Positions 1-64,000 of a stretch of 64,000 bases of DNA are shown here, piece by piece (positions within the stretch are counted from its first letter, which is position 1; every line of letters starts with the position of its first letter). The translations under genes and the position numbers were made by a program. Below the pieces are notes generated by a model. That model was not told where the DNA came from. It searched no databases and worked only from the letters and a program-made list of their open reading frames with translations. The stretch comes from a bacterium (GTDB taxonomy: Bacteria; Oederibacteriota; Muellerivitia; Muellerivitales; Muellerivitaceae), in the NCBI GenBank assembly GCA_035549195.1, contig DASZRK010000060.1, positions 1-64,000 of the forward strand, written 5' to 3'.

Positions 1-1587
1 ACCAACACCAAGACCCCGACCAATACGCCGACGGTGACCTTCACCTTTACGCCCACCAACACCCCGACCAACACCTTCACGGCTACCGATACCTTCACCT
101 TCACCAACACCCGCACACCTACCAATACCCCGACCGCGACCAATACCCGGACTCCCACCGCCACTCCGACGGATACCTTTACCCCGACCTCCACCCGGAC
201 CCCGACCCCTAGCCCGACCGCGACCCATAGTCCCACCCCGACCTTCACTTGGACGGCGACCTGGACAGCTACGGCGACTTGGACCGGAACCGACACCCCC
301 ACTTGGACCCCGGTCCCGGGCGTGACCATTTCCAAACGTGTCTCGGAAACTTCGGCAAGCTCGGACGACTTGCTGACCTACAGCTTGGTGTTGAACGTGA
401 CCCAATCCCAAGCCTGGGCCGTGACCGTTGTGGACCGATTGCCCGCCCACGAGACCTTCTTTGGTTTCCTCCTGACGCCCTTTGGCGGGACGGCCTCGAG
501 TTCGGGGAGCGACCTCCAATGGACCTTCCCGGCCCTCCCGGTCGGTCCCGTCACGATCACTTACCAGGCCAAGATCGCGCCCCTCCTGCCGGGCGGAACG
601 ATCCTGACGAACAACGCCGAACTGACCTACTCAGGGGGACCTGGTCCCCAAAAGGCTTCGGTGGACGTGGTCATCGCATCCAACTTCCAGGTCAAGGTCT
701 CCGTTTATAACGAGGCGGGGGAATTGGTAAAAGAGGTGTGGGTCAATGAGCTTTCCCAACAGATCAAGGATTTCGACGTTTCCAATGCGGCCATCACGAC
801 GCTCGGAGGCCAGACCTATGTGGAAGTGGCGGGGCAGACCTTGACCGCCTGGGACGCGACGAACCAGAAGGGGGATCCGGTCGTCAATGGCATCTACCAC
901 CTGCAAGTCTCCAGTACGGACCAATACGGGGTCGTGACCAATGTGTCCCAATTGGTCACGGTGAGCCGTGGGATCGCGAAGATCCAGGTGAACGTCTATA
1001 ACGAAGCGGGGGAAGTGATCCGACACCTCTATGCCCTGGTGGATGACCCGGGGAATGCGCCCCTTGGGAACGTCCTATTGTCCGGGAGTTTGCTGGCACC
1101 CGAACCGGGGACGCCGACCGCGGGCGGGAATGCCAGCGTGACCCTGACCTTGAACGGGACCCAACTGGTTTGGGACGGAAGGGGCGACTCGGGAGCCATG
1201 GTGACCAATGGGGCTTACCAGATCGAGGTCCATTGGATCGATGGAAGCGGCGGGGAGGAAGTGGTCTCGAAGACGGTCGTGGTCCAAAGGGGTGGGCATT
1301 CCTTGGCGGACGGGGTGGTCCGGGCGGCGCCGAACGTCCTCGTGGGCGGGACGGAGCAAACCACTGTCCTGGTCGATTCAACGGTGGCCTATACCTTGAC
1401 CATCCGGCTCTACGACATCGCCGGGGAATTGGTGAAGGCGCCGGTGACGGGGACACCGGGCTCGAAACAAGCCCCTGTGGATGCTTCCGGCCTGGCCAGC
1501 GGTATTTATTACGCCGCCGTGGATCTGGTGGATCCCCAAGGCCGGATGGTCCAAAAGCAGGTCGTTCCTATCCTGGTCCGGCACTGA
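1..1587 (+). CDS. Thr/Pro-rich surface protein with FlgD-type Ig repeats (5' truncated by window)
   Basis: The reading frame is open from base 1, so the N-terminus lies upstream of the window. About the first 100 visible codons are low-complexity Thr/Pro/Asn (TNTPTNTFT-like), a flexible stalk. Next comes a beta-sandwich of about 110 residues resembling DUF11 (start near [11 protein letters not shown]). Three FlgD-like Ig modules follow, each recognisable by a VYNEAGE or LYDIAGE strand and a G-x-Y-x-x-x-V end strand (GIYHLQV, GAYQIEV, GIYYAAV). The C-terminus ends on the third module. FlgD-like Ig domains at protein ends often accompany secretion to the surface, so an exported or cell-surface role is inferred. 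No enzymatic motif was seen. Exact function is unknown. Confidence 0.8.
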
Positions 1588-1635
1588 TTTTAGCTTGTTG
1601 GATTGCCGATCCGCCCTTTGGTATCCTTTAGGGGT

Positions 1636-2202
1636 ATGCACCGATCCTTCCGAGCTTTCCTCGTCCTTTTCCTGGGAGTTCTTTCCGGACCAAGGGCACA
1701 AACAGCGACCCCAACGGCCAGTCCTTCGCCGATCGTCCTGAAACCCATCCTGATGCGGGCCGACCCCCTGTTGGGTGTTCTTTATTCACGGGATGGTGAG
1801 GACCTTTATACCCGCGAACAGTTCAAGACCCTGATCGACCCATTGCGCGACCATGAGGCCGATCGCCTGATCCAGGCTGAGGGGAATGCGGCGGGAATGG
1901 GGGAGATCTTCCATTGGATCGGGATAGCCGCGGTCGTGACCGGGGTGGTGGGAGTCCTTAGGACCACCGGGGACCAACGGGACATCTTTTGGGGTGTGGG
2001 TGCCGGAGGGGTTTTTTCTTTCAGTCTGGGGAACATCTTTGCCGCGGACGCTAAGGCCGATCGTTTCAACGCGGTCCAGCGTTACAATCGATTTGCCCAT
2101 GGTGAAGAGGAGATCCTTCCCAAGCCCGCAGAGGACGAAAAGACCCTTTTGAACATGGACTCTTTAACGATGCCAGCAACACCAACGCCCGCGTCAAAAT
2201 AG
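1636..2202 (+). CDS. Hypothetical exported/membrane protein
   Basis: About 188 residues. I chose the ATG at 1636 over the earlier in-frame start at 1603 because it gives a clean signal peptide (MHRSFRAFLVLFLGVLSG) followed by a short Thr/Pro stretch. Two hydrophobic segments lie mid-protein (around FHWIGIAAVVTGVVGVL and FWGVGAGGVFSFSLG). No family is recognised. A TATCCT box at 1622-1627, eight bases before the start, could be a -10 element, though AGGGG at 1630-1634 is also present. The gene precedes the heme-like membrane protein and YceI gene at short spacing and probably shares their transcript. Confidence 0.6.
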   Translation: MHRSFRAFLVLFLGVLSGPRAQTATPTASPSPIVLKPILMRADPLLGVLYSRDGEDLYTREQFKTLIDPLRDHEADRLIQAEGNAAGMGEIFHWIGIAAVVTGVVGVLRTTGDQRDIFWGVGAGGVFSFSLGNIFAADAKADRFNAVQRYNRFAHGEEEILPKPAEDEKTLLNMDSLTMPATPTPASK

Positions 2203-2221
2203 GATGTCCTGGAGGAAAATA

Positions 2222-2827
2222 ATGGACAAGCTCTCGATCCTGGTCGTTCTTTGGACCATGTTCCTGGGGCCTACCTTGTGGGCGGACGATCCCAATTTGG
2301 ACCTGCATCTTTATGCCAAAGCCCCGGAAAGCTCCGAGCTGTCCGTGGACGACCTTGGTTTTTCGAAGGAGGAGACCCAGGCCGATCCCCAGTTCCAAAA
2401 GGACCTGGAAACCCGTTCGGATATGCTCCGCATCCACCAAACCTTGGGGTTGATCACTGCGATCCCCATGACGGCCCAGATGATCCTTGGACTCACCACG
2501 GCATCGGATGTCGAGCGTGGAAGTTCGGACACCACCCTCCACACCACTTTGGGGCTCGCCACCGTTGCGCTCTACGGGACCACCGCGATGTTCGAGATCC
2601 TGGCCCCCAAGCCAAAGGGTTTGAAACCCACAGGGAATACGGAGGTCCATGAGGCCTTGTCCTGGATCCATTTGCCCTTGATGATCCTGGCCCCTTTGGT
2701 GGGGGACATGGTCAATGACCGTATCGCGAACCATCAACCCATCGGTAGCCTGGGAGAGGTCCATGGTGTGATGGCGACCACCCTCTGGGCTTCCTATATG
2801 ACCTCCTTGACCGTCATGACCTTTTGA
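2222..2827 (+). CDS. Four-helix, His-containing membrane protein (cytochrome b561-like candidate)
   Basis: About 201 residues. The ATG at 2222 is preferred over the one at 2204 because GGAGG sits at 2211-2215 and the resulting N-terminus is a signal sequence (MDKLSILVVLWTMFLG). After a soluble stretch of about 45 residues there are four predicted membrane helices. Each begins with a His near its start (RIHQTLG, TLHTTLG, VHEALSWIH, EVHGVMA). Paired His in a four-helix bundle is what b-type cytochromes of the b561/YceJ kind show. The next gene encodes YceI, and in Escherichia coli yceJ (a b561 homologue) neighbours yceI. Heme binding is inference from this pattern. The signal peptide is unusual for that family. 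Confidence 0.55.
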   Translation: MDKLSILVVLWTMFLGPTLWADDPNLDLHLYAKAPESSELSVDDLGFSKEETQADPQFQKDLETRSDMLRIHQTLGLITAIPMTAQMILGLTTASDVERGSSDTTLHTTLGLATVALYGTTAMFEILAPKPKGLKPTGNTEVHEALSWIHLPLMILAPLVGDMVNDRIANHQPIGSLGEVHGVMATTLWASYMTSLTVMTF

Positions 2828-2829
2828 TC

Positions 2830-3396
2830 ATGAAAGGGATCCCGGCTTTCCTGGCCCTGGCCATCCTCCTTCCGGCTTTGGCGGCCCCGGCGGAACCGAA
2901 AGTCCTTTGGAAACTTGAGAAATCCCAGGTTTCCTATGTGGTTACACACCCTTTACATGTGGTCCATGGAAAAACTGCATCGGCCCGTGGAAAAGGTGTA
3001 TCCTATGGCGGCCATGGGGAGTTCCTGGTGGCGGTCCCCGTCAAAAGTTTCGATTCGGGGGACGAGAACAGGGACCTGCATATGTTGGAAGTCACCCGGG
3101 CCGGGGACCATCCCTTGATCGAGGTCCGGATCCGGTTGAAAAAGTTGGACATTTCCCTTCATCCCAACGTCCTTCTGGCCGACCTATCGGTCAAGTTCGC
3201 GGGTCGTACCGTGGAATACCCGGGGGTCCGTTTGGAAACGAAGGAATGGACATCCCAAAGTGTCCGAGTGATCGGCCGACTTTCCCTGAGCTTGAAGGCT
3301 TATGGGATCAAACCACCCAGCTTATTGACCATGCCTGTCGAGGATGAAGTCCCGGTCCAGATCGATATGGTGTGGGCGAAGAGCGTAGCTCAATAA
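2830..3396 (+). CDS. YceI family periplasmic protein
   Basis: About 188 residues, the usual YceI size. The ATG at 2830 gives a signal peptide (MKGIPAFLALAILLPALA) and lies two bases past the upstream stop, implying translational coupling. The body has the lipocalin-like YceI pattern: an opening strand LEKSQVSYVVTHPLHVVHG, a GEFLVAVPVKSFDSG segment and a closing GRLSLSLKAYGI strand. YceI proteins bind isoprenoid-type lipids in a beta-barrel pocket. Pairing with a putative b561-type membrane protein suggests quinone or isoprenoid redox or transport work in the periplasm. That role is inferred from family and context. Confidence 0.8.
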   Translation: MKGIPAFLALAILLPALAAPAEPKVLWKLEKSQVSYVVTHPLHVVHGKTASARGKGVSYGGHGEFLVAVPVKSFDSGDENRDLHMLEVTRAGDHPLIEVRIRLKKLDISLHPNVLLADLSVKFAGRTVEYPGVRLETKEWTSQSVRVIGRLSLSLKAYGIKPPSLLTMPVEDEVPVQIDMVWAKSVAQ

Positions 3397-3421
3397 ACCA
3401 AAGAGAAGAGGTCAAGCCTTT

Positions 3422-4249
3422 ATGCCACAAGTCATGGAAGCCCCCGTTGTCCAATCCGAGGAACCGAAGTCGGACATCCTGGAAAAGCCCAACGCCAAGA
3501 CCTGGGATGGACTATCGCGGATGGCCTTTGCGGCCAATTGGGACCCGGAAACGGCGATCAATTGGAACCAGCCCATCGAATTGGGAGCCATCAAGGAAGG
3601 ATGGATCAATATCCTTCATTATTTTTACGAGGGCGAATGGCAAGGGCTGGAGATCATCCAGCGGCTCATGAACAAGGCCGCCCATATGTTCCGGATCAAC
3701 GAGATGGTCACCTATTATTCCACTCAATGCGCGGATGAGGCCAAGCACCTCTTTGTGTTCAAGAAATATCTCCACCGCTTGAACTCCCCTCCGGCCAAGC
3801 AAAAGGCCTTCGACTGGATCGTGTTCTTGTCGACCTCGGGACCGGTCAAGGTCGAACGCTGGATCCTGGCCACCTACTTCACCGAGACCCTGGCGGGCGC
3901 CATTTTCCAAAAGACCTTGGAACTCGATACCATCGATCCCATCGGCAAGGAAATGGTCCGTCTGCAATTAAAGGATGAATCCCGCCATATTGCCGGGACC
4001 AAGATGGGCGTCCAGACCTTGATGGACCATTCCGGAACCCTCAAGACCTTCTTCCTCAAGATCTGGTGGAAGGCCTTCGTCCGATTGGCAGTCTATGAGG
4101 TGCGGAACCTCAAGAAGTATGGGGACCAAGTCGGCATGGACCCCGAATATATCCTCCAAAGGTCTTTCGCCAAGATGGCCGAGATGGAGGAGTTCAAAGC
4201 CAAATATCTGTCGAACGATTTTTGCCAGGTCTTCCTCAAGAAGGCCTGA
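3422..4249 (+). CDS. Ferritin-like diiron protein
   Basis: 275 residues and all-helical in character. Two E-x-x-H motifs are visible (DEAKH and DESRH), with further Glu in the preceding helices (EGEWQGLE, FTETLAG). This is the four-helix-bundle ligand set of ferritin-like diiron-carboxylate proteins. Candidates include the AurF/N-oxygenase group and ribonucleotide-reductase R2-like oxidases. The sequence alone does not decide between them. No membrane segments or signal peptide were seen, so it is cytosolic. It follows yceI by 25 bases and may be the last gene of that group. The substrate is unknown. Confidence 0.65.
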   Translation: MPQVMEAPVVQSEEPKSDILEKPNAKTWDGLSRMAFAANWDPETAINWNQPIELGAIKEGWINILHYFYEGEWQGLEIIQRLMNKAAHMFRINEMVTYYSTQCADEAKHLFVFKKYLHRLNSPPAKQKAFDWIVFLSTSGPVKVERWILATYFTETLAGAIFQKTLELDTIDPIGKEMVRLQLKDESRHIAGTKMGVQTLMDHSGTLKTFFLKIWWKAFVRLAVYEVRNLKKYGDQVGMDPEYILQRSFAKMAEMEEFKAKYLSNDFCQVFLKKA

Positions 4250-4262
4250 ACGTTCGGCTTCT

Positions 4263-4288
4263 TCCCGGGCCCTTTCCTGGGTCCGGGA
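4263..4288 (+). promoter_or_regulatory. Stable hairpin before the RRM gene
   Basis: Arms TCCCGGGCCC and GGGTCCGGGA form a 10-bp stem with one G-U pair and a TTTCCT loop. The hairpin ends 15 bases before the ATG at 4304, just upstream of the AAAGGGA ribosome-binding site. There is no T-tract after it, so it does not look like a simple terminator for the upstream gene. A leader structure controlling translation of the RNA-binding protein is possible. Confidence 0.5.
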
Positions 4289-4303
4289 CCCTAAAGGGAC
4301 AAG

Positions 4304-4852
4304 ATGGGCCATAAGATCTATGTCGGCAGCCTTCCCTTCGAGACCACCGAAAGCCAATTGAGCGAGCTTTTCACCGCTTGTGGGCGGGTGGAGAACGCCA
4401 AGATCATCGTGGATCGCGCCACCGGTCGGTCCCGGGGGTTCGGCTTCGTGGAGATGGCCACCGCCCTTGAGGCGGAAGCGGCCATCCAGAAGTTCAACGG
4501 GAGCAACTTGGGAAGCCGGACCATCGTGGTGAAGGAAGCCCGGCCCATGGAGGACCGGCGTCCCCCGTCCAAGGGCAACAACGGGGGCAACGGAGGAGGC
4601 TTCAAACCGCGTCCCGCCCGGCCCAACGATCATTGGAGCAATGGCGGCGGTGGTGGCGGGAACCGTTGGGGAGGTGTCCAAGGGAGTGGGCGTGAATTGG
4701 GAGGCCGGAGCGAACACCGTAACGACCGTCAGGACCGACGGGATAACCGTTTCAAACGGGACCAGGGTGGGTGGAACGACGGTGGTTATAGGAAGAAGGG
4801 GCCTTCGGGGCGTGGGGGCCAGGACCTCGACGATAATTTCGGGAACCGCTGA
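4304..4852 (+). CDS. RRM-domain RNA-binding protein with Gly/Arg-rich tail
   Basis: 182 residues. One RNA recognition motif spans about residues 3-80, with RNP2 (IYVGSLP) and RNP1 (RGFGFVEM) intact. The rest is a disordered Gly/Asn/Arg-rich tail like the RGG tails of bacterial and cyanobacterial Rbp proteins. It probably binds single-stranded RNA as a cold-stress or post-transcriptional regulator. It sits directly before RNase J with no obvious terminator between them, which suggests shared RNA metabolism. A strong hairpin lies in its leader. Confidence 0.9.
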   Translation: MGHKIYVGSLPFETTESQLSELFTACGRVENAKIIVDRATGRSRGFGFVEMATALEAEAAIQKFNGSNLGSRTIVVKEARPMEDRRPPSKGNNGGNGGGFKPRPARPNDHWSNGGGGGGNRWGGVQGSGRELGGRSEHRNDRQDRRDNRFKRDQGGWNDGGYRKKGPSGRGGQDLDDNFGNR

Positions 4853-4906
4853 TCAAGGCCGCGCCCAAAGAAACCTTTAAAAACAGAACTTTCAAAGAAA
4901 GCGAAA

Positions 4907-6559
4907 ATGGGAAAATTATCCTTCATCCCCTTGGGAGGCCTTGGGGAAATCGGCAAGAACATGGCGTTGTTGGATTACGATGGAGAAGCGGTGATGATCG
5001 ATGCGGGGCTGATGTTCCCGGACGATCTGCATCCAGGTGTTGATTACATCATTCCGGATTTCAATTTCCTTGCGGAGAAACCGGGATGGCTCAAGGCCAT
5101 CCTCCTCACTCATGGCCATGAGGATCATATCGGGGCGGTCCCTTATCTTCTCCAAAAGCTGAACGTTCCCATTTACGGCACCAAGTTGACCCTGGGTTTT
5201 GTGAAGGGGAAGTTGTCCGAGTTCAAGCTCAAGGAGGCGCCGACCTTCGTGGAAGTGGATCCGAAGGTGCCTTTCCAGGTCGGTCCTTTCGGCATCGAGT
5301 TCATCCGCGTGACCCACAGTATCGTGGACGCCTGCGGCATCGCCTTCACCACCCCGGCGGGGGTGGTCGTCCATACGGGGGATTTCAAGATCGATCCGAC
5401 CCCGATCGACGGGATCCCCATCGATCTGAACCGATTCGCCGACTATGGATCGAAGGGTGTTCTGGCCCTCTTTTCCGACTCGACCAACGTGGAACGGGAA
5501 GGCTACACCTTGTCGGAACGGGTCGTGGGCGAGGAATTCGACCGCATCTTCCCGAAGGCCAAGGGGCGCATCATCGTGGCCTGTTTCGCCAGCAATATCC
5601 ACCGCGTCCAACAGGCCATCGATTCGGCCAAGAAGATCGGCCGGAAGGTCTGCATCATGGGCCGCAGCATGATCCGGAACACCAACGTGGCACGGGAACT
5701 CGGTTTCATGAACGTCCCTTCCAACATGTTGATATCCCCGGAGAACCTCAAAGGTGTGGATCCCAAGCAGATCGTCGTCGTGACCACCGGAAGCCAAGGG
5801 GAGCCCATGAGCAGTGTCGCCAAAATGGCCATGGGGGATCACAAATTCATGGCCATCCAACCGGATGATATGGTCCTTTTATCGGCTCGGACCATCCCGG
5901 GCAACGAACGGGCCATTTCCAATATCATCAACCTCCTTTACCGCCGAGGGGCCGAGGTCCTCTATGAGTCGGTCTCCGAGATCCATGTTTCAGGGCACGC
6001 TTGCCGGGAAGAACAGAAACTGATGGTCTCCCTGGTGAAACCCAAGTATTTCATCCCGGTGCATGGCGAATACCGCCATTTGGTCCTACATGCCCGGCTC
6101 GCCGAGTCGGTGGGGGTGGATCCCCATAACACCATTGTTCTGGAGAATGGGGAAAGGTTGATCTTCGAGGAGGCGGATGTCCGCATCGAGAAGGAATTCT
6201 CCGGTGGAACCATCCTGGTGGATGGGAAGAGCATGGAGGATGTGGGAGAAGTGGTGCTCCGGGACCGACTTCACTTGTCCCAGGACGGCGTGGTGGTGGC
6301 CTTGATCACGGTCGATCCCGCCAAGGGCAAGATCGTGGGAGGCCCGGACCTGGTCACCCGTGGGTTCTCGGAGAGCCTTTCGGATGAGCTGATGAACGAG
6401 GCCAAAGAGCTGATCCGCCACCGGCTGGAGTCGGAGGTCCGGGACAAGGTGACCGATTGGTCCACGGTGAAGGAGACCATGCGGAAATCGCTGCAAAAAT
6501 TCTTTTCCCAAAAATCCAATCGTCGGCCCGTGGTCCTGCCCGTCGTGATGGAGATCTGA
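4907..6559 (+). CDS. rnj: Ribonuclease J
   Basis: 550 residues, typical RNase J length. The metallo-beta-lactamase core shows HGHEDH at residues 69-74 (Zn ligands), the HSIVD segment and HTGDFK (third ligand region). The beta-CASP part has ACFASNIHR and TGSQGEPMS, then HVSGHA and PVHGEYRHL. RNase J performs 5'-to-3' exo- and endonucleolytic RNA decay and rRNA maturation in the cytosol. The ATG at 4907 starts MGKLSFIPLGG, the normal family start. The gene ends at a good intrinsic terminator. Confidence 0.95.
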   Translation: MGKLSFIPLGGLGEIGKNMALLDYDGEAVMIDAGLMFPDDLHPGVDYIIPDFNFLAEKPGWLKAILLTHGHEDHIGAVPYLLQKLNVPIYGTKLTLGFVKGKLSEFKLKEAPTFVEVDPKVPFQVGPFGIEFIRVTHSIVDACGIAFTTPAGVVVHTGDFKIDPTPIDGIPIDLNRFADYGSKGVLALFSDSTNVEREGYTLSERVVGEEFDRIFPKAKGRIIVACFASNIHRVQQAIDSAKKIGRKVCIMGRSMIRNTNVARELGFMNVPSNMLISPENLKGVDPKQIVVVTTGSQGEPMSSVAKMAMGDHKFMAIQPDDMVLLSARTIPGNERAISNIINLLYRRGAEVLYESVSEIHVSGHACREEQKLMVSLVKPKYFIPVHGEYRHLVLHARLAESVGVDPHNTIVLENGERLIFEEADVRIEKEFSGGTILVDGKSMEDVGEVVLRDRLHLSQDGVVVALITVDPAKGKIVGGPDLVTRGFSESLSDELMNEAKELIRHRLESEVRDKVTDWSTVKETMRKSLQKFFSQKSNRRPVVLPVVMEI

Positions 6560-6562
6560 TCC

Positions 6563-6595
6563 CGGCCCAGCCCGCCTGATGGGCCGTTCTTTGTT
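6563..6595 (+). terminator. Intrinsic terminator after rnj
   Basis: The 7-bp stem CGGCCCA/TGGGCCG (6563-6569 with 6580-6586) has a 10-base loop and is followed by TTCTTTGTT. It begins four bases after the RNase J stop codon. Confidence 0.75.
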
Positions 6596-6753
6596 AGGCC
6601 GTTGTTTCTTTTCATTCGCGAACGTTTTTGTCCACTTCCTCCATAAGTGTTTTTCAACAAGGGCTCGGGACTGCGCAATCCCAATGAATCCATCGATCCT
6701 ATTGGCACGATAATTGGTTCTATTGGGGCGATGTCGTCCTCAAGGAGGGGAGG

Positions 6754-8013
6754 GTGGCGAGTTCCTTTGAGCTGGACGAGGTGCTGGCCGGGGAAACCCT
6801 GGGAGTGGAGTTCCAACCGATCCTTTCGGTCCGAAAAAAAGTGGTCGTCGGTTACGAAGGGTTGATCCGCGGGATCCATCCCAAGGAGGGCAGCCTCATT
6901 CCACCGGTGGATCTTTTCCATGAGGCCTACCGGAGCCACAAGACCCTGGAATTGGACAGGCTCTGCCGCCGGAAGGTCATGGAAGGATTCCTGGGGGAAT
7001 CCAAGACCGCGCCACGGGACCGTTTCCTTTCCTTGAATTTCGAGTCTTCCGTCCTGGACCAGGGCGTGGTCGGATCGCGCAAACTGATCGACCAGGTCAC
7101 GGCCATCGGCTTGGATCCCCAGCAGGTCGCTTTGGAGATCATCGAGTCCAAGGTCCAGGAGACGGCGGACCTGAAAAAGTTCATCCAAGCCCACCGCAGT
7201 TATGGATTCTTGATCGCGCTGGACGATGTAGGCGCGGGCCATTCCAACCTGAACCGCATCGCCCTCCTGAAGCCCGACATCCTGAAGATCGATCGCTATC
7301 TGGTCCATGGTATCCAGGAAGATTTCCACAAACAGCAGGTCTTCCGGGCCCTGATCACGTTGGCCCATAAGACCGGCTCCTTGATCCTGGCCGAAGGGAT
7401 CGAGACCCAGGAGGAAGCACTTTACTTGATGGAGGCGGGCGTGGACCTGGTCCAAGGCTATCATTTCGCCCGGCCCGCACCTTTGATCGGCCAGGACGAG
7501 TCGGGTCCCCGCGAACGGATGGAGTTCGTCTCGGCCCGCTATAAAGAAAAAATACTCCAGGACCACAATGTCAAGAGATTCAATCTGAGGAAGTACGAGT
7601 TGATGACGCGAGAGATCCAAATGGAGCTTTCCAAAAATCCGGCCCATTTGTTCGACCAAGTTCTATCCCAAATGGTCCATTATTTCCCGCTCGTGGAATG
7701 TCTCTATGTGATCGATGAAAAGGGCATCCAGGTGACCGAGACGGTCTTCGGGACATTGGAAGAAAAGCCCAAGAACCGTCTTTTGTTCCAGCCTTCGCCC
7801 GTTGGAACGGACCATACCATGAAGGATTATTTTTTCATGCTAGTGGACGGAGGTTTGAAGAAGGCCACGTTCATCAGTGAACCCTATCTGTCGATGGTCA
7901 CTGGAAGGACCAGCATGACCTTTGCCCGGATCTTCAAGAACGCGGAGGAGGGAATGTTCATCCTTTGCGTGGATATCGATACCCAGTATTTGAAACAGAT
8001 CTCGTTGGGGTGA
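6754..8013 (+). CDS. EAL-domain c-di-GMP phosphodiesterase with C-terminal YkuI-like sensor
   Basis: 419 residues from a GTG at 6754 preceded by AAGGAGG. The EAL domain covers residues 15-245. Catalytic positions look intact: E35 (motif reads EGL rather than EAL), N95, E128, the DD pair 157-158, K178, E214/E217 and Q234. It therefore probably hydrolyses c-di-GMP. The C-terminal 150 residues resemble the PAS/Cache-like domain of Bacillus YkuI (segments CLYVIDEKG, EPYLSMVTGR, GMFILCVDID). No membrane helix is evident, so sensing would be cytosolic. A PilZ protein at 19.7 kb is a potential downstream reader of the same messenger. Confidence 0.85.
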   Translation: MASSFELDEVLAGETLGVEFQPILSVRKKVVVGYEGLIRGIHPKEGSLIPPVDLFHEAYRSHKTLELDRLCRRKVMEGFLGESKTAPRDRFLSLNFESSVLDQGVVGSRKLIDQVTAIGLDPQQVALEIIESKVQETADLKKFIQAHRSYGFLIALDDVGAGHSNLNRIALLKPDILKIDRYLVHGIQEDFHKQQVFRALITLAHKTGSLILAEGIETQEEALYLMEAGVDLVQGYHFARPAPLIGQDESGPRERMEFVSARYKEKILQDHNVKRFNLRKYELMTREIQMELSKNPAHLFDQVLSQMVHYFPLVECLYVIDEKGIQVTETVFGTLEEKPKNRLLFQPSPVGTDHTMKDYFFMLVDGGLKKATFISEPYLSMVTGRTSMTFARIFKNAEEGMFILCVDIDTQYLKQISLG

Positions 8014-8024
8014 TGGCCGGGAAG

Positions 8025-8951
8025 TTACTTTCCCTGTTCGGAAAGCCACCGTTCGGCTTCAATGGCTGCCATGCAACCCATGCCCGCGGCCGAGATGGCC
8101 TGGCGGTAGTAGTGGTCGGCGACGTCCCCGGCGGCGAAGACGCCTTCGATGTTGGTGATGGTCTTGGGCGGATGGGGAAGCTTCAGATAACCCACCTCGT
8201 CCATGTCCAATTGCCCCTTGAAGATGGCGGTGTTGGGAGTGTGGCCGATGGCGAAAAAGAGCCCGGTCACGGGCATCTGTTTTTCCTCGCCGGTCTTCAC
8301 ATTCTTGGTCTTGATGGCTTCAAGGACCTTATCCCCGACCAACTCGGTAATAACGGTATTAGTGGCCCATTGGATCTTGGGATTGGCCTTGGCCCGTTCC
8401 AACATGATCTTGGAAGCCCGGAACTCCTCCCGTCGGTGGATGATGGTGACGGTCTTTCCGAACTTGGTCAGGAAATTGGCCTCTTCCATCGCCGAATCCC
8501 CGCCGCCCACCACCGCGATCTCCTGGTTCTTGAAGAAAAAACCGTCGCAAGTGGCGCATGCCGATACGCCGCGGCCGATGAATTCCAGTTCCCGGGGAAC
8601 GCCTCCGTATTTGGCCGATGCGCCGGTGGCGATGATGATGGATTCCGCCTCGATGAGCTCGGTCTCGTCCACCCAGAGCTTGAAGGGGCGCTTGGAAAGG
8701 TCGACCTTGGTGACAAAGCCGGTCTTATAGCGTGTCCCAAAGCGGGCCGCCTGCTGTTTCATGTTCTCCATCAGCTGGGGGCCTTGGATCCCTTCGGGGA
8801 AACCGGGGAAATTCTCGACCTCCGTGGTGGTGGTCAATTGGCCACCCGGCTGGGGGCCGTCGATCAAAAGGGGATTGAGGTTGGCCCGGGACGTATAAAG
8901 CGCGGCCGTATAGCCGGCGGGGCCGGAACCGATGATGATGACTTTTTCCAT
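8025..8951 (-). CDS. trxB: Thioredoxin reductase
   Basis: 308 residues, standard low-molecular-weight TrxB. The N-terminal FAD site is GSGPAGYTAALY, the redox pair is CATC (C132, C135) within ACATCDG, the NADPH site is VVGGGDSA, and the C-terminal FAD motif is GVFAAGDVAD. It transfers electrons from NADPH to thioredoxin in the cytosol. GGAGGA lies just upstream of the start. The gene converges with the EAL gene, with only 11 bases between the stops and no terminator visible there. Confidence 0.95.
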   Translation of the reverse strand: MEKVIIIGSGPAGYTAALYTSRANLNPLLIDGPQPGGQLTTTTEVENFPGFPEGIQGPQLMENMKQQAARFGTRYKTGFVTKVDLSKRPFKLWVDETELIEAESIIIATGASAKYGGVPRELEFIGRGVSACATCDGFFFKNQEIAVVGGGDSAMEEANFLTKFGKTVTIIHRREEFRASKIMLERAKANPKIQWATNTVITELVGDKVLEAIKTKNVKTGEEKQMPVTGLFFAIGHTPNTAIFKGQLDMDEVGYLKLPHPPKTITNIEGVFAAGDVADHYYRQAISAAGMGCMAAIEAERWLSEQGK

Positions 8952-9021
8952 GGGAGTCCTCCGAAGTTCTGTGAGGCGCTGTATGCTAACCTAGGAATTT
9001 GAGGGAAAACAAGCAAGGGAT

Positions 9022-9035
9022 GGCCCTGAAGGGCC
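9022..9035 (-). terminator. Possible weak terminator after glpD
   Basis: GGCCC/GGGCC hairpin with a 4-base loop, 2 bases past the glpD stop. Read on the minus strand it is followed by a pyrimidine-rich but not purely T stretch. This is a weak call. Confidence 0.3.
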
Positions 9036-9036
9036 T

Positions 9037-10620
9037 TTAAAGCTTGGGCGCAGGGAACAACTTTTTCCGGTAGTCCTCAAGTTCGTTCTTTTTTGTCACC
9101 TCATTCCAGCCAAGTTCCCGGGCCATCAGATCCGAGGCCTTCCGGGAAGCGGTCCCCCAACGATACGGACCGTAACCCAGTTCGGTCCGACGAAGCATCA
9201 CATCCTCCAGGTGCCTGGCCTTTTCATTCCGGACGGCAAAGATGACCTGGGCGGCGATCTCGGGTCTTTCGGGGGCCAAACGCCCGAGAAGCGTTGGTTC
9301 TTTTTGGACCAATAGCAGGACCTCTTCAGCGCGCTTCCCATAGAGCGAAGCCAAGTGGCGTGCCTGTGCCCCATCGATCCCGAATTCTTTGGGCCAATCC
9401 CGGATGGCCTTTTGGAGGAACAAGTCCCAGGGTTCCTGGGGAGAGCCTGGGAGTTTCTCGGGGGCAGGCTTTTTTTTCTTCCCAAGGGAACCAAGGACCT
9501 CCGATAGAACCTTTCCGGCCATGGCATAATAGGTGGTCAGTTTTCCCCCGACCACGGTGATGACCCGCCCGGTTTTCAGGATCCTGTCTTCGCGCGAAAC
9601 AGAAGAAGCCTGGCCGTCGCCGGAATGGGCCAAAGGCCTTAACCCGGCGAAAGCGGACAGGACCGAGTCCTTCTTCCAGGAACGTCCTGGGAAAACCCGT
9701 CCGGCTTCTGTTAAAAGGTATTGGATCTCCTCTTCGGTCGGTTGAACATGATCCGGGTCATGGGGATCGTCCAAGTCGGTGGTCCCCACCAAACTGTAAC
9801 CGCGCCATGGGATGACGAAGAGGACCCGGTCATCCTGCTGGGATTTGATGAGGACCGCCCGGTCGGTCAGGACTTGGGGAACGACGATATGGGTCCCCCG
9901 GGTGGGGCGTACGAGGTTTCGGGCGTTCGGAACGATCATTTTTTGGGTTTGGTTGGCCCAAGGGCCGGAAGCATTCACCAAGTGGGAGGTGCGGACCTCG
10001 AAAGTGGCTCCGGCTTCCAGGTTCCTCACTTCCAGGAGGATCCCATGGGTGTTCTCGGTGATCCTTTCCACTTGGTGACGGCTTAAGCATTGGGCCCCGG
10101 CTTTTTCGGCCTGAAGGATGTTCTCCAGGACCAACCGGGCGTCGTTGACCTGGGCGTCGAAATAAAGCCCGCATCCCTTCAAGCCTTTCGGATCCAGGTC
10201 CGGGGCTTCTTGAAGGGCTTCGGCGGGTGTGAACCATTGATGGCTTGCCCACTTGGTGCTGCCAGCCAGAAGGTCGTAGAGCCAAAGTCCCGCACGCAGC
10301 TTCCAGGGGGGCAGTCCATCCTTTTCATAGCATGGCAACAGGAAAGGCATGGAATGGACCAGATGGGGTGCCAGGTCCATCAAGCGTTTGCGTTCGTGGA
10401 GGGCCTCGAAAACGAGGGGGAAGCGGAATTGCTCCAGGTAACGGATGCCGCCATGGATGAGCTTGGTCGATTTGCTGGAAGTACCGGAGGCGAAGTCGTC
10501 CTTCTCCAGGAGTATGACCGATAGACCCGCTTGGGCGGCCTGGGCGGCGATCCCGGCCCCATTGATGCCGCCCCCGAGGATGGCGAGGTCAAAGACTTGG
10601 TTGGGAAGCGCCATGGGCAT
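9037..10620 (-). CDS. glpD: Glycerol-3-phosphate dehydrogenase (FAD, GlpD/GlpA type)
   Basis: 527 residues. The FAD dinucleotide fold is at the N-terminus (GGGINGAGIA), followed by the family signature SGTSSKSTKLIHGG and RYLEQ. The DAO fold and a C-terminal helical cap end the protein. It oxidises sn-glycerol-3-phosphate to dihydroxyacetone phosphate and passes electrons to quinone at the inner membrane face. Translation may start at the ATG at 10620 or at a second ATG two codons in. No glpK or glpF is nearby, so a role in phospholipid-derived G3P turnover is as likely as glycerol catabolism. Confidence 0.93.
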   Translation of the reverse strand: MPMALPNQVFDLAILGGGINGAGIAAQAAQAGLSVILLEKDDFASGTSSKSTKLIHGGIRYLEQFRFPLVFEALHERKRLMDLAPHLVHSMPFLLPCYEKDGLPPWKLRAGLWLYDLLAGSTKWASHQWFTPAEALQEAPDLDPKGLKGCGLYFDAQVNDARLVLENILQAEKAGAQCLSRHQVERITENTHGILLEVRNLEAGATFEVRTSHLVNASGPWANQTQKMIVPNARNLVRPTRGTHIVVPQVLTDRAVLIKSQQDDRVLFVIPWRGYSLVGTTDLDDPHDPDHVQPTEEEIQYLLTEAGRVFPGRSWKKDSVLSAFAGLRPLAHSGDGQASSVSREDRILKTGRVITVVGGKLTTYYAMAGKVLSEVLGSLGKKKKPAPEKLPGSPQEPWDLFLQKAIRDWPKEFGIDGAQARHLASLYGKRAEEVLLLVQKEPTLLGRLAPERPEIAAQVIFAVRNEKARHLEDVMLRRTELGYGPYRWGTASRKASDLMARELGWNEVTKKNELEDYRKKLFPAPKL

Positions 10621-10727
10621 TGACTGGATCCTGTGCTGGAAATGGATTAGGCCATAGTTTTCCAGGCCATTATCGGGCTTGGCTAGGGTGGAATTAGCCT
10701 TTTAAAGGGTTTCGCGGGGCATCTAAA

Positions 10728-10756
10728 TTGACCTTATTTGTAGCCCCCTTTAATAT
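10728..10756 (+). promoter_or_regulatory. Sigma70-type promoter upstream of tRNA-Leu
   Basis: TTGACC (10728-10733), a 17-base spacer, then TAATAT (10751-10756), a near-consensus housekeeping promoter. The predicted start is near 10763. The transcript would meet a terminator-like hairpin at 10789-10821 before reaching tRNA-Leu. Confidence 0.65.
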
Positions 10757-10788
10757 GGTGGCAGATGGGGTGGTTTTAGGGTTTTTTG

Positions 10789-10821
10789 TAGGCCCAAAAT
10801 AGCCATTGGGCCTATTTTTTT
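10789..10821 (+). terminator. Terminator-like hairpin in the tRNA-Leu leader
   Basis: TAGGCCCA (10789-10796) pairs with TGGGCCTA (10807-10814) across a 10-base loop, followed by seven T (10815-10821). It is oriented for plus-strand transcription. No plus-strand gene precedes it (glpD is on the other strand), so it would act on the transcript starting near 10763. Confidence 0.7.
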
Positions 10822-10852
10822 GCCCTATTGGGTTTTGCCCCTCCTTTATTAC

Positions 10853-10871
10853 GCGGCGACATTGTCGCCGC
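10853..10871 (+). other. Perfect hairpin just before tRNA-Leu
   Basis: GCGGCGAC (10853-10860) and GTCGCCGC (10864-10871) flank an ATT triloop, ending 10 bases before the mature tRNA. There is no T-tract. It may mark a processing boundary or compete with the upstream structure. Confidence 0.5.
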
Positions 10872-10881
10872 TCGTTTGATT

Positions 10882-10966
10882 GCGAGGGTGGCGAAATTGG
10901 CAGACGCACCAGACTTAGGATCTGGCGGGGTAACCCGTGGGGGTTCAACTCCCCCCCCTCGCACCA
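10882..10966 (+). tRNA. tRNA-Leu (anticodon UAG)
   Basis: A class II tRNA of 85 bases with CCA encoded. The acceptor arms GCGAGGG (10882-10888) and CCCTCGC (10956-10962) pair perfectly. The anticodon stem CCAGA/TCTGG encloses loop CTTAGGA with TAG at 10916-10918. There is a long variable arm and a TTCAACT T-loop. It reads CUA/CUG codons and lies directly upstream of tig. Confidence 0.95.
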
Positions 10967-11009
10967 ATCCTCTCTAAAAATAATTCTTCTGAATGCTTAA
11001 GGAGCCATC

Positions 11010-12293
11010 GTGAAAGTCAACGTCAAGGACGTCTCGGGCTGCGCCAAAGAACTCGAGGTCGAGTTGCCGGCCGAGACCGTTCAAACCAAGGTGGATTCTA
11101 TCTATGGCCGTATCTCAAAAGAGGCCAAGATGCCGGGGTTCCGCAAAGGGAAAGCCCCCTTGAGCGAGCTCAAGAAACAGTACAAGTCGGCGGTCCGGGA
11201 AGAGATGGTCCATCATGAATTGCCCGAGATCTTCCGGACCATCCTGGTCGATAAGAAGATCGAACCGGTCGCCCAGCCCCAGATCACCCACCTCCAGTTC
11301 GAGGAAGGGGCGGCGTTGAAGTTCGTCGCCACCGTCGAGATCAAACCCGACTTCAAGCTCAAGGATTACAAGGGACTCAAACTCAAGAAGGAAAGCACCG
11401 CCGTCACCGAGGAAGAAGTGGATAAGGCCCTGGAAGGTCTTCGCGAGCAGTTGGCCCAGTTCGTGCCCATCGAGGACCGAGCGTCCAAGACCGATGACCT
11501 GGTCGTGGTCGATTTCGAGGGAAAGATCGACGGGAAATCCTTTGAGGGCGGCAAGGCCAACCATTACCCGGTCCTTTTGGGTTCTCAAGGCCTTTTGAAG
11601 GATTTCGAGGACAACCTGATCGGCGTGAAAAAGGGGGAGACCAAGACCTTCAAAGTCTCCTTTCCGAAGGATTATGGGAAGCCGGATGTGGCCGGGAAAA
11701 CGGCGGACTTCACCATTGCCCTCCATGAGATCAAGGAGAAGAAACTGCCGGTGGTGGACAATGAATTCGCCAAGGACATGGGCAAGGCGGAGACCGTCAA
11801 GGAATTGCGGGAAAAGCTCGAGGCCCAGTTGAAAGCCGGCAAAGAAGCGGCCCAGCGTTCAAAACTGGTCGAGCAGATCGGGGAGATCCTGATTAAGGAT
11901 ACACCATTCGATATCCCGCACTCGCTGGTGTTGATGGAACAACAGCGGCTGGTCCAGCAAGGGGTGGAGCGTCTTCGCGGCCAGGGGATCGACGCCGGCA
12001 AGTTGCCCGATGAACAGAAGAAAAAACTGGTCGACGACCTGAAGCCGATCGCACAGAAGAACGTCCATATGGCCTTGATCGTGGAACGGATCACCGCCGC
12101 CGAGAAGATCGAGGCCCAGGAGGCCGATTTGGACGCCTATTACGCCAAGATCGCCCAGGGTGCCAACCAGCCGGCCGATGTGGTCAAGCGTTACCTGCAA
12201 CAACAGGGGAATATCGAGGGGATAAAAGATTGGATCCGCTACGAGAAGACCCTGGATTTTTTGATCGCCCAGTCCAAGATTACGAATGCCTGA
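11010..12293 (+). CDS. tig: Trigger factor (ribosome-associated peptidyl-prolyl isomerase chaperone)
   Basis: 427 residues starting at a GTG (11010) with AAGGAG at 10999-11004. The N-terminal ribosome-binding domain carries the signature near residues 41-50 (MPGFRKGKAP, matching GFRxGKxP). The central FKBP-like PPIase domain contains DLVVVDFEGKIDGK and the GLLKDFEDNLIG segment. A helical C-terminal chaperone domain follows. It binds the ribosome exit site (L23) and nascent chains. It leads the common tig-clpP-clpX arrangement linking folding and proteolysis. Confidence 0.97.
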   Translation: MKVNVKDVSGCAKELEVELPAETVQTKVDSIYGRISKEAKMPGFRKGKAPLSELKKQYKSAVREEMVHHELPEIFRTILVDKKIEPVAQPQITHLQFEEGAALKFVATVEIKPDFKLKDYKGLKLKKESTAVTEEEVDKALEGLREQLAQFVPIEDRASKTDDLVVVDFEGKIDGKSFEGGKANHYPVLLGSQGLLKDFEDNLIGVKKGETKTFKVSFPKDYGKPDVAGKTADFTIALHEIKEKKLPVVDNEFAKDMGKAETVKELREKLEAQLKAGKEAAQRSKLVEQIGEILIKDTPFDIPHSLVLMEQQRLVQQGVERLRGQGIDAGKLPDEQKKKLVDDLKPIAQKNVHMALIVERITAAEKIEAQEADLDAYYAKIAQGANQPADVVKRYLQQQGNIEGIKDWIRYEKTLDFLIAQSKITNA

Positions 12294-12312
12294 AAATAAC
12301 TAGGAGGCGGCC

Positions 12313-12912
12313 ATGGCTTTGATTCCGATCGTCGTCGAGCAGACCAACCGCGGGGAAAGGTCCTATGACATCTATTCCCGTCTTTTGAAGGACCGCATCG
12401 TCATTTTGGGGACCCCCATCAATGACGACGTGGCCAACACCATCATCGCCCAGCTCCTTTTCCTGGAGTCCGAGGACCCGGACAAGGACATCAATATCTA
12501 CGTGAACAGCCCAGGCGGTGTGGTCACCTCGGGTTTGGCCATCTATGACACCATTCAGTTCATGAAGGCGCCGGTCTCCACCATTTGCGTGGGCCAGGCC
12601 GCCAGTATGGGGGCGGTCCTTTTGGCCGCCGGGGCCAAGGGCAAGCGCTACGCCTTGCCCAATTCGCGCATCATGATCCACCAACCCTCGGGCGGCGCCC
12701 AGGGCCAGGCCACGGACATCGAGATCCAGGCCAAGGAGATCCTCAAGATGCGGGAGAATCTGAACAAGATCCTCGCGCATCACACGGGTAAGCCGATTGA
12801 GAAAGTGGCTGAGGATGTGGAACGGGATTACTTCCTGTCGGCCCAAGAGGCCAAGGATTACGGTCTGGTGGACGAGATCCTGACCAAGCGGCCGGACATC
12901 AAGAAGAAATAA
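12313..12912 (+). CDS. clpP: ATP-dependent Clp protease proteolytic subunit
   Basis: 199 residues. The catalytic triad is S98 (GQAASMGA), H123 (MIHQP) and D172. The N-terminal axial loop and NSPGG oxyanion motif are normal. A tetradecameric serine protease that degrades substrates fed by ClpX. It starts at ATG 12313 with AGGAGG in front and is followed nine bases later by clpX, so the two are co-transcribed. Confidence 0.97.
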
Positions 12913-12921
12913 GGGGTTTCC

Positions 12922-14193
12922 ATGGCGGGCGAGCGGGATAAAAATTCGTTTCTTCGGTGCTCCTTCTGCGGAAAAACGCAAGAGGAGGTGAAGAAGCTCG
13001 TGGCGGGTCCAACGGTCTATATCTGCAACGAGTGCATCGCCCTTTGTAATGACATCCTTAAGGAAGAGGACAAAGGCGATGCCAAAAGTGGTGGGACAGT
13101 CCCCAAGGGAAAGCTGGTTGTTCCCAAGCCCGCCGAGATCAAGGACATCCTCGATGAGTATGTGATCGGCCAGGAACGTTCGAAGCGTATCCTGTCGGTC
13201 GCGGTCCACAACCATTACAAACGCCTGGTGGTGAAGACGGGCCCCGAGGATGTGGAGCTCCAGAAGAGCAACGTTCTTTTGATAGGACCTACGGGGGTCG
13301 GGAAAACGCTTTTGGCCCAGACCCTGGCCCGCATCCTGGACGTTCCTTTCGCCGTGGCGGACGCCACGACCTTGACCGAGGCCGGCTATGTGGGTGAGGA
13401 CGTGGAGAACATCATCCTCAAGCTCCTCCAGAACGCCGAGTTCGACGTCTCACGTGCGGAGCGGGGCATCATCTATATCGACGAGATCGACAAGATCAGC
13501 CGCAAGTCCGAGAACCCCAGCATCACCCGGGACGTTTCCGGGGAAGGCGTCCAACAGGCTCTCTTGAAGATCATTGAGGGGACCGAGGTCAACGTGCCGC
13601 CCCAGGGCGGGCGGAAACATCCGCATCAGGAATACATCAAGGTCAATTCCAGCAACATCCTTTTCATCTGCGGCGGGGCCTTCGTAGGGCTGGAGAAGAT
13701 CGTCGAGAACCGCCTGGGGCGCCGCAGCATCGGTTTCAAGGGCGAAGCCATCACCCGACAAGAGAAGAAACTGGGCGAATTGTTCGAACAGGTCCAGCCG
13801 GAGGACCTGATCAAGTTCGGCCTGATCCCCGAATTCATCGGACGGTTGCCTGTTTTCGCGGCCCTACATGAGTTGGACGAGGCGGCTCTCGTGCGGGTCC
13901 TGACCGAGCCTAAGAACGCCCTGACCAAACAATACCAGCGTTATTTCGACATCGAAGGCGTCCGGTTGAAGTTCACCCCGGAGGCGCTCCACGCGGTATC
14001 CCAAGAGGCCATCAAGCGCCAGTCGGGCGCCCGGGGCCTACGCGCCATCCTGGAATCGGTCATGATGGACCTCATGTTCGAGATCCCTTCCCGCAAGGAC
14101 ATCAAGGAAGTGGTCATCACCGAGGGGGTCATCCTCAAGAAAGAGGAGCCCATCCTGGTCTATCAAAAGGGCCGGGGCGAGAATACGGCTTAG
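12922..14193 (+). CDS. clpX: ATP-dependent Clp protease ATP-binding subunit ClpX
   Basis: 423 residues. The zinc-binding domain has C13, C16, C35 and C38. The AAA+ module shows Walker A GPTGVGKT (residues 122-129), pore loop GYVG, Walker B IIYIDEID, and an arginine-finger/sensor region through [11 protein letters not shown]. The ClpP-contact IGF-type loop appears as RSIGFKG. It unfolds substrates and delivers them to ClpP. It is the third gene of the tig-clpP-clpX operon. Confidence 0.97.
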
Positions 14194-14206
14194 GGAAGTC
14201 CGTAGC

Positions 14207-15043
14207 TTGTCGTCCAGCGCCCACCTTCATGACTTCAGTCCCGGTTCCGGCAGACCTTTGATTTTCCTGGCCCATGCCAACGGGTTCCCACCCGAGACCT
14301 ATGCACCGGTATTAGAGCCTCTTCGGCAACACTTTCATGTGATCGCTTTCCGCGCCCGTCCCTTTTGGGAGGACACTCCCGCGACCTGGTTGAAGCGTTG
14401 GTCCCAAATGGCCGATGACCTTTTGGAAGGACTCGTGGAACTTGGGGACCGCCCGGTCGTTGGCTTGGGGCATAGTTTGGGCGGGGTCCTGATGCTTTAC
14501 GCGGCCGTCCGCTGTCCTGAACTTTTTTCCCGCCTTGTCCTGATCGATCCCACCATGCTGGCGCCCAAACTCCTTTGGGAGGTCCGGTTCTTACGGCTCT
14601 TCGGTTTGGAAGCGCGTCCTCAGTTGGTGAAAGGGGCCTTCCGGCGCAGGACCCATTGGGCAGGGAAGGAAGAGGCTTATCGATATTTCAGGGAACGCCC
14701 ACTGTTCAAGGCTTGGCCCGACGGTACGGTCCGTGCCTATTCGGAGCATATGACGGGTCCGGCCCCGCAGGGCGGGATGCGATTGATCTATCCCCCCGAG
14801 TGGGAAGCCAGGATCTACCAGACCATCCCGACCGATGTTTGGGCCTTCGCGGCCCGGATCCCCTGCCCGACGCTGGTCATCCGGGGAGAGGATTCCACCA
14901 CTTTTACCGGGGATAGCGAAAAGACGTTCCGAAAGGTCCTTCCTTCCGCCCAATTCAGGGTCATTCCAGGAGCGGGGCACCTCGTGGCCCAAGAGAAGCC
15001 GCTCGAGGTGGGGACCGCCATCCTTGATTTCTTGATGGAGTGA
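14207..15043 (+). CDS. Alpha/beta-hydrolase fold protein
   Basis: 278 residues from a TTG at 14207, with GGGAAG eight bases upstream and 13 bases after the clpX stop. The nucleophile elbow is GLGHSLGG (Ser), the oxyanion region is HANGFPPETY, the acidic residue region is IRGEDSTTF and the catalytic His is in GAGHLV. The triad is therefore complete. The substrate is unknown; haloalkane dehalogenase/epoxide hydrolase-like or esterase activities all share this fold. It probably reads through from clpX, and the serine operon promoter follows it. Confidence 0.8.
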   Translation: MSSSAHLHDFSPGSGRPLIFLAHANGFPPETYAPVLEPLRQHFHVIAFRARPFWEDTPATWLKRWSQMADDLLEGLVELGDRPVVGLGHSLGGVLMLYAAVRCPELFSRLVLIDPTMLAPKLLWEVRFLRLFGLEARPQLVKGAFRRRTHWAGKEEAYRYFRERPLFKAWPDGTVRAYSEHMTGPAPQGGMRLIYPPEWEARIYQTIPTDVWAFAARIPCPTLVIRGEDSTTFTGDSEKTFRKVLPSAQFRVIPGAGHLVAQEKPLEVGTAILDFLME

Positions 15044-15064
15044 TCCGCGGAGGCCGTTTTGCTA

Positions 15065-15088
15065 ACTTTGTGAAACATTTCACAAAGT
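15065..15088. promoter_or_regulatory. Palindromic operator 1 (Rex/CRP-like)
   Basis: Perfect 11-bp arms ACTTTGTGAAA and TTTCACAAAGT around a 2-base centre. It contains TTGTGAA-N4-TTCACAA, the Rex redox-repressor type, and also fits TGTGA-N6-TCACA of CRP/FNR-family sites. It lies immediately upstream of the -35 box. Confidence 0.7.
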
Positions 15089-15091
15089 CCC

Positions 15092-15119
15092 TTGACTCCG
15101 ATCCTGGAAAATCTATACT
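15092..15119 (+). promoter_or_regulatory. Sigma70-type promoter of the serine-biosynthesis operon
   Basis: TTGACT (15092-15097), a 16-base spacer, then TATACT (15114-15119). The predicted start, near 15126, coincides with the first base of operator 2. Confidence 0.75.
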
Positions 15120-15125
15120 TGGCCT

Positions 15126-15149
15126 ACTTTGTGAAATCTTTCACAAGGA
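15126..15149. promoter_or_regulatory. Palindromic operator 2 (Rex/CRP-like)
   Basis: The left arm ACTTTGTGAAA is identical to operator 1 and the right arm TTTCACAA is conserved with a diverged end. Its centre is 61 bp from that of operator 1, and it covers the predicted transcription start, a repressor position. Confidence 0.7.
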
Positions 15150-15225
15150 AAGGGCCTTTAAAGGCCTGTTTTACCCTTAAATTCAGGCCTACGCCCCCCC
15201 GACCCTCGCCTCCAAGAGGTTCCTT

Positions 15226-16380
15226 ATGCGCAAGAAATACATCATGGCCCCAGGGCCTACCCCTATCCCGGCTGAGGTCTTGGCCGAAGCCAGCATGATG
15301 ATCCCGCACCACCGGACCCCCCAATTCCAGGCCATCTTTAAGGCGGCCCACGAGGGCCTCCAGATGATCTTTAGGACCAAGCAGCCGGTCATGACCTTTG
15401 CCTCGGTCGGGACCGGGGTCATGGAATCGGCTGTGGCCAACCTGACCTCGCCTGGGGAAAAGGTGTTGGTGGCTGCCGCGGGCCACTTCGGTAACCGTTG
15501 GAAGGACATCTGCGCTGTTTATGGGGTTTCCAGTGAGCATTACGAGGCCGAGTGGGGCAAGGCGGTGGATCCCGAAGAGGTCCGCAAACGCCTCAAGGCC
15601 AATCCCGAGATCAAGCTGGTCTATACCACCCTGAACGAGACCTCGACCGGGGTCGTCAACGACATAGAGGCCCTGACCAAGGTCGCCCATGAGGCAGGGG
15701 CCTTGATCGTGGTCGACGCCATTTCGGGGTTGGGGGCCATGCCCTGCGAAACGGACGCCTGGGGCATCGATCTGGTGCTTTCGGGTTCACAAAAAGGGTT
15801 CATGATCCCTCCTGGGTTGGGTTTCGTTTGCGCGGGTCCCAAGGCGGTCGAGAAGAGCAAGATGGCCAAAAATCCCCGCTATTACTTCAGTTATGAAAAG
15901 GCCATCAAAAAACTAGTGGAAGAAAAAATGCCGGACACTCCCTTCACCCCTGCTATTTCCCTCATCATTCAACTGAAAAAGGCCCTGGAATTGATGAAAG
16001 AAGAGGGGATGGAGAACGTCTGGAAAAGGCATGCGGGCCTGGCCAAAGCCACCCGGGCGGGTGTGGAAGCCTTGGGCCTCCAGATATTCGCCCCGACGGC
16101 CCCCTCCAACGCCTTGACCGCCGTGGTCTCGCCCGAGGGTATCGATAGCGGTCTCATCAACAAGACCTTCCGGGACACCTATGGCATCAGCATCGCCGGC
16201 GGCCAGGCCAAGGTGAAGGGCAAGATCTTCCGCTTGGGGCATCTGGGTTACGTGGATGGCTCCGATGTGATCTTAGGGGTGGGCATCCTGGAAATGGTGC
16301 TCCATAAGGTGGGCAAAAAGGTGCCCCTGGGCGCGGGCGTCAAAGCGGCCGAAGAGATCCTGCTGGCCGAGAACCTATAA
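15226..16380 (+). CDS. Class V aminotransferase, probable phosphoserine/serine aminotransferase
   Basis: 384 residues, PLP fold type I class V. The Schiff-base lysine is K190 in SGSQKGFM. The N-terminal MAPGPTPIP motif is typical of alanine-glyoxylate/serine-pyruvate aminotransferases. Its position 20 bases before serA suggests that it supplies the transamination of 3-phosphohydroxypyruvate to phosphoserine in place of classical SerC, as proposed for similar pairs in other bacteria and archaea. Serine-glyoxylate or alanine-glyoxylate transamination remains possible. It is controlled by the promoter/operator region at 15065-15149. Confidence 0.85.
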   Translation: MRKKYIMAPGPTPIPAEVLAEASMMIPHHRTPQFQAIFKAAHEGLQMIFRTKQPVMTFASVGTGVMESAVANLTSPGEKVLVAAAGHFGNRWKDICAVYGVSSEHYEAEWGKAVDPEEVRKRLKANPEIKLVYTTLNETSTGVVNDIEALTKVAHEAGALIVVDAISGLGAMPCETDAWGIDLVLSGSQKGFMIPPGLGFVCAGPKAVEKSKMAKNPRYYFSYEKAIKKLVEEKMPDTPFTPAISLIIQLKKALELMKEEGMENVWKRHAGLAKATRAGVEALGLQIFAPTAPSNALTAVVSPEGIDSGLINKTFRDTYGISIAGGQAKVKGKIFRLGHLGYVDGSDVILGVGILEMVLHKVGKKVPLGAGVKAAEEILLAENL

Positions 16381-16400
16381 AACCGGACGAGGTGAATCCC

Positions 16401-17984
16401 ATGTTCAAGATCCTGATCACGGACAAGCTTTCCGAACTCGGCATGGAGGTCTTCCATAAAGAGAAGGAGATGAAGACCGAGGAGCATATCGGGAAGACCC
16501 CCGAAGACCTGAAGAAGATCCTTCCCGAGTTCGACGCTTGGGTCATCCGCAGCGGCACCACCGTCACCGCCGACATGATCCAAGCCGCCACCAAGATGAA
16601 GATCATCGGGCGAGCGGGCGTGGGTGTGGACAATGTGGACCTGGAAGCGGCCACCAAACGCGGGATCATCGTGATGAACACGCCGGACGGGAACACCATC
16701 TCGACCTCCGAGCACACCATCGCCATGCTCATGGCCATGGCCCGGCGCATCCCGCAGGCCCAGCAATCGTTGAAAGAGAAGAAGTGGGAGCGCAGCAAGT
16801 TCATCGGGACCGAGCTCAACGAGAAGGTCCTGGGGGTCATCGGGATCGGCCGCATCGGCACCAATGTGGCCCGAAAGGCCATCGGCCTGGGCATGCGAAT
16901 CATCGCTTTCGATCCTTACGTGGACCCGGCCAAGAACAAGGGGCATGAGTTCGAGATCGTGACCCTGGACGACATCATCAAGCGTTCGGATTTCATCACC
17001 GTTCATACGCCGCTCACCAAGGAAACCAAAGGGTTGATCGGAGCCAAGCAGATTGAGGCCATGAAGGATGGTGTCCGGCTGATCAACTGCGCCCGGGGCG
17101 GCATCATCGATGAAACGGCCCTTTATGAGGCCCTGAAAAGCGGCAAGGTGGCCGGGGCCGCTTTGGACGTTTTTGAAAAAGAACCTCCCTTCGACAGTCC
17201 GCTGCTGACCTTGGACAATGTGGTCTGTGTGCCCCATTTGGGCGCCGCGACCCAGGAGGCCCAGGTCAACGTCGCGGTGGTCGTGGCCGAACAGATCGTG
17301 GAGGCCTTGAAGGGAGGTCGGGTCAAGGCCGCGGTGAACATGCCCTCCCTGGACCCCAAGGTCCTGGAAGAACTCAAACCCTACCTGAGCCTGGTGGAAA
17401 AGATCGGTACTTTCCAAGCCCAATTGGCCGAATCCTTCATCAAGGAGATCAAGGTGGAATATAGCGGGGAAGTGTCGAAGTTCGACACCCGCCCCCTTAC
17501 CTTGAGCCTGGTCAAGGGGATCCTCCAACGGGGCATGAGCGAATCGGTCAACTACGTGAACGCCCTTTTCATCGCCAAAGAACGGGGTTATGAGATCGCC
17601 GAGACCGTCAACACGGGGGTCCAGGATTACTCATCCCTCATCCGGGTCACGGTCAAGAACGAGAAGGGGACCCATAGCATTGCCGGGACCGTGTTCGGCA
17701 AGAAGGAGTTCCGGATCGTCAGTCTTGATGGAAACACCACCGATTTCACACCGGAAGGGAACATGATCTGGATGGTCCATGACGATCGTCCTGGCATTGT
17801 GGGTCGCCTAGGGACGATCCTGGGCAGCAACAATGTGAACATCGCGGGGCTTTATGTCGGGCGCCAGGCGGTGGGCGGGACCGCCATCGCCATGGTCAAT
17901 GTGGACAATGAAGTTCCCGAGCATGTCATGGCGGAATTGCGGGGCATCTCCCACATTAAGGACCTGAAATTCGTTCGTTTTTGA
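16401..17984 (+). CDS. serA: D-3-phosphoglycerate dehydrogenase
   Basis: About 527 residues, long-form SerA. I chose the ATG at 16401 because GAGGTG lies seven bases before it. Order: substrate-binding domain, NAD-binding Rossmann site (GIGRIGTNVARKAIGLGM), catalytic Arg in NCARGG, Glu in FEKEPP and His in PHLGAAT. An intervening ASB domain follows, then a C-terminal ACT domain (MVHDDRPGIVGRLG) for serine feedback. It oxidises 3-phosphoglycerate with NAD+, the first step of serine synthesis. Direct NAD dependence fits a redox-sensing operator upstream. Confidence 0.95.
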   Translation: MFKILITDKLSELGMEVFHKEKEMKTEEHIGKTPEDLKKILPEFDAWVIRSGTTVTADMIQAATKMKIIGRAGVGVDNVDLEAATKRGIIVMNTPDGNTISTSEHTIAMLMAMARRIPQAQQSLKEKKWERSKFIGTELNEKVLGVIGIGRIGTNVARKAIGLGMRIIAFDPYVDPAKNKGHEFEIVTLDDIIKRSDFITVHTPLTKETKGLIGAKQIEAMKDGVRLINCARGGIIDETALYEALKSGKVAGAALDVFEKEPPFDSPLLTLDNVVCVPHLGAATQEAQVNVAVVVAEQIVEALKGGRVKAAVNMPSLDPKVLEELKPYLSLVEKIGTFQAQLAESFIKEIKVEYSGEVSKFDTRPLTLSLVKGILQRGMSESVNYVNALFIAKERGYEIAETVNTGVQDYSSLIRVTVKNEKGTHSIAGTVFGKKEFRIVSLDGNTTDFTPEGNMIWMVHDDRPGIVGRLGTILGSNNVNIAGLYVGRQAVGGTAIAMVNVDNEVPEHVMAELRGISHIKDLKFVRF

Positions 17985-18006
17985 ACCACGTATGTTCTCT
18001 TAATGG

Positions 18007-18047
18007 GTGACACTAAACGCTATATCCGGAAAAGCGTTTGGTGTCAC
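18007..18047 (+). other. Long hairpin downstream of serA
   Basis: GTGACACTAAACGCT (18007-18021) pairs with AGCGTTTGGTGTCAC (18033-18047): 15 bp with one G-U pair and an 11-base loop. It lies 23 bases after the serA stop. There is no T-run, so either it is a non-canonical terminator or mRNA 3'-end stabiliser, or as DNA it is a protein-binding dyad. Confidence 0.6.
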
Positions 18048-18078
18048 ACGATGATGCAAACATCCGTGGACCCTTTCC

Positions 18079-18107
18079 TTGACAGCCCCATAGGCGAAGG
18101 ATAAGTT
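18079..18107 (+). promoter_or_regulatory. Promoter of the 18.1 kb gene (leaderless type)
   Basis: TTGACA (18079-18084), a 17-base spacer, then TAAGTT (18102-18107). The ATG at 18115 is seven bases past the -10 box, so transcription and translation would start at nearly the same base. Confidence 0.6.
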
Positions 18108-18114
18108 AGTGCCC

Positions 18115-18690
18115 ATGAAATACCGTTCCTTCCTGGTCTTGGTTTCTTTCGCTTTGGCCGGATTCCTTCAAGCGGCTCCGAGTTTTTGGGATGTTCCTAA
18201 TGCTACTCCGACCCCGATCCCGACCCCCGAGATCCAAAATTGGGGTCAGATCACCGAATACAATACGCCCCAACCCACGCCGACCCCCGTGATGGCGCCC
18301 CAAGTCGAAGCTCCCACCCCGACACCCACCCCTTTGCCCGGGCTTTCGCCGAAAGACCCGACCGTGGCGGCCTTGTTCTCGGTGGTGCTCCCTGGATCAG
18401 GGCATGTTTACGCCGGGGACCCGCTCAAAGGGATCGCCTTCGCGGCCCTTTTTGGGGTGGGTCTATGGCAGACATTGGATAACCTTCAATTGGTCCACAA
18501 TGGTTCCGGGGATCTGGTGGCCAAGGACGAGACCGCCGGCAACCTTTTTGGCCTCGCTACTTTAGCGGCCTATGGATTTGGCATCCAAGATGCCATGAAT
18601 ACCGCTTCCGATTACAACAAGCAGAACCATTTGACGGTCTCCCTGGGTCTTGAACCTTATCCGAACGCTGTTTTGGCTTACCGCTTCTAG
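18115..18690 (+). CDS. Hypothetical exported protein with Pro/Thr linkers and two hydrophobic helices
   Basis: About 192 residues from the ATG at 18115, which gives the signal peptide MKYRSFLVLVSFALAGF. A Pro/Thr-rich linker covers residues 30-80, then a membrane-associated C-terminal part with the segment FSVVLPGSGHVYAGDPLKG, reminiscent of the PGxGxxYxG hairpin in TM2/DUF5683-type proteins. The family is not certain. It heads a run with a barrel, PilZ and an MCP-like gene. Confidence 0.65.
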   Translation: MKYRSFLVLVSFALAGFLQAAPSFWDVPNATPTPIPTPEIQNWGQITEYNTPQPTPTPVMAPQVEAPTPTPTPLPGLSPKDPTVAALFSVVLPGSGHVYAGDPLKGIAFAALFGVGLWQTLDNLQLVHNGSGDLVAKDETAGNLFGLATLAAYGFGIQDAMNTASDYNKQNHLTVSLGLEPYPNAVLAYRF

Positions 18691-18706
18691 GGCGGACGGA
18701 GCGATC

Positions 18707-19684
18707 GTGGCGGTTTTGAGGAACTTGTTCCTGTTCATCGTCCTGGTCCTTTTCATTCCGCGCCAGTCTTTCGCTCTCCAATTGGACCCTTATCCCGTTC
18801 TTGACTTCACGCGCGATCCTTTTTCGATCGCCTTGTTCCGCGAGGAGCGCCCAAGCTTCTATTGGGTCAACATCGGTGTTCCCGACTTGTTCTTTAACGG
18901 TGTGAAACAAACCGGTGGTTCCCCGGGGCCTGTCAGCTACTCCATACAAAGCATCCAATACGGGGTCCGGGTCCAGGGGTGGGCCGACGAGCGTCTCCAA
19001 GGTCGTTTGACCATCCCGTTCGAGGCGAACGCCTTGGTGGATGCGGTGGGAAATACCCAGAACTTGGCCAAGCTGGGGGACGTCGAGGTCGGGGCGAGCT
19101 ACTTGCTGATAGGGCAGAGGGTGAGTGGAGGTTTTTTCGGTTTGGATGGCTGGGTAAGGCTGCCGACCGGGACGAATCCGTTCGCGATGGCTTTCCCGCT
19201 CCTATCCACCGGTAAAGGAGCCGGTTCGGCGGCTTTCGGTCTGGTGGCCGGGGAAGAACTCGATGGATTTTCCTTTTTTCAAAGTATACACTATGAAAAA
19301 TCGGAAGATTTGATGTTGGATCCATCCAACCCCCTTTTTGGAGGGGGTGTTTTCCATTGGCCGGACAACCTTTTCGCCGAATTCCGTGGTGAGTGGGCCG
19401 TCTTTCACCGGGCCCAAAGAGCCGTAAGTCTTTACTATCAACTCCAGATGAGGGCCAGTGGGGAGATGCTTTTCGACCGATCCCCGGTCCCTTATGGTTT
19501 GACGGGGCAAAGCGGGATCACGGATTGGCTTTTTTTCTCGAAGGCGGGTTTAGTGATCAAGGTCGACAAGGATTTTTCGGCGGATGGAAGCCTGGCTTTT
19601 TTCCCTGAGGAATTCTTGACCCCGGTTTATCGACCGGATGCGGGATGGGTCTTTTCGCTTTCCATTGCTTTCAGGCCCTTATAA
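18707..19684 (+). CDS. Putative outer-membrane beta-barrel protein
   Basis: About 325 residues. The GTG at 18707 is chosen because GGAG sits five bases upstream and the product begins with a signal peptide (VLRNLFLFIVLVLFIP). The body alternates short polar turns with amphipathic strands and ends in a strand with aromatic/hydrophobic alternation (FSLSIAFRPL), as in outer-membrane barrels. The DUF3187-like shape is only a resemblance. It probably shares a transcript with the upstream exported protein. Confidence 0.6.
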   Translation: MAVLRNLFLFIVLVLFIPRQSFALQLDPYPVLDFTRDPFSIALFREERPSFYWVNIGVPDLFFNGVKQTGGSPGPVSYSIQSIQYGVRVQGWADERLQGRLTIPFEANALVDAVGNTQNLAKLGDVEVGASYLLIGQRVSGGFFGLDGWVRLPTGTNPFAMAFPLLSTGKGAGSAAFGLVAGEELDGFSFFQSIHYEKSEDLMLDPSNPLFGGGVFHWPDNLFAEFRGEWAVFHRAQRAVSLYYQLQMRASGEMLFDRSPVPYGLTGQSGITDWLFFSKAGLVIKVDKDFSADGSLAFFPEEFLTPVYRPDAGWVFSLSIAFRPL

Positions 19685-19711
19685 TGATCCGGTCTATTCG
19701 GAGGGAAACGA

Positions 19712-20080
19712 ATGCCTGAAGCCAACATGTATGTTGAAAAAAGGGTCCACCCCCGTGTTTCGGTCAAGATCCCGGTGAAGTTCAGGGTCATCGAGGACCA
19801 AAAAGAGATCGAGACCGTCTTTGAACGCCGTAAAAAGGAACAGACCACCCAGACCATGGACGTGAGCCTGGGGGGTCTTTACATCGTCGCGGACCAACTT
19901 CTGAACGTGGGCAGCATCCTCCGTCTTGATATTTCGGTGCCCGAAAAGAGCAGGCTTGTCTCCGCTTTTGCGGAAGTGGTTTGGTCGAACGAGACGGGTG
20001 GAGGTCTTCACTTCTTGGCCATGAAGGAAGAAGATGTCGAGTTCCTGAAGGGGTACTTGGCCAAGTCCACCGGACCATAA
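19712..20080 (+). CDS. PilZ-domain c-di-GMP binding protein
   Basis: 122 residues, a single PilZ domain. The c-di-GMP contacts are RVHPR (R11 and R15, RxxxR) and DVSLGG (D50, S52, G55, D/N-x-S-x-x-G). It is a stand-alone receptor likely to act on a partner protein. GGAGGG precedes the ATG and a TATAAT box lies at about 19679. The next gene, seven bases after the stop, encodes an MCP-like protein, so the pair may couple c-di-GMP to chemosensory or motility output. Confidence 0.9.
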
Positions 20081-20087
20081 TCTCTTC

Positions 20088-21278
20088 ATGAAGATAGAAC
20101 CCACATCCATCTTTTTCGATACTTGGTTCTTATTCCCTATCGTGGGCGGATTTTTAGGGTTTTTCCTTCCGTTGGGGCCCCTGGCAGGGGTTCCGGTGGG
20201 AGCCCTTCTATCTTGGACCCTCGGATATATCCACCACCGCCGCTTGTCCGCCCGGCGGTCCCGCGACCTTCGGAAACTTGCCGATCATCCCAATTGCCCC
20301 GAGGAATTGCGTTCGGCCCTCAGCCAGGGAAACCTCCCCGAGGAGCCGTCCCTCTGGTTTGTTCGATCCCTCCTGGAACGCGGGACCCCGATCGCCTCCG
20401 TTGCCCCCGATCCCTTGGCCATTGTGCCTTCCGCGCTCCGTCGTCCGGTCGCCGAGGAGGAATGGCGTTCGTTCTTCCAGGAATTGGATGAACTGAACAG
20501 ATCGGTCCACAATTTCCGGGAAGTGACCCGGGATTGGGCCTCTGGCATTGAAAAGGCCGGGAGGATCAACCGCTCGGTCCTTCAACTCAATGAACTGATC
20601 GTCAACGACAGCAAAAAGGTAGCCCAGGACACGGACGAGGCGGCTCGCTCGGCCACGGAGGGGATCAAGTCGGTGGGGAAGGAGATCAAGGCCATGACGG
20701 ACTTGAAGGCCACCATCGGTTCCTCCGCCGAGGTCATCCAGCAATTGAGCCTGGCATCGGACCAGATCGGCGATTTCCTGGCGACCATAACCACCATTGC
20801 CCGAAAGACCAATCTCCTCGCCTTGAATGCGGGTATCGAAGCGGCCCGAGCTGGGGAGCATGGGCAGGGATTCGCGGTCGTGGCTGCGGAGATCAAGACC
20901 CTCGCGGAAGCTTCGGCCAAAGCGGCGGGAGATGTCAAGCACCTGGTGGATGACATTCGTTCCAAGACCTCCAGCGCCATTTCGCTCATCAGCACGACCG
21001 GGAAGATCGAGGAGAACGTCAATGTGGTCTATAGCGCGGGGGACGTCTTCATGAACATCGTCAAGTCCATCCGCAAGGCAGGAGGTCTTTTGGGGGAGAT
21101 ATCCCAGGCCCTGGAGGATCAGCGGAACGACAACGAGCTCCTTTTGCAATTGATCAACCGGATCTACCTTTCGGGTGACCAAGTCCGGGACCGATTCGTG
21201 GTGGTGGAGGATGGCTTGGCCCAACTCCAAAAGGTCTCCCAGCAGCTAAGGTCCGCGGTCGATCAGGGAAAGGGCTGA
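20088..21278 (+). CDS. Methyl-accepting chemotaxis-type signalling protein
   Basis: 396 residues. One or two N-terminal membrane helices ([17 protein letters not shown] onward) are followed by a cytosolic coiled coil. The MCP signalling tip is well conserved ([17 protein letters not shown] then [16 protein letters not shown]). No large periplasmic sensing domain is present, so it would detect cytosolic or membrane cues. It would act through CheW/CheA, which are not in this window. It follows the PilZ gene at seven bases. Confidence 0.85.
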
Positions 21279-21324
21279 AACCTTCCGGTTTGGAAGGGTC
21301 AACCTGGGCAGAGCGCCAAAAAAA

Positions 21325-21354
21325 TTGACAGGTTTTGAGACCGGGGGGTAAAGT
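21325..21354 (+). promoter_or_regulatory. Promoter of the zinc-ribbon/TPR gene
   Basis: TTGACA (21325-21330), an 18-base spacer, then TAAAGT (21349-21354). The start of transcription would be near 21361, giving a leader of about 68 bases. Confidence 0.6.
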
Positions 21355-21428
21355 ATCCCCTCGCAGGATTGGATTTTTTCGGTTCCGAAATCGATTCCGG
21401 GGAACAAAAAAGAGCTCGAGGTCTTTTC

Positions 21429-22358
21429 ATGATCGTCTGCCCTGCCTGCCATGCTGAAAATCCGGATGGCACGAAGATATGCGTTAAGTGCGGCACCGAA
21501 CTGCCCAAGGTGGCGGCCGCCAAAGCCAAGGCCGAATCGGAACCCCAGGAAGGGGGCTATCAAGCTCGGGACCTGGGCCGCGATCTGGTGGAGCTCCTAT
21601 GGCTCTTCCTGATCATCCTTTTGGTTTGCGGCGGTTTTTGGGGTGAATTGACGCATTGGACGGGGCATTTGACCGAGCGGCAAGAGGCCAAGATGGTGGC
21701 CCCGGAAGAACCTGTGAAACCGGCGCATCATGCCCGGGGGAAAGCCCCCAAGAAACCCATGGTAAGCGAAAGACCGGTCGAACTAGGTTCGCCGGAAGGT
21801 TTCTATAAAAAAGGACAGCAACAGTATGATGCCCATCATTACCAGGCCTCCTTCGACTACTTGAAGAAGGCTTTAGAGATCGATCCTACCTACGCTAAGG
21901 CCTATTTCGCCCTGGGGTATCTCTATTCCCGCTTTGACATGGATGACCCGGCGGTCCGGATGTACAAGATGTCCCTGCGTTTCGATCCAAACAATGCCCA
22001 GGTCATGAACAATCTCGGGATGCATCTGAAAAGAGAGGGGAATTACGAAGAGGCAATGCCGCTGTTCCAAAAGGCCGTCGAGGCCGATGGCCAGAACGCG
22101 GATTATCTTTACGACCTCGGCGACGCGTATTTGGACCAGAGCCAATATCCGGAAGCGCTTGAGCACCTGAAACGAGCTTCGGAATTAAAACCCGAGGACG
22201 CCGCCATCTACGACGATATCGCCATTTCTTATGAGAAGATGGGGAAGAGGGAGGAGGCCTTGGAGGCTTGGCAGAAAGTAGCCCAGTACTCGAAGAGCCC
22301 CGACCTCACCCAGAACGCCCAGACCCACATTCAATTCCTCCAAACCAAGGCCGATTGA
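21429..22358 (+). CDS. Zinc-ribbon, single-span membrane, TPR protein
   Basis: About 309 residues from ATG 21429 with GAGGT six bases upstream. The N-terminal zinc ribbon has two Cys pairs (CPACH and CVKCG). One membrane helix follows (LLWLFLIILLVCGGF), then a linker and at least four TPR units (FDYLKKALEIDPTYAKAYF and similar). The TPR part would be a scaffold outside or alongside the membrane. The partner is unknown. It converges with the glycosyltransferase gene, with six bases between the stops. Confidence 0.75.
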   Translation: MIVCPACHAENPDGTKICVKCGTELPKVAAAKAKAESEPQEGGYQARDLGRDLVELLWLFLIILLVCGGFWGELTHWTGHLTERQEAKMVAPEEPVKPAHHARGKAPKKPMVSERPVELGSPEGFYKKGQQQYDAHHYQASFDYLKKALEIDPTYAKAYFALGYLYSRFDMDDPAVRMYKMSLRFDPNNAQVMNNLGMHLKREGNYEEAMPLFQKAVEADGQNADYLYDLGDAYLDQSQYPEALEHLKRASELKPEDAAIYDDIAISYEKMGKREEALEAWQKVAQYSKSPDLTQNAQTHIQFLQTKAD

Positions 22359-22364
22359 GGCGAT

Positions 22365-23075
22365 TCAGCCCCGGGGCTGGTCCTTGATCTTGCCGTAAAG
22401 CTTGAAAAGTTCCTTGAAGGCCCGAAGGATCACCGAAAGTTTGGCCCCTGTTTGGGTGCCCGCCGTGCGGGGATAGTGGGTCACCCCCACTTCTACGAAA
22501 CGGAACCCCGCCCGGTTGGCCCGGGCCAGAAGTTCGGTCGAGACCATCGCCCCACCGGCCGACAGTTTTACCTTGTTCACCACTTCGCGCTTGATGAGCT
22601 TAAAGGCGCAATCCACGTCCCTCACTTTGAACCCGAACAAGAATTTCACCAGTGAACCCCACATGAAAGCGTTCAATTTACGGTGCCATGGGTCCCGGCG
22701 GTTCTTGCGGTAGCCCAGGATCAGGTCCCCTTCATCCAGCTTCTCGATCAGAAGTGTCAATTCCCTCAAGTCGAATTGCAGGTCGCCGTCGGTGAAAAAG
22801 ACCAGATCGCCCTTACTGGCGTTGTAGCCGGAGATGACGGCGCCCCCATAACCCTGGTTCTTTTCGTGATTTACGGGATGGACGTTGGGGTCGGCCTTGG
22901 CGAGGCGCTCGATGATCTCCCAGGTCCTATCCTTGCTCCCGTCGTTCACGGGAATGATCTCCCATCTTTCGGCCAATTCAGGGAGGACTTGTTGGGCCGT
23001 GTTCACCATCCGTTCGACATTGGCTTCCTCGTTGTAACAGGGGAAAAAGACCGAGAGGTAGGAAACCTTGGGCAT
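22365..23075 (-). CDS. Family 2 glycosyltransferase (dolichyl-phosphate mannosyltransferase-like)
   Basis: About 236 residues. I use the internal ATG (MPKVSYLSVF) because GGAG is correctly placed five bases before it. GT-A fold motifs: FFPCYNEEANV, VNDGSKDRTWE, FFTDGDLQFD (DxD-type) and a later GYRKNRRD. No C-terminal membrane helices are present, so it resembles soluble DPM1-type enzymes that load a sugar on a polyprenyl phosphate. Neighbours are an FAD oxidoreductase and a flippase-like membrane protein. Confidence 0.85.
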   Translation of the reverse strand: MPKVSYLSVFFPCYNEEANVERMVNTAQQVLPELAERWEIIPVNDGSKDRTWEIIERLAKADPNVHPVNHEKNQGYGGAVISGYNASKGDLVFFTDGDLQFDLRELTLLIEKLDEGDLILGYRKNRRDPWHRKLNAFMWGSLVKFLFGFKVRDVDCAFKLIKREVVNKVKLSAGGAMVSTELLARANRAGFRFVEVGVTHYPRTAGTQTGAKLSVILRAFKELFKLYGKIKDQPRG

Positions 23076-23149
23076 GACCGCTCCTTCAAGCATGAGTTGG
23101 GAAAGCTTGGAACGCTGGAAATACCAGTGACGCCTGCATTATTGAGTGA

Positions 23150-23194
23150 CCCCGAACGCTTTTCAAGTTCAGCGTTCGGGGGCCACTTGAAAAG
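23150..23194 (-). promoter_or_regulatory. Interlocked inverted repeats before the glycosyltransferase gene
   Basis: Two perfect inverted repeats overlap. A: CCCCGAACGCT (23150-23160) with AGCGTTCGGGG (23171-23181). B: CTTTTCAAGT (23159-23168) with ACTTGAAAAG (23185-23194). Each uses bases inside the other, so only one can form at a time in the mRNA. They lie in the 177-base gap between the FAD gene and the glycosyltransferase start. Confidence 0.6.
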
Positions 23195-23252
23195 GCGAGC
23201 ATCCATGGAACGAGAACGGAAGGGGAGCGACTTTTTAGGCGCGTGGGCGAGC

Positions 23253-24569
23253 CTATTCGTGGAAAGCGGGGATCTCGACGCTGGGATCCACCAACCGGGC
23301 GGCCTTGTTCCCGACATCCACCGCGAAATTGGTTCCGCGGTCCTCGGGGTAGACCAAGGCCATATTGGCCAAGGTGAGCCCTTGGATGGGGGTTTCGTAG
23401 GTTGGTTTTACGTCGCTGTAGTGGAGGGGGACGACCGGTTGGGCGAAAAGGTCCTGGAATAGGAAGGCCTCTTCCAGCCAACTCTCGTCGAATTCGGCAT
23501 TGATCTTCTTGAGGTGGGGAAGGAGTTCCTGCAGGATCTCCTCCTTCTTCATTTTGAAATAGCGGTGGTCCTGGGGAAGATAATTGCCCACGTACATGAT
23601 GTGTTTGCCCTGGTACCATTCCCTAGGCGCGAAATTGGTGTGTTCGATGAGGGCCAGGATGGGGATATCGGCGTCAGCGATGTTGATCCAATAAAGGTCG
23701 CTGAACTTCCGTTTCAAGACCAAGACCAAGCATTGGGCTCCCAGGAAGTCCAATTGGGTCAGGCGTTTGACGTAATCGGCCGGAAGTTCCGGACAGGTCC
23801 GCAAGAAAATGGGGGTCGCGGCCGCAAAGATGACCTGGTCGAAATCCTTGATTTTCCCGGACACCTCCAATCCTTTGATCTTGCTGTCCTGGGTCAGAAC
23901 CCTTTGGATAGGAGCGCTGAGGTTCAATTGGACCCCGGCTTCCTTGGCGGCCTTAGCTAGACCGTCATGGAACACCTCGAACCCTCCTTGGAAATAGCCG
24001 AGCTTTTCCTGGGACCCTTTCCGGGAGGAAGCGCGGGTGTGGATACGGGCCCAAAGCCAGGCCATGGCCACCTTATCGGCGTATTTCCCGAACTTGCCCC
24101 GTAATAAAGGCTCCCAGATCACCCGCCAAATGTTCGGGCCCGAGTATTTCCTCATCCAGTCGGAAGCCGTGACAGCCTCGTACTTTTTCCAATCGTTCAC
24201 CTTTCCCAAGTAGAGGGCCTGGACCCCGAACCAGATCCTTTCCCAGAAAGGCAAAGGGGTGAAAGCCAGCAATTGCTGGGGGGTACCGAAAGGGTAGAGC
24301 TTGCCTTTATAGGTGAAGCCCATTTGGCTGGTCAGCCAATGGAGGCTGTCCCGGAGACCCAATTCGTCGACCAGGCCCCGGATGCAGGTATCGCTGGTGA
24401 AGATGTGATGGTAGTACTTTTCCAGGGAGGTCCCGGCCACCTTGAACCCCGCCGCCAACCCGCCCACGTGGTCGGCCGCCTCGAAGACCTCGACCTGGTG
24501 GCCTTTCTTGGCCAAACGATAGGCCGCAGTCAGCCCTGAGACCCCGGCGCCGACGATCCCGATCCTCAT
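23253..24569 (-). CDS. NAD(P)/FAD-dependent amine-oxidase-like oxidoreductase
   Basis: 438 residues. The FAD-binding N-terminus is GIVGAGVSGLTAAYRL with the adenine-binding VFEAADHVGGLA extension, as in protoporphyrinogen oxidase, phytoene desaturase and UDP-galactopyranose mutase relatives. The C-terminus has the second FAD contact near NMALVYPEDRGTN. The gene overlaps the upstream flippase-like gene by four bases (ATGA), showing tight coupling. The substrate is unknown; a polyprenol- or sugar-linked oxidoreduction is suggested by context. Confidence 0.8.
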   Translation of the reverse strand: MRIGIVGAGVSGLTAAYRLAKKGHQVEVFEAADHVGGLAAGFKVAGTSLEKYYHHIFTSDTCIRGLVDELGLRDSLHWLTSQMGFTYKGKLYPFGTPQQLLAFTPLPFWERIWFGVQALYLGKVNDWKKYEAVTASDWMRKYSGPNIWRVIWEPLLRGKFGKYADKVAMAWLWARIHTRASSRKGSQEKLGYFQGGFEVFHDGLAKAAKEAGVQLNLSAPIQRVLTQDSKIKGLEVSGKIKDFDQVIFAAATPIFLRTCPELPADYVKRLTQLDFLGAQCLVLVLKRKFSDLYWINIADADIPILALIEHTNFAPREWYQGKHIMYVGNYLPQDHRYFKMKKEEILQELLPHLKKINAEFDESWLEEAFLFQDLFAQPVVPLHYSDVKPTYETPIQGLTLANMALVYPEDRGTNFAVDVGNKAARLVDPSVEIPAFHE

Positions 24570-25627
24570 TTTGAAACCTTTCTTTTCTTCGGTCTTAAGG
24601 TCTTCTTGGTCCTGGGCGCAGGTTTATCGTCCTTCTCGATCGCGTTCAGCTGGATATGTTCGTGCCGGTAGAAATAAAAACCCAGGAGGGTAATGGGGAT
24701 CAGGACCAGGAAATGGACCAAGAACATATAACCCACCGCGGTCTCTTTCTGGACCCCGAAAGGCAACAGGAGGGCCACTCCAATGAACTCGAAAAGCCCG
24801 ATCCCGCCGGGTGCGTTCGGGATCAAGATCCCCAGGTTCACGATGGCCATCAACAAGGCCGAGGACCAAAGGGTCAAGGGGCTGGGGGCAATGCCCATGC
24901 CGACCCCGAAGAAATAGTACGAGGTGAATTCACAGGCCCAGGCGACCAGAGAAAAAGTCAGCACCAAAATGGATTCCTTGGCGCTCTTGAGGATCGTCAG
25001 TCCATCGATAAAGGTATGGGCCAGCTTTTCCATGGGTTCGTGGAACTTGGAAGGGGCAAGTGAGATGAAGAAACCGATGACCTTGATGGCCAGTTCTTTG
25101 AAGAGGAGCAGGCCGAAAAGGATCAAAAAGGCGGAACCGAAGACCCAGGGGGACCAATCGATGGCGTGTTGGATGCTGGCCGGCATCGTGGATTCCTGGA
25201 TGGGTAGGTGGCCCAGGCTCAAGGAGGCCCAGAGCAGGATGATCATGGTCAAGCCGTCGAAGAGACGTTCCAGGATGATCGTTGCAAAGGAGGCGCTTCG
25301 GCTGATGCCCTCCTTGGTCCCGTTCAGATGGGCCCGGATGAATTCCCCGGCACGGGCCGGAAGTACGTTGTTGGCCATGAAACCGACGATGAGAGTGGGG
25401 AAAAGGGAGGTGAATTTACACTTTTTGATGGGCGAAAGAAGGACGACCCACCGGAAACCTCGGATGACGTACCCGAACATATAGATGGAGAGGGCGGGAA
25501 CCAGCCAGATCAACTGGAAATGGGCCAGTGCGGCCAAGAATTTGTCCTTGTCGATGTTCCGGAACAGGAAATAAAAGGTAAAGAGGATGAAGGCCAAGCC
25601 GATCCAGGTACGTTTTTGCTTGAGCAT
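24566..25627 (-). CDS. Flippase-like / lysylphosphatidylglycerol synthase TM-region protein
   Basis: 353 residues with about eight membrane helices (first LAFILFTFYFLF). Family landmarks of the UPF0104/AglD-like group: NNVLPARAGEFIRA in the second loop and NAPGGIGLFEF near the end. The C-terminus is basic (KTKKTLRPKKRK-like). Members translocate or modify lipid-linked substrates. It is first in the three-gene minus-strand operon with the FAD enzyme and glycosyltransferase. Confidence 0.85.
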   Translation of the reverse strand: MLKQKRTWIGLAFILFTFYFLFRNIDKDKFLAALAHFQLIWLVPALSIYMFGYVIRGFRWVVLLSPIKKCKFTSLFPTLIVGFMANNVLPARAGEFIRAHLNGTKEGISRSASFATIILERLFDGLTMIILLWASLSLGHLPIQESTMPASIQHAIDWSPWVFGSAFLILFGLLLFKELAIKVIGFFISLAPSKFHEPMEKLAHTFIDGLTILKSAKESILVLTFSLVAWACEFTSYYFFGVGMGIAPSPLTLWSSALLMAIVNLGILIPNAPGGIGLFEFIGVALLLPFGVQKETAVGYMFLVHFLVLIPITLLGFYFYRHEHIQLNAIEKDDKPAPRTKKTLRPKKRKVSK

Positions 25628-25797
25628 GAAGAGGATCCTTTGGGAGCGCCGGGTGGTTTTGAAAATAATACATTCGTGGCCCTAAAACAAAGGAATTATA
25701 CCTAGGCCGGTGTCGGGCATGCGTGAGATTCCACCCTGAAATCTTTTTCCGAAGTAAGATAGAGGCGCCTTTGGATCGTTTATCTCGGGAGGGTGAA

Positions 25798-26844
25798 ATG
25801 CTCAATCTTGGACGTTGGGTCGTTCTGGGGATGTTCTTGATCCCTGTGGGTGCCGGCGCTCAAAGCGATAAAGGGGCGTCCGCCCAGGTGGAACCTTCTT
25901 ACGGCAGTTTCAAAGAAGCTTATTCCGCCGGTAATGATGCCCTCAAGGACCGCCGGTTCAAGGACGCGGCCAAGGCTTATGGTGCGGCCGAAACCCTGGC
26001 GTCGACGCCCAAGGGAAAAAGCCAAATGGCCAATGCGCAAGGATGGGCCTTGCTGAAGGCGAAGGATCTGGAAGGGGCCCAAAAGGATTTTTCCCGTGCG
26101 GTGGAGCAGGACGCCGGGAACAAGGTCGCACTCAAGAACCTGGGCGTCGTGGAATACCACCTTTATGAATATGGTTTGGCGGATGCCGTCATCCTCGCGG
26201 ATGTGATCAAGAACCTGGAAGCCAGCGGGGACGACCCGGAGCTTCTAGAGCGGGCCAAGGCCGATCAGACCCGCGAAGAGAGTTATGCGAAATCTACTCC
26301 GGAACCTGCGCCTGATCTGACCCGGATGGGTTTCAAGGAACTCTGCGCCTACGGAGATAAGATCCAGGAAGAAGGCCAGTTCAAAGAGGCGATGAAGGTC
26401 TATAAAATGGCCGAGGATGCGGCGCATTCAGCCGATGCCAAGGGATCGGCCGCCAATCGTCAGGGCAAGCTGCTTTTAGATACCCATCATCCGGCGGATG
26501 CGGTCCCTCATTTTGAAAGGTCCCTTACCTATAAATTGAGCGATAAAGAAAAGAAGGTCTTCCTGAACAGCCTTGGGGTGAGTTACCTTGCGATCTATGA
26601 TTCGGGGAAGGGCAAGGGGGGAGAGCTTAAGAAGGCGGTCGATTGTTTTTACCAGATGAATTCGATCGATCCCTCCTATCATCACGACAATTTGGAGATG
26701 GCCCTGGATGAATTGAGGGAGGTCGATCCGGAAGCGGCTAAGGCCTATTCGGCGAAGGATGAAGGCGCTTCGGACGGCGACAAGAATGCCAATGACACGA
26801 GCGATAAGTCCAAAACGGATGGGGACAATAAGGACGGCAATTAA
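25798..26844 (+). CDS. Exported TPR-repeat protein
   Basis: About 348 residues from ATG 25798, preceded by GGGAGGG. The signal peptide MLNLGRWVVLGMFLIPVG is followed by TPR-like helical repeats through residue 300 (ALKDRRFKDAAKAYGAAE, EEGQFKEAMKVYKMAE, HPADAVPHFERSL). A highly charged, Asp/Lys-rich tail ends the protein. It is probably a periplasmic scaffold. No catalytic motif was seen. Confidence 0.75.
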   Translation: MLNLGRWVVLGMFLIPVGAGAQSDKGASAQVEPSYGSFKEAYSAGNDALKDRRFKDAAKAYGAAETLASTPKGKSQMANAQGWALLKAKDLEGAQKDFSRAVEQDAGNKVALKNLGVVEYHLYEYGLADAVILADVIKNLEASGDDPELLERAKADQTREESYAKSTPEPAPDLTRMGFKELCAYGDKIQEEGQFKEAMKVYKMAEDAAHSADAKGSAANRQGKLLLDTHHPADAVPHFERSLTYKLSDKEKKVFLNSLGVSYLAIYDSGKGKGGELKKAVDCFYQMNSIDPSYHHDNLEMALDELREVDPEAAKAYSAKDEGASDGDKNANDTSDKSKTDGDNKDGN

Positions 26845-27484
26845 CGGAAAGAGAGGCCTTTCCGCCGAACTGGGGGGGCTTCATCGCAGGATCCGATCCT
26901 GTTCCCTCTGTTTTCTGCATGGGGGGAACAAACCGGTCCCTGGAACGGGCAAAGCTGAAAAGGGAGGGTTGTTCCTCCTGGGCCAGGCGCCGGGCGTGCG
27001 GGAGCCCTTGGCCCAAAAGAATTTTGCCTGGACGGCCGGGAAGAGGCTTTTCCAGTGGTTCCTCACATTGGGAATGACCGAAGACCTCATCCGCCGCAAT
27101 GCTTATATCACGGCGGTGACCAAGTGCTACCCGGGCAAAGCCTCCCATGGAAAGGGCGATCGGAAGCCCAATCCTCGGGAAGTGGCCCACTGCGCACCTT
27201 TTCTGGAAAAGGCCTTGGAGTTGTTGGCTCCGACCGTGGTCGTTCCGATCGGGGGATTGGCCATCGAGCGCATCCTGGGCCCTCTTCCTTTTTCAGAGGC
27301 CATTGGGAAGGAGTTCCGCCAAGAGCTTCCGGCCGGTCCCGTTTGGGTCATCCCCTTGCCACATCCTTCGGGAGCCAGTCCTTGGCCTTATTTACCGGGC
27401 AATAAGGAAAAACTGGACCGGGCTTTGGGGTTGATCAAGCGACGGCTCCAAAGGCAGGGTCTTTACCGACAGTTCGTTCCTTAA
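26819..27484 (+). CDS. Uracil-DNA glycosylase superfamily protein (Fe-S type)
   Basis: About 221 residues from ATG 26819, overlapping the end of the TPR gene by 26 bases. A later non-ATG start is possible because the first 15 residues look poorly conserved. Motif 1 is LLGQAPGVRE (family 4-like GxAPG) and motif 2 is HPSG. Four Cys fit a 4Fe-4S cluster: CSLC near the N-terminus, then C in TKCYPG and HCAPF. It removes uracil from DNA to start base-excision repair. Confidence 0.8.
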   Translation: MGTIRTAINGKRGLSAELGGLHRRIRSCSLCFLHGGNKPVPGTGKAEKGGLFLLGQAPGVREPLAQKNFAWTAGKRLFQWFLTLGMTEDLIRRNAYITAVTKCYPGKASHGKGDRKPNPREVAHCAPFLEKALELLAPTVVVPIGGLAIERILGPLPFSEAIGKEFRQELPAGPVWVIPLPHPSGASPWPYLPGNKEKLDRALGLIKRRLQRQGLYRQFVP

Positions 27485-27578
27485 AGATCCAAAGATCCAC
27501 GACTTCCAATTTCCCCGATATTCACTTATATAAGATGGGCATCCGAGAACGACTTGAAATTTCCCGGGAGGGACCGTG

Positions 27579-29030
27579 ATGGAATTTTCCGTGAACGCTT
27601 CCAAGAACTTGAAGACCAAGATCGGGCTGGCATTCGATTCGGATACTGGGATCGTGAACGATCCGGGTAAAAGCGGGACGACCTTGCGGGCGGAGATCGC
27701 CCAGGAGGGGTTCCAGGGGAAGACCGGACAAAGTGGGGTTCTCCACACCCAGGAGATCCGTTGGGTCCTATTGGGTCTTGGGTCAAAGGGGGAGAAAAAC
27801 CTGGAGGCCTTTCGAAGGGCAGGCGGCCGGCTGGCCCGTAAAGCCCGAGAATTAAGGGTCGAAGAGGCCACTATGGAATGGCCCCGTTCTTTCGGGGCCG
27901 AATTCCTTAAAGCCTTCGCCGAGGGAGCGATCCTGGGTTCCTATCAATTCAACCGCTATAAGACGCAAATGAAGGACGCCCCGAAAGGCCTTCAAACACT
28001 GGACGTCCATGTAGCCAAGGAGCAAAAAGGGCAGGTCGTGAAGGCCCTTGAAGAGGCCAAGCTCTATACCTCGGGTGTCCTGTTGGCCCGGGACCTGATC
28101 AATGGGGCCCCGAGCGACGTGACCCCCAGGGTCTTGGCCGATGCGGCCCGGAAAATGGCGAGCGGTGCCGTCAAGGTCAAGATCTTCGGCAAGGCCGAGT
28201 TGAAGCGGATGGGAGCGGGGGGGATCCTGGGGGTCAATATCGGGAGCGCCCAGGAGCCCTATCTGATCCATTTGCATTACAAACCCCGGGGCAAGGCCCG
28301 TAAGTCCGTGGCCATCGTGGGCAAAGGGATCACTTTCGACTCGGGTGGCCTTTCCCTGAAGCCTGCCGGTTCGATGGAAACCATGAAAATGGACATGTCA
28401 GGCGCCGCGGCCGTCCTGGGTGTCTTCAGCCAGATCGCCAAGCTCAAACCCTCGGTGGAGGTCCACGGCATCATCGCCACCACCGAGAACATGCCCGGGG
28501 GCCGGGCTTATAAGCCGGGGGATGTCCTCAAAGCCATGAACGGCAAGACCATGGAAGTCTTGAACACCGACGCGGAGGGACGCCTGGTCCTGTCCGACGC
28601 CCTTTCTTATGCCGTTGAGCGGAAAGTGGACCAGATCGTGGATATGGCGACCCTTACGGGAGCTTGTATCGTGGCACTTGGGTCCCTGGTGACCGGGGCC
28701 ATGGGGAACGACGAGGCCTTGATGGCCCAGGTCAAGGCCGCCACGGAGAAGGAAGGCGAGCGGATCTGGGAACTTCCCTTGGTCCCGGAATATCGGGAGG
28801 ACATCAAGAGCAAAGTGGCCGATATCAAGAATATTGGGGGCGGCCGCGAGGCAGGCTCCATCATCGGCGGACTTTTCCTCCAGGAGTTCGTCGGGGAAAC
28901 GCCTTGGGTCCATTTGGATATCGCCGGGCCGGCCTATTTGGAGAGGGAGTATCCTGCCGTCCCTTACCTGGCCTATGGAGGGACCGGATTGATGGTCCGC
29001 AGTCTTTTGACCTTCCTCCGGGATGCCTAA
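27579..29030 (+). CDS. pepA: Leucyl aminopeptidase (M17, PepA)
   Basis: About 483 residues from ATG 27579 with GGGAGGG six bases upstream. The M17 signature NTDAEGRL is present, with metal-binding KGITFDSGG and MDMSGAAA segments and Arg of the active site. It is a hexameric di-metal exopeptidase of the cytosol. The N-terminal macro-like domain is diverged. A TATAAGAT stretch at about 27529-27536 may be its -10 region. Confidence 0.93.
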   Translation: MEFSVNASKNLKTKIGLAFDSDTGIVNDPGKSGTTLRAEIAQEGFQGKTGQSGVLHTQEIRWVLLGLGSKGEKNLEAFRRAGGRLARKARELRVEEATMEWPRSFGAEFLKAFAEGAILGSYQFNRYKTQMKDAPKGLQTLDVHVAKEQKGQVVKALEEAKLYTSGVLLARDLINGAPSDVTPRVLADAARKMASGAVKVKIFGKAELKRMGAGGILGVNIGSAQEPYLIHLHYKPRGKARKSVAIVGKGITFDSGGLSLKPAGSMETMKMDMSGAAAVLGVFSQIAKLKPSVEVHGIIATTENMPGGRAYKPGDVLKAMNGKTMEVLNTDAEGRLVLSDALSYAVERKVDQIVDMATLTGACIVALGSLVTGAMGNDEALMAQVKAATEKEGERIWELPLVPEYREDIKSKVADIKNIGGGREAGSIIGGLFLQEFVGETPWVHLDIAGPAYLEREYPAVPYLAYGGTGLMVRSLLTFLRDA

Positions 29031-29109
29031 GGGCTTAAAAAGGGCCGAAAGAACGTGATAAACCTGTTCCGGCCCAAGTTACTCGTAGGGACGGGAAAAG
29101 CCCTTATTT

Positions 29110-29136
29110 GGAACCGAAAAGACCGTTGGGCCGTCC
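29110..29136 (+). promoter_or_regulatory. ECF-sigma type promoter
   Basis: GGAACC (29110-29115), a 16-base spacer, then CGTCC (29132-29136), the usual ECF arrangement (GGAAC ... CGTC). It sits 26 bases before the ECF sigma start codon, suggesting autoregulation. Confidence 0.6.
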
Positions 29137-29161
29137 AATGTTCAAGAGAACCAGGTGATCC

Positions 29162-29710
29162 ATGACGGAATTGGAAGCCATTGAGCGCTGCCAAAAAGGG
29201 GATGTCTCTGGGCTCCAGGTGCTTTTTGAGCTTCATCGCACCAAGGTCTATAACCTTTCCTGGCGCATGTTAGGGTCTCCCCAGGACGCGGAGGATGTGC
29301 TCCAAGAGATCTACCTGAAAGTCTTCGACCGGATCGGGAAATACCGGGGTGATTCGGCCTTCAGCACATGGTTGTATCGGATGACCACGAACCATTGTTT
29401 GGACATCCTTCGACGAAGGAAGATATTGACGTTCCTCGGTTTCGAGAACACGCCCGAGGCGGAAGATAAAAAGGACAGCGAAAAAATCCCTGATCTGGGG
29501 TTCAGTCCGGCCATCCTCCGGGCATTGGGCCGGCTGCCCGGAAAACAAAAGGCCTGCCTCTTGATGTGCGAGATGGAGGACATGAGTTACGAGGACATCG
29601 CGGTGGCGTTGAAGTTGTCCTTGGGGTCCGTGAAGTCCAACATCCACCGGGCCAAGGCTTTTTTAAAGGAGGCCCTGGAAAAAGAGGGCCTGAGCAAGGA
29701 AGATGTCTGA
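29162..29710 (+). CDS. ECF-family RNA polymerase sigma factor
   Basis: 182 residues. Region 2 has DAEDVLQEIYLKVF and the -10-reading segment FSTWLYRMTTNHCLD. Region 4 has LPGKQKACLLM followed by the helix-turn-helix SYEDIAVALKLSLGSVKSNI. No region 1 or 3, as in ECF sigma factors. It directs RNA polymerase to stress-type promoters. The next gene is a single-span membrane protein that could be its anti-sigma factor, followed by a Spy-like periplasmic protein. Confidence 0.92.
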   Translation: MTELEAIERCQKGDVSGLQVLFELHRTKVYNLSWRMLGSPQDAEDVLQEIYLKVFDRIGKYRGDSAFSTWLYRMTTNHCLDILRRRKILTFLGFENTPEAEDKKDSEKIPDLGFSPAILRALGRLPGKQKACLLMCEMEDMSYEDIAVALKLSLGSVKSNIHRAKAFLKEALEKEGLSKEDV

Positions 29711-29727
29711 ACGAAGAGGGAGTCGTT

Positions 29728-30135
29728 ATGCAGAAGTCGAAGATCGAGAACCAGATAGAACGCGAGATCCGGAAGATGGGAAAGATCCAGTCCCATCCCG
29801 CCGTTTTCGAGAGGGCTTGGACCCGGATCGAGGAGCGTTTGGCCGAACCGAAAACCCATTGGGTCTGGAGGCCTTGGGGCCATCCGGTCCGTTGGGTCGC
29901 CATGGCCGCTTGTCTGTTCTTGGCCTTGTCGGCCTATTTCTATCAAGGGAATATGGACGATAACAGCGAGATCGCCACTCATTTGATCAATGTTTCGAAC
30001 CCGATGGGGGCCATGGTCCGGGACCAGAATTTGATCAAGGTCTCCACTTTATTGTCCGATAGTTCACCCCTGACCCCCGCGATGACGGACGAGGTGCAGG
30101 TCGATGAGTTGGCTTCCGACGCGATCTTTCTTTAG
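29728..30135 (+). CDS. Single-span membrane protein, candidate anti-sigma factor
   Basis: About 135 residues. ATG 29728 is used because a GAGGGAG site precedes it; longer in-frame versions would overlap the sigma gene. The first 55 residues are charged and cytosolic, then one helix (VAMAACLFLALSAYFY) and a periplasmic tail of about 60 residues. Topology and position 17 bases after the ECF sigma match membrane anti-sigma factors. No zinc-finger (HxxxCxxC) is present, so it is not the ZAS type. The role is inferred. Confidence 0.65.
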   Translation: MQKSKIENQIEREIRKMGKIQSHPAVFERAWTRIEERLAEPKTHWVWRPWGHPVRWVAMAACLFLALSAYFYQGNMDDNSEIATHLINVSNPMGAMVRDQNLIKVSTLLSDSSPLTPAMTDEVQVDELASDAIFL

Positions 30136-30150
30136 ACCGGGAGAGCACCG

Positions 30151-30615
30151 ATGAAAAAGAACCTTGGGTTTTCGATCCTGCTTTTGACAATGGTTTTGGG
30201 AGGCACCTGTCTTTGGGCGGATGCCCCCTCGGCCACTCCTGCGGCCCCGAGGTCCGGAGAGGCCACCCAACCCCGGTTGACCCGCAAGGAGTTGATGGAC
30301 AAACTCCAGGTGACAAGGGAGCAGAAGGCCCTTTTACGTAAGAACCGGGCCGCTTACCGCAAGCAGATCGCGGTCCTGGAGGGTCAATTCAAGGTGAAAA
30401 GGGTCGAGCTTGAGAATGAAATAGAAAAACCGGAACCGGACCCGGACCGGATCGACCAATTGACCTCCGAGATCGGGGCCCTTTTGGCCAAGAAATACAG
30501 CGCCCAGATCAAGGCGGAGCTTGAGATCGAGAAGAACATCCTCACGCCCCAACAGGTCGACCAATTGCGGAGTTTGCAAAGCCGGGAAGTTTTCGTCCCG
30601 AACGACATTTTTTAA
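30151..30615 (+). CDS. Spy/CpxP-like periplasmic protein
   Basis: 154 residues with a signal peptide (MKKNLGFSILLLTMVLGG) and an all-helical, charge-rich body. It shows an LTxxQ motif (LTPQQVDQLRSL) near the C-terminus, as in Spy/CpxP/zinc-resistance proteins. These act as envelope chaperones or stress sensors. As third gene of the ECF operon it is probably the effector or feedback sensor of an envelope stress response. Confidence 0.75.
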   Translation: MKKNLGFSILLLTMVLGGTCLWADAPSATPAAPRSGEATQPRLTRKELMDKLQVTREQKALLRKNRAAYRKQIAVLEGQFKVKRVELENEIEKPEPDPDRIDQLTSEIGALLAKKYSAQIKAELEIEKNILTPQQVDQLRSLQSREVFVPNDIF

Positions 30616-30625
30616 GCCATTTTTT

Positions 30626-30696
30626 GTAAGGTCCACCCAGGTGGAACCAAAAACCACCCAACAATTTTGACGGATGGTTTTTGGCCCGAACCTTAC
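30626..30696 (+). other. Predicted three-way-junction RNA structure
   Basis: The outer stem GTAAGGT/ACCTTAC (30626-30632, 30690-30696) encloses two hairpins. The first is CCAC/GTGG (30633-30636, 30641-30644). The second is a perfect 10-bp stem CCAAAAACCA/TGGTTTTTGG (30647-30656, 30675-30684). It lies between the Spy-like gene and the next promoter. It may serve as the operon 3' end or as a small structured RNA. Confidence 0.45.
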
Positions 30697-30699
30697 GCT

Positions 30700-30727
30700 T
30701 TGACAAGTTCCCCCTCGATGGTAAAAT
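30700..30727 (+). promoter_or_regulatory. Promoter of the 30.7 kb gene (leaderless type)
   Basis: TTGACA (30700-30705), a 16-base spacer, then TAAAAT (30722-30727). The ATG at 30737 is nine bases later and no Shine-Dalgarno sequence is present. A dyad ATGGTAAAA/TTTTACCAT (30718-30738) covers the -10 box and the start codon. Confidence 0.65.
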
Positions 30728-30736
30728 TTTTTTACC

Positions 30737-31294
30737 ATGAGCCTTCTCGCCAGTCTCGCTTCGCCCTTCCTCAACTTTCTCAAACGGCTTGTGCGCCAAG
30801 TCGAAGTGAAACGCTATAAAGATGCCCTCCGCCGCAACCCTCAAGATCACCAACTCCGGGCCCGCTTCGCGAAATATTGCCTGAACCATTATTTCGAGGA
30901 TTCTTCCTCGAAGCTCCATGGGGTGGAGGCCGTCAATCAGTTCGAGAACATCGTCCATTCCGATGTCCTGGACCTGGAGGTCTTCTACTTGATGGGGAAG
31001 TTCTACCAAGGGAACGACAACGAAAAGGCCAAGGGGATCTACCGGCAGGGGATCAAACGTTACAACGATTATGTGGCCAAAAGCATCCAATTCCGTCACG
31101 AGCACGTGGAGACGGCTTTCGCGATCGCCTTGAATTTACTGACACTAGAGGCCAACCACGCCGATCCCGAATTGGAAAAGTTCTTCAAGATCGTCCGTCG
31201 CACCTACCTCAAGAACTTCCTGGAGAACAAGATCGAGTTCGATCCGGAGATCTTGGGCAATTCATCCTCGGGGATCCATCCCATCACCAATTGA
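30737..31294 (+). CDS. Hypothetical helical (TPR-like) protein
   Basis: 185 residues, mostly alpha-helical, with one tetratrico-like unit (EVFYLMGKFYQGNDNEKAKG). An amphipathic N-terminus (LLASLASPFLNFLKRLV) could associate with the membrane. No known family was recognised. It is a separate transcription unit between a strong leaderless-type promoter and a bidirectional terminator. Confidence 0.65.
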   Translation: MSLLASLASPFLNFLKRLVRQVEVKRYKDALRRNPQDHQLRARFAKYCLNHYFEDSSSKLHGVEAVNQFENIVHSDVLDLEVFYLMGKFYQGNDNEKAKGIYRQGIKRYNDYVAKSIQFRHEHVETAFAIALNLLTLEANHADPELEKFFKIVRRTYLKNFLENKIEFDPEILGNSSSGIHPITN

Positions 31295-31310
31295 ATGACC
31301 GGTCCGTAAA

Positions 31311-31349
31311 ATAAAAAAGGCCCTCGGGTTTCCCCTGGGCCTTTTTTAT
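31311..31349. terminator. Bidirectional intrinsic terminator
   Basis: Perfect 13-bp arms ATAAAAAAGGCCC (31311-31323) and GGGCCTTTTTTAT (31337-31349) with a 13-base loop. A-tract on one side and T-tract on the other serve both converging genes. Confidence 0.9.
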
Positions 31350-31360
31350 TTGTGCCGTTC

Positions 31361-31972
31361 TTAAACGTTGGTCGAGACTTTGGCGCCGATCTTGTAAAGA
31401 TGCCAGGCCAGCGCGAAGCCGATGGCGACGATGACGAGGATCCAGATCCAATTGGAAGCCATGTCGAGGGTCAAGAAGGATAGGTGGGGCCCGGAAAGCA
31501 TGAAGAACACCAGGGGAATGGAAAGATAGGTATTGACCTTCGAGGCGTTGGTGGCCCGGGTCACCAGTTCGGGTGCCGCCGGGTTGCCGGTCTTGATCCC
31601 ATTGATGATCTTCCGTTGGGCCGGCCAGATGATGAACCAGACGTTGAACCACATGATGGTCCCGAAAATGACCCCGATGAGGATGGGGTTGGTCATGAAC
31701 GAACCGTGACGGGCGCCCGTGGGCGAAAGATAAACGAAATAGATCAGCAGGAGGCCCAGGAGGAAGGTGAACATCGCCCCCCACCGGAAGAAGAAAAGGG
31801 CCCGGGGCATCAGTTCAGGGACCACCTTTTTCTTCGAGTCGGCGTCCAAGGTCTTGGCGAAGTTCGAGTTGACGAAATTGAAGAAATAGAGCAATCCGAT
31901 CCAAAGTATCCCGGCCACCACATGAAGCCACCGGGTCACCATTTCGGCGAGATAAACGCCACTTGTTTCCAT
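31361..31972 (-). CDS. PuuD/urate-oxidase-N-like membrane protein
   Basis: 203 residues with five or six membrane helices. The family pattern is RWLHVVAGILWIGLLYFFNF, then ALFFFRWGAMFTFLLGLL, as in the Urate_ox_N (PuuD) domain. The usual fused cytochrome c domain of PuuD urate hydroxylases is absent; the protein ends after the membrane part. No purine catabolism genes are nearby, so urate as substrate is doubtful and an uncharacterised redox membrane function is as likely. Confidence 0.75.
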   Translation of the reverse strand: METSGVYLAEMVTRWLHVVAGILWIGLLYFFNFVNSNFAKTLDADSKKKVVPELMPRALFFFRWGAMFTFLLGLLLIYFVYLSPTGARHGSFMTNPILIGVIFGTIMWFNVWFIIWPAQRKIINGIKTGNPAAPELVTRATNASKVNTYLSIPLVFFMLSGPHLSFLTLDMASNWIWILVIVAIGFALAWHLYKIGAKVSTNV

Positions 31973-32157
31973 CCAGTCCTCCCTCTTGAAAGGTTTTTCG
32001 GTCTCGACTGCCTTACGGTATTCAGGGGTCCCGTAAATGTCAAGACGAGGTCATCCGATGTCCACCTTCCCGCTTTGAAGGCCGATGATGAAAGGCGTCG
32101 TTTTTGATACCATGAACTTCCGGCGGGCTTCCTTTACCCAAAGGGGAATCGTGGTCA

Positions 32158-33036
32158 ATGAACGAATGTGAGCAGCTCCATCCTCTTTTAAGGGGATACC
32201 TGGGCGACACCTTGTCGGCGCGGGACCGACGGATGGTGGCCCGTCACTTGAACCTCTGTGCTTCCGCCCGCAAGGAACTGGACCGGCTTCGGGGAGGGAA
32301 CCTCAAGAGCCCGGCTGTTTCGGCGAATCCTCCCAAGGAAAGCTGGGATTTCAAGGCGCTGCGCTGGCTCTTCAAGGGAAAACCCAAGGAAACCACGAAG
32401 ACCCCTGAACCCGTGGCTTCCAAGAGAGCCAAGCCTTCCAAGGAATCTTCGGCCGTTTCATCCTCGCCGAATTCAGCTTCTGCTGTGGTCATGCCCGACC
32501 TGAAGCGCGCCCGTTCTTCGACCCTGATCCCGGTCCTGGGCGTTCTTTTCCTTTTCGTTGGGTTGGTGTTCCTGACCCACTTCATCCAGAACGCCGGTCA
32601 GAATTCCCTGGTCAAAGGGACCCAACGCTGGCTCTCTCGACACGGCATCACCGTTCTGGGAACCCCTTCCTTGGACCTTGTTCTCGACCTGACCAATCAG
32701 CCCCAATGGGGAGGCGTCACGATCCCCATCGCGATCCCTTACCAGGAGGTCATCGAGGACCAAGCCCACTACGATATTTTTTGGCATATCCTGGAACCGG
32801 GGCTGGAACCGCCGGCCGTGGATTTCACCAAGAATCAATTGGTGATCCTGACGCTGGGCCCCCGAGCGGGTTCCGGGCATTCGATCCATTTCAAACGGAT
32901 GGAGAATTACGCCGACCGGACCGTTCTTTGGTACGATGACGCCCCGCCCGTCACCCCGGCCTCGACCCGCTCCTGGGTCCTCCAAATGATCCCCAAGCCT
33001 GCCCAGCAGCCGGTCCTGATCCAAAAGATCCCTTGA
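32158..33036 (+). CDS. Membrane protein with degenerate anti-sigma zinc-finger and PrcB-like C-terminal domain
   Basis: 292 residues. The N-terminal 45 residues follow the zf-HC2 anti-sigma layout (CEQLHPLLRGYLGDTLSARD, then ARHLNLC), but the second Cys of the HxxxCxxC pair is replaced. A basic Ser/Pro linker, a membrane helix (LIPVLGVLFLFVGLVFL) and a PrcB_C-like periplasmic domain follow (VDFTKNQLVILTLGPR, GSGHSIHF). AAGGGG lies 11 bases before the start. The combination suggests an envelope-stress or protease-linked regulator. No adjacent sigma gene is seen. Confidence 0.65.
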   Translation: MNECEQLHPLLRGYLGDTLSARDRRMVARHLNLCASARKELDRLRGGNLKSPAVSANPPKESWDFKALRWLFKGKPKETTKTPEPVASKRAKPSKESSAVSSSPNSASAVVMPDLKRARSSTLIPVLGVLFLFVGLVFLTHFIQNAGQNSLVKGTQRWLSRHGITVLGTPSLDLVLDLTNQPQWGGVTIPIAIPYQEVIEDQAHYDIFWHILEPGLEPPAVDFTKNQLVILTLGPRAGSGHSIHFKRMENYADRTVLWYDDAPPVTPASTRSWVLQMIPKPAQQPVLIQKIP

Positions 33037-33144
33037 GCCGTTCCGGATGGGAACGGACGTCCACCTTTTAGGTTTTAAAAGGGAACAAAATCCTTAAACT
33101 GTGCCACTGTTCCTGTTGGATCATCCCTTTTTGGAGAAGACCGC

Positions 33145-34239
33145 TTGAAGATCGGAATCGTCGGCTTGCCCAATGTCGGAAAATCGACCCTCTTTAACGC
33201 CATTACAAAATCCAAGGCCCCAGCGGAAAACTATCCTTTTTGCACCATCGAACCCAATGTCGGGGTGGTGATGGTCCCCGATGAAAGGATCGATAGGCTG
33301 GCCCAGATGGAAGAGAGCGGTAAAAAGGTCCCGGCCATCGTTGAATTCGTCGATATCGCCGGACTGGTCAAGGGAGCCAGCAAAGGTGAAGGACTCGGGA
33401 ACAAGTTCCTGTCCCATATCCGCGAAGTGGACGCCATCGCCATGGTGGTCCGTTGCTTCGAGGATCCCAATATCACCCATGTGGAAGGTTCCATCGATCC
33501 GGTGCGGGATATCGAGGTCATCCTGACCGAACTTTGTCTGGCCGATCTGGATACGGTCGATAAACGCCTTCAAAGGACCGAAAAGGGGAAGAAGGCGGGG
33601 GATAAAGAGGCTGTCGCCGAATGGGACCTGTTCCAAAGCGTGAAGAAGGTCCTGGAAGAGGGAAAGCCGGCCATGGCCATCCCCGCGACCCCGGAGCAGG
33701 AAAAGAAGCTCAAGGAACTGAGCCTTCTGACCCGAAAGCCCTTCCTCTTCATCGGCAATGTGGCCGAGGGGGACCTGGCGGACGTGACCCGGAACAAATA
33801 TTACCAGGCGCTTTTGAAATATACGGACGCCCAAAAGGCGGCCTGCCTGCCCATTTCGGCCAAGATCGAGTCCGAAGTGGCCGAATTGTCCGAGGAGGAA
33901 GCGGCCCAATTCCTGGCCGACCTAGGCATCCAGGAACGGGGCCTCCACGCCATCATCCGCAAATCCTACGAAACCTTGGGCCTCATTTCCTTCTTCACGG
34001 CGGGCCCGATGGAATCCAAGGCCTGGACCATCACGAAGGGCACCTTGGCGCCGCAAGCGGCCGGGAAGATCCATTCGGACATCGAGAGGGGCTTCATCAA
34101 GGCGGAGGTCTATTCTTACGAGGACTTGGTGGCGGCCGGGTCCACGGTCAAGGCCAAGGAAGCGGGCAAACTCCGCACCGAAGGCAAGGAATACGTCATG
34201 AGGGATGGGGATGTCGTCCACTTCCGGTTCAATGTTTGA
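33145..34239 (+). CDS. ychF: Ribosome-binding ATPase YchF
   Basis: 364 residues from a TTG at 33145. It has P-loop GLPNVGKST (residues 7-15), switch motif DIAGLVKGASKGEG, the NVAE sequence replacing NKxD (ATP preference of YchF), and a C-terminal TGS domain (TKGTLAPQAAGKIHSDIE). An Obg-family translation-linked ATPase. Its stop overlaps the converging nth stop by 11 bases, so the two mRNAs are complementary at their ends. Confidence 0.95.
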   Translation: MKIGIVGLPNVGKSTLFNAITKSKAPAENYPFCTIEPNVGVVMVPDERIDRLAQMEESGKKVPAIVEFVDIAGLVKGASKGEGLGNKFLSHIREVDAIAMVVRCFEDPNITHVEGSIDPVRDIEVILTELCLADLDTVDKRLQRTEKGKKAGDKEAVAEWDLFQSVKKVLEEGKPAMAIPATPEQEKKLKELSLLTRKPFLFIGNVAEGDLADVTRNKYYQALLKYTDAQKAACLPISAKIESEVAELSEEEAAQFLADLGIQERGLHAIIRKSYETLGLISFFTAGPMESKAWTITKGTLAPQAAGKIHSDIERGFIKAEVYSYEDLVAAGSTVKAKEAGKLRTEGKEYVMRDGDVVHFRFNV

Positions 34240-34873
34240 CTTTTGGGCTGCTCGCTGACGGACACCACTGGGCCAGGGTACAGGCGCCGCATAGCGGCTT
34301 ACGGGCATCGCAGACCTTGCGGCCGTGCTGGATGAGGCGATGGGAGAAGTGAAGCCATTCCTCCCTGGGTACGATCCGCATCAAGTCCTGCTCGATCTTG
34401 ACCGCATCTTGATGCTTGGTCCAGCCCAGGCGGTTGGAGAGACGGGTCACATGGGTGTCCACCGTGATGCCTTCCGAGATCCCGTAGACTTCCCCTAAGA
34501 CCACGTTGGCCGTCTTGCGCCCGACCCCGGGTATCTTCACCATCTCCTCGATGGTCCTTGGCATCTTCCCCTTATAGAGCTCCAAAAGTGCGTTCGCGGC
34601 CCCGGATAGGTTCTTGGCTTTGTTGTGGTAAAAGCCCGTGGACTTGATGATCTTCTCGATGTCCTTGATCTTGGCTTTTGCCAGCTTTTCAGGCGTGGGG
34701 AAAACCTTGAAAAGTTCGGGGGCCACTAGGTTCACCCTTTCGTCGGTGCATTGGGCGGAAAGAATGACCGCGCAAAGCAATTGGAAGGGAGTTTGGTAAC
34801 GGAGGAAGCAGCGGGTATCCGGGTAAAGACGCTGTAGTTCCTTGATGATCCTGGAAGTGTTCGGGTTGGCCAT
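34229..34873 (-). CDS. nth: Endonuclease III
   Basis: About 214 residues starting at ATG 34873 (MANPNTSRIIKEL); longer in-frame extension lacks family similarity. The helix-hairpin-helix IPGVGRKTANVVL carries the catalytic Lys, VDTHV the catalytic Asp, and the C-terminal 4Fe-4S cluster is C-x6-C-x2-C-x5-C. A bifunctional glycosylase/AP lyase for oxidised pyrimidines. It converges on and overlaps ychF. Confidence 0.95.
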   Translation of the reverse strand: MANPNTSRIIKELQRLYPDTRCFLRYQTPFQLLCAVILSAQCTDERVNLVAPELFKVFPTPEKLAKAKIKDIEKIIKSTGFYHNKAKNLSGAANALLELYKGKMPRTIEEMVKIPGVGRKTANVVLGEVYGISEGITVDTHVTRLSNRLGWTKHQDAVKIEQDLMRIVPREEWLHFSHRLIQHGRKVCDARKPLCGACTLAQWCPSASSPKVKH

Positions 34874-34991
34874 GGAAAGCGGTGGACCTTTCTTAAATAT
34901 CGTCCCGGAACATTGGAATTTCCCGGGGGCGCTTCCTATGATAACCACGCTTTTCGACCCTTTGGAACCGTTCAAGAAAGAGCACGACCGC

Positions 34992-35978
34992 ATGTCCATC
35001 ATCGAAGTGCAGGACCTGTCGAAGATCTATCGCACCCAGAAACGCCTCCCGGGCATCGGGGGAGCCTTCAAGGGACTTTTCAACCGGCAGTTCACCGAAA
35101 TCCGGGCCGTGGATGGGGTCTCCTTTTCCATCGAGGAAGGGGAACTGGTCGGTTTCCTGGGCCCCAACGGGGCCGGGAAGACCACGACCTTGAAGATGCT
35201 GTCGGGAATCCTTTATCCGACGTCCGGAACGGCCCGGGTCATGGGGTTCACCCCTTGGGAGCGGAAGAACGACTATCGCCGTCAATTCGCCTTGGTCATG
35301 GGCCAGAAGAACCAGCTTTGGTGGGACCTGCCGGCCCAGGAATCGCTTTATCTCAATAAGGAGATCTATGGGGTGACCGATTCGGCCTACCAGGAAGTCC
35401 TGGACGAGATGACCGAGCTTCTCCAGGTGAAGCGGCTCCTGGGGATCATGGTCCGCGAGCTTTCCCTGGGCGAAAGGATGAAATTCGAGCTCATTGCCTC
35501 GCTCTTGCACCGCCCCCGGGTCCTTTTCCTGGACGAACCCACGATCGGCCTGGATGTGGTGGCCCAAAAGAACATCAGGGAGTTCATCAAGGACTACAAC
35601 CGCCGCACCAAGACCACCATCGTCCTGACGAGCCACTATATGAACGACATCCAGGCCCTTTGTGACCGGGTGGTGGTCATCAACCATGGGAAAAAGGTCT
35701 TCGACGGGCGCCTGGATAGCGTTGTGGAAAAGTTCTCCCAATCCAAGCTGGTCACGGTCTCTTTCAAGGATGGGGAGATCCCCAGGGAAAAGTTATCCGT
35801 TTTCGGTGACTTGGTGGAACACACCCGGGTCAAGGCCATCCTTCGGGTGCCCCGGGACAAGGTCAAAAATGCCTCCAATGAACTTTTGAACCAATTCGAT
35901 GTGGATGACATCAATATCGAGGAAGTCCCCATTGAAGAGGTGATCGAAAAGGTGTTCGAGGGGGCCCAAGCTGGATAA
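34992..35978 (+). CDS. ABC transporter ATP-binding protein (ABC-2 exporter)
   Basis: About 328 residues from ATG 34992 (MSIIEVQDLSKIY). Walker A is GPNGAGKTT, the Q-loop region MGQKNQLWWDLP, the signature LSLGERMKFEL (diverged from LSGGQ), Walker B VLFLDEPTIGLD and the H-loop VLTSHYMND. A C-terminal regulatory extension of about 80 residues follows. It is followed by two PF06182-like (DUF990) permeases, a common three-gene exporter layout. The exported substrate is unknown. Confidence 0.92.
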   Translation: MSIIEVQDLSKIYRTQKRLPGIGGAFKGLFNRQFTEIRAVDGVSFSIEEGELVGFLGPNGAGKTTTLKMLSGILYPTSGTARVMGFTPWERKNDYRRQFALVMGQKNQLWWDLPAQESLYLNKEIYGVTDSAYQEVLDEMTELLQVKRLLGIMVRELSLGERMKFELIASLLHRPRVLFLDEPTIGLDVVAQKNIREFIKDYNRRTKTTIVLTSHYMNDIQALCDRVVVINHGKKVFDGRLDSVVEKFSQSKLVTVSFKDGEIPREKLSVFGDLVEHTRVKAILRVPRDKVKNASNELLNQFDVDDINIEEVPIEEVIEKVFEGAQAG

Positions 35979-36051
35979 CGTTCAAGTCCTGCAGTCCAAA
36001 CCACCGTTCCATAAGTATTGGGTCATTCTTTCCACCCGGACCCAAGAGGAC

Positions 36052-36831
36052 ATGGTCTACCGGGCCAATTACATCTTTGGCGCGGTCTTCCGGTTCCTTC
36101 CGCTGGTCACCATGATCTTCCTTTGGTGGGCGGTCTACAAGGCGCGCGAAGCCGAAGGGAACCCGGGGACCATCATGGGTATGAGCTTCGAGGACATGGT
36201 GGCCTATAACGCCTATATGTACATCGCCCGGGGCTTCTCCAGCATCCCCGGCACCATGAACGAGATCAGCAAGGACATCAAGGACGGTCTCCTGAACCGT
36301 TACCTCATCCGGCCCATGAGCTACCTCTGGTATCAGGTCAGTTATCGGCTGGCCCATAAGATCGTGTTCTGGAACGTCGCCCTTTTTACCTTCCCGTTCG
36401 TTTTCCTTTTCATGAACCTTTCGCACCGGTTCTTCACCCATGTGCCCACCGGCCTGGAATTGCTGGCCTTCGTCCTTTCCTTGGTCATCGCCTTTTGCCT
36501 GGGGATGCTCTTCACCTTTTCGATCGGGCTCTTGGCCTTCTGGTTCCTCGAGCTTTCGGGTTTTCTTTTCGTCATTATGATGACCGAGTTCTTCCTTTCC
36601 GGGCACTTGGTCCCCCTGAACATCCTGCCGGCCTCCATGCAGCCCTTCCTGCTCCATTCGCCTTTCGGTTACGAGGGTTATTGGCCCTGCGCGATCCTCC
36701 TGGGGAAGGTCCCGGCGGACCAACTGCCGCAGGTCCTGGGACTGGGCTTCCTGTGGGTCCTGGTCTTCTATGGGATCAGCCAGGTGATGTGGAGATCCGG
36801 CCTCAAGCGCTATTCGGCAGTGGGAGGCTGA
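36052..36831 (+). CDS. ABC-2 family permease (DUF990/PF06182-like), subunit 1
   Basis: At least 259 residues with six membrane helices. Core motifs: SSIPGTMNEISKDIKDGLLNR, then LIRPMSYLW, typical of the family (GxL...L.kP..). The ATG at 36052 has a ribosome-binding site too close (AGGA one base away) and cuts the usual N-terminal helix. The frame is open back to 35944, and a CTG at 35971 has GAGGGG seven bases before it. The true protein is therefore probably 27 residues longer. Confidence 0.85.
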   Translation: MVYRANYIFGAVFRFLPLVTMIFLWWAVYKAREAEGNPGTIMGMSFEDMVAYNAYMYIARGFSSIPGTMNEISKDIKDGLLNRYLIRPMSYLWYQVSYRLAHKIVFWNVALFTFPFVFLFMNLSHRFFTHVPTGLELLAFVLSLVIAFCLGMLFTFSIGLLAFWFLELSGFLFVIMMTEFFLSGHLVPLNILPASMQPFLLHSPFGYEGYWPCAILLGKVPADQLPQVLGLGFLWVLVFYGISQVMWRSGLKRYSAVGG

Positions 36832-36832
36832 C

Positions 36833-37630
36833 ATGGCGGACTTGGGTCGGTACCTGAGGCTGATGGGCCTGATGATGAAGAACTGCCTTATCCGGGAGAT
36901 GCAGTTCAAGGCGAACTTCCTGGTGCGCCTTTTCACCGAGTTCATGTGGCTCTTCATGCAGTTCATCTATATCGAGGTGATGTACGGCCAGACGAACAGC
37001 ATCGTGGGATGGACGAAGTGGGACATGATCGTCCTGGTGGGCACCAACTACGCCATTGCCCAACTCTTTGAGGCCTTCTTCTACGATAACTGCATGCGGT
37101 TGATCGACCAGATCCGCCAGGGCGACCTGGATTTCAACCTCATCAAACCCATCAACACCCAGTTCCTGGTCTCGCTGCGCTATACGGATTACTCCTCGAT
37201 CCTCAACAGCACCGTAGGGATCGGGGTGGTCCTCTATGGTTTGAACAAAATGGGGGCGGCCGTGACCTGGTCCGGGGCCCTTTTGTTCGGGGCCCTGCTC
37301 CTGAACGGTATCCTCATTTATTACGCCATCCTTTTCATCCTTTCGACCTGGACTTTCTGGATCGGACGCTCCAACAACCTGATGGAGCTTTATTGGCAAT
37401 TCGGCCAATTCTCCCGGTATCCCGGGGACATCTATCCCTTGCTCCTGAAGGGGGCCTTGCTGACGGTGATGCCCATGCTGGTGGTCTCGAATTTCCCAGC
37501 CCAGGTCTTTGTCCATGGCCTTCAAAGCGGATGGGCCCTCTACGCCTTTTCCCTGGGGGCGGTCTTCTTCGGCTTGACCGTCTGGATCTGGAAGAAAGGG
37601 CTTCAACGCTATCGGAGCGCTTCTTCCTGA
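36833..37630 (+). CDS. ABC-2 family permease (DUF990/PF06182-like), subunit 2
   Basis: 265 residues with six membrane helices. It shows the same family features as the preceding gene (RQGDLDFNLIKPINTQFLVS). It starts one base after the upstream stop, so the three genes form one operon. The two permeases probably form a heterodimer with the ATPase at 35 kb. Confidence 0.88.
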   Translation: MADLGRYLRLMGLMMKNCLIREMQFKANFLVRLFTEFMWLFMQFIYIEVMYGQTNSIVGWTKWDMIVLVGTNYAIAQLFEAFFYDNCMRLIDQIRQGDLDFNLIKPINTQFLVSLRYTDYSSILNSTVGIGVVLYGLNKMGAAVTWSGALLFGALLLNGILIYYAILFILSTWTFWIGRSNNLMELYWQFGQFSRYPGDIYPLLLKGALLTVMPMLVVSNFPAQVFVHGLQSGWALYAFSLGAVFFGLTVWIWKKGLQRYRSASS

Positions 37631-37677
37631 ACGTTGTCCCTCCGTAAGATCCGTCCGGTCCTGTGGAATGAAAAGCG

Positions 37678-37706
37678 TTGGTGGCGGGGAATTTCGCCCC
37701 TAAAAT
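37678..37706 (+). promoter_or_regulatory. Promoter of the CHASE2-cyclase gene (leaderless type)
   Basis: TTGGTG (37678-37683), a 17-base spacer, then TAAAAT (37701-37706). The ATG at 37713 is six bases downstream, with no Shine-Dalgarno sequence. Confidence 0.55.
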
Positions 37707-37712
37707 GCACCC

Positions 37713-39974
37713 ATGCCCGAACCCCAGGCCCGTGAGCTCAAGGTCAATTACAGCAAAAAGAAGTCCTTTTGGATGACCCTCGGGGTCATCTTCCTTCTCC
37801 TCATCCTCAACCAGATGAACCTTTCCATTTTCCAGGTCATCGAATCGGTGACGGTGGACGATATCCGCTATCCGGTGCGTGGAGAACGGAAACCCGAGGC
37901 TCCGGTCGCCATCGTGGCCATCGACGAGAACAGCCTTCGGGAGATCGGGCAATGGCCCTGGCCGCGGTCCATCCATGCCCAATTGATCCGGAAGCTGAAG
38001 GCGGACGGCGCCAAGGTCGTCTTTTACGACGTCTTTTTCCCCGAACCGGAACGCAATCAGGCCAAGGCTTTCGGACAGTTGCAGACGCTCTTGGATTCCT
38101 CCATGCAGGGGACCAACCGGTCCACGAGGGCCATGAAGGAAAAGGTCCTGGAAAGTGTCCGGAAGTTCCAGGGCACCCAGGATGGGGATGAGATCTTCGC
38201 CCAGGCCCTCAAGGAGACCCATAACGTCCTGTTGCCCATCTTGACCCTGGGTAAGACGGAAAAAGCGGCCGAGCTGGACGAAGCGGACATGAATTTCACG
38301 GCAGCGGATTATCAACCCGAATTGGAGGATCACCCCTTCTGGAGCGAGAACTTCTTGGTCTCGATCCCCAAGCTCCAAAAGGCGGCCCTGGACGCGGGGA
38401 ATATCCGGCCGGTCCCGGAGTCCGACGGTGTTTTCCGTTATTACCCCGCCATCATCCGGTATGGAAAGGAAGGGAAGTACATCCCTTTCATGGCGCTCCA
38501 AGCGGCGCGCTATCTGCTGGGGGTCAAAGATCCGATCAAGATCTACTCGGGCGACCATGCGGAGATCGGGGATCGGAAGATCCCCCTGCTGGATAACGAT
38601 AACGCCTTCATCGACTATTGTGGGAAGCCGGGGATCATCCCGACCTTTTCGGCCAGCGACATCCTGAACGACCGCCTCAAGCCGGAGCAATTGGCCCAAT
38701 TCAAGGGAGCGGCGATCCTGGTGGGCGCCACCGCCCAGGGCCTTTACGACCTGCGACCCACGCCCTATAGCCACGTCTCACCCGGCGTGGAATTGAACGC
38801 CACCATCGTGGAGAACGTCTATTCCAACCACTTCAAGGCCCTGGCGCCCGATTATTGGAAGCTGCTCCTGATCGTCCTGATGGCCATGCTGATGTGGTAT
38901 TTGGTCCCCCGGTACAGTCCTTTCCTCGGGATACTGTTCTTCCTCGTCCTTCTGGTCGGGTATGTGGGGGTGGCCTGTGTTTGCTTCGACCATTTCAAGA
39001 CGATCCTCAACGTGACCTTCCCGAGCCTTTCGCTCCTGCTGACCTTCATGATGCTGACCACCTATAAATTCAGGACGGAGGTCCGGCACAGCCGCTATAT
39101 GAAGCAGATGTTCCAGAGCATGGTGGCGCCTTCGGTCGTGGAGGAGATCCTGAAACTGCCGGCCGGGATCGAACTGGGGGGCGAGGAAAAGAACCTGACG
39201 GTCATGTTCTCTGACGTCCGGGGTTTCACGACCTATTCGGAGAAACATACGCCCCATGAGGTGGTCGAGGTCCTCAACGAATACCTGACCCAAATGACCT
39301 ACCTGGTCTTCCAGACCGAAGGGACCCTGGACAAGTACATCGGGGACGCCATCATGGCCTTCTGGGGCGCCCCGACCCATCAACCGGACAACGCCTACCG
39401 GGCTTGCAGTACCGCCCTGGGGATGGTGGATCTCCTTCATAACGTGCTCCATCCCAAATGGGAGTTGGAGGGCAAGGAAAAGCTCCAGATCGGGATCGGC
39501 TTGAACTCGGGTCCCATGGTCGTCGGGTTCGTCGGATCCGAATCCATCAAGAGCTATACCCTCATCGGGGATGCGGTGAACCTGGGGAGCCGTCTGGAAG
39601 GGACGACCAAGGAGTACCACGTCGAGATCATCATCGCCGAAAGCACCTATGAGCAGGTCAAGAACGACATGCTTTGCCGGGAACTGGACCTCATCAAAGT
39701 GAAGGGGAAGAACGAACCCATCCGCATTTACGAATTGGTGGATCACCGGCTGAAGGGTGCGGGGGTCAAAGAATCGAAGGTGAAAGCCTTCGAGGAAGGC
39801 CTGGCCCTTTACCGGGAACAAAAATGGGACGAGGCGGTCAAGGGGTTCAAGAAATGCCTCGAGCTGGATCCCAAGGATGGGCCGGCCGAGATCTTCATTA
39901 AACGTTGCGAACAGCTCCGCCAGAATCCGCCCGGAAAGGGTTGGGACGGTGTTTTCGTCATGAAAACCAAATAA
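37713..39974 (+). CDS. CHASE2-domain class III adenylate/guanylate cyclase
   Basis: 753 residues. An N-terminal membrane helix (FWMTLGVIFLLLILN) and CHASE2 extracytoplasmic sensor (residues 50-375, with VAIVAIDENSLREIGQWPW) lead to three helices (385-450). A class III cyclase domain spans about 490-690, with metal-site Asp in FSDVRGFT (D501) and YIGDAIMAF (D545), and the transition-state motif GDAVNLGSRLEG. A C-terminal TPR-like segment ends it. All catalytic positions appear present, so it should make cAMP or cGMP in response to a periplasmic signal. FecR-domain cassettes follow immediately. Confidence 0.92.
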   Translation: MPEPQARELKVNYSKKKSFWMTLGVIFLLLILNQMNLSIFQVIESVTVDDIRYPVRGERKPEAPVAIVAIDENSLREIGQWPWPRSIHAQLIRKLKADGAKVVFYDVFFPEPERNQAKAFGQLQTLLDSSMQGTNRSTRAMKEKVLESVRKFQGTQDGDEIFAQALKETHNVLLPILTLGKTEKAAELDEADMNFTAADYQPELEDHPFWSENFLVSIPKLQKAALDAGNIRPVPESDGVFRYYPAIIRYGKEGKYIPFMALQAARYLLGVKDPIKIYSGDHAEIGDRKIPLLDNDNAFIDYCGKPGIIPTFSASDILNDRLKPEQLAQFKGAAILVGATAQGLYDLRPTPYSHVSPGVELNATIVENVYSNHFKALAPDYWKLLLIVLMAMLMWYLVPRYSPFLGILFFLVLLVGYVGVACVCFDHFKTILNVTFPSLSLLLTFMMLTTYKFRTEVRHSRYMKQMFQSMVAPSVVEEILKLPAGIELGGEEKNLTVMFSDVRGFTTYSEKHTPHEVVEVLNEYLTQMTYLVFQTEGTLDKYIGDAIMAFWGAPTHQPDNAYRACSTALGMVDLLHNVLHPKWELEGKEKLQIGIGLNSGPMVVGFVGSESIKSYTLIGDAVNLGSRLEGTTKEYHVEIIIAESTYEQVKNDMLCRELDLIKVKGKNEPIRIYELVDHRLKGAGVKESKVKAFEEGLALYREQKWDEAVKGFKKCLELDPKDGPAEIFIKRCEQLRQNPPGKGWDGVFVMKTK

Positions 39975-40103
39975 TCCCTATTTTTTTCTCGTTTTCCTTC
40001 CGTCCATTGTTTTTCAGCCTATTAATGCCATTTTGTTGGCGTTCCGATAGAATGCGTCACACCACTTCAACTCCTCCTTAAAATCCCAATTACCAGGGCA
40101 CCC

Positions 40104-40883
40104 ATGAAGAAATTACTGGTCGCGGCGTTGGCTTTGATCCTCATATCGGGTTTTTCCGGGACTTCAGCGGCAACCAAGGCCGGCTCCCAAGGCGTCATCA
40201 CGGACCTGAGCGGGAAGGTCCAGATCCAGAACAAAAAAAAGAAAAGTCGTGCGGCCAAGAAAGCCTCGGTCGTTGCCGAAGGGGAGAGGGTCATCACTGG
40301 TTCCGATTCCAAGGCGACCTTGCAGATGTTCGACGGGTCCGAGTTGAAACTGAGCCCCGGGACCGAATTCCAGGTCACGAAAGTTGAAAGACCCGGGGGC
40401 GATGACAAGATCATGCACTTCAAGCTTCTTGTCGGCCGTGTCTTTGCTTCGGTCAAAAAGCTGGCCTCCTCGAAATCTTCCTTCGAGGTCGAGGCGGGCG
40501 GGGTGGTCTGCGGCGTCCGGGGGACCCAATTTGGGATGGACTACGATCCGGTCAAGAACAAGGTGGGGTTGGGGGTCTTTGAGGGTAGTGTCTATACCCA
40601 CTACCACGGCCATTCCCAGATCTATGGGGCGGGCCAGAACGTGAATTTCCATGATGGTGAACCCGACCACCCGGGCAACGGGGGCAATGGGAACGGTGGC
40701 GCTAACGGGAAGGGGAGTGGGAACGGCGGGGGAAACAATGGGGGCGCCTTGAACGACCTTAGCCATCAGTTCACGGGTGGCTTGACGGGGAATGGGGACA
40801 AGGCTTTGAACGATCCCGCGGTGGAAGGTGTTCGCCACTTGTCGGTTATCGTGAATGTCGGGGCGGGGGAGACGGTCCCGTGA
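40104..40883 (+). CDS. Exported FecR-domain protein, cassette 1
   Basis: 259 residues. A signal peptide (MKKLLVAALALILISGF) precedes the FecR domain (residues 25-180), with GKVQIQNKKKKSR, FDGSELKLSPGTEFQV and the hallmark CGVRGTQF. The C-terminal part is Gly/Asn-rich (GNGNGGANGKG-like) and unstructured. No sigma factor or TonB receptor is nearby, so this is the stand-alone exported FecR type. It overlaps the following barrel gene by four bases. It is paralogous to 43081-43923. Confidence 0.85.
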   Translation: MKKLLVAALALILISGFSGTSAATKAGSQGVITDLSGKVQIQNKKKKSRAAKKASVVAEGERVITGSDSKATLQMFDGSELKLSPGTEFQVTKVERPGGDDKIMHFKLLVGRVFASVKKLASSKSSFEVEAGGVVCGVRGTQFGMDYDPVKNKVGLGVFEGSVYTHYHGHSQIYGAGQNVNFHDGEPDHPGNGGNGNGGANGKGSGNGGGNNGGALNDLSHQFTGGLTGNGDKALNDPAVEGVRHLSVIVNVGAGETVP

Positions 40884-42019
40884 AAAATTCTGTTCCCGCA
40901 TATATTTTTTCGATAGTCCTCTTGTTCCTGGCGCCTTCGGTTTCCAAAGCCGGTTATTTCTCCTTGGGTGAGAAAAGCTGTGTTTGGACGACTAATTTCA
41001 CTGATAAGACCAATGGCAATGAGTTCTATTTCCCGATCGCATTCGATATCAATCTCAATCCTGATTTTTCGTTCTACGGTTTTTCCCAGTTTGGCATTGG
41101 GAATTATTTTTCGACCCAAAGCGATCCGAACACCATTCATGTCTCAAATCTTTCCGATTCGATATTAGGAACCGAACTGCGATTCAATAATTTCTCCTTG
41201 CCGGCCCTTCTAAATATTGGGGTGAATTTCCCAACGGGTAATACGTCATGGGAGACCGAGGAGATCACGGCGAACGTGCCGGTCATTTTCATGGACAGCC
41301 GGTATCACGGAAGGGGTCTGGGGGTCAATGTGATGTATGGACTTACCTTCCCGTCGGGAAATACGGAATTGGGAGTGGCCTGCGGGTACTCCTATTCGGG
41401 AGCCTTTAATACGGGAACGATCGGTAGTGCGTCGGGGGATGACGTCAAATTTGGGGACTCTTATTTCGTTTCCCTGAGCCATGTCATGACATTTGAAAAA
41501 AATAAAAGACAGTACCTTCGTCTATCGGCCTATTCCTTTCTTCCGACCCAATTGAACGAACAGGATTCCTATCAACCGGGTTTGAACCTGAACGGATCTT
41601 ATAGCTGGGTGAATCCGACGGGTCTTTCGATCGATGTCGGCGCCCAGTACTTTTTCGCGTCTAAAAGATTGGATCTGTCCGCGGGCAAACTGGCGCAAGA
41701 ATCGAACGCATATTATGCGCCTAAGCTTTATTTGATCCCGACTGTTCCGGTCGGCGATCTGGAATTGGTCGGTGATTTTAAATACATTCTTCCCAACGAT
41801 TACCCGTTATCGGATGTCCTTCATGAGGGTGGCGGGATTTTGGCGGGTTTTGAACCTGAGTTGAAGTTCGGCCTCGATGGGACCAGCGATCTGAAAGTGA
41901 ACGCTGGTTATGACTTCATCCTCCATCGCGATGTGCCGGCGAACGAATCAGGCACCACCTTTACGGATGCTTATTACAACATGTTCACTTTTGGCGCGAC
42001 CTATGAGGTGAAGTTGTAG
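40880..42019 (+). CDS. Outer-membrane beta-barrel protein, cassette 1
   Basis: 379 residues from a GTG overlapping the FecR stop (GTGA). A signal peptide is followed by alternating amphipathic strands ending in a terminal aromatic strand (MFTFGATYEVKL). It shares GVNFPTGNTSWE, YHGRG and the last strand with the barrel of cassette 2 (GLNIPTGDDQWE, YHGRG, QFTFGANVGFKW), so the two are paralogues. Base composition is more AT-rich than neighbouring genes, perhaps relaxed or transferred. Function is unknown. Confidence 0.75.
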   Translation: MKNSVPAYIFSIVLLFLAPSVSKAGYFSLGEKSCVWTTNFTDKTNGNEFYFPIAFDINLNPDFSFYGFSQFGIGNYFSTQSDPNTIHVSNLSDSILGTELRFNNFSLPALLNIGVNFPTGNTSWETEEITANVPVIFMDSRYHGRGLGVNVMYGLTFPSGNTELGVACGYSYSGAFNTGTIGSASGDDVKFGDSYFVSLSHVMTFEKNKRQYLRLSAYSFLPTQLNEQDSYQPGLNLNGSYSWVNPTGLSIDVGAQYFFASKRLDLSAGKLAQESNAYYAPKLYLIPTVPVGDLELVGDFKYILPNDYPLSDVLHEGGGILAGFEPELKFGLDGTSDLKVNAGYDFILHRDVPANESGTTFTDAYYNMFTFGATYEVKL

Positions 42020-42050
42020 TTCGATTCTGCGTTTGATGGGGGAGGTTTGT

Positions 42051-42968
42051 TTGAGATTCCGTTCTTTGGTCCCATGGGCTTATTTCGCTTGCGCAGCGCT
42101 TCTCTTTTCCTGGGGTTGCAACTCCTCCCAACCGATCTCGCCGAACAAACCGACAGCCCTGGACGTTTCCCTGCCCCTGGGCTCGAACGTCCGGGCGTCG
42201 TTCTTAGGGATCACCCAGAACGAGGTCTTGTACCGCCTGGACGGCCCCAATCATAGCTTGATCCAAAAGGGGAGCGTCGGCCCCTTTTCGGCCGCGGTCA
42301 GTTCCGGTTCCCTGAATTTTTCACTTGAGGTGCCCAGCCAGGACAACATGGTCCTGTCGGTCCAACTGAATGACGCCGCTACCCATTCGCCTTTGGCGAT
42401 CGGTGCCGACAGGCTGGACCTGGTTTCGGCGCCGACCAAACAGATATCCATCGATTTAGGCTCCGTGATCCGCAATTGCTATTTCACCAATACCCAGTCC
42501 GCGGCGGTTTCGATCCTTTATTCGGGAATGATCTACAATTTCACCAATGACCTCTTGGCCAATACATTGACCCCGCTTTCCACGACGGACCTGATCGTGA
42601 ATCCCTATGGTCCGCCAACGAACCAGTTCTATTTTCAAGAGGCCACCCCCGTTGGCCTTCCGGTCAGTGTGATCGCCTACTTGGGAACCGGCGATTTGGT
42701 CGATTTTGATTATGTGCCCGCTTCCACTGCCTTTTATGCCGATTCCACGATATCGAAGGGAGGAGCGGTCCCGACCTTGGAGACAGGGGATATTTATTGC
42801 CTGAAATTGACCAGTACTCCTGGGGATTTTGCCTGGGTCCAAGTCGTCAACCCGGGTGATCCCGCTAGCGTGGGACCCAGTTTCCTTTTCCGGGCTTCGC
42901 CGAACCCGTATTTTTCCTATTTTCGGACCCCGGCGGATACGGGCGGCGGGTGCAGTACCCTTTGGTGA
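42051..42968 (+). CDS. Putative lipoprotein, cassette 1
   Basis: About 306 residues. The TTG at 42051 is chosen because GGGGGAGG ends five bases before it. The signal ends in LLFSWGC, a weak lipobox. It shares AYLGTGD and FYADS motifs and the GDIY-x-L closing region with the lipoprotein of cassette 2 (AYLGTGD, YYADS, GDVY). No enzyme motif was seen. It is probably anchored to a membrane and works with the barrel and FecR protein. Function is unknown. Confidence 0.7.
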   Translation: MRFRSLVPWAYFACAALLFSWGCNSSQPISPNKPTALDVSLPLGSNVRASFLGITQNEVLYRLDGPNHSLIQKGSVGPFSAAVSSGSLNFSLEVPSQDNMVLSVQLNDAATHSPLAIGADRLDLVSAPTKQISIDLGSVIRNCYFTNTQSAAVSILYSGMIYNFTNDLLANTLTPLSTTDLIVNPYGPPTNQFYFQEATPVGLPVSVIAYLGTGDLVDFDYVPASTAFYADSTISKGGAVPTLETGDIYCLKLTSTPGDFAWVQVVNPGDPASVGPSFLFRASPNPYFSYFRTPADTGGGCSTLW

Positions 42969-43017
42969 TCCGTCAGTCGGTCGGTAGGTTTAGGTAGAGT
43001 AAATTTCGTCCTGAGAT

Positions 43018-43045
43018 TTGATATTCATAAGGACTTTGGTAGAAT
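43018..43045 (+). promoter_or_regulatory. Promoter of cassette 2
   Basis: TTGATA (43018-43023), a 16-base spacer, then TAGAAT (43040-43045). Transcription would begin near 43052, giving cassette 2 its own promoter independent of cassette 1. Confidence 0.65.
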
Positions 43046-43080
43046 TCGCCCCATTCCAATCCCCAACGATCGAGGGTCTT

Positions 43081-43923
43081 TTGAAAACACTCCTTAAGCT
43101 TTCTGCGGTATTTCTGCTCCTGATGGCGGTCGGCCCTCTTTGGGCTGCGTCCACGGAATCCGGGGTCCTGACCCAGGTCGCGGGCAAGGTCCAGGTGAAG
43201 GACCGGTCCGGTAAAAAGGTCCGTGACGCCAAGGATGGGTCCAAGGTCAAAGAAGGGGAACGGGTGGTCACGGCCGCCGATTCCAAGACCATTGTCCGTT
43301 TCTTCGACGGCTCCCAATTGTCGGTCAGCCCCGGTTCGGACGTTCAAATGGGCGAGATGCGCAAGCTGGCAGGTCAGGACAAGGTCCTCCATTTCAAGCT
43401 TCTGGTCGGGAAACTCTTCGCTTCGGTCCAAAAATTGGCGTCCTCCAAATCATCCTTCGAGATCGAGGCTGGAGGCGTGGTCTGCGGTGTTCGTGGCACC
43501 GAGTACACCCTGCAATACGATCCAACCACCGGAAAGACCAATATCCAAGTGCTCGACGGGACCGTTTGGGTCCAGTCGGGAGGCAACACCTATACCTACG
43601 GCGCAGGCCAAGGTGGGTCCTTCACCAATGGGAACCCTGATAAGGGCAACGGGACCGGCAATAACGGGAACGGGAACCAGGGCAAAGGTGGGAACGACTT
43701 CAACCCCTTCTACGGGTTCAACGGGAACGGTGGGGATGATCCGGGTGCTCTCTTGGGTGATCTTTCGGGTGGCACGGGGGATGTGGTCGGCCAGACCGGG
43801 GATGACGGCCGTAACCAGACGGGCCGCGCGGGCCTGGTCCTTCAATTGGACTTTCCTGAATACGGTAATCCATTGGGTGGTGGTGGCGGTGGATCACCGT
43901 CTGTCCGAGGAGGCGGGAAATGA
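43081..43923 (+). CDS. Exported FecR-domain protein, cassette 2
   Basis: About 280 residues from a TTG at 43081, which yields the signal peptide MKTLLKLSAVFLLLMAVG. The FecR core is nearly identical in places to cassette 1 (LASSKSSFE, then EAGGVVCGVRGT). A Gly/Asn-rich tail follows, ending in an Arg/Gly-rich stretch. The four-base overlap with the barrel gene (ATGA) repeats the cassette 1 arrangement. No sigma or TonB genes were seen. Confidence 0.85.
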   Translation: MKTLLKLSAVFLLLMAVGPLWAASTESGVLTQVAGKVQVKDRSGKKVRDAKDGSKVKEGERVVTAADSKTIVRFFDGSQLSVSPGSDVQMGEMRKLAGQDKVLHFKLLVGKLFASVQKLASSKSSFEIEAGGVVCGVRGTEYTLQYDPTTGKTNIQVLDGTVWVQSGGNTYTYGAGQGGSFTNGNPDKGNGTGNNGNGNQGKGGNDFNPFYGFNGNGGDDPGALLGDLSGGTGDVVGQTGDDGRNQTGRAGLVLQLDFPEYGNPLGGGGGGSPSVRGGGK

Positions 43924-45077
43924 AGATTTCGCCCTCTTTCTTCTCGACGCTTGTTGCCTGTTTCTTGGTGTTCGGTCTTTCGAAGGCCGGTGCTTGGGAC
44001 CAAGAACTCCAGACGGGTTATGTCTTTGACTTTTGGAATTCGAATTTCATCTATCACGGCAGTGAAAGCCGTCTACCCCTTTCCTATCGTCTTTCGAATG
44101 AGAAGTGGTCCTTCCAACTTTCGACCGCTTTCGTTCTGGGCGACTACCAGGCGGACGCAACCCCCTCTTCGGACGTTTCCAAGTTCAGCGGTCAGGATCT
44201 CTCCGACCTGAGCCTCCGGGCTTCCGTCGTCCTTCCGACGGGAGGCGATGTGAAGTCCAGTTTTTCGGGAGGATTGAACATCCCCACGGGCGATGACCAG
44301 TGGGAAGCGAAGGCGGGGGATGGAGCGGTTCCCTATAATTTCGACCCCAGCTATTACCATGGGCGTGGTTGGGATTTCAACGTCTTCTATACCCTCAACT
44401 CGCTGGGGCAAGGGACCCAGTGGGGTGTTGGGTTTGGGTTCCTTCAAGCCTCCAGTTATCTCAATTCGGGTGAAGCGCCCGCTCCCTGGGGGGCTTTGGT
44501 GGGAATGGGGACTTTGGGTTTTCCGGCCGGGGCGGACGAGCTTTTTGCCTTGCGCGGTGTCTATAGCCGGCCCCTGGCTGCGAACGCTCCCCATGTGTCG
44601 GGTGCTTTCACCCTGAGCCCGACCGTGGAAGCGTCCGGGCAATGGGTCAAGAAGCTGGGTCGCGATCGCCTTCAGTTGACCGTGTCCTATGACCTGTTCG
44701 GCCAAAGCACTTTTCCGGACATGTCCTCCGGCATCAATTCACCGACCTCGGAGACTTTTTTGGGTGACCGACTCCGGGTCCGGCCGTTCCTGGCCTGGGT
44801 TTTCGCCCCGGGCGTGGCGATGGAAAGCGGACTGGAGTGGAAACATATCCTCTCGAACGGTTACGCGACCGATGACCAGGCCTATAACGGTGGCGGCGAC
44901 CTCTTGGGGGCGTTGCAAAGCGCTACCTTCCAGGTCGATCCCGCGACCTTCTTCAATTTGGCCGGTTCTTATCAATATGTTCTTGCGAAAGATTACGCGA
45001 AGGATACGGGCGGTCAGTTGACGAATGTCACCTTCAATCAATTCACCTTCGGAGCGAATGTGGGGTTCAAATGGTAA
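43920..45077 (+). CDS. Outer-membrane beta-barrel protein, cassette 2
   Basis: 385 residues with a signal peptide and a beta-rich body. Conserved positions with the cassette 1 barrel (see 40880-42019) prove common origin. The last strand (QFTFGANVGFKW) ends in an aromatic residue, as expected for assembly by the BAM machinery. It overlaps FecR upstream by four bases and the lipoprotein gene downstream by seven. Function is unknown. Confidence 0.78.
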   Translation: MKISPSFFSTLVACFLVFGLSKAGAWDQELQTGYVFDFWNSNFIYHGSESRLPLSYRLSNEKWSFQLSTAFVLGDYQADATPSSDVSKFSGQDLSDLSLRASVVLPTGGDVKSSFSGGLNIPTGDDQWEAKAGDGAVPYNFDPSYYHGRGWDFNVFYTLNSLGQGTQWGVGFGFLQASSYLNSGEAPAPWGALVGMGTLGFPAGADELFALRGVYSRPLAANAPHVSGAFTLSPTVEASGQWVKKLGRDRLQLTVSYDLFGQSTFPDMSSGINSPTSETFLGDRLRVRPFLAWVFAPGVAMESGLEWKHILSNGYATDDQAYNGGGDLLGALQSATFQVDPATFFNLAGSYQYVLAKDYAKDTGGQLTNVTFNQFTFGANVGFKW

Positions 45078-46030
45078 AAAAAATTCTGTTCCCGATCGGG
45101 TTGCTTGTTTTAGGCGGTTTGTTGGTCTTGACGGGTTGTAACCAAGCCAATCCTCCGGTCACTCCCCGGGATTCGGCGTCTTTGGTCATCGCCTTTCCTG
45201 TGCCTAAAACGGTCTCTCCGGCCTTAAAGAACAGGTCCCGGTCGGGGGTTCCTTCTCCGAAATCGGCCTTACCCCTGAGCTATGGGACTTTCGAATACAA
45301 CATCTCGGCCGGTTCGGAGGCGGTGACGGGTTTCGTGGATATTTCCTACGGAGTGACCATGGGGACCGTGAGCATTCCCCTGCCGCACAATGGAACTTGG
45401 CTGGTTTCGGCCGAGTGGCTCGAATACGGGAACCCCCGGTTCATCGGCGCGGATCAGGCCGTGGTCAATGGGACCACCAACCTGAACCTCCAGATGGGGG
45501 ATGTCACCCTTTATGGTTGCTCCTACGATTACCTGGCCGATCCAAATAGCTGTTATTCGACCTATAGCGGGGATATCTTCACTTTCGATTCGGGTTTTAT
45601 TGGTTATTCCACCAACCTCGATACGGGTGACATACAGATCGTATACGACCAGAACAATGGTACTGAAACCATGACCAGCCCTTCCGGTGCCAGCCATGGT
45701 TTCGCCTATCTCGGAACGGGGGATTGGTTGAACTACACCCAGATCCCGTCGGGGACCGTTTACTACGCCGATTCGGAAGCCGCCAAGACCGCCATTCTGG
45801 GGGCCGGCAATGGCGGCATGGCTTACGGCGATGTCTACGCGATCCAAATTTCACCCACGTCCCATGTTTGGCTCCAGATCACCGGTGATTACAATTGCGG
45901 GTCCGGGGATGAGGTGTATTTTGGGTTCCGGGTCAATACCCAAGGTTATTCCTACATGAAGTACGAAGCCACCAGCTACGGGAAAGCCAATTGCACCAAT
46001 GAGACTTATTCCGGCGGCGGTGGCGGTTGA
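45071..46030 (+). CDS. Lipoprotein, cassette 2
   Basis: 319 residues. The signal ends in a clear lipobox (LVLTGC). The body is beta-rich, Gly/Ser/Tyr-heavy and extracytoplasmic, with a Gly-only tail. Motifs shared with the cassette 1 lipoprotein are AYLGTGD, then YYADS and GDVYAI. It is the third gene of cassette 2, overlapping the barrel gene. Possibly a surface or periplasmic partner of the barrel. Function is unknown. Confidence 0.75.
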   Translation: MVKKILFPIGLLVLGGLLVLTGCNQANPPVTPRDSASLVIAFPVPKTVSPALKNRSRSGVPSPKSALPLSYGTFEYNISAGSEAVTGFVDISYGVTMGTVSIPLPHNGTWLVSAEWLEYGNPRFIGADQAVVNGTTNLNLQMGDVTLYGCSYDYLADPNSCYSTYSGDIFTFDSGFIGYSTNLDTGDIQIVYDQNNGTETMTSPSGASHGFAYLGTGDWLNYTQIPSGTVYYADSEAAKTAILGAGNGGMAYGDVYAIQISPTSHVWLQITGDYNCGSGDEVYFGFRVNTQGYSYMKYEATSYGKANCTNETYSGGGGG

Positions 46031-46052
46031 GGCTTCGGCTTTCCTAAAGCCA

Positions 46053-46081
46053 TTGTCCCGACCTTTTCTTGGCCCCATAAT
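46053..46081 (+). promoter_or_regulatory. Promoter of marC-like gene (leaderless type)
   Basis: TTGTCC (46053-46058), a 17-base spacer, then CATAAT (46076-46081). The ATG at 46088 is six bases after, with no Shine-Dalgarno sequence. Confidence 0.5.
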
Positions 46082-46087
46082 CTTTCC

Positions 46088-46687
46088 ATGAGCACTTCCG
46101 TCCTTTTGGGGTTATTTCTCCCTCTTTTCGTGGCCATGGACCCCTTGGGTCTCTTTCCGGCCTTCATCCAACTCACGTCCGATCTTTCGGCCCCCAAAAG
46201 AAAACGGGTCGTCGATCTTTCCATCCTGACGGCCGGGGTGGTGGGGCTCCTTTTCATCCCCTTTGGCCCTTGGCTCCTGGGTGTCCTGGGCCTCCAGACG
46301 GGCGATTTCCAGGTGGCGGGCGGGCTCCTGGTCCTGGTCGTGGCCTTGCGGGACATCGTCTGGGAACAGAAGATGTTGAGCCTGAGCGAGTCCTCCGAAG
46401 GGGCGGGGATCGTGCCCTTCGGCATCCCCTTGCTGGTGGGGCCCGCGGTCTTCGCGACCCTCATCCTTTTGCGGGACCGGTTCTCCCCCCTGGAAGTGGG
46501 GGCTTCCCTCCTGGCGAACCTGGCCATCGCCTGGGTCGTCTTCCGCAAGTCGGAGCTCTTGATGCATTGGATGGGGCCCGCGGGGAGCCGCGTGGTCTCC
46601 AAGTTGGCCGCCCTGCTCATGGCCGCCTACGCGGTGATGATGATCCGCTCCGGCCTGCTTTCCCTCCATCACTTCTTCCAAGGTTGA
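46088..46687 (+). CDS. MarC family integral membrane protein
   Basis: 199 residues with six membrane helices, usual MarC length. The family start FLPLFVAMDPLGLFPAF and the later IVPFGIPLLVGPAVF repeat (NPxG-like half-repeats) are visible. The function of the family is not settled. It starts six bases after a -10 box and is followed by NAD kinase at four bases. Confidence 0.88.
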   Translation: MSTSVLLGLFLPLFVAMDPLGLFPAFIQLTSDLSAPKRKRVVDLSILTAGVVGLLFIPFGPWLLGVLGLQTGDFQVAGGLLVLVVALRDIVWEQKMLSLSESSEGAGIVPFGIPLLVGPAVFATLILLRDRFSPLEVGASLLANLAIAWVVFRKSELLMHWMGPAGSRVVSKLAALLMAAYAVMMIRSGLLSLHHFFQG

Positions 46688-46691
46688 GGTC

Positions 46692-47567
46692 ATGAAGAAC
46701 CGCAAGGTCCTGGTCATTTATAAGGAAAGCGCCTACAGCCAGTTCCAGGCTTCGGGCTCCTTGACCAAGGGACTGAAAAAAGGGGATTACCTGGCCGTGG
46801 TGCGGGGAAGCCATGACCGCCACCACCGGACCCTGGCCGGCGTCCTGAAGGCCCTGGCGGCCGAAGGTCTCCCCGTGGACCGGGTCCTGCGCCACAAGGC
46901 CTACCGGCTCCGGAACGTGGACCACCGTTATGCCTTGGTGGTCTCGGTGGGGGGGGATGGGACGCTCCTGGACGCCTCCCACCTGGTCGAACGGGTCCCC
47001 ATCCTTGGCGTCAACTCGGACCCGATGCGCAGTGTGGCCCGTTTCAGCGGATGCCGGTTGGAGGATTTTCCCCAGGTCCTTCGGGGACATCTCGAAGGAC
47101 GAACCAAGCCTGTCCCGGTCCCCAGGCTCCAGTTCCGGGTCAATGGTCGCCCGAACCCTTGGCGGGTCCTTAACGATCTCCTGGTTTGTACGGCCAGCCC
47201 CGCCGGTACTTCCCGCTATTTCCTGGAGATCGGTGATAGGTCCGAGGAACAAATGTCCAGCGGCATCTGGGTTTCGACGGCGGCGGGCTCCAGTGCGGCC
47301 ATCTTCTCAGCGGGCGGGAAGGCCCAGTCCCTGACGTCCCGGTCCTTCCAATTCCTGGTCCGCGAACCCTACCAACGGAAGTTCGGCGTCCGGCGCCTGG
47401 TGCGGGGCATTCTAAGACCGGGTCAAAGGTTGGGGATCGTTTCCCGGATGAAGGAAGGGCGGATCTTCGTGGACGGGCCGAACCTGTGGTTGCCTTTCCG
47501 GCTGGGGGACCGGCTGGAAGTGGGGCCTTCGAAAAGCCCCCTTCGCCTGATCGGCGTCAAGGGCTGA
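46692..47567 (+). CDS. NAD kinase (NAD+/ATP-NAD type, divergent)
   Basis: 291 residues. It has the GGDGTLL nucleotide motif, the NDLLVCTASPAGTSR region corresponding to the NE-type NAD contact, and SSGIWVSTAAGSSA (conserved glycine-rich core). The N-terminus is longer than usual and basic. It phosphorylates NAD to NADP in the cytosol. GAGGTC overlaps the MarC stop, so the two are coupled. Confidence 0.85.
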   Translation: MKNRKVLVIYKESAYSQFQASGSLTKGLKKGDYLAVVRGSHDRHHRTLAGVLKALAAEGLPVDRVLRHKAYRLRNVDHRYALVVSVGGDGTLLDASHLVERVPILGVNSDPMRSVARFSGCRLEDFPQVLRGHLEGRTKPVPVPRLQFRVNGRPNPWRVLNDLLVCTASPAGTSRYFLEIGDRSEEQMSSGIWVSTAAGSSAAIFSAGGKAQSLTSRSFQFLVREPYQRKFGVRRLVRGILRPGQRLGIVSRMKEGRIFVDGPNLWLPFRLGDRLEVGPSKSPLRLIGVKG

Positions 47568-47571
47568 GGGG

Positions 47572-48369
47572 TCAGCGGCCGTCCGGGCCGGTGTTTCCCT
47601 TCGAACAGTCATCGCTGATGGACTTCATTTCGGCCGCCATCAACTGGGGAAAATACCGCATCAGGTAGTCCACATCGGCCACGCGGTCGCTCATGATCAA
47701 ATGGTAGTCGCCCAATCCCTTGATATGGGCCTCATAGACCTTGGCGAAAGGCACGAAGCTCCAATGCCAGGGCTCGTCCCGCACCGCGCCCCGTTTTCCC
47801 TGGTAGGTCTTGCAAAAACCGAAGTCGGGCGCGTTATCCTCCATCCAGCGGTAGAAGGCGATCACCCGGCTGGGTGTCCCGGGGTTCACGTTCTCCAACT
47901 GGCCCCGCAGGGAAGCCTCCGAGATGTCCAGGTCCGTTCCCCATTGGTGCCGGGAAAGGCCGGGGATCGAGACCAGGGTCATGACGGCCCTGACCCGGGC
48001 CTTCTGGTCCAAGTTCTCCGACTTCTTATAAAGACGGTCGTAGTGGTTCCAGATCTGGCGCTGGTGATAGAAGGACCGGAAACCGGAGACCAGGATGAGG
48101 TCCCAGCCGTCCTTCTTGGCCTTTTCCTTGAGCTTCCAGAAATATTCCAGGACGGGTCCCTGGGCCTTTTGCCCGCTCGCCGGGTCCTGGACCAGTCCGG
48201 GAGGATGGTCCAAGCCCAGGATCTGCCGGTCGGTCAGGGGCGGCGGGGTGGGGAAGGCGGGTGGTTGCTCGGTTATGGGTCCGGACCCGGGTGCGGGGAG
48301 AGCGGCCGATGGTTTCGGACGGGGGGTGGCGCACCCCCCCAGGATGAGGACGAAAGCCAGCCACCCCAA
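47572..48369 (-). CDS. M15B D-alanyl-D-alanine carboxypeptidase (VanY-type) lipoprotein
   Basis: At least 265 residues with lipobox LILGGC. Zinc-site motifs of VanY are SRHQWGTDLDI (SxHxxGxxxD) and EPWHW. It would trim peptidoglycan stem peptides at the membrane. The usable start is a TTG at 48369 with no good ribosome-binding site. The frame continues upstream through a Thr-His-Arg-rich stretch that would give a better signal N-region, so a CTG start near 48390 is possible. Confidence 0.82.
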   Translation of the reverse strand: MGWLAFVLILGGCATPRPKPSAALPAPGSGPITEQPPAFPTPPPLTDRQILGLDHPPGLVQDPASGQKAQGPVLEYFWKLKEKAKKDGWDLILVSGFRSFYHQRQIWNHYDRLYKKSENLDQKARVRAVMTLVSIPGLSRHQWGTDLDISEASLRGQLENVNPGTPSRVIAFYRWMEDNAPDFGFCKTYQGKRGAVRDEPWHWSFVPFAKVYEAHIKGLGDYHLIMSDRVADVDYLMRYFPQLMAAEMKSISDDCSKGNTGPDGR

Positions 48370-48413
48370 CAGGGAGGCGCGGTGGGTCAGGGGTAGGACG
48401 GGAAGGACGGGAC

Positions 48414-49037
48414 TTATTTCAGGTCCTTGGACGAAAGGATCTTGAGGTCCTTGTCCAGCTCATAGACCCGGGGCACGGCGGTGTCCAGGTTCAGTTCCAG
48501 GACCTGTTCCTTGGTCAAATGCTCCAAGTGCATCACGATGGACCGCAGGGAATTGCCGTGGGCGGCCACCAGCACGTTCTTGCCCTTCTGGAGATAGGGG
48601 ACGATCTTCTCGTCGAAATAGGGGAGGGTGCGGGCGGCGGTGTCCTTCAGGGACTCGGAAAAACCATCCTGGTCCTTCGGGGGCGGCACGTCGTAGCTGC
48701 GCCGCCAGATCTTGACCTGGTCCTCGCCGTATTTGGCCGCGGTCTGGGCCTTGTCCAAGCCCTGCAGGGCGCCGTAGTGCCGTTCGTTGAGGGCCTTGTC
48801 CTTCACGGTGGTGAGGCCGGCCTGGCCGATCTCATCCAGGATGACGGCCAGGGTCTTCTGGGCCCGCTGGAGGTCCGAGGTGAAGGCGATGTCGAATTTC
48901 ATGCCCTTCAGGTGCCGGCCGGCGCGGTGGGCCTCCTGCTCGCCCAGTTCGGTCAGGGGAACGTCCACCCAGCCGGTGAACTTGTTCTCCAGATTCCATT
49001 GTGATTGTCCGTGTCGCACCAGAACGAGAGTCGGCAT
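48414..49037 (-). CDS. gpmA: 2,3-bisphosphoglycerate-dependent phosphoglycerate mutase
   Basis: About 207 residues starting at ATG 49037 ([15 protein letters not shown]), the normal family start, with AAGGGG upstream. The phospho-His motif [14 protein letters not shown] and AAHGNSLR are intact. It interconverts 2- and 3-phosphoglycerate in glycolysis. It is divergent from ribD. Confidence 0.95.
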
Positions 49038-49176
49038 GGGAGCCCCTTTGCGTCGTGATCCTCCAAAGAGCGGTGATTTTAACCTCGCCTTCCGTCCTTG
49101 AAAAGCCTTAAAGGCCGCGCCTTGAACCCCCCCGCGGGTTTCGGCATACTGGAAATCCGAAAGAACAAGGTAAGAC

Positions 49177-50265
49177 ATGACCGCCCTCCAATATATGAAG
49201 CGCGCCCTGCATCTGGCCGGAACCCGGGCCCGCTATGTCTCGCCCAATCCGCGCGTGGGCGCGGTGCTGGTTCGCGGCGGCCGTATCGTGGGGGAAGGGG
49301 TGACCCAACCCTATGGTGGCCCACACGCCGAGATCATGGCCCTGCGACGGGCGGGATCCCGCGCGCGGGGCGCCACCCTTTATGTGACCTTGGAACCCTG
49401 CTCCCATTACGGCAAGACCCCGCCCTGCGCCAACGCGATCCTCGACGCCGGTGTCCGCCGGGTGGTGGCCGCCACGGGCGATCCCAACCCCAAGGTCGCC
49501 GGGAAGGGCTTCCGTCTGTTGAGGGCGGCCGGGATCGGCGTCCAGGTGGGGCCCGCGGCGCCCGAGGCGATCGAGCTCAACCAGGCTTTCTTCTTCAGCC
49601 ACGCCCAAGGCCGTCCCTGGGTCACCCTCAAGGCCGGGACCAGCCTGGACGGACGCATCGCCGGGGTGACCGGCAGATCCCGTTGGATCACGAACAAGGT
49701 CTCCCGGCAAAAGGCCCATCTCCTGCGGTCCCGGGCGGACGCCATCCTGGTCGGTTCGGGCACCCTCCTGGAAGACGACCCTTCCTTGACGGTCCGCCTG
49801 CCGGGCTGGCGCCGGAAGGACGGATGGCCCCTCCGGATCGTTCTGGATTCCCGTTTGCGCATCCCCCTCAAGGCCCGGGTGCTGAAGGGTCCCGCGGGAA
49901 CGGTCCTTTTCGCCGCGCCCCAAGCGCCCCAGGCGAAACAAAGGACCTTGGAGTCGCTGGGTGCCCGAGTTTTTCGGGTGCCTTCCCGTGGAAAGATGTT
50001 ATCGTTGAAGGCTATTTTGGCCTTGCTGCAGGGGCTGGAGGTCCGGTCCCTTTTGGTGGAGGGGGGCGGGGCGGTCCATGCGTCCTTCCTCGAAGAGGGG
50101 CTGGCCGACGAGCTTCATTTGTTCGTGGCCCCCAAGGTGATCGGGGGAAAGGCGCCCTCCTGGGCCGGGGGAAAGGGTGTAACGGACCCCAACCTGGCGG
50201 TCCGGCTCAAGGGGCTCGAAGTCGAGCCACTGGCAGGAGACCTTTGGGTCCATGGGACCTTTTGA
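49177..50265 (+). CDS. ribD: Bifunctional riboflavin deaminase/reductase
   Basis: 362 residues. The N-terminal deaminase has HAEIMAL and [11 protein letters not shown] (Zn ligands). The C-terminal reductase contains [13 protein letters not shown] and [11 protein letters not shown]. It performs the second and third steps after GTP ring opening in riboflavin synthesis. First gene of the rib operon. I see no FMN riboswitch in the 139-base region before it. Confidence 0.95.
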
Positions 50266-50275
50266 GGGAAAGAAC

Positions 50276-50887
50276 ATGTTCACGGGTTTGATCCAAGAGA
50301 TGGGGCGGGTCCTGCGGGTCCAACGGACCCCGGACCTTTTGACCCTCACGCTGGAGGCCCCCAAGACGGCCCCGGCTCTGAAGGTGGGGGACAGCCTGGC
50401 GGTCAATGGATGCTGTTTGACCGTTGTGGAGGTAGCTACGCCCCGATTGGTCTTCCAACTGGTCCCGGAGACCCTGCAACGCACCGCTTTGGGGGGCCTG
50501 AAGGAAGGCGACCGGGTCAATCTCGAACCGCCCCTGACGGCCTCCGCCGCGCTCGGCGGCCATTTCGTCCAAGGGCATGTGGACGGAGTGGGCACCCTGA
50601 CGAAACTCGAGCCTTTCGAGGGCGGGGCCCGCTTGGGGATCCGGCTCCCGAAGGGATTCGCCCGCTATGTGGTGGAAAAGGGGAGCATCGCCCTGGATGG
50701 GGTCAGCCTGACCGTGGCCGCCGTGAAGGGGGATGAGGTCGAGGTCGCCCTCATCCCCCACACCTTGAAGGAGACCGTCTTCCAGTTCCGGAAGGCCGGC
50801 GACGGTGTGCAGGTGGAGGTGGACCTCTTGGCGAAATACGTGGAACGCCTCACCGGCGCCTATGGCCCGGCCGGAGGGAAGGCATGA
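50276..50887 (+). CDS. ribE: Riboflavin synthase alpha subunit
   Basis: About 204 residues from ATG 50276 (MFTGLIQEMGRV), with GAGGGAAAG upstream. It has two tandem lumazine-binding halves, each with the (S/G)(L/A)TV.... pattern (LAVNGCCLTVVEV and IALDGVSLTVAAV). It catalyses dismutation of lumazine to riboflavin. It overlaps the next gene by four bases (ATGA). Confidence 0.95.
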   Translation: MFTGLIQEMGRVLRVQRTPDLLTLTLEAPKTAPALKVGDSLAVNGCCLTVVEVATPRLVFQLVPETLQRTALGGLKEGDRVNLEPPLTASAALGGHFVQGHVDGVGTLTKLEPFEGGARLGIRLPKGFARYVVEKGSIALDGVSLTVAAVKGDEVEVALIPHTLKETVFQFRKAGDGVQVEVDLLAKYVERLTGAYGPAGGKA

Positions 50888-51324
50888 GCATGAAGATCGA
50901 AAAGGTCGGCGACGGCGGCGCTCCCGAGAAGCCGTCCTCCATTTCCGAGCTCTTCGCTCCCGCGTTGACCGAACGCATGAAACAGGTCGGGGACCCGGTC
51001 TTGAGGGCCGAGCTCTCCAACCTTATCGTTGAGGTCGAGGAGAAGGGCAAAAAGCTCCTGGCGGGCAAGGGCCGCCGGGAGTTCGAGAACTACAAGCGCT
51101 CGGTCAAGAAGTTCATGGACAAGGTGGTGGCCAGTTCCTTCAAGCTGGAGGAGAAGCACGGCCACAAGAAGGATGGCAAGTTCGTGGTCTACCTGACCAT
51201 GCAGAAGGTGGACGGGGCCCTGGACATCCTGGGGCAGATGCTCCTGGCGGGCCAGCAGGACCCCATGCGCCTCATCGCCGCCCTGGACGAGATCCGGGGC
51301 ATGTTGTTGGACACTTATCTTTAA
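50884..51324 (+). CDS. YaaR family (DUF327) protein
   Basis: 146 residues, all-helical. It matches the DUF327 layout: [14 protein letters not shown] start, [17 protein letters not shown] middle and [10 protein letters not shown] end. The role is not firmly known; Bacillus YaaR is linked to sporulation and signalling complexes. Its position between ribE and ribBA, with a four-base overlap to ribE, is unusual. Confidence 0.75.
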
Positions 51325-51350
51325 GCGGGGGATCCCCCCAGGACCTGAAA

Positions 51351-52562
51351 ATGGAATTTGAACGCATCGAAAAGGCCGTCGCCGACATCCGCGCCGGCAA
51401 GATGGTCGTGGTGGTGGATGACGAGACCCGCGAGAACGAGGGCGACCTGGTCATGGCCGCCGAGAAAGCCACGCCCGAAGCCGTGAACTTCATGGCCAAG
51501 GAAGGCCGGGGGCTCATCTGCGTGCCCATGCTGGGGGAGGACCTGGACCGGCTGGGGCTTTCCATGATGGTCACCGAACAACAGGACAATTTCCGCACCG
51601 CCTTCACCGTTTCCGTGGACGCGCGCCAGGGCGTCACGACGGGCATTTCGGCGCCCGACCGGGCCCGCACCATCCAGGTGATGATGGACCCGGCTTCCCG
51701 TCCCGCGGACCTGGTGAAGCCCGGCCATATCTTCCCGCTCCGCTACCGCGTCGGCGGGGTCCTGCGTCGGGCCGGGCACACCGAGGCCGCCATCGACCTG
51801 GTCCAGTTGGCGGGTTTGAAGCCCGCGGGCGTCATCTGCGAGATCATGCGCGACGACGGCACCATGGCCCGCCTGGAGGACCTGCAGCTCATCGCCCAAA
51901 AGCACGGGCTCACCCTCATCACCATCGCCGAACTCATCCGCTTCCGCCGCCAGAAGGAAAAACTGGTCCGCAAGGTCCTGGAAGTGCCCCTGCCCACCGA
52001 GACCGGCCCATGGAGGGTCCATGTCTATCGGGCCCAGACCGAGGACGACGACAGCCTGGCCCTGGTGAAGGGCGACCTGAAGGGCGGTCCGGTGTTGGTG
52101 CGGGTCCATTCCGAATGCCTGACCGGCGACGTCTTCGGGTCCCTGCGCTGCGATTGCGGGGAACAACTGCACGCGGCCATGGCCCAGATCGAAAAGGAGG
52201 GTCGGGGCGTGATCCTCTACATGCGCCAGGAAGGGCGCGGCATCGGGCTCTTCAATAAGTTGAAGGCCTACCGTCTCCAGGACGAGGGATTGGACACGGT
52301 GGAAGCCAATGAGAAGCTCGGGTTCCCGGCGGACCTGCGGGACTACGGCATCGGCGCCCAGATCCTGGTGGACCTGGGGATCAAGGACCTCCGCCTGTTG
52401 ACCAACAATCCCAAGAAGATCGTGGGCCTGGAGGGCTACGGGCTCCACGTGGTCGAACGTGTTCCCATTGAGGTTAAACCCAATCCCTCGAACGAGAGAT
52501 ACCTGGACGTGAAACGTTTGAAGCTCGGCCACTTTCTCGGGAAAAAAACCGACCAAAAGTAG
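51351..52562 (+). CDS. ribBA: Bifunctional DHBP synthase / GTP cyclohydrolase II
   Basis: 403 residues. The RibB half has [12 protein letters not shown] and HTEAAIDL. The RibA half starts near residue 205, with Zn motif C-x10-C-x-C ([15 protein letters not shown]) and catalytic QEGRGIGL. Together they supply both precursors of riboflavin (from ribulose-5-phosphate and GTP). The gene lies in the rib operon after yaaR. Confidence 0.96.
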
Positions 52563-52576
52563 GGGCGGGCATTACA

Positions 52577-53092
52577 ATGCGTGGCCGTGTGACCGGAAGG
52601 TCCCGGCCGGAAATGGAAAGGTCGGCCTTGAAAGTCATCGAAGGAAAGCCCGAAGGGAAGGGCGCGAGGATCGCGGTGGTCGTGAGCCGCTTCAACGACC
52701 TGATCGGCCAGCGCCTGCTCAAGGGCGCCCTGGAGACCTTGAAGGCCCGGGGCGTGGCCGAGGGCGATATCGAGGTGGCCTGGGTGCCGGGCGCCTGGGA
52801 GATCCCGGTGGTGGCGGCCCGGATGGCGGCCCAGGGGAAGTTCAACGGCGTGATCGCGTTGGGCGCCATTGTGCGGGGCGAGACCACCCACCACGAGCAT
52901 ATCGGTTCCGAGGTCTCGGCGGCCTTGAGGGGATTGACGGAGCGCTACGGTCTTCCGGTGGCCTTCGGGGTCCTCACCACCGAGGACCTGGACCAGGCCC
53001 TGGCCCGGGCGGGGGAGCATAGCGACAACAAGGGGGCGGAAGCCGCCCTTCATTTATTGGAGACCCTTTCGGTCCTGGGGCAATTGTCATGA
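52577..53092 (+). CDS. ribH: 6,7-dimethyl-8-ribityllumazine synthase
   Basis: 171 residues from ATG 52577 (GGGGCGGG seven bases upstream); a later ATG at 52613 is also possible. Family motifs: VSRFNDLI, VPGAWEIPV, ALGAIVRGETTHHEHI and AFGVLTTEDLDQA. It forms the icosahedral or pentameric lumazine synthase. The order ribH-nusB is a common one. Confidence 0.95.
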   Translation: MRGRVTGRSRPEMERSALKVIEGKPEGKGARIAVVVSRFNDLIGQRLLKGALETLKARGVAEGDIEVAWVPGAWEIPVVAARMAAQGKFNGVIALGAIVRGETTHHEHIGSEVSAALRGLTERYGLPVAFGVLTTEDLDQALARAGEHSDNKGAEAALHLLETLSVLGQLS

Positions 53093-53102
53093 GGGGGCCG
53101 TC

Positions 53103-53504
53103 ATGGGCGTGAAACGACGCAGCCGTGAATTGGCGTTGCAGATGCTTTTCCAGATGGACATGGGAACGGTCCAGATGAAGGACCTGGAGGAGAACTTCCT
53201 ACCCCAGGCCAGCGCCCCCGAACTGGCCAAGGTGCTGTCCCTGCAGATGGTGCGGGCCACCTGGGACAAACTGGCCGACATCGACAAGCGCCTGCGGGGA
53301 TTGGCCGAGAACTGGGACCTGGCCCGGATGGCCGCCGTGGACCGCAATATCCTGCGGTTGGCGGCCTATGAGATCCTTTATGAGAAGGAAGTGCCCAAGT
53401 CGGTGGCCATCAACGAGGCCATCGAGATCGTGAAGCGTTTCAGCACCGACGAGTCGAGCAAATTCGTGAACGGCATCTTGGACAAATTGGAGAAACCGGC
53501 CTAA
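53103..53504 (+). CDS. nusB: Transcription antitermination factor NusB
   Basis: 133 residues with the NusB fold: RRSRELALQMLFQMD at the N-terminus, then DRNILRLAAYEILY, VPKSVAINEAIEIVK and SSKFVNGILDKL. It binds boxA with S10 in rRNA antitermination. Last gene of the rib operon. Confidence 0.95.
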   Translation: MGVKRRSRELALQMLFQMDMGTVQMKDLEENFLPQASAPELAKVLSLQMVRATWDKLADIDKRLRGLAENWDLARMAAVDRNILRLAAYEILYEKEVPKSVAINEAIEIVKRFSTDESSKFVNGILDKLEKPA

Positions 53505-53600
53505 AGGCTCCGACAAATGAAGGGTCCTGCTGGTTTGGATATGCTGTTTCCTTATTCCGTGGATCGTTCCGTCCTGCCGCACCATATGGAGAGATAGAGA

Positions 53601-53951
53601 GTGGAAATCGACATCCCGTCCGACATCCGGACCTTCCTGGACGAAGTGGTGGATTCCTTCGTCATGTGGGACCTGCTGATCTTCTGCTCCAAGAAGAACT
53701 TCGAATCGCACACGCCCGCCCAAGCCGCCCAGATGCTGGGCCGCATGGCCGAGGATGTGGAAAAACCGGCCCGGAAACTGCAACAATTGGGGCTGATCAC
53801 CATGGAGAAGAGGGGGGATGGGGAATTGGTCTGCCGGTTGAACCCCGACTCGGACCGCTATGCATCCCTCCAGCGCTTCTGGGCCTATAACGAGAACCAG
53901 GAGAACCGCCTGCGGATCCTCAGTTACCTGCTCCAGAAAAAGGTCCGGTAA
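53601..53951 (+). CDS. Hypothetical winged-helix-like protein
   Basis: 116 residues from a GTG at 53601 with GGAGAGA in front. Helical, with a winged-helix-like segment (KPARKLQQLGLITMEKRGDGELVCRL). No family was assigned. It is possibly a DNA-binding regulator. It lies between nusB and the phosphoesterase as a separate unit. Confidence 0.6.
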   Translation: MEIDIPSDIRTFLDEVVDSFVMWDLLIFCSKKNFESHTPAQAAQMLGRMAEDVEKPARKLQQLGLITMEKRGDGELVCRLNPDSDRYASLQRFWAYNENQENRLRILSYLLQKKVR

Positions 53952-54001
53952 AGCCGTCTTTCTTCCCTCCGCTCCGGCAAGGTTTGCCGCGTCCCTTGTG
54001 T

Positions 54002-54007
54002 TAAAAT
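54002..54007 (+). promoter_or_regulatory. -10 box directly before the phosphoesterase start
   Basis: TAAAAT at 54002-54007 with the ATG at 54015 seven bases later. No clear -35 box was found at the usual spacing. This supports a leaderless start and argues against the ATG at 54006, which lies inside the box. Confidence 0.4.
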
Positions 54008-54014
54008 GCCTCCC

Positions 54015-54746
54015 ATGCGATACGGGCTCTTTTCCGACGTTCACAGTAATCTCGAGGCCATGACGGCCGTCGCCAAGTCCATGAAGGACGCGGGCGTCGT
54101 CCAGACCCTTTGCGGCGGGGACTTCGTCGGTTATTACGCCGACCCCAACGCGACCATCGATCTCATCCGGTCCCTCGACTGCTGGAAATCGGTCATGGGC
54201 AACCACGATGCCGGGCTCCTGGGCCTCACCTCCCTCGACAAGTTCAACAAACCCGCCGCCGAGGCCATCCTTTGGACCCGGGGCCGCATCACCCCCGCGA
54301 ACCGGCAGTTCCTCCAGGGCCTGCGCCTGCGCGAGGAGATCGGCGAGATCCAATTGGTGCATTCCTCGCCGCTCCAGAGCGAGGAGTGGCATTACCTCAC
54401 CGCCCAGGAGGACCTGGAACGCAACTTCCGCTATTTCCAGGGCTTCATCTGTTTCTTCGGCCACGTCCACAAACCCTTCATCGCCGAACAAAAGAAGGAC
54501 GGGTCGGTGAGGATCATCGAGGACGCGGACTACCAATTGGATCCGGAATGCCGCTACCTGGTGAACGTGGGGTCCGTGGGCCAACCCCGGGACGGCAGCC
54601 CCAAGACCTGCTGGGTGCTCTACGATTCCACCGCCAAGACCCTCTCCATCAAGCGGCTCGACTACGACTTCGAGACCACCGCCAAGAAGACCCTCGACGC
54701 CGGGCTTCCCGAATATCTCGCCCAGCGGTTGAAGACGGGAAAATAA
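54015..54746 (+). CDS. Calcineurin-like metallophosphoesterase
   Basis: About 243 residues. I use ATG 54015 (MRYGLFSDVHSN). Metal-binding motifs: DVHSN, GGDFVGY (GD), GNHD, then HSS and GHVH. Related to the YfcE/ApaH-like phosphoesterase group acting on phosphodiesters or nucleotides; substrate unknown. It is followed by a secreted protein gene at eight bases and by ligA. Confidence 0.85.
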   Translation: MRYGLFSDVHSNLEAMTAVAKSMKDAGVVQTLCGGDFVGYYADPNATIDLIRSLDCWKSVMGNHDAGLLGLTSLDKFNKPAAEAILWTRGRITPANRQFLQGLRLREEIGEIQLVHSSPLQSEEWHYLTAQEDLERNFRYFQGFICFFGHVHKPFIAEQKKDGSVRIIEDADYQLDPECRYLVNVGSVGQPRDGSPKTCWVLYDSTAKTLSIKRLDYDFETTAKKTLDAGLPEYLAQRLKTGK

Positions 54747-54753
54747 CTGGCCA

Positions 54754-57581
<2,828 letters not shown>

Positions 57582-57586
57582 GAATG

Positions 57587-57775
57587 TGTCATTGCGAGGA
57601 ATGCCGGACGAATAGGCCGGCGCAAATGACGAAGCAATCTCAGTTCCAAAATAAGGTCCTTATTTATACTGGAGTTGCCGCGTCGTAACCGTCCCGCCCT
57701 TCGAGGGCCTCAGGGCTTATCAATAGGCCATGAGCTTGTCGAATGGCTATTCGCGGGCCACTCCTCGCAATGACA
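57587..57775. repeat. MITE-like inverted-repeat element, copy 1
   Basis: Ends TGTCATTGCGAGGA (57587-57600) and TCCTCGCAATGACA (57762-57775) are perfect 14-bp terminal inverted repeats bounding 189 bases. The interior has further dyads and no reading frame. Similar TGTCATTGCGAGGA repeats occur widely in environmental bacterial genomes (recalled, not searched). A second copy lies at 58279-58439. Confidence 0.75.
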
Positions 57776-57795
57776 GAAAAAAACAGAGGAAGATC

Positions 57796-58263
57796 ATGAA
57801 ACCTAAGTCGGCCATGCTTTTTGCCATTTTCCTGCTCATTTGCGTATATCCGCTAGGACGGGATGCCTTCGCGGGACAGACGGCTTCCCAGGACGCCGGG
57901 GTGGTGGCGGGGGAACTGGAAAAGGCCAAGGCCGAGACCCAAAAGCTCAAGGACGCCTGGGACAAGTCCCGGTTGGAAACGACCCTCTACGAAAAGCGGG
58001 TGAAGCGGGCCACCGATCGTTTCGCCAAGGCCGCCCAGGGCCTGAAGGACAAGGCGCGGGTAGAGAAGGAAAAGGCGGAGATCGAATTCCAGATCTCCCT
58101 CGAACGCCGGAAGTTGGCCTACAACGCCTGGCAGGCGGCCCAATTGCGCGCGGCCGCCAAGGAATCCCTCTTGAAGGCCTTGGAGGACGACAAGGATTGC
58201 GAGGAGATCGGCAAGCGGATCGAGGGACTGAAGGCCAAGCTGGCGGGCTTGACCGGGAAATAG
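57796..58263 (+). CDS. Hypothetical exported coiled-coil protein
   Basis: About 155 residues from ATG 57796 (GAGGAAG upstream). A signal peptide (MKPKSAMLFAIFLLICVYPLG) is followed by a long, Lys/Glu/Ala-rich coiled coil. No family was assigned. It is flanked by two copies of the same 102-base repeat, so it may have been carried or trapped by them. Confidence 0.6.
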   Translation: MKPKSAMLFAIFLLICVYPLGRDAFAGQTASQDAGVVAGELEKAKAETQKLKDAWDKSRLETTLYEKRVKRATDRFAKAAQGLKDKARVEKEKAEIEFQISLERRKLAYNAWQAAQLRAAAKESLLKALEDDKDCEEIGKRIEGLKAKLAGLTGK

Positions 58264-58278
58264 AAGGGGGACGGTGGC

Positions 58279-58439
58279 GACGAAGCGACCCCAGTTCCCA
58301 AATAACATCCCTGGGAAAAGGCTTATCTGAACTGAGTTTGCCGCGTCGTGATCGCCCCGCCCTTCGAGGGCCTCAGGGCTTATCAATAGGCCATGAGCTT
58401 GTCGAATGGCTATTCGCGGGTCACTCCTCGCAATGACAG
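58279..58439. repeat. MITE-like element, copy 2 (left end lost)
   Basis: The last 102 bases (58338-58439) match copy 1 (57675-57776) at about 98 of 102 positions. The left part is diverged and the left terminal repeat is missing. It ends with the same TCCTCGCAATGACA. Confidence 0.7.
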
Positions 58440-58638
58440 CAAAATTGCAACGTGGCCAAAGTTCCCGCAATGACAGTGATTTTGACCTTGGGCGGTTCTT
58501 GAACCCCCCCTTTGGAATCCCTATACTTCCCCTTCCTAGCCTCCAAATCCTCAAGAAAAACGTCAAAAAGACGTTCTTTCCAATAACCCATCCGTCCCTT
58601 GGCGCCTTGGCGCCTTGGCGGTGAAAAAAGGTGTTCTT
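58440..58638. other. Non-coding stretch before secA
   Basis: About 200 bases without a gene. Contents: a further CCCGCAATGACAG piece (58464-58476); a small hairpin AACGTC/GACGTT near 58559-58575; and a tandem CTTGGCGC repeat (58599-58620), known from dispersed repeats. AAGGTG before the TTG at 58639 would be the secA ribosome-binding site. Confidence 0.5.
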
Positions 58639-61323
58639 TTGATCGGCAATATCCTCACCAAGGTCTTCGGCAGCAAGACGGAGCGCGAATTGAAGGGCCT
58701 CTGGCCCAAGGTCCAGGCCATCAACGCCCTGGAACCCCAAATGAAGGCCCTCTCCGACCAGGACCTCCGCAACAAGACCGCCGAGTTCAAGGAACGCCTG
58801 GCCAAGGGCCAGACCCTGGACGACCTGCTCGTCGAGGCCTTCGCGGTGGTGCGGGAAGCCGCCCAGCGCACCATCGGCCAGCGGCACTTCGACGTCCAGC
58901 TCATCGGCGGCATGGTGCTCCACGCGGGGAAGATCGCCGAGATGAAGACCGGGGAAGGGAAGACCCTGGTGGGGACCCTGCCCGTCTACCTCAACGCCCT
59001 CGCGGGCAAGGGCGTCCATGTGGTGACCGTCAACGACTTCCTGGCCGAACGGGACAGCCACGGCCGGGGCGACTTCAAGGGCATGGCCAACATCTACAGC
59101 TTCCTGGGGCTCACCACGGGCGTCATCAAGCACGGGATGGACCATGAGGAACGCAAGGGCGCCTACAACTGCGACATCACCTTCGGCACGAACAACGAAC
59201 TGGGCTTCGACTACCTCAGGGACAACATGGCCACCTCCATGGACCACGTGGTCCAGCGCGACCTCAACTACGCCATCGTGGACGAGGTGGACAGCATCCT
59301 GGTGGACGAGGCCCGCACGCCCCTGATCATCTCGGGGCCCAGCGAGGAATCCACCGACCTCTACTATAAGATCGACCGCATCATCCCCTCCCTCAAGGCG
59401 GGCAAGGACAACGACTACGACACCGAGGAAAAGACCCGGGCGGTCTTCCTGACCGAATCGGGCGTCCGCCACGTGGAGAAACTGCTGCAGGTGGACAACC
59501 TCTACGACCCCAAGAACGTCCAGTTGGTCCACCACGTCCAACAGGCCCTCAAGGCCCACGTCATCTTCAAGAAGGACGTGGACTACATCGTGAAGGACGG
59601 CGAGGTCGTCATCGTCGACGAGTTCACCGGCCGCCTCATGCAGGGCCGCCGCTATTCGGACGGATTGCACCAGGCCCTGGAGGCCAAGGAGAAGGTCAAG
59701 ATCGAGGCCGAGAACCAGACCCTGGCCACCATCACCTTCCAGAACTTCTTCCGCATGTACAAGAAACTGGCCGGCATGACCGGGACCGCCGAGACCGAGG
59801 CCGCCGAGTTCAAGGAGATCTACAACCTGGACGTGCTCACCATCCCCACGCACCGCCCCATGGTGCGCGTGGACGAGCCCGACGCGGTCTACCGGTCGGT
59901 GCGCGAGAAGTACGACGCCATCGCCAAGGACATCGAGGAGCTCCACAAGAAGGGCCAGCCGGTCCTGGTGGGGACGGTCTCCATCGAGAAGAACGAGATG
60001 CTCTCGGCCATGCTCAAGAAGCGGGGCATCAAGCACGAGGTCCTCAACGCCAAGTTCCATGAGCGGGAATCGGACATCATCGCCCTGGCCGGCCGGCCCG
60101 GCGGGGTCACCATCGCCACCAACATGGCGGGCCGCGGGACCGACATCAAGCTGGGGCCCGGTATGAGCGAGTTGGGGGGGCTGGCCGTCTTCGGCACCGA
60201 GCGCCACGAGAGCCGCCGCATCGACAACCAGCTGCGGGGCCGTTCCGGCCGCCAGGGCGACCCGGGCCTCTCCCGTTTCTACGTGTCCCTCGAGGACGAC
60301 CTGATGCGCATCTTCGGGTCCGACAAGCTCAAGGATTGGATGACGCGCCTCGGCATGGAGGAGGGGGAGGTCATCCAGCATCCCTGGGTCTCCAAGTCCA
60401 TCGAACGGGCCCAAAAGGCCGTGGAAGCCCACAACTTCGACATCCGCAAACACCTGCTCGAATACGACGACGTGATGAACAAGCAGCGGGAGGTCATCTA
60501 CCGGGAACGCAACCGGGTCCTGCGCCAGAACGACATCCGCTCCCACATGCTGGAGGTGCTGGAGGACGTGGCGGTGATCGGCGTGGAGGCCCACATCCCC
60601 GAAAAAGCCGACACGGACAAGTGGGACTTCGAGGGGCTCCACAAGTGGTTCCAGGGCATCTTCCAGACGCCGTTGGACTGGCAGAAGGAGAACCTGGTCC
60701 GCCTGGACCGGGACGCCCTTTTCGCGGCCATGAAGGACGAGATCCTCAAGGCCTATGAGGCCAAAGAGAAGGCGCTCACCCCCCAGGTCATGCGTACCCT
60801 GGAGCGGGCCATCCTCCTGCAGGTCGTGGACAACCAGTGGAAGGACCACCTGCTTTCCATGGACCACTTGAAGGAAGGCATCGGCCGGCAAGGCTACGGC
60901 GGCAAGGACCCATTGATCGAGTACAAACGCGAGGGCTTCGAGCTCTTCCGGGAGATGGTGGGCCGCATCAAGGAAGAGACCCTCAAACTGCTCTTCCTGG
61001 TGCAGGGCGTGCGCTCGGTCGATGACCTTTTCCCGACCGGCGAGTTCAAGAACATCCGGGAAGAGCATCCGGATTTCGACCCCCGCGCCGCCGCCCAGGC
61101 CACCCGGGCCCAGGCGCCCCAACCCATGGGCATGCTGGGCGGCAACGTGGCCCCCGGTTTCGGCGGACCCCCTCCGGGCTACGACGAATGGGAAGCCCAG
61201 GGCAGCCAGCCCCGGGAACAGGTGAAGATCGCCCCCATCCGCCGCGACGAGCCCAAGGTCGGGCGTAACGACCCCTGCTGGTGCGGTTCTGGCAAAAAGT
61301 ATAAGAAGTGTCACGGGGCCTAG
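58639..61323 (+). CDS. secA: Protein translocase subunit SecA
   Basis: About 894 residues. I place the start at the TTG 58639 (reads [18 protein letters not shown], the family start); an earlier TTG at 58615 or GTG at 58621 would add repeat-derived residues. It has Walker A TGEGKT near residue 105, DEAD-type [14 protein letters not shown], preprotein-binding and helical-scaffold regions, and a C-terminal SEC-C zinc motif ([14 protein letters not shown]). It is the motor of Sec export. Its 3' end is reiterated downstream. Confidence 0.96.
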
Positions 61324-61325
61324 GA

Positions 61326-61390
61326 CCGTTCCCTGTGACGAGCCTACAAGGCGAGGAACGGGATCAGGGAGCGCCATTCCAAGGGAATGG
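61326..61390 (+). other. Hairpin pair A between SEC-C copies 1 and 2
   Basis: Hairpin 1: CCGTTCC (61326-61332)/GGAACGG (61355-61361), with inner GCCT/AGGC. Hairpin 2: CCATTCC (61374-61380)/GGAATGG (61384-61390) with an AAG loop, extendable to a 10-bp stem. Counterparts at 61471-61541 keep the pairing with different bases. Confidence 0.6.
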
Positions 61391-61393
61391 TGC

Positions 61394-61462
61394 AAGGTCG
61401 GGCGTAACGACCCCTGCTGGTGCGGGAGCGGGAAGAAGTACAAGAAATGCCATGGAGCGTAA
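61394..61462 (+). repeat. Second copy of the secA SEC-C coding end
   Basis: 69 bases encoding exactly the same 22 residues plus stop as the true secA end (61255-61323), in the +1 frame relative to secA. The first 32 bases are identical; after that almost every codon differs synonymously (TAG becomes TAA). No start codon opens this frame, so it is not an ordinary gene. Confidence 0.85.
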
Positions 61463-61470
61463 GCGGAATG

Positions 61471-61541
61471 GCGTTTCGGCCTGCGCTTGAGCCCACCAGG
61501 CGAAACGCAAGGTGAGGGGTGCCGTTCCAATGAGGAACGGC
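61471..61541 (+). other. Hairpin pair B between SEC-C copies 2 and 3
   Basis: Hairpin 1: GCGTTTC (61471-61477)/GAAACGC (61502-61508), with inner GCCTG/CAGGC. Hairpin 2: GCCGTTCC (61521-61528)/GGAACGGC (61534-61541). Corresponds to pair A with compensatory changes. Confidence 0.6.
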
Positions 61542-61564
61542 GAAAGAAGTGCCACGGCGCTTAA
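61541..61564 (+). repeat. Third, partial copy of the secA SEC-C end
   Basis: Codons for RKKCHGA and a TAA stop, in the same frame as copy 2 and with a third set of synonymous codons. It may be the remnant of the original gene end. Confidence 0.7.
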
Positions 61565-61681
61565 GGCATCACACGACACGAAGCCACGAAGTTTTGAAGA
61601 GATCGTTCGAAGGGTGAAGATTCAAGAATGTCCATTTTCGGCCGGCCTTCGTGTCTTGGCGGCTTCGTGTCATGTTATGCC
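61565..61681. repeat. Inverted-repeat element with GACACGAAGCC ends
   Basis: 21-base imperfect arms (61565-61585 and 61661-61681) built on GACACGAAGCC/GGCTTCGTGTC and GGCAT/ATGCC, bounding 117 bases without coding content. The motif resembles dispersed bacterial ACACGAAGCCACGAAG repeats. Confidence 0.65.
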
Positions 61682-61704
61682 TTTATCTTTTTCAGGGGGG
61701 TCTC

Positions 61705-63354
61705 ATGAACCGTAACTCTTCGTTGATCCTGGCGGTTTTAGCGGCCATCCTTCTGGCCGGCTGCTCCCATAAGGACCCCAAGATCTACGCCCAGGGCGGC
61801 CCGGTGGCCGACGGGGACACCCTCATTGAATCCTCCATCGGCGACGCCAAGACCCTGAACCCGGTCCTCATGGACGAAAGCGCGGGCGGGGACATCGTCG
61901 CCTTGGTCTTCAACGGCCTCCTGCGTTACAACGAAAAGATGGAATTGGAGCCTTGCCTGGCCGAGAAGTGGAAGGTCTCCAAGGACGGCAAGACCATCAC
62001 CTATAACCTGCGCCATGGCGTCAAGTTCCACGACGGCGTGGAGATGACGGCGGAGGACGTGGTCTTCACCTACAAGGTCTTCTCGGACCCGACGGTGAAC
62101 ACCCCCTATGGGGCCGATTACCAGTACATCAAGTCGGTGGAGGCCGAGGGCCTCTACACGGTCAAGGTGACCTACAAGAAGGCCTTCGCCCCCGCCCTGA
62201 CGAACACCTTTTCCTCCATCCTTCCCAAGCATCTTTTGGAAGGGAAGGACATCAATAAGGACGACGATTTCAACCGGCACCCCATCGGCACCGGGCCCTA
62301 CAAGTTCAAGGAGTGGAAGACCGCCCAGCAGATCGTGCTGGAGGCCAACCCGGACTATTGGGAGGGCAAACCCCATATCAAGCGTTTCATCATGCGGATC
62401 ATCCCGGACCAGTCCTCCGAGTTCCTGAGCCTGCTCAAGGGCGAGATCGACGGCATGGGCGCCTGGACCAGCGGGGGACTGACGCCCGAGCAGTACGCCC
62501 GGCAGACCGACACCCCGAAGTTCACCGACTACTACGACAAATTCCGCACCGACCAGTTCGTCTACGTCTATGTCGGCTGGAACCTGGAGAACCCGCTCTT
62601 CCAGGATGTGAGGGTCCGCAAGGCCCTGACCATGGCCATCGACCGCCAGAGCATCATCCAGAACGTGGTCTATGGACTGGGGAGCATCTGCACCGGTCCC
62701 TTCGTGCCCCAGTCCTGGGCCTGCGATAAGGACGTGAAGCCCTATCCCTTCGACGTGGAGGGGGCCAAGAAGGTCCTGGCGGAAGCCGGTTGGAAGCCCG
62801 GCGCCGACGGCATCCTGCACAAGACCATCCAGGGCAAGGACACCCCCTTCCGGTTCAAGCTCTATACCAACCAGGGCAACGTCAGCCGGGAGCGCATCGC
62901 CACGATCGTCCAGCAGCAGCTCAAGCAGGTGGGCATCGATTGTTCCCCCCAGATCATGGAATGGACCACCCTGCTGAACGAATACATCAACAAGCGCAAA
63001 TACGACGCCATGGTCATGGGCTGGCAGTTCGGCCCGGAGCCCGACTGTTACCTTTCCTGGCACTCCTCCCAGATGGGCGAACACCAGTACAACATGGTCG
63101 ACTACAAGAACCGCACGGTGGACTCGCTGCTGGTGCAGGGCCGGACCACCCTGGACCCGGCCAAACGGGCGCGCATCTACCACCGGATCCACCGGATCCT
63201 CCACGACGACGTGGCCGCCACTTTCCTTTATGTCCCCAACTCGCTGCCGGCGCTGCACAAGCGCTTCAAGGGGGTGGAGGTCAACCCGAACGGGATCGGT
63301 TGGCACCCGGAGCGGTGGTACGTGCCCGCCGACCAGCAGAAATACGCCCAATAG
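61705..63354 (+). CDS. Peptide/nickel-type ABC transporter substrate-binding lipoprotein (SBP family 5)
   Basis: About 549 residues from ATG 61705 (GGGGGG upstream). Lipobox ILLAGC. SBP_bac_5 pattern: TLIESSIGDAKTLNPVLMDE start, GVKFHDG near residue 105 and later PIGTGPYKF. The C-terminus ends QQKYAQ. It binds oligopeptides or similar ligands in the periplasm and passes them to the permease encoded next. Confidence 0.93.
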   Translation: MNRNSSLILAVLAAILLAGCSHKDPKIYAQGGPVADGDTLIESSIGDAKTLNPVLMDESAGGDIVALVFNGLLRYNEKMELEPCLAEKWKVSKDGKTITYNLRHGVKFHDGVEMTAEDVVFTYKVFSDPTVNTPYGADYQYIKSVEAEGLYTVKVTYKKAFAPALTNTFSSILPKHLLEGKDINKDDDFNRHPIGTGPYKFKEWKTAQQIVLEANPDYWEGKPHIKRFIMRIIPDQSSEFLSLLKGEIDGMGAWTSGGLTPEQYARQTDTPKFTDYYDKFRTDQFVYVYVGWNLENPLFQDVRVRKALTMAIDRQSIIQNVVYGLGSICTGPFVPQSWACDKDVKPYPFDVEGAKKVLAEAGWKPGADGILHKTIQGKDTPFRFKLYTNQGNVSRERIATIVQQQLKQVGIDCSPQIMEWTTLLNEYINKRKYDAMVMGWQFGPEPDCYLSWHSSQMGEHQYNMVDYKNRTVDSLLVQGRTTLDPAKRARIYHRIHRILHDDVAATFLYVPNSLPALHKRFKGVEVNPNGIGWHPERWYVPADQQKYAQ

Positions 63355-63394
63355 CCCTTAATGACGGGGAACCCGGCCGATGGTAAGGTGAGGC

Positions 63395-64000
63395 ATGCGT
63401 AACTACCTCCTGCGCCGTCTGCTGGTCATGGTGCCCATGGTGCTGGGCATCTCCATCCTTACCTTCGCCATCCTCCAGCTTTCCCCCGGCGACCCGGCCT
63501 CCCTCTCGGTGAGCCTGAACTCCAAGATCGATCCCGGCTACATCACCAAACTGCGGGCGTCCTACGGCCTGGACCAGCCGGTCTATGTCCAATACGGCCA
63601 TTGGCTCCAGGGGATGCTGACGCTCAACTTCGGCAATTCCTTCATGGACGGGCGTCCGGTCTCCACGGTCATCGCCGAAAGGCTCCCGGCCACCCTGCTC
63701 CTGTCCGGTCTCTCCGAGGTCCTGTTGTTCCTCGTGGCCGTGCCCCTGGGGGTGATGGCGGCCTATTACCGGGGAAGCTGGCTGGACCGGTTCCTGACCC
63801 TGTTCTCCTTCGCCGGATTCGCCATGCCGACCTTCTGGCTGGCCCTGATGCTCATGCTCATCTTCGGGGTCCATCTGGGCTGGCTTCCCGTCTCGGGCAT
63901 GACGAGCGTGGGGTCCGAATATCTCCCTTGGTACGGGAGGATCGGGGACCTGGCCCTGCACCTCATCCTTCCGCTCGTCGTCACCACCTATGGCGGGCTG
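63395..64000 (+). CDS. Peptide ABC transporter permease (DppB/OppB-type), 3' truncated by window
   Basis: 202 codons visible and open at the window edge. The N-terminus MRNYLLRRLLVMVPMVLGIS and the following LSPGDPA, RASYGLDQPV and FGNSFMDGRPV segments are diagnostic of the DppB permease family. Several membrane helices are visible before the cut. It follows the binding protein by 40 bases, as in dpp/opp operons. Confidence 0.93.
   Translation, partial: MRNYLLRRLLVMVPMVLGISILTFAILQLSPGDPASLSVSLNSKIDPGYITKLRASYGLDQPVYVQYGHWLQGMLTLNFGNSFMDGRPVSTVIAERLPATLLLSGLSEVLLFLVAVPLGVMAAYYRGSWLDRFLTLFSFAGFAMPTFWLALMLMLIFGVHLGWLPVSGMTSVGSEYLPWYGRIGDLALHLILPLVVTTYGGL

Follow-up and report, generated by a model that had tools for sequence, protein, structure and literature searches.

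Tandem FecR, predicted outer-membrane barrel and lipoprotein cassettes beside a CHASE2 cyclase gene in an uncultured phylum: a candidate cAMP sensor across the envelope

Related systems and the locus under study

In Sinorhizobium meliloti the outer-membrane beta-barrel NsrA stands upstream of the CHASE2 class III cyclases CyaD1, CyaD2 and CyaK, which are reported to respond to a plant protein by way of this barrel (PMC13001267); Clr, the regulator of the NsrA pathway, has a FecR-domain protein, SMc02177, among its targets (PMC5498481). A gene cluster of Campylobacterota unites a CHASE2 adenylate cyclase, a phosphodiesterase, an outer membrane protein with a FecR domain and a TPR protein, from which one pathway was inferred; the cited passage names no barrel or lipoprotein in addition (PMC9239204). 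FecR and CHASE2 also meet in the Burkholderia BiofilmReg operon, in which a LysM-FecR protein adjoins a CHASE2 sensor; the CHASE2 protein is here a histidine kinase, the four listed genes include no barrel, and the authors describe the signal perceived by CHASE2 domains as unknown (PMC5192318).

The window analysed here, a stretch of 64,000 nt, comes from a soil bacterium whose phylum, the candidate phylum FCPU426, is uncultured. It carries two adjacent three-gene cassettes, in each of which a gene for a periplasmic FecR protein is joined by those for an outer-membrane barrel and a lipoprotein of surface type. What sets this arrangement apart from the NsrA system is that the barrel, FecR, lipoprotein and cyclase genes are linked and that several cassettes accompany one CHASE2 gene. 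The Campylobacterota cluster similarly brings FecR and a CHASE2 cyclase together, but neither a phosphodiesterase nor a separate TPR gene was noted at the window cassettes. The initial annotation of this DNA had not recognised the system, and our comparison with the literature likewise found no described system that combines the components of the cassette.

Table 1. Features of the cassette region
Feature	Position	Strand	Basis and remarks
CHASE2 - class III adenylate/guanylate cyclase - TPR protein	37713..39974	+	753 aa; Pfam
Two weak promoter-like matches upstream of FecR1	40025-40053, 40056-40084	+	consensus scan only, 9/12 each
FecR1 (type I)	40104..40883	+	PF04773 2e-13; alignment
barrel1 (type I), GTG start, 379 aa	40880..42019	+	homology to barrel2, alignment
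lipo1 (type I lipoprotein), lipobox ...FSWGC	42051..42968	+	longer frame from 42033
Promoter-like TTGATA-16-TAGAAT upstream of FecR2	43018-43045	+	consensus match only
FecR2 (type II), TTG start	43081..43923	+	PF04773 1.9e-11
barrel2 (type II), 385 aa, C-terminal ...GFKW	43920..45077	+	AlphaFold2, Foldseek
lipo2 (type II lipoprotein), lipobox LTGC, 319 aa	45071..46030	+	BLASTP, alignment

Architecture and inheritance of the cassettes

The cassettes lie head-to-tail (40104-42968 and 43081-46030), and their six open reading frames, all on the forward strand, pair one to one (Table 1). BLASTP gave 45% identity between the FecR proteins (E 3e-61), 26% over the full length of the barrels (E 2e-25) and 25% between the lipoproteins (E 3e-11), a similarity that is far beyond chance in all three pairs and that bears out the initial annotation, which had read the region as two consecutive, paralogous three-gene sets of shared order. 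Every motif it had quoted is present, namely LASSKSSFE and CGVRGT in the FecR proteins, PTGNTSWE or PTGDDQWE, YHGRG and FTFGA in the barrels, and AYLGTGD and YADS in the lipoproteins. In each cassette the FecR and barrel genes share 4 nt, and barrel2 overlaps lipo2 by 7 nt, while barrel1 is separated from lipo1 by 13 nt if the longer frame is taken and by 31 nt from the favoured start of lipo1, which is most likely the TTG codon at 42051 with GGGGGAGG ahead of it. FecR2 most likely starts at its TTG codon at 43081. Ahead of this codon lie GAGGG and a promoter-like site that was the region's best match in the scan (10/12) and carries TG before its second hexamer.

The cassette was present in all eight genomes examined of the window's family, at one to three copies per genome. 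A FecR gene is located upstream of each of the 18 family barrels and a lipoprotein gene belongs to the set in 17 of 18 cases, locus G004:C19 holding FecR and barrel without a lipoprotein. A single split, into types I and II, is common to the FecR, barrel and lipoprotein trees, with support for the type II clade of 100/99 for both the barrel and FecR and of 96/95 for the lipoprotein. When partners were swapped within genomes, the real FecR-barrel pairing was the best among 576, and the two real pairings that involve the lipoprotein came within the best 2 and the best 3 of 96, respectively. The shared split and the co-divergence of partners within genomes indicate that the cassette is inherited as a block and that the tandem in the window consists of two ancient paralogues, types I and II sitting apart in other genomes. 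A recent duplication in place is ruled out by the trees. The initial annotation had named dispersed orthologues or barrels of unrelated families as grounds for abandoning its proposal; the three-gene order is kept across the family, the orthologues are co-located in other genomes, and the two barrels belong to one family. That the FecR, barrel and lipoprotein genes form a unit is well supported.

Predicted products and the transport and sigma-factor alternatives

Among the six cassette proteins Pfam recognised PF04773 in the FecR proteins only, the barrels and lipoproteins of both cassettes giving no Pfam match. FecR1 comprises a signal peptide, the FecR domain, a Gly/Asn-rich linker and a C-terminal beta-strand motif ending ETVP; FecR2 has a Gly-rich extension beyond its conserved tail, FNPFYGFNGNGGDD...LVLQLDFPEYG. 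The domain invites comparison with FecIRA, as we propose here that FecR serves as a periplasmic relay from an outer-membrane barrel, and an ECF sigma gene (29162-29710), the nearest found, lies about 10 kb off, so that iron or cell-surface signalling of the FecIRA type through a sigma factor encoded elsewhere might be envisaged. In both FecR proteins, however, the signal peptide leads directly into the FecR region, with neither a cytoplasmic anti-sigma part nor a transmembrane helix. No ECF sigma gene adjoins the window cassettes, none was noticed in the cassette neighbourhoods read, and there is no TonB receptor, the window barrels having just 379-385 aa and no Pfam match to a TonB-dependent receptor with plug. 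The initial annotation's remark that FecR here stands without sigma factor or TonB receptor holds for the genes adjoining the cassettes, and a FecIRA-type reading, already contradicted by this architecture, is scarcely credible. Within NCBIfam the FecR domain scored best against the Leptospira surface proteins Lsa33 and LipL45, with which only this domain is shared and whose curated cut-offs lie far above the scores obtained (about 64 versus 420 bits).

Both barrels are predicted to be outer-membrane beta-barrels, barrel1 through its homology to barrel2. The AlphaFold2 model of barrel2 is a beta-barrel (pLDDT 82.1, pTM 0.78) with 17 long strands by DSSP, and it probably represents a 16-strand barrel, with a conserved loop at residues 122-151 that holds the PTGDDQWE helix and YHGRGW. 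In Foldseek this model matched FadL, CymA and porins, with E values near 1e-8 and a TM of about 0.6 at most. The resemblance would also suit a substrate-specific porin that takes up a polymer or small molecule, the lipoprotein serving as its lid and FecR lying in the periplasm; the long conserved loop could fold into the pore, and the divergence of the paralogues would then reflect different substrates. We regard this as improbable, given that the barrel has no plug domain, that no substrate genes common to the cassettes were seen, that the fold matches are generic, and that uptake leaves FecR and the cyclase unexplained. A PDB sequence search with the barrel profile returned nothing meaningful, and matches to the autotransporter beta-domain, found for 2 of 17 barrels (best 1.8e-5) but not for barrel1, were set aside as generic barrel similarity.

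For lipo2 (model pLDDT 75) a fold search against the PDB gave no match at E<1e-3, and the best candidates, DUF3823 (2.5e-3), a pilotin (4.7e-3) and BfrB (1e-2), were rejected at TM of at most 0.31 on the query. Neither a TonB-dependent SusC barrel nor a SusD-type lipoprotein, as in SusCD or RagAB, was matched by Pfam in the barrels and lipoproteins. With regard to the Geobacter Ext conduits, a match to ExtJ was rejected because it fell below cut-off and took in just the signal peptide and the N-terminal residues about it, and no haem motifs were seen in the lipoprotein alignment.

The CHASE2 cyclase and its recurrence in a second phylum

The best lead to the function of the cassettes is the CHASE2 cyclase gene (Pfam: CHASE2 3.7e-52, Guanylate_cyc 1e-29), which lies directly upstream of FecR1, at 129 nt, and had been passed over in the initial annotation. 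It is the sole CHASE2 gene in a genome that encodes eight class III cyclases and 15 cNMP-binding domains. In four genomes of the family (G000, G001, G004 and G006) the CHASE2 cyclase gene is positioned directly upstream of a type I cassette (124-131 nt), and in G002 and G007 a different cyclase, FHA-GAF-cyclase, stands ahead of the type II cassette. FecR and CHASE2 genes occur within about 10 kb on the same strand in 14 of 37 FCPU426 genomes, representing five families.

A second phylum was found to encode remote homologues of the barrels (hhalign without signal peptide 99.55%, E 2e-23; reversed control 0.1%), which follow a FecR gene on the same strand in nearly all loci, the exceptions being at contig edges; for barrel relatives in G279, G201, G280, G246 and G340 no FecR neighbour was called. 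This FecR-barrel pairing, together with the conserved order and the co-diverging partners, sustains the earlier suggestion that the three products make up a unit at the envelope. The second-phylum barrels are located downstream of adhesin-like lipoproteins in about half of the loci, and these lipoproteins, whose similarity to those of the window is weak without the signal peptide (33%, E 5e-4; up to 0.65% in shuffled controls), bear PKD, Big, fn3 or Kelch domains.

Such extensions raise the possibility of a surface assembly system, in which the barrel, with FecR as a periplasmic adaptor or plug, would export or anchor the lipoprotein as well as large stalked propeller lipoproteins handled through the same N-terminal module, with the cyclase as a regulatory neighbour rather than a partner. 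The lipoprotein domain indeed also occurs N-terminally in much larger proteins, which range from roughly 600 to more than 2800 aa and have stalks rich in Thr/Pro together with NHL, Kelch or PPC domains, and some cassette lipoproteins (L070, L072) carry extensions of this kind. The FecR domains also resemble the LapA-type retention module, but this similarity (no more than 35.8 bits where the cut-off is 50, and on a separate protein rather than at an adhesin N-terminus) is not specific to the cassettes, as FecR proteins outside them share it. Several of the giant lipoproteins, moreover, are encoded in loci without a barrel or FecR gene within the stretch read, the lipoprotein is missing beside FecR and barrel at G004:C19, and the co-inherited cyclase is left unexplained, which makes surface assembly a rather doubtful account of the cassette.

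The cyclase, in turn, recurs with the cassette, as a CHASE2 cyclase gene follows the second-phylum barrels in six loci. The second phylum has unlinked CHASE2 genes as well; in a CHASE2 tree that sampled this phylum through its linked cyclases, the family's cyclases are sister to the cassette-linked cyclases of the second phylum (100/99) and apart from the CHASE2 cyclases of other FCPU426 families (100/99). A CHASE2-class III cyclase is thus encoded with the module and phylogenetically co-inherited with it, and the recurrence of this linkage in a second phylum is suggestive of a chain that relays what is sensed at the surface to a messenger inside the cell.

We somewhat favour the view that cassette and cyclase constitute a transferable cAMP sensor running from outer to inner membrane, comparable to NsrA/CHASE2 signalling in Sinorhizobium, and infer the following mechanism. 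Each cassette would act as an outer-membrane receptor unit, with the barrel in the membrane and the lipoprotein presenting its domain at the outer face. The exported FecR protein may contact the barrel from the periplasm, perhaps through its conserved C-terminal beta-strand on the flexible linker, as well as the CHASE2 domain that the inner-membrane cyclase would expose to the periplasm; surface contact or a ligand would thereby alter cAMP production. The one to three cassettes of a genome could feed its single CHASE2 cyclase, cAMP then acting through some of the cNMP-binding proteins. More tentatively, and with some doubt, the cassettes may be modular, horizontally transferred receptors, interchangeable units that converge on one CHASE2 cyclase with FecR as its periplasmic CHASE2 ligand.

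Several observations count against the sensor proposal. Most cassettes are not adjacent to a CHASE2 gene; in G002 and G007 the CHASE2 cyclase adjoins MarC with no cassette between; in G013 (89% complete) the triad is present, albeit with a weak lipoprotein match, and no CHASE2 gene was found; and CHASE2-FecR linkage exists also without the cassette barrel. If the proposal is true, FecR domains work with cAMP signalling instead of sigma factors, and genes of this uncultured phylum for which Pfam and NCBIfam offer no description gain a function. CHASE2 domains occur in many bacteria, and the conserved set reduces the question of what they sense to a few binding tests. The family's cyclases and those linked to cassettes in the second phylum also share a C-terminal WDxV(F/Y)-like motif, the cyclase of the window ending in ...GWDGVFVMKTK.

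Two paralogous cassettes in the window

The initial annotation had described two consecutive FecR / barrel / lipoprotein gene sets, and all six of its open reading frames were recovered at their positions in the window, together with every motif quoted for their products. The claimed paralogy holds gene by gene, with 45% identity for the FecR proteins, 26% over the full length for the barrels (E 2e-25) and 25% for the lipoproteins (E 3e-11), and in both cassettes the FecR and barrel genes overlap by 4 bases. A TTG start was preferable for FecR2 and for lipo1, preceded by GAGGG and GGGGGAGG, respectively. The FecR domain was the sole domain recognised by Pfam in the cassette products, with no family matched by the window lipoproteins. 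The exact 16-nt direct repeat AAAAATTCTGTTCCCG, for which a rough count gives about 0.005 expected by chance, has one copy at the 5′ end of barrel1 and another at that of lipo2, in differing reading frames.

Features of the window and of two further contigs
Feature	Contig	Position	Strand
ECF sigma factor, 135-aa ORF without assignment, Metal_resist-like protein	window	29162-30615	
CHASE2 cyclase	window	37713-39974	+
Cassette 1 (type I)	window	40104-42968	+
Direct repeat AAAAATTCTGTTCCCG, copy in barrel1	window	40883-40898	
lipo1 start, TTG	window	42051	+
Promoter-like site preceding FecR2 start	window	43018-43045	
Cassette 2 (type II)	window	43081-46030	+
FecR2 start, TTG	window	43081	+
Direct repeat AAAAATTCTGTTCCCG, copy in lipo2	window	45079-45094	
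FecR fragment L067, at contig edge	G005:C6	5104-5514	
Giant lipoprotein locus L078	G000:C47	17.0-25.6 kb	

Distribution and joint descent

The named relatives retrieved with the FecR alignment were mostly metagenome assemblies of candidate division FCPU426. The genome that contains the window is 3.2 Mb in size and 97.9% complete; it encodes nine FecR domains and carries a third cassette on contig C2. Among 45 genomes of the phylum the barrel was found in all eight family members and, beyond the family, in G013 alone, which belongs to another family. Every one of the 18 family barrels is encoded immediately behind a FecR gene, and for 17 of them the set includes a lipoprotein, where the third G006 cassette, spread over two contigs, was counted as one and a few genes are partial owing to truncation at contig ends. 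The search for the same gene order elsewhere, which the initial annotation had proposed, established FecR-barrel-lipoprotein as the usual order in family genomes, the exceptions being three loci of G004, two with the lipoprotein first and one without it. The FecR fragment L067, with one in-frame TAG, belongs to the type I cassette of G005 and may be an artefact or a broken gene.

Maximum-likelihood trees of all three proteins separate type II from type I, with support of 100/99 for FecR, 100/99 for the barrel and 96/95 for the lipoprotein; type II comprises window cassette 2, G005:C134, G000:C2, G001:C83, G006:C73, G002:C101 and, where present, G007:C288 (genome:contig), and the first two are sisters in each tree. 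Distance matrices of the cassette proteins are correlated (r 0.71, 0.57 and 0.89). When partners were exchanged among cassettes within one genome, the observed FecR-barrel pairing was the best of 576 arrangements, while for the lipoprotein pairs 2 and 3 of 96 arrangements, the observed one included, were as good. Given this shared split and the co-diverging partners, the window tandem is therefore two old paralogues side by side.

In G001, G004 and G006 the type I cassette has the same genes on either side, the order being a pair of ABC-2 permease genes, the CHASE2 cyclase gene, the cassette, MarC and a NAD-kinase-like gene; the type II cassette of the window sits between lipo1 and MarC. The site is empty in G002 and G007 (loci L173, G002:C73, and L174, G007:C138), where 19 nt separate the cyclase stop codon from MarC, and is occupied in G006 of the same genus. 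Thus, the cassette is a discrete unit that can be single, double or absent at the cyclase-MarC site. At L065 and L066, in G002 and G007, the type II cassette is preceded by an FHA-GAF-adenylate cyclase and this in turn by an NHL-repeat Ser/Thr kinase, with the domains assigned by Pfam in the G002 copy.

Remote homologues and predicted structures

A profile of 17 barrels searched against 384 genomes retrieved remote relatives in a second phylum, with E values down to 2e-23 and the barrel present in 16 of the 24 genomes searched there. The neighbourhoods there have the layout of the family, with FecR immediately before the barrel. Over all loci read, a same-strand FecR gene lies upstream with the exception of L202 and L215, both cut off by a contig edge; L206 has a broken barrel, and a spurious ORF on the opposite strand was called in between. 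Around half of these loci have an upstream lipoprotein; a CHASE2 cyclase follows the barrel in six, that of L204 being in pieces. Comparison of the barrels of both phyla by hhalign gave 99.7% (E 3.5e-27), or 99.55% without the signal peptide, against 0.1% for a reversed control, and the homology is robust. The upstream lipoproteins of the second phylum share an N-terminal domain, followed by PKD, Big, fn3 or Kelch domains; compared without the signal peptide, its resemblance to the window lipoprotein (33%, E 5e-4, score 31, as compared to 17 or less for shuffled controls) is suggestive only.

DSSP assigns 17 long strands to the barrel model, a number that we would read as 16 if residues 87-94 and 97-108 count as one, as short and long turns then alternate consistently. 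The most conserved motif, PTGxxxWE with YHGRG, lies within the longest loop, and solved structures gave generic matches only (FadL, CymA, porins). In both phyla the FecR proteins of the cassettes usually terminate, behind a variable linker, in a strand with an alternating hydrophobic pattern; of six FecR proteins encoded elsewhere than in cassettes, five lack it. We propose that this strand could dock on the barrel.

Association with the CHASE2 cyclase

A protein with CHASE2, class III cyclase and TPR domains is encoded 129 bases upstream of FecR1 by the single CHASE2 gene of the window's genome; the other family genomes have one each, with none found in G003 (65% complete). In all, the window's genome encodes eight class III cyclases together with 15 cNMP-binding domains; cAMP-type signalling is therefore well developed in it. 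Same-strand FecR and CHASE2 genes lie within approximately 10 kb of each other in 14 of the 37 CHASE2-bearing genomes of the phylum, from five families. In the cyclase tree the family enzymes are sister to the cassette-linked second-phylum cyclases (100/99), both being apart from those of other FCPU426 families (100/99). This grouping and a common C-terminal motif of the WD-x-V/T-(F/Y) type suggest a joint transfer of cyclase, FecR and barrel, a claim limited by the fact that the tree contained linked cyclases only from the second phylum.

On balance we favour a signalling chain that would run from the outer membrane through the cassette to the cyclase, as precedents support it: NsrA with CHASE2 cyclases in S. 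meliloti (PMC13001267), FecR with CHASE2 cyclases in Campylobacterota (PMC9239204) and, in Burkholderia, FecR with a CHASE2 kinase (PMC5192318). The main rival, a role in surface assembly with the cyclase a mere neighbour, is rather unlikely; in its favour, the majority of cassettes have no CHASE2 linkage, and G013 carries the triad with no CHASE2 gene detected. The cassette lipoprotein domain also occurs N-terminally in proteins of far greater size, which carry Thr/Pro-rich stalks together with NHL, Kelch or PPC domains, an architecture typical of surface proteins. A plain transport role ranks lower still and is improbable. The architecture contradicts FecIRA-type sigma signalling.

That FecR pairs with CHASE2 is already known; the set itself was not described in the open-licence literature searched. 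What appears to be new is the conserved presence of barrel and lipoprotein, the duplication of the receptor units and their co-inheritance across phyla.

The ECF sigma group approximately 10 kb upstream of the cassettes is apparently unrelated to them. The giant lipoprotein of L078 (more than 2800 aa read, open frame of 3675 aa) starts with the cassette lipoprotein domain, behind which lie a Thr/Pro stalk and then PPC and NHL repeats. Loci L163-L165 (G035, G009, G023) have a different CHASE2-FecR arrangement, in which the genes for a CHASE2 cyclase, for an exported protein and for FecR keep a conserved order and this barrel is missing.
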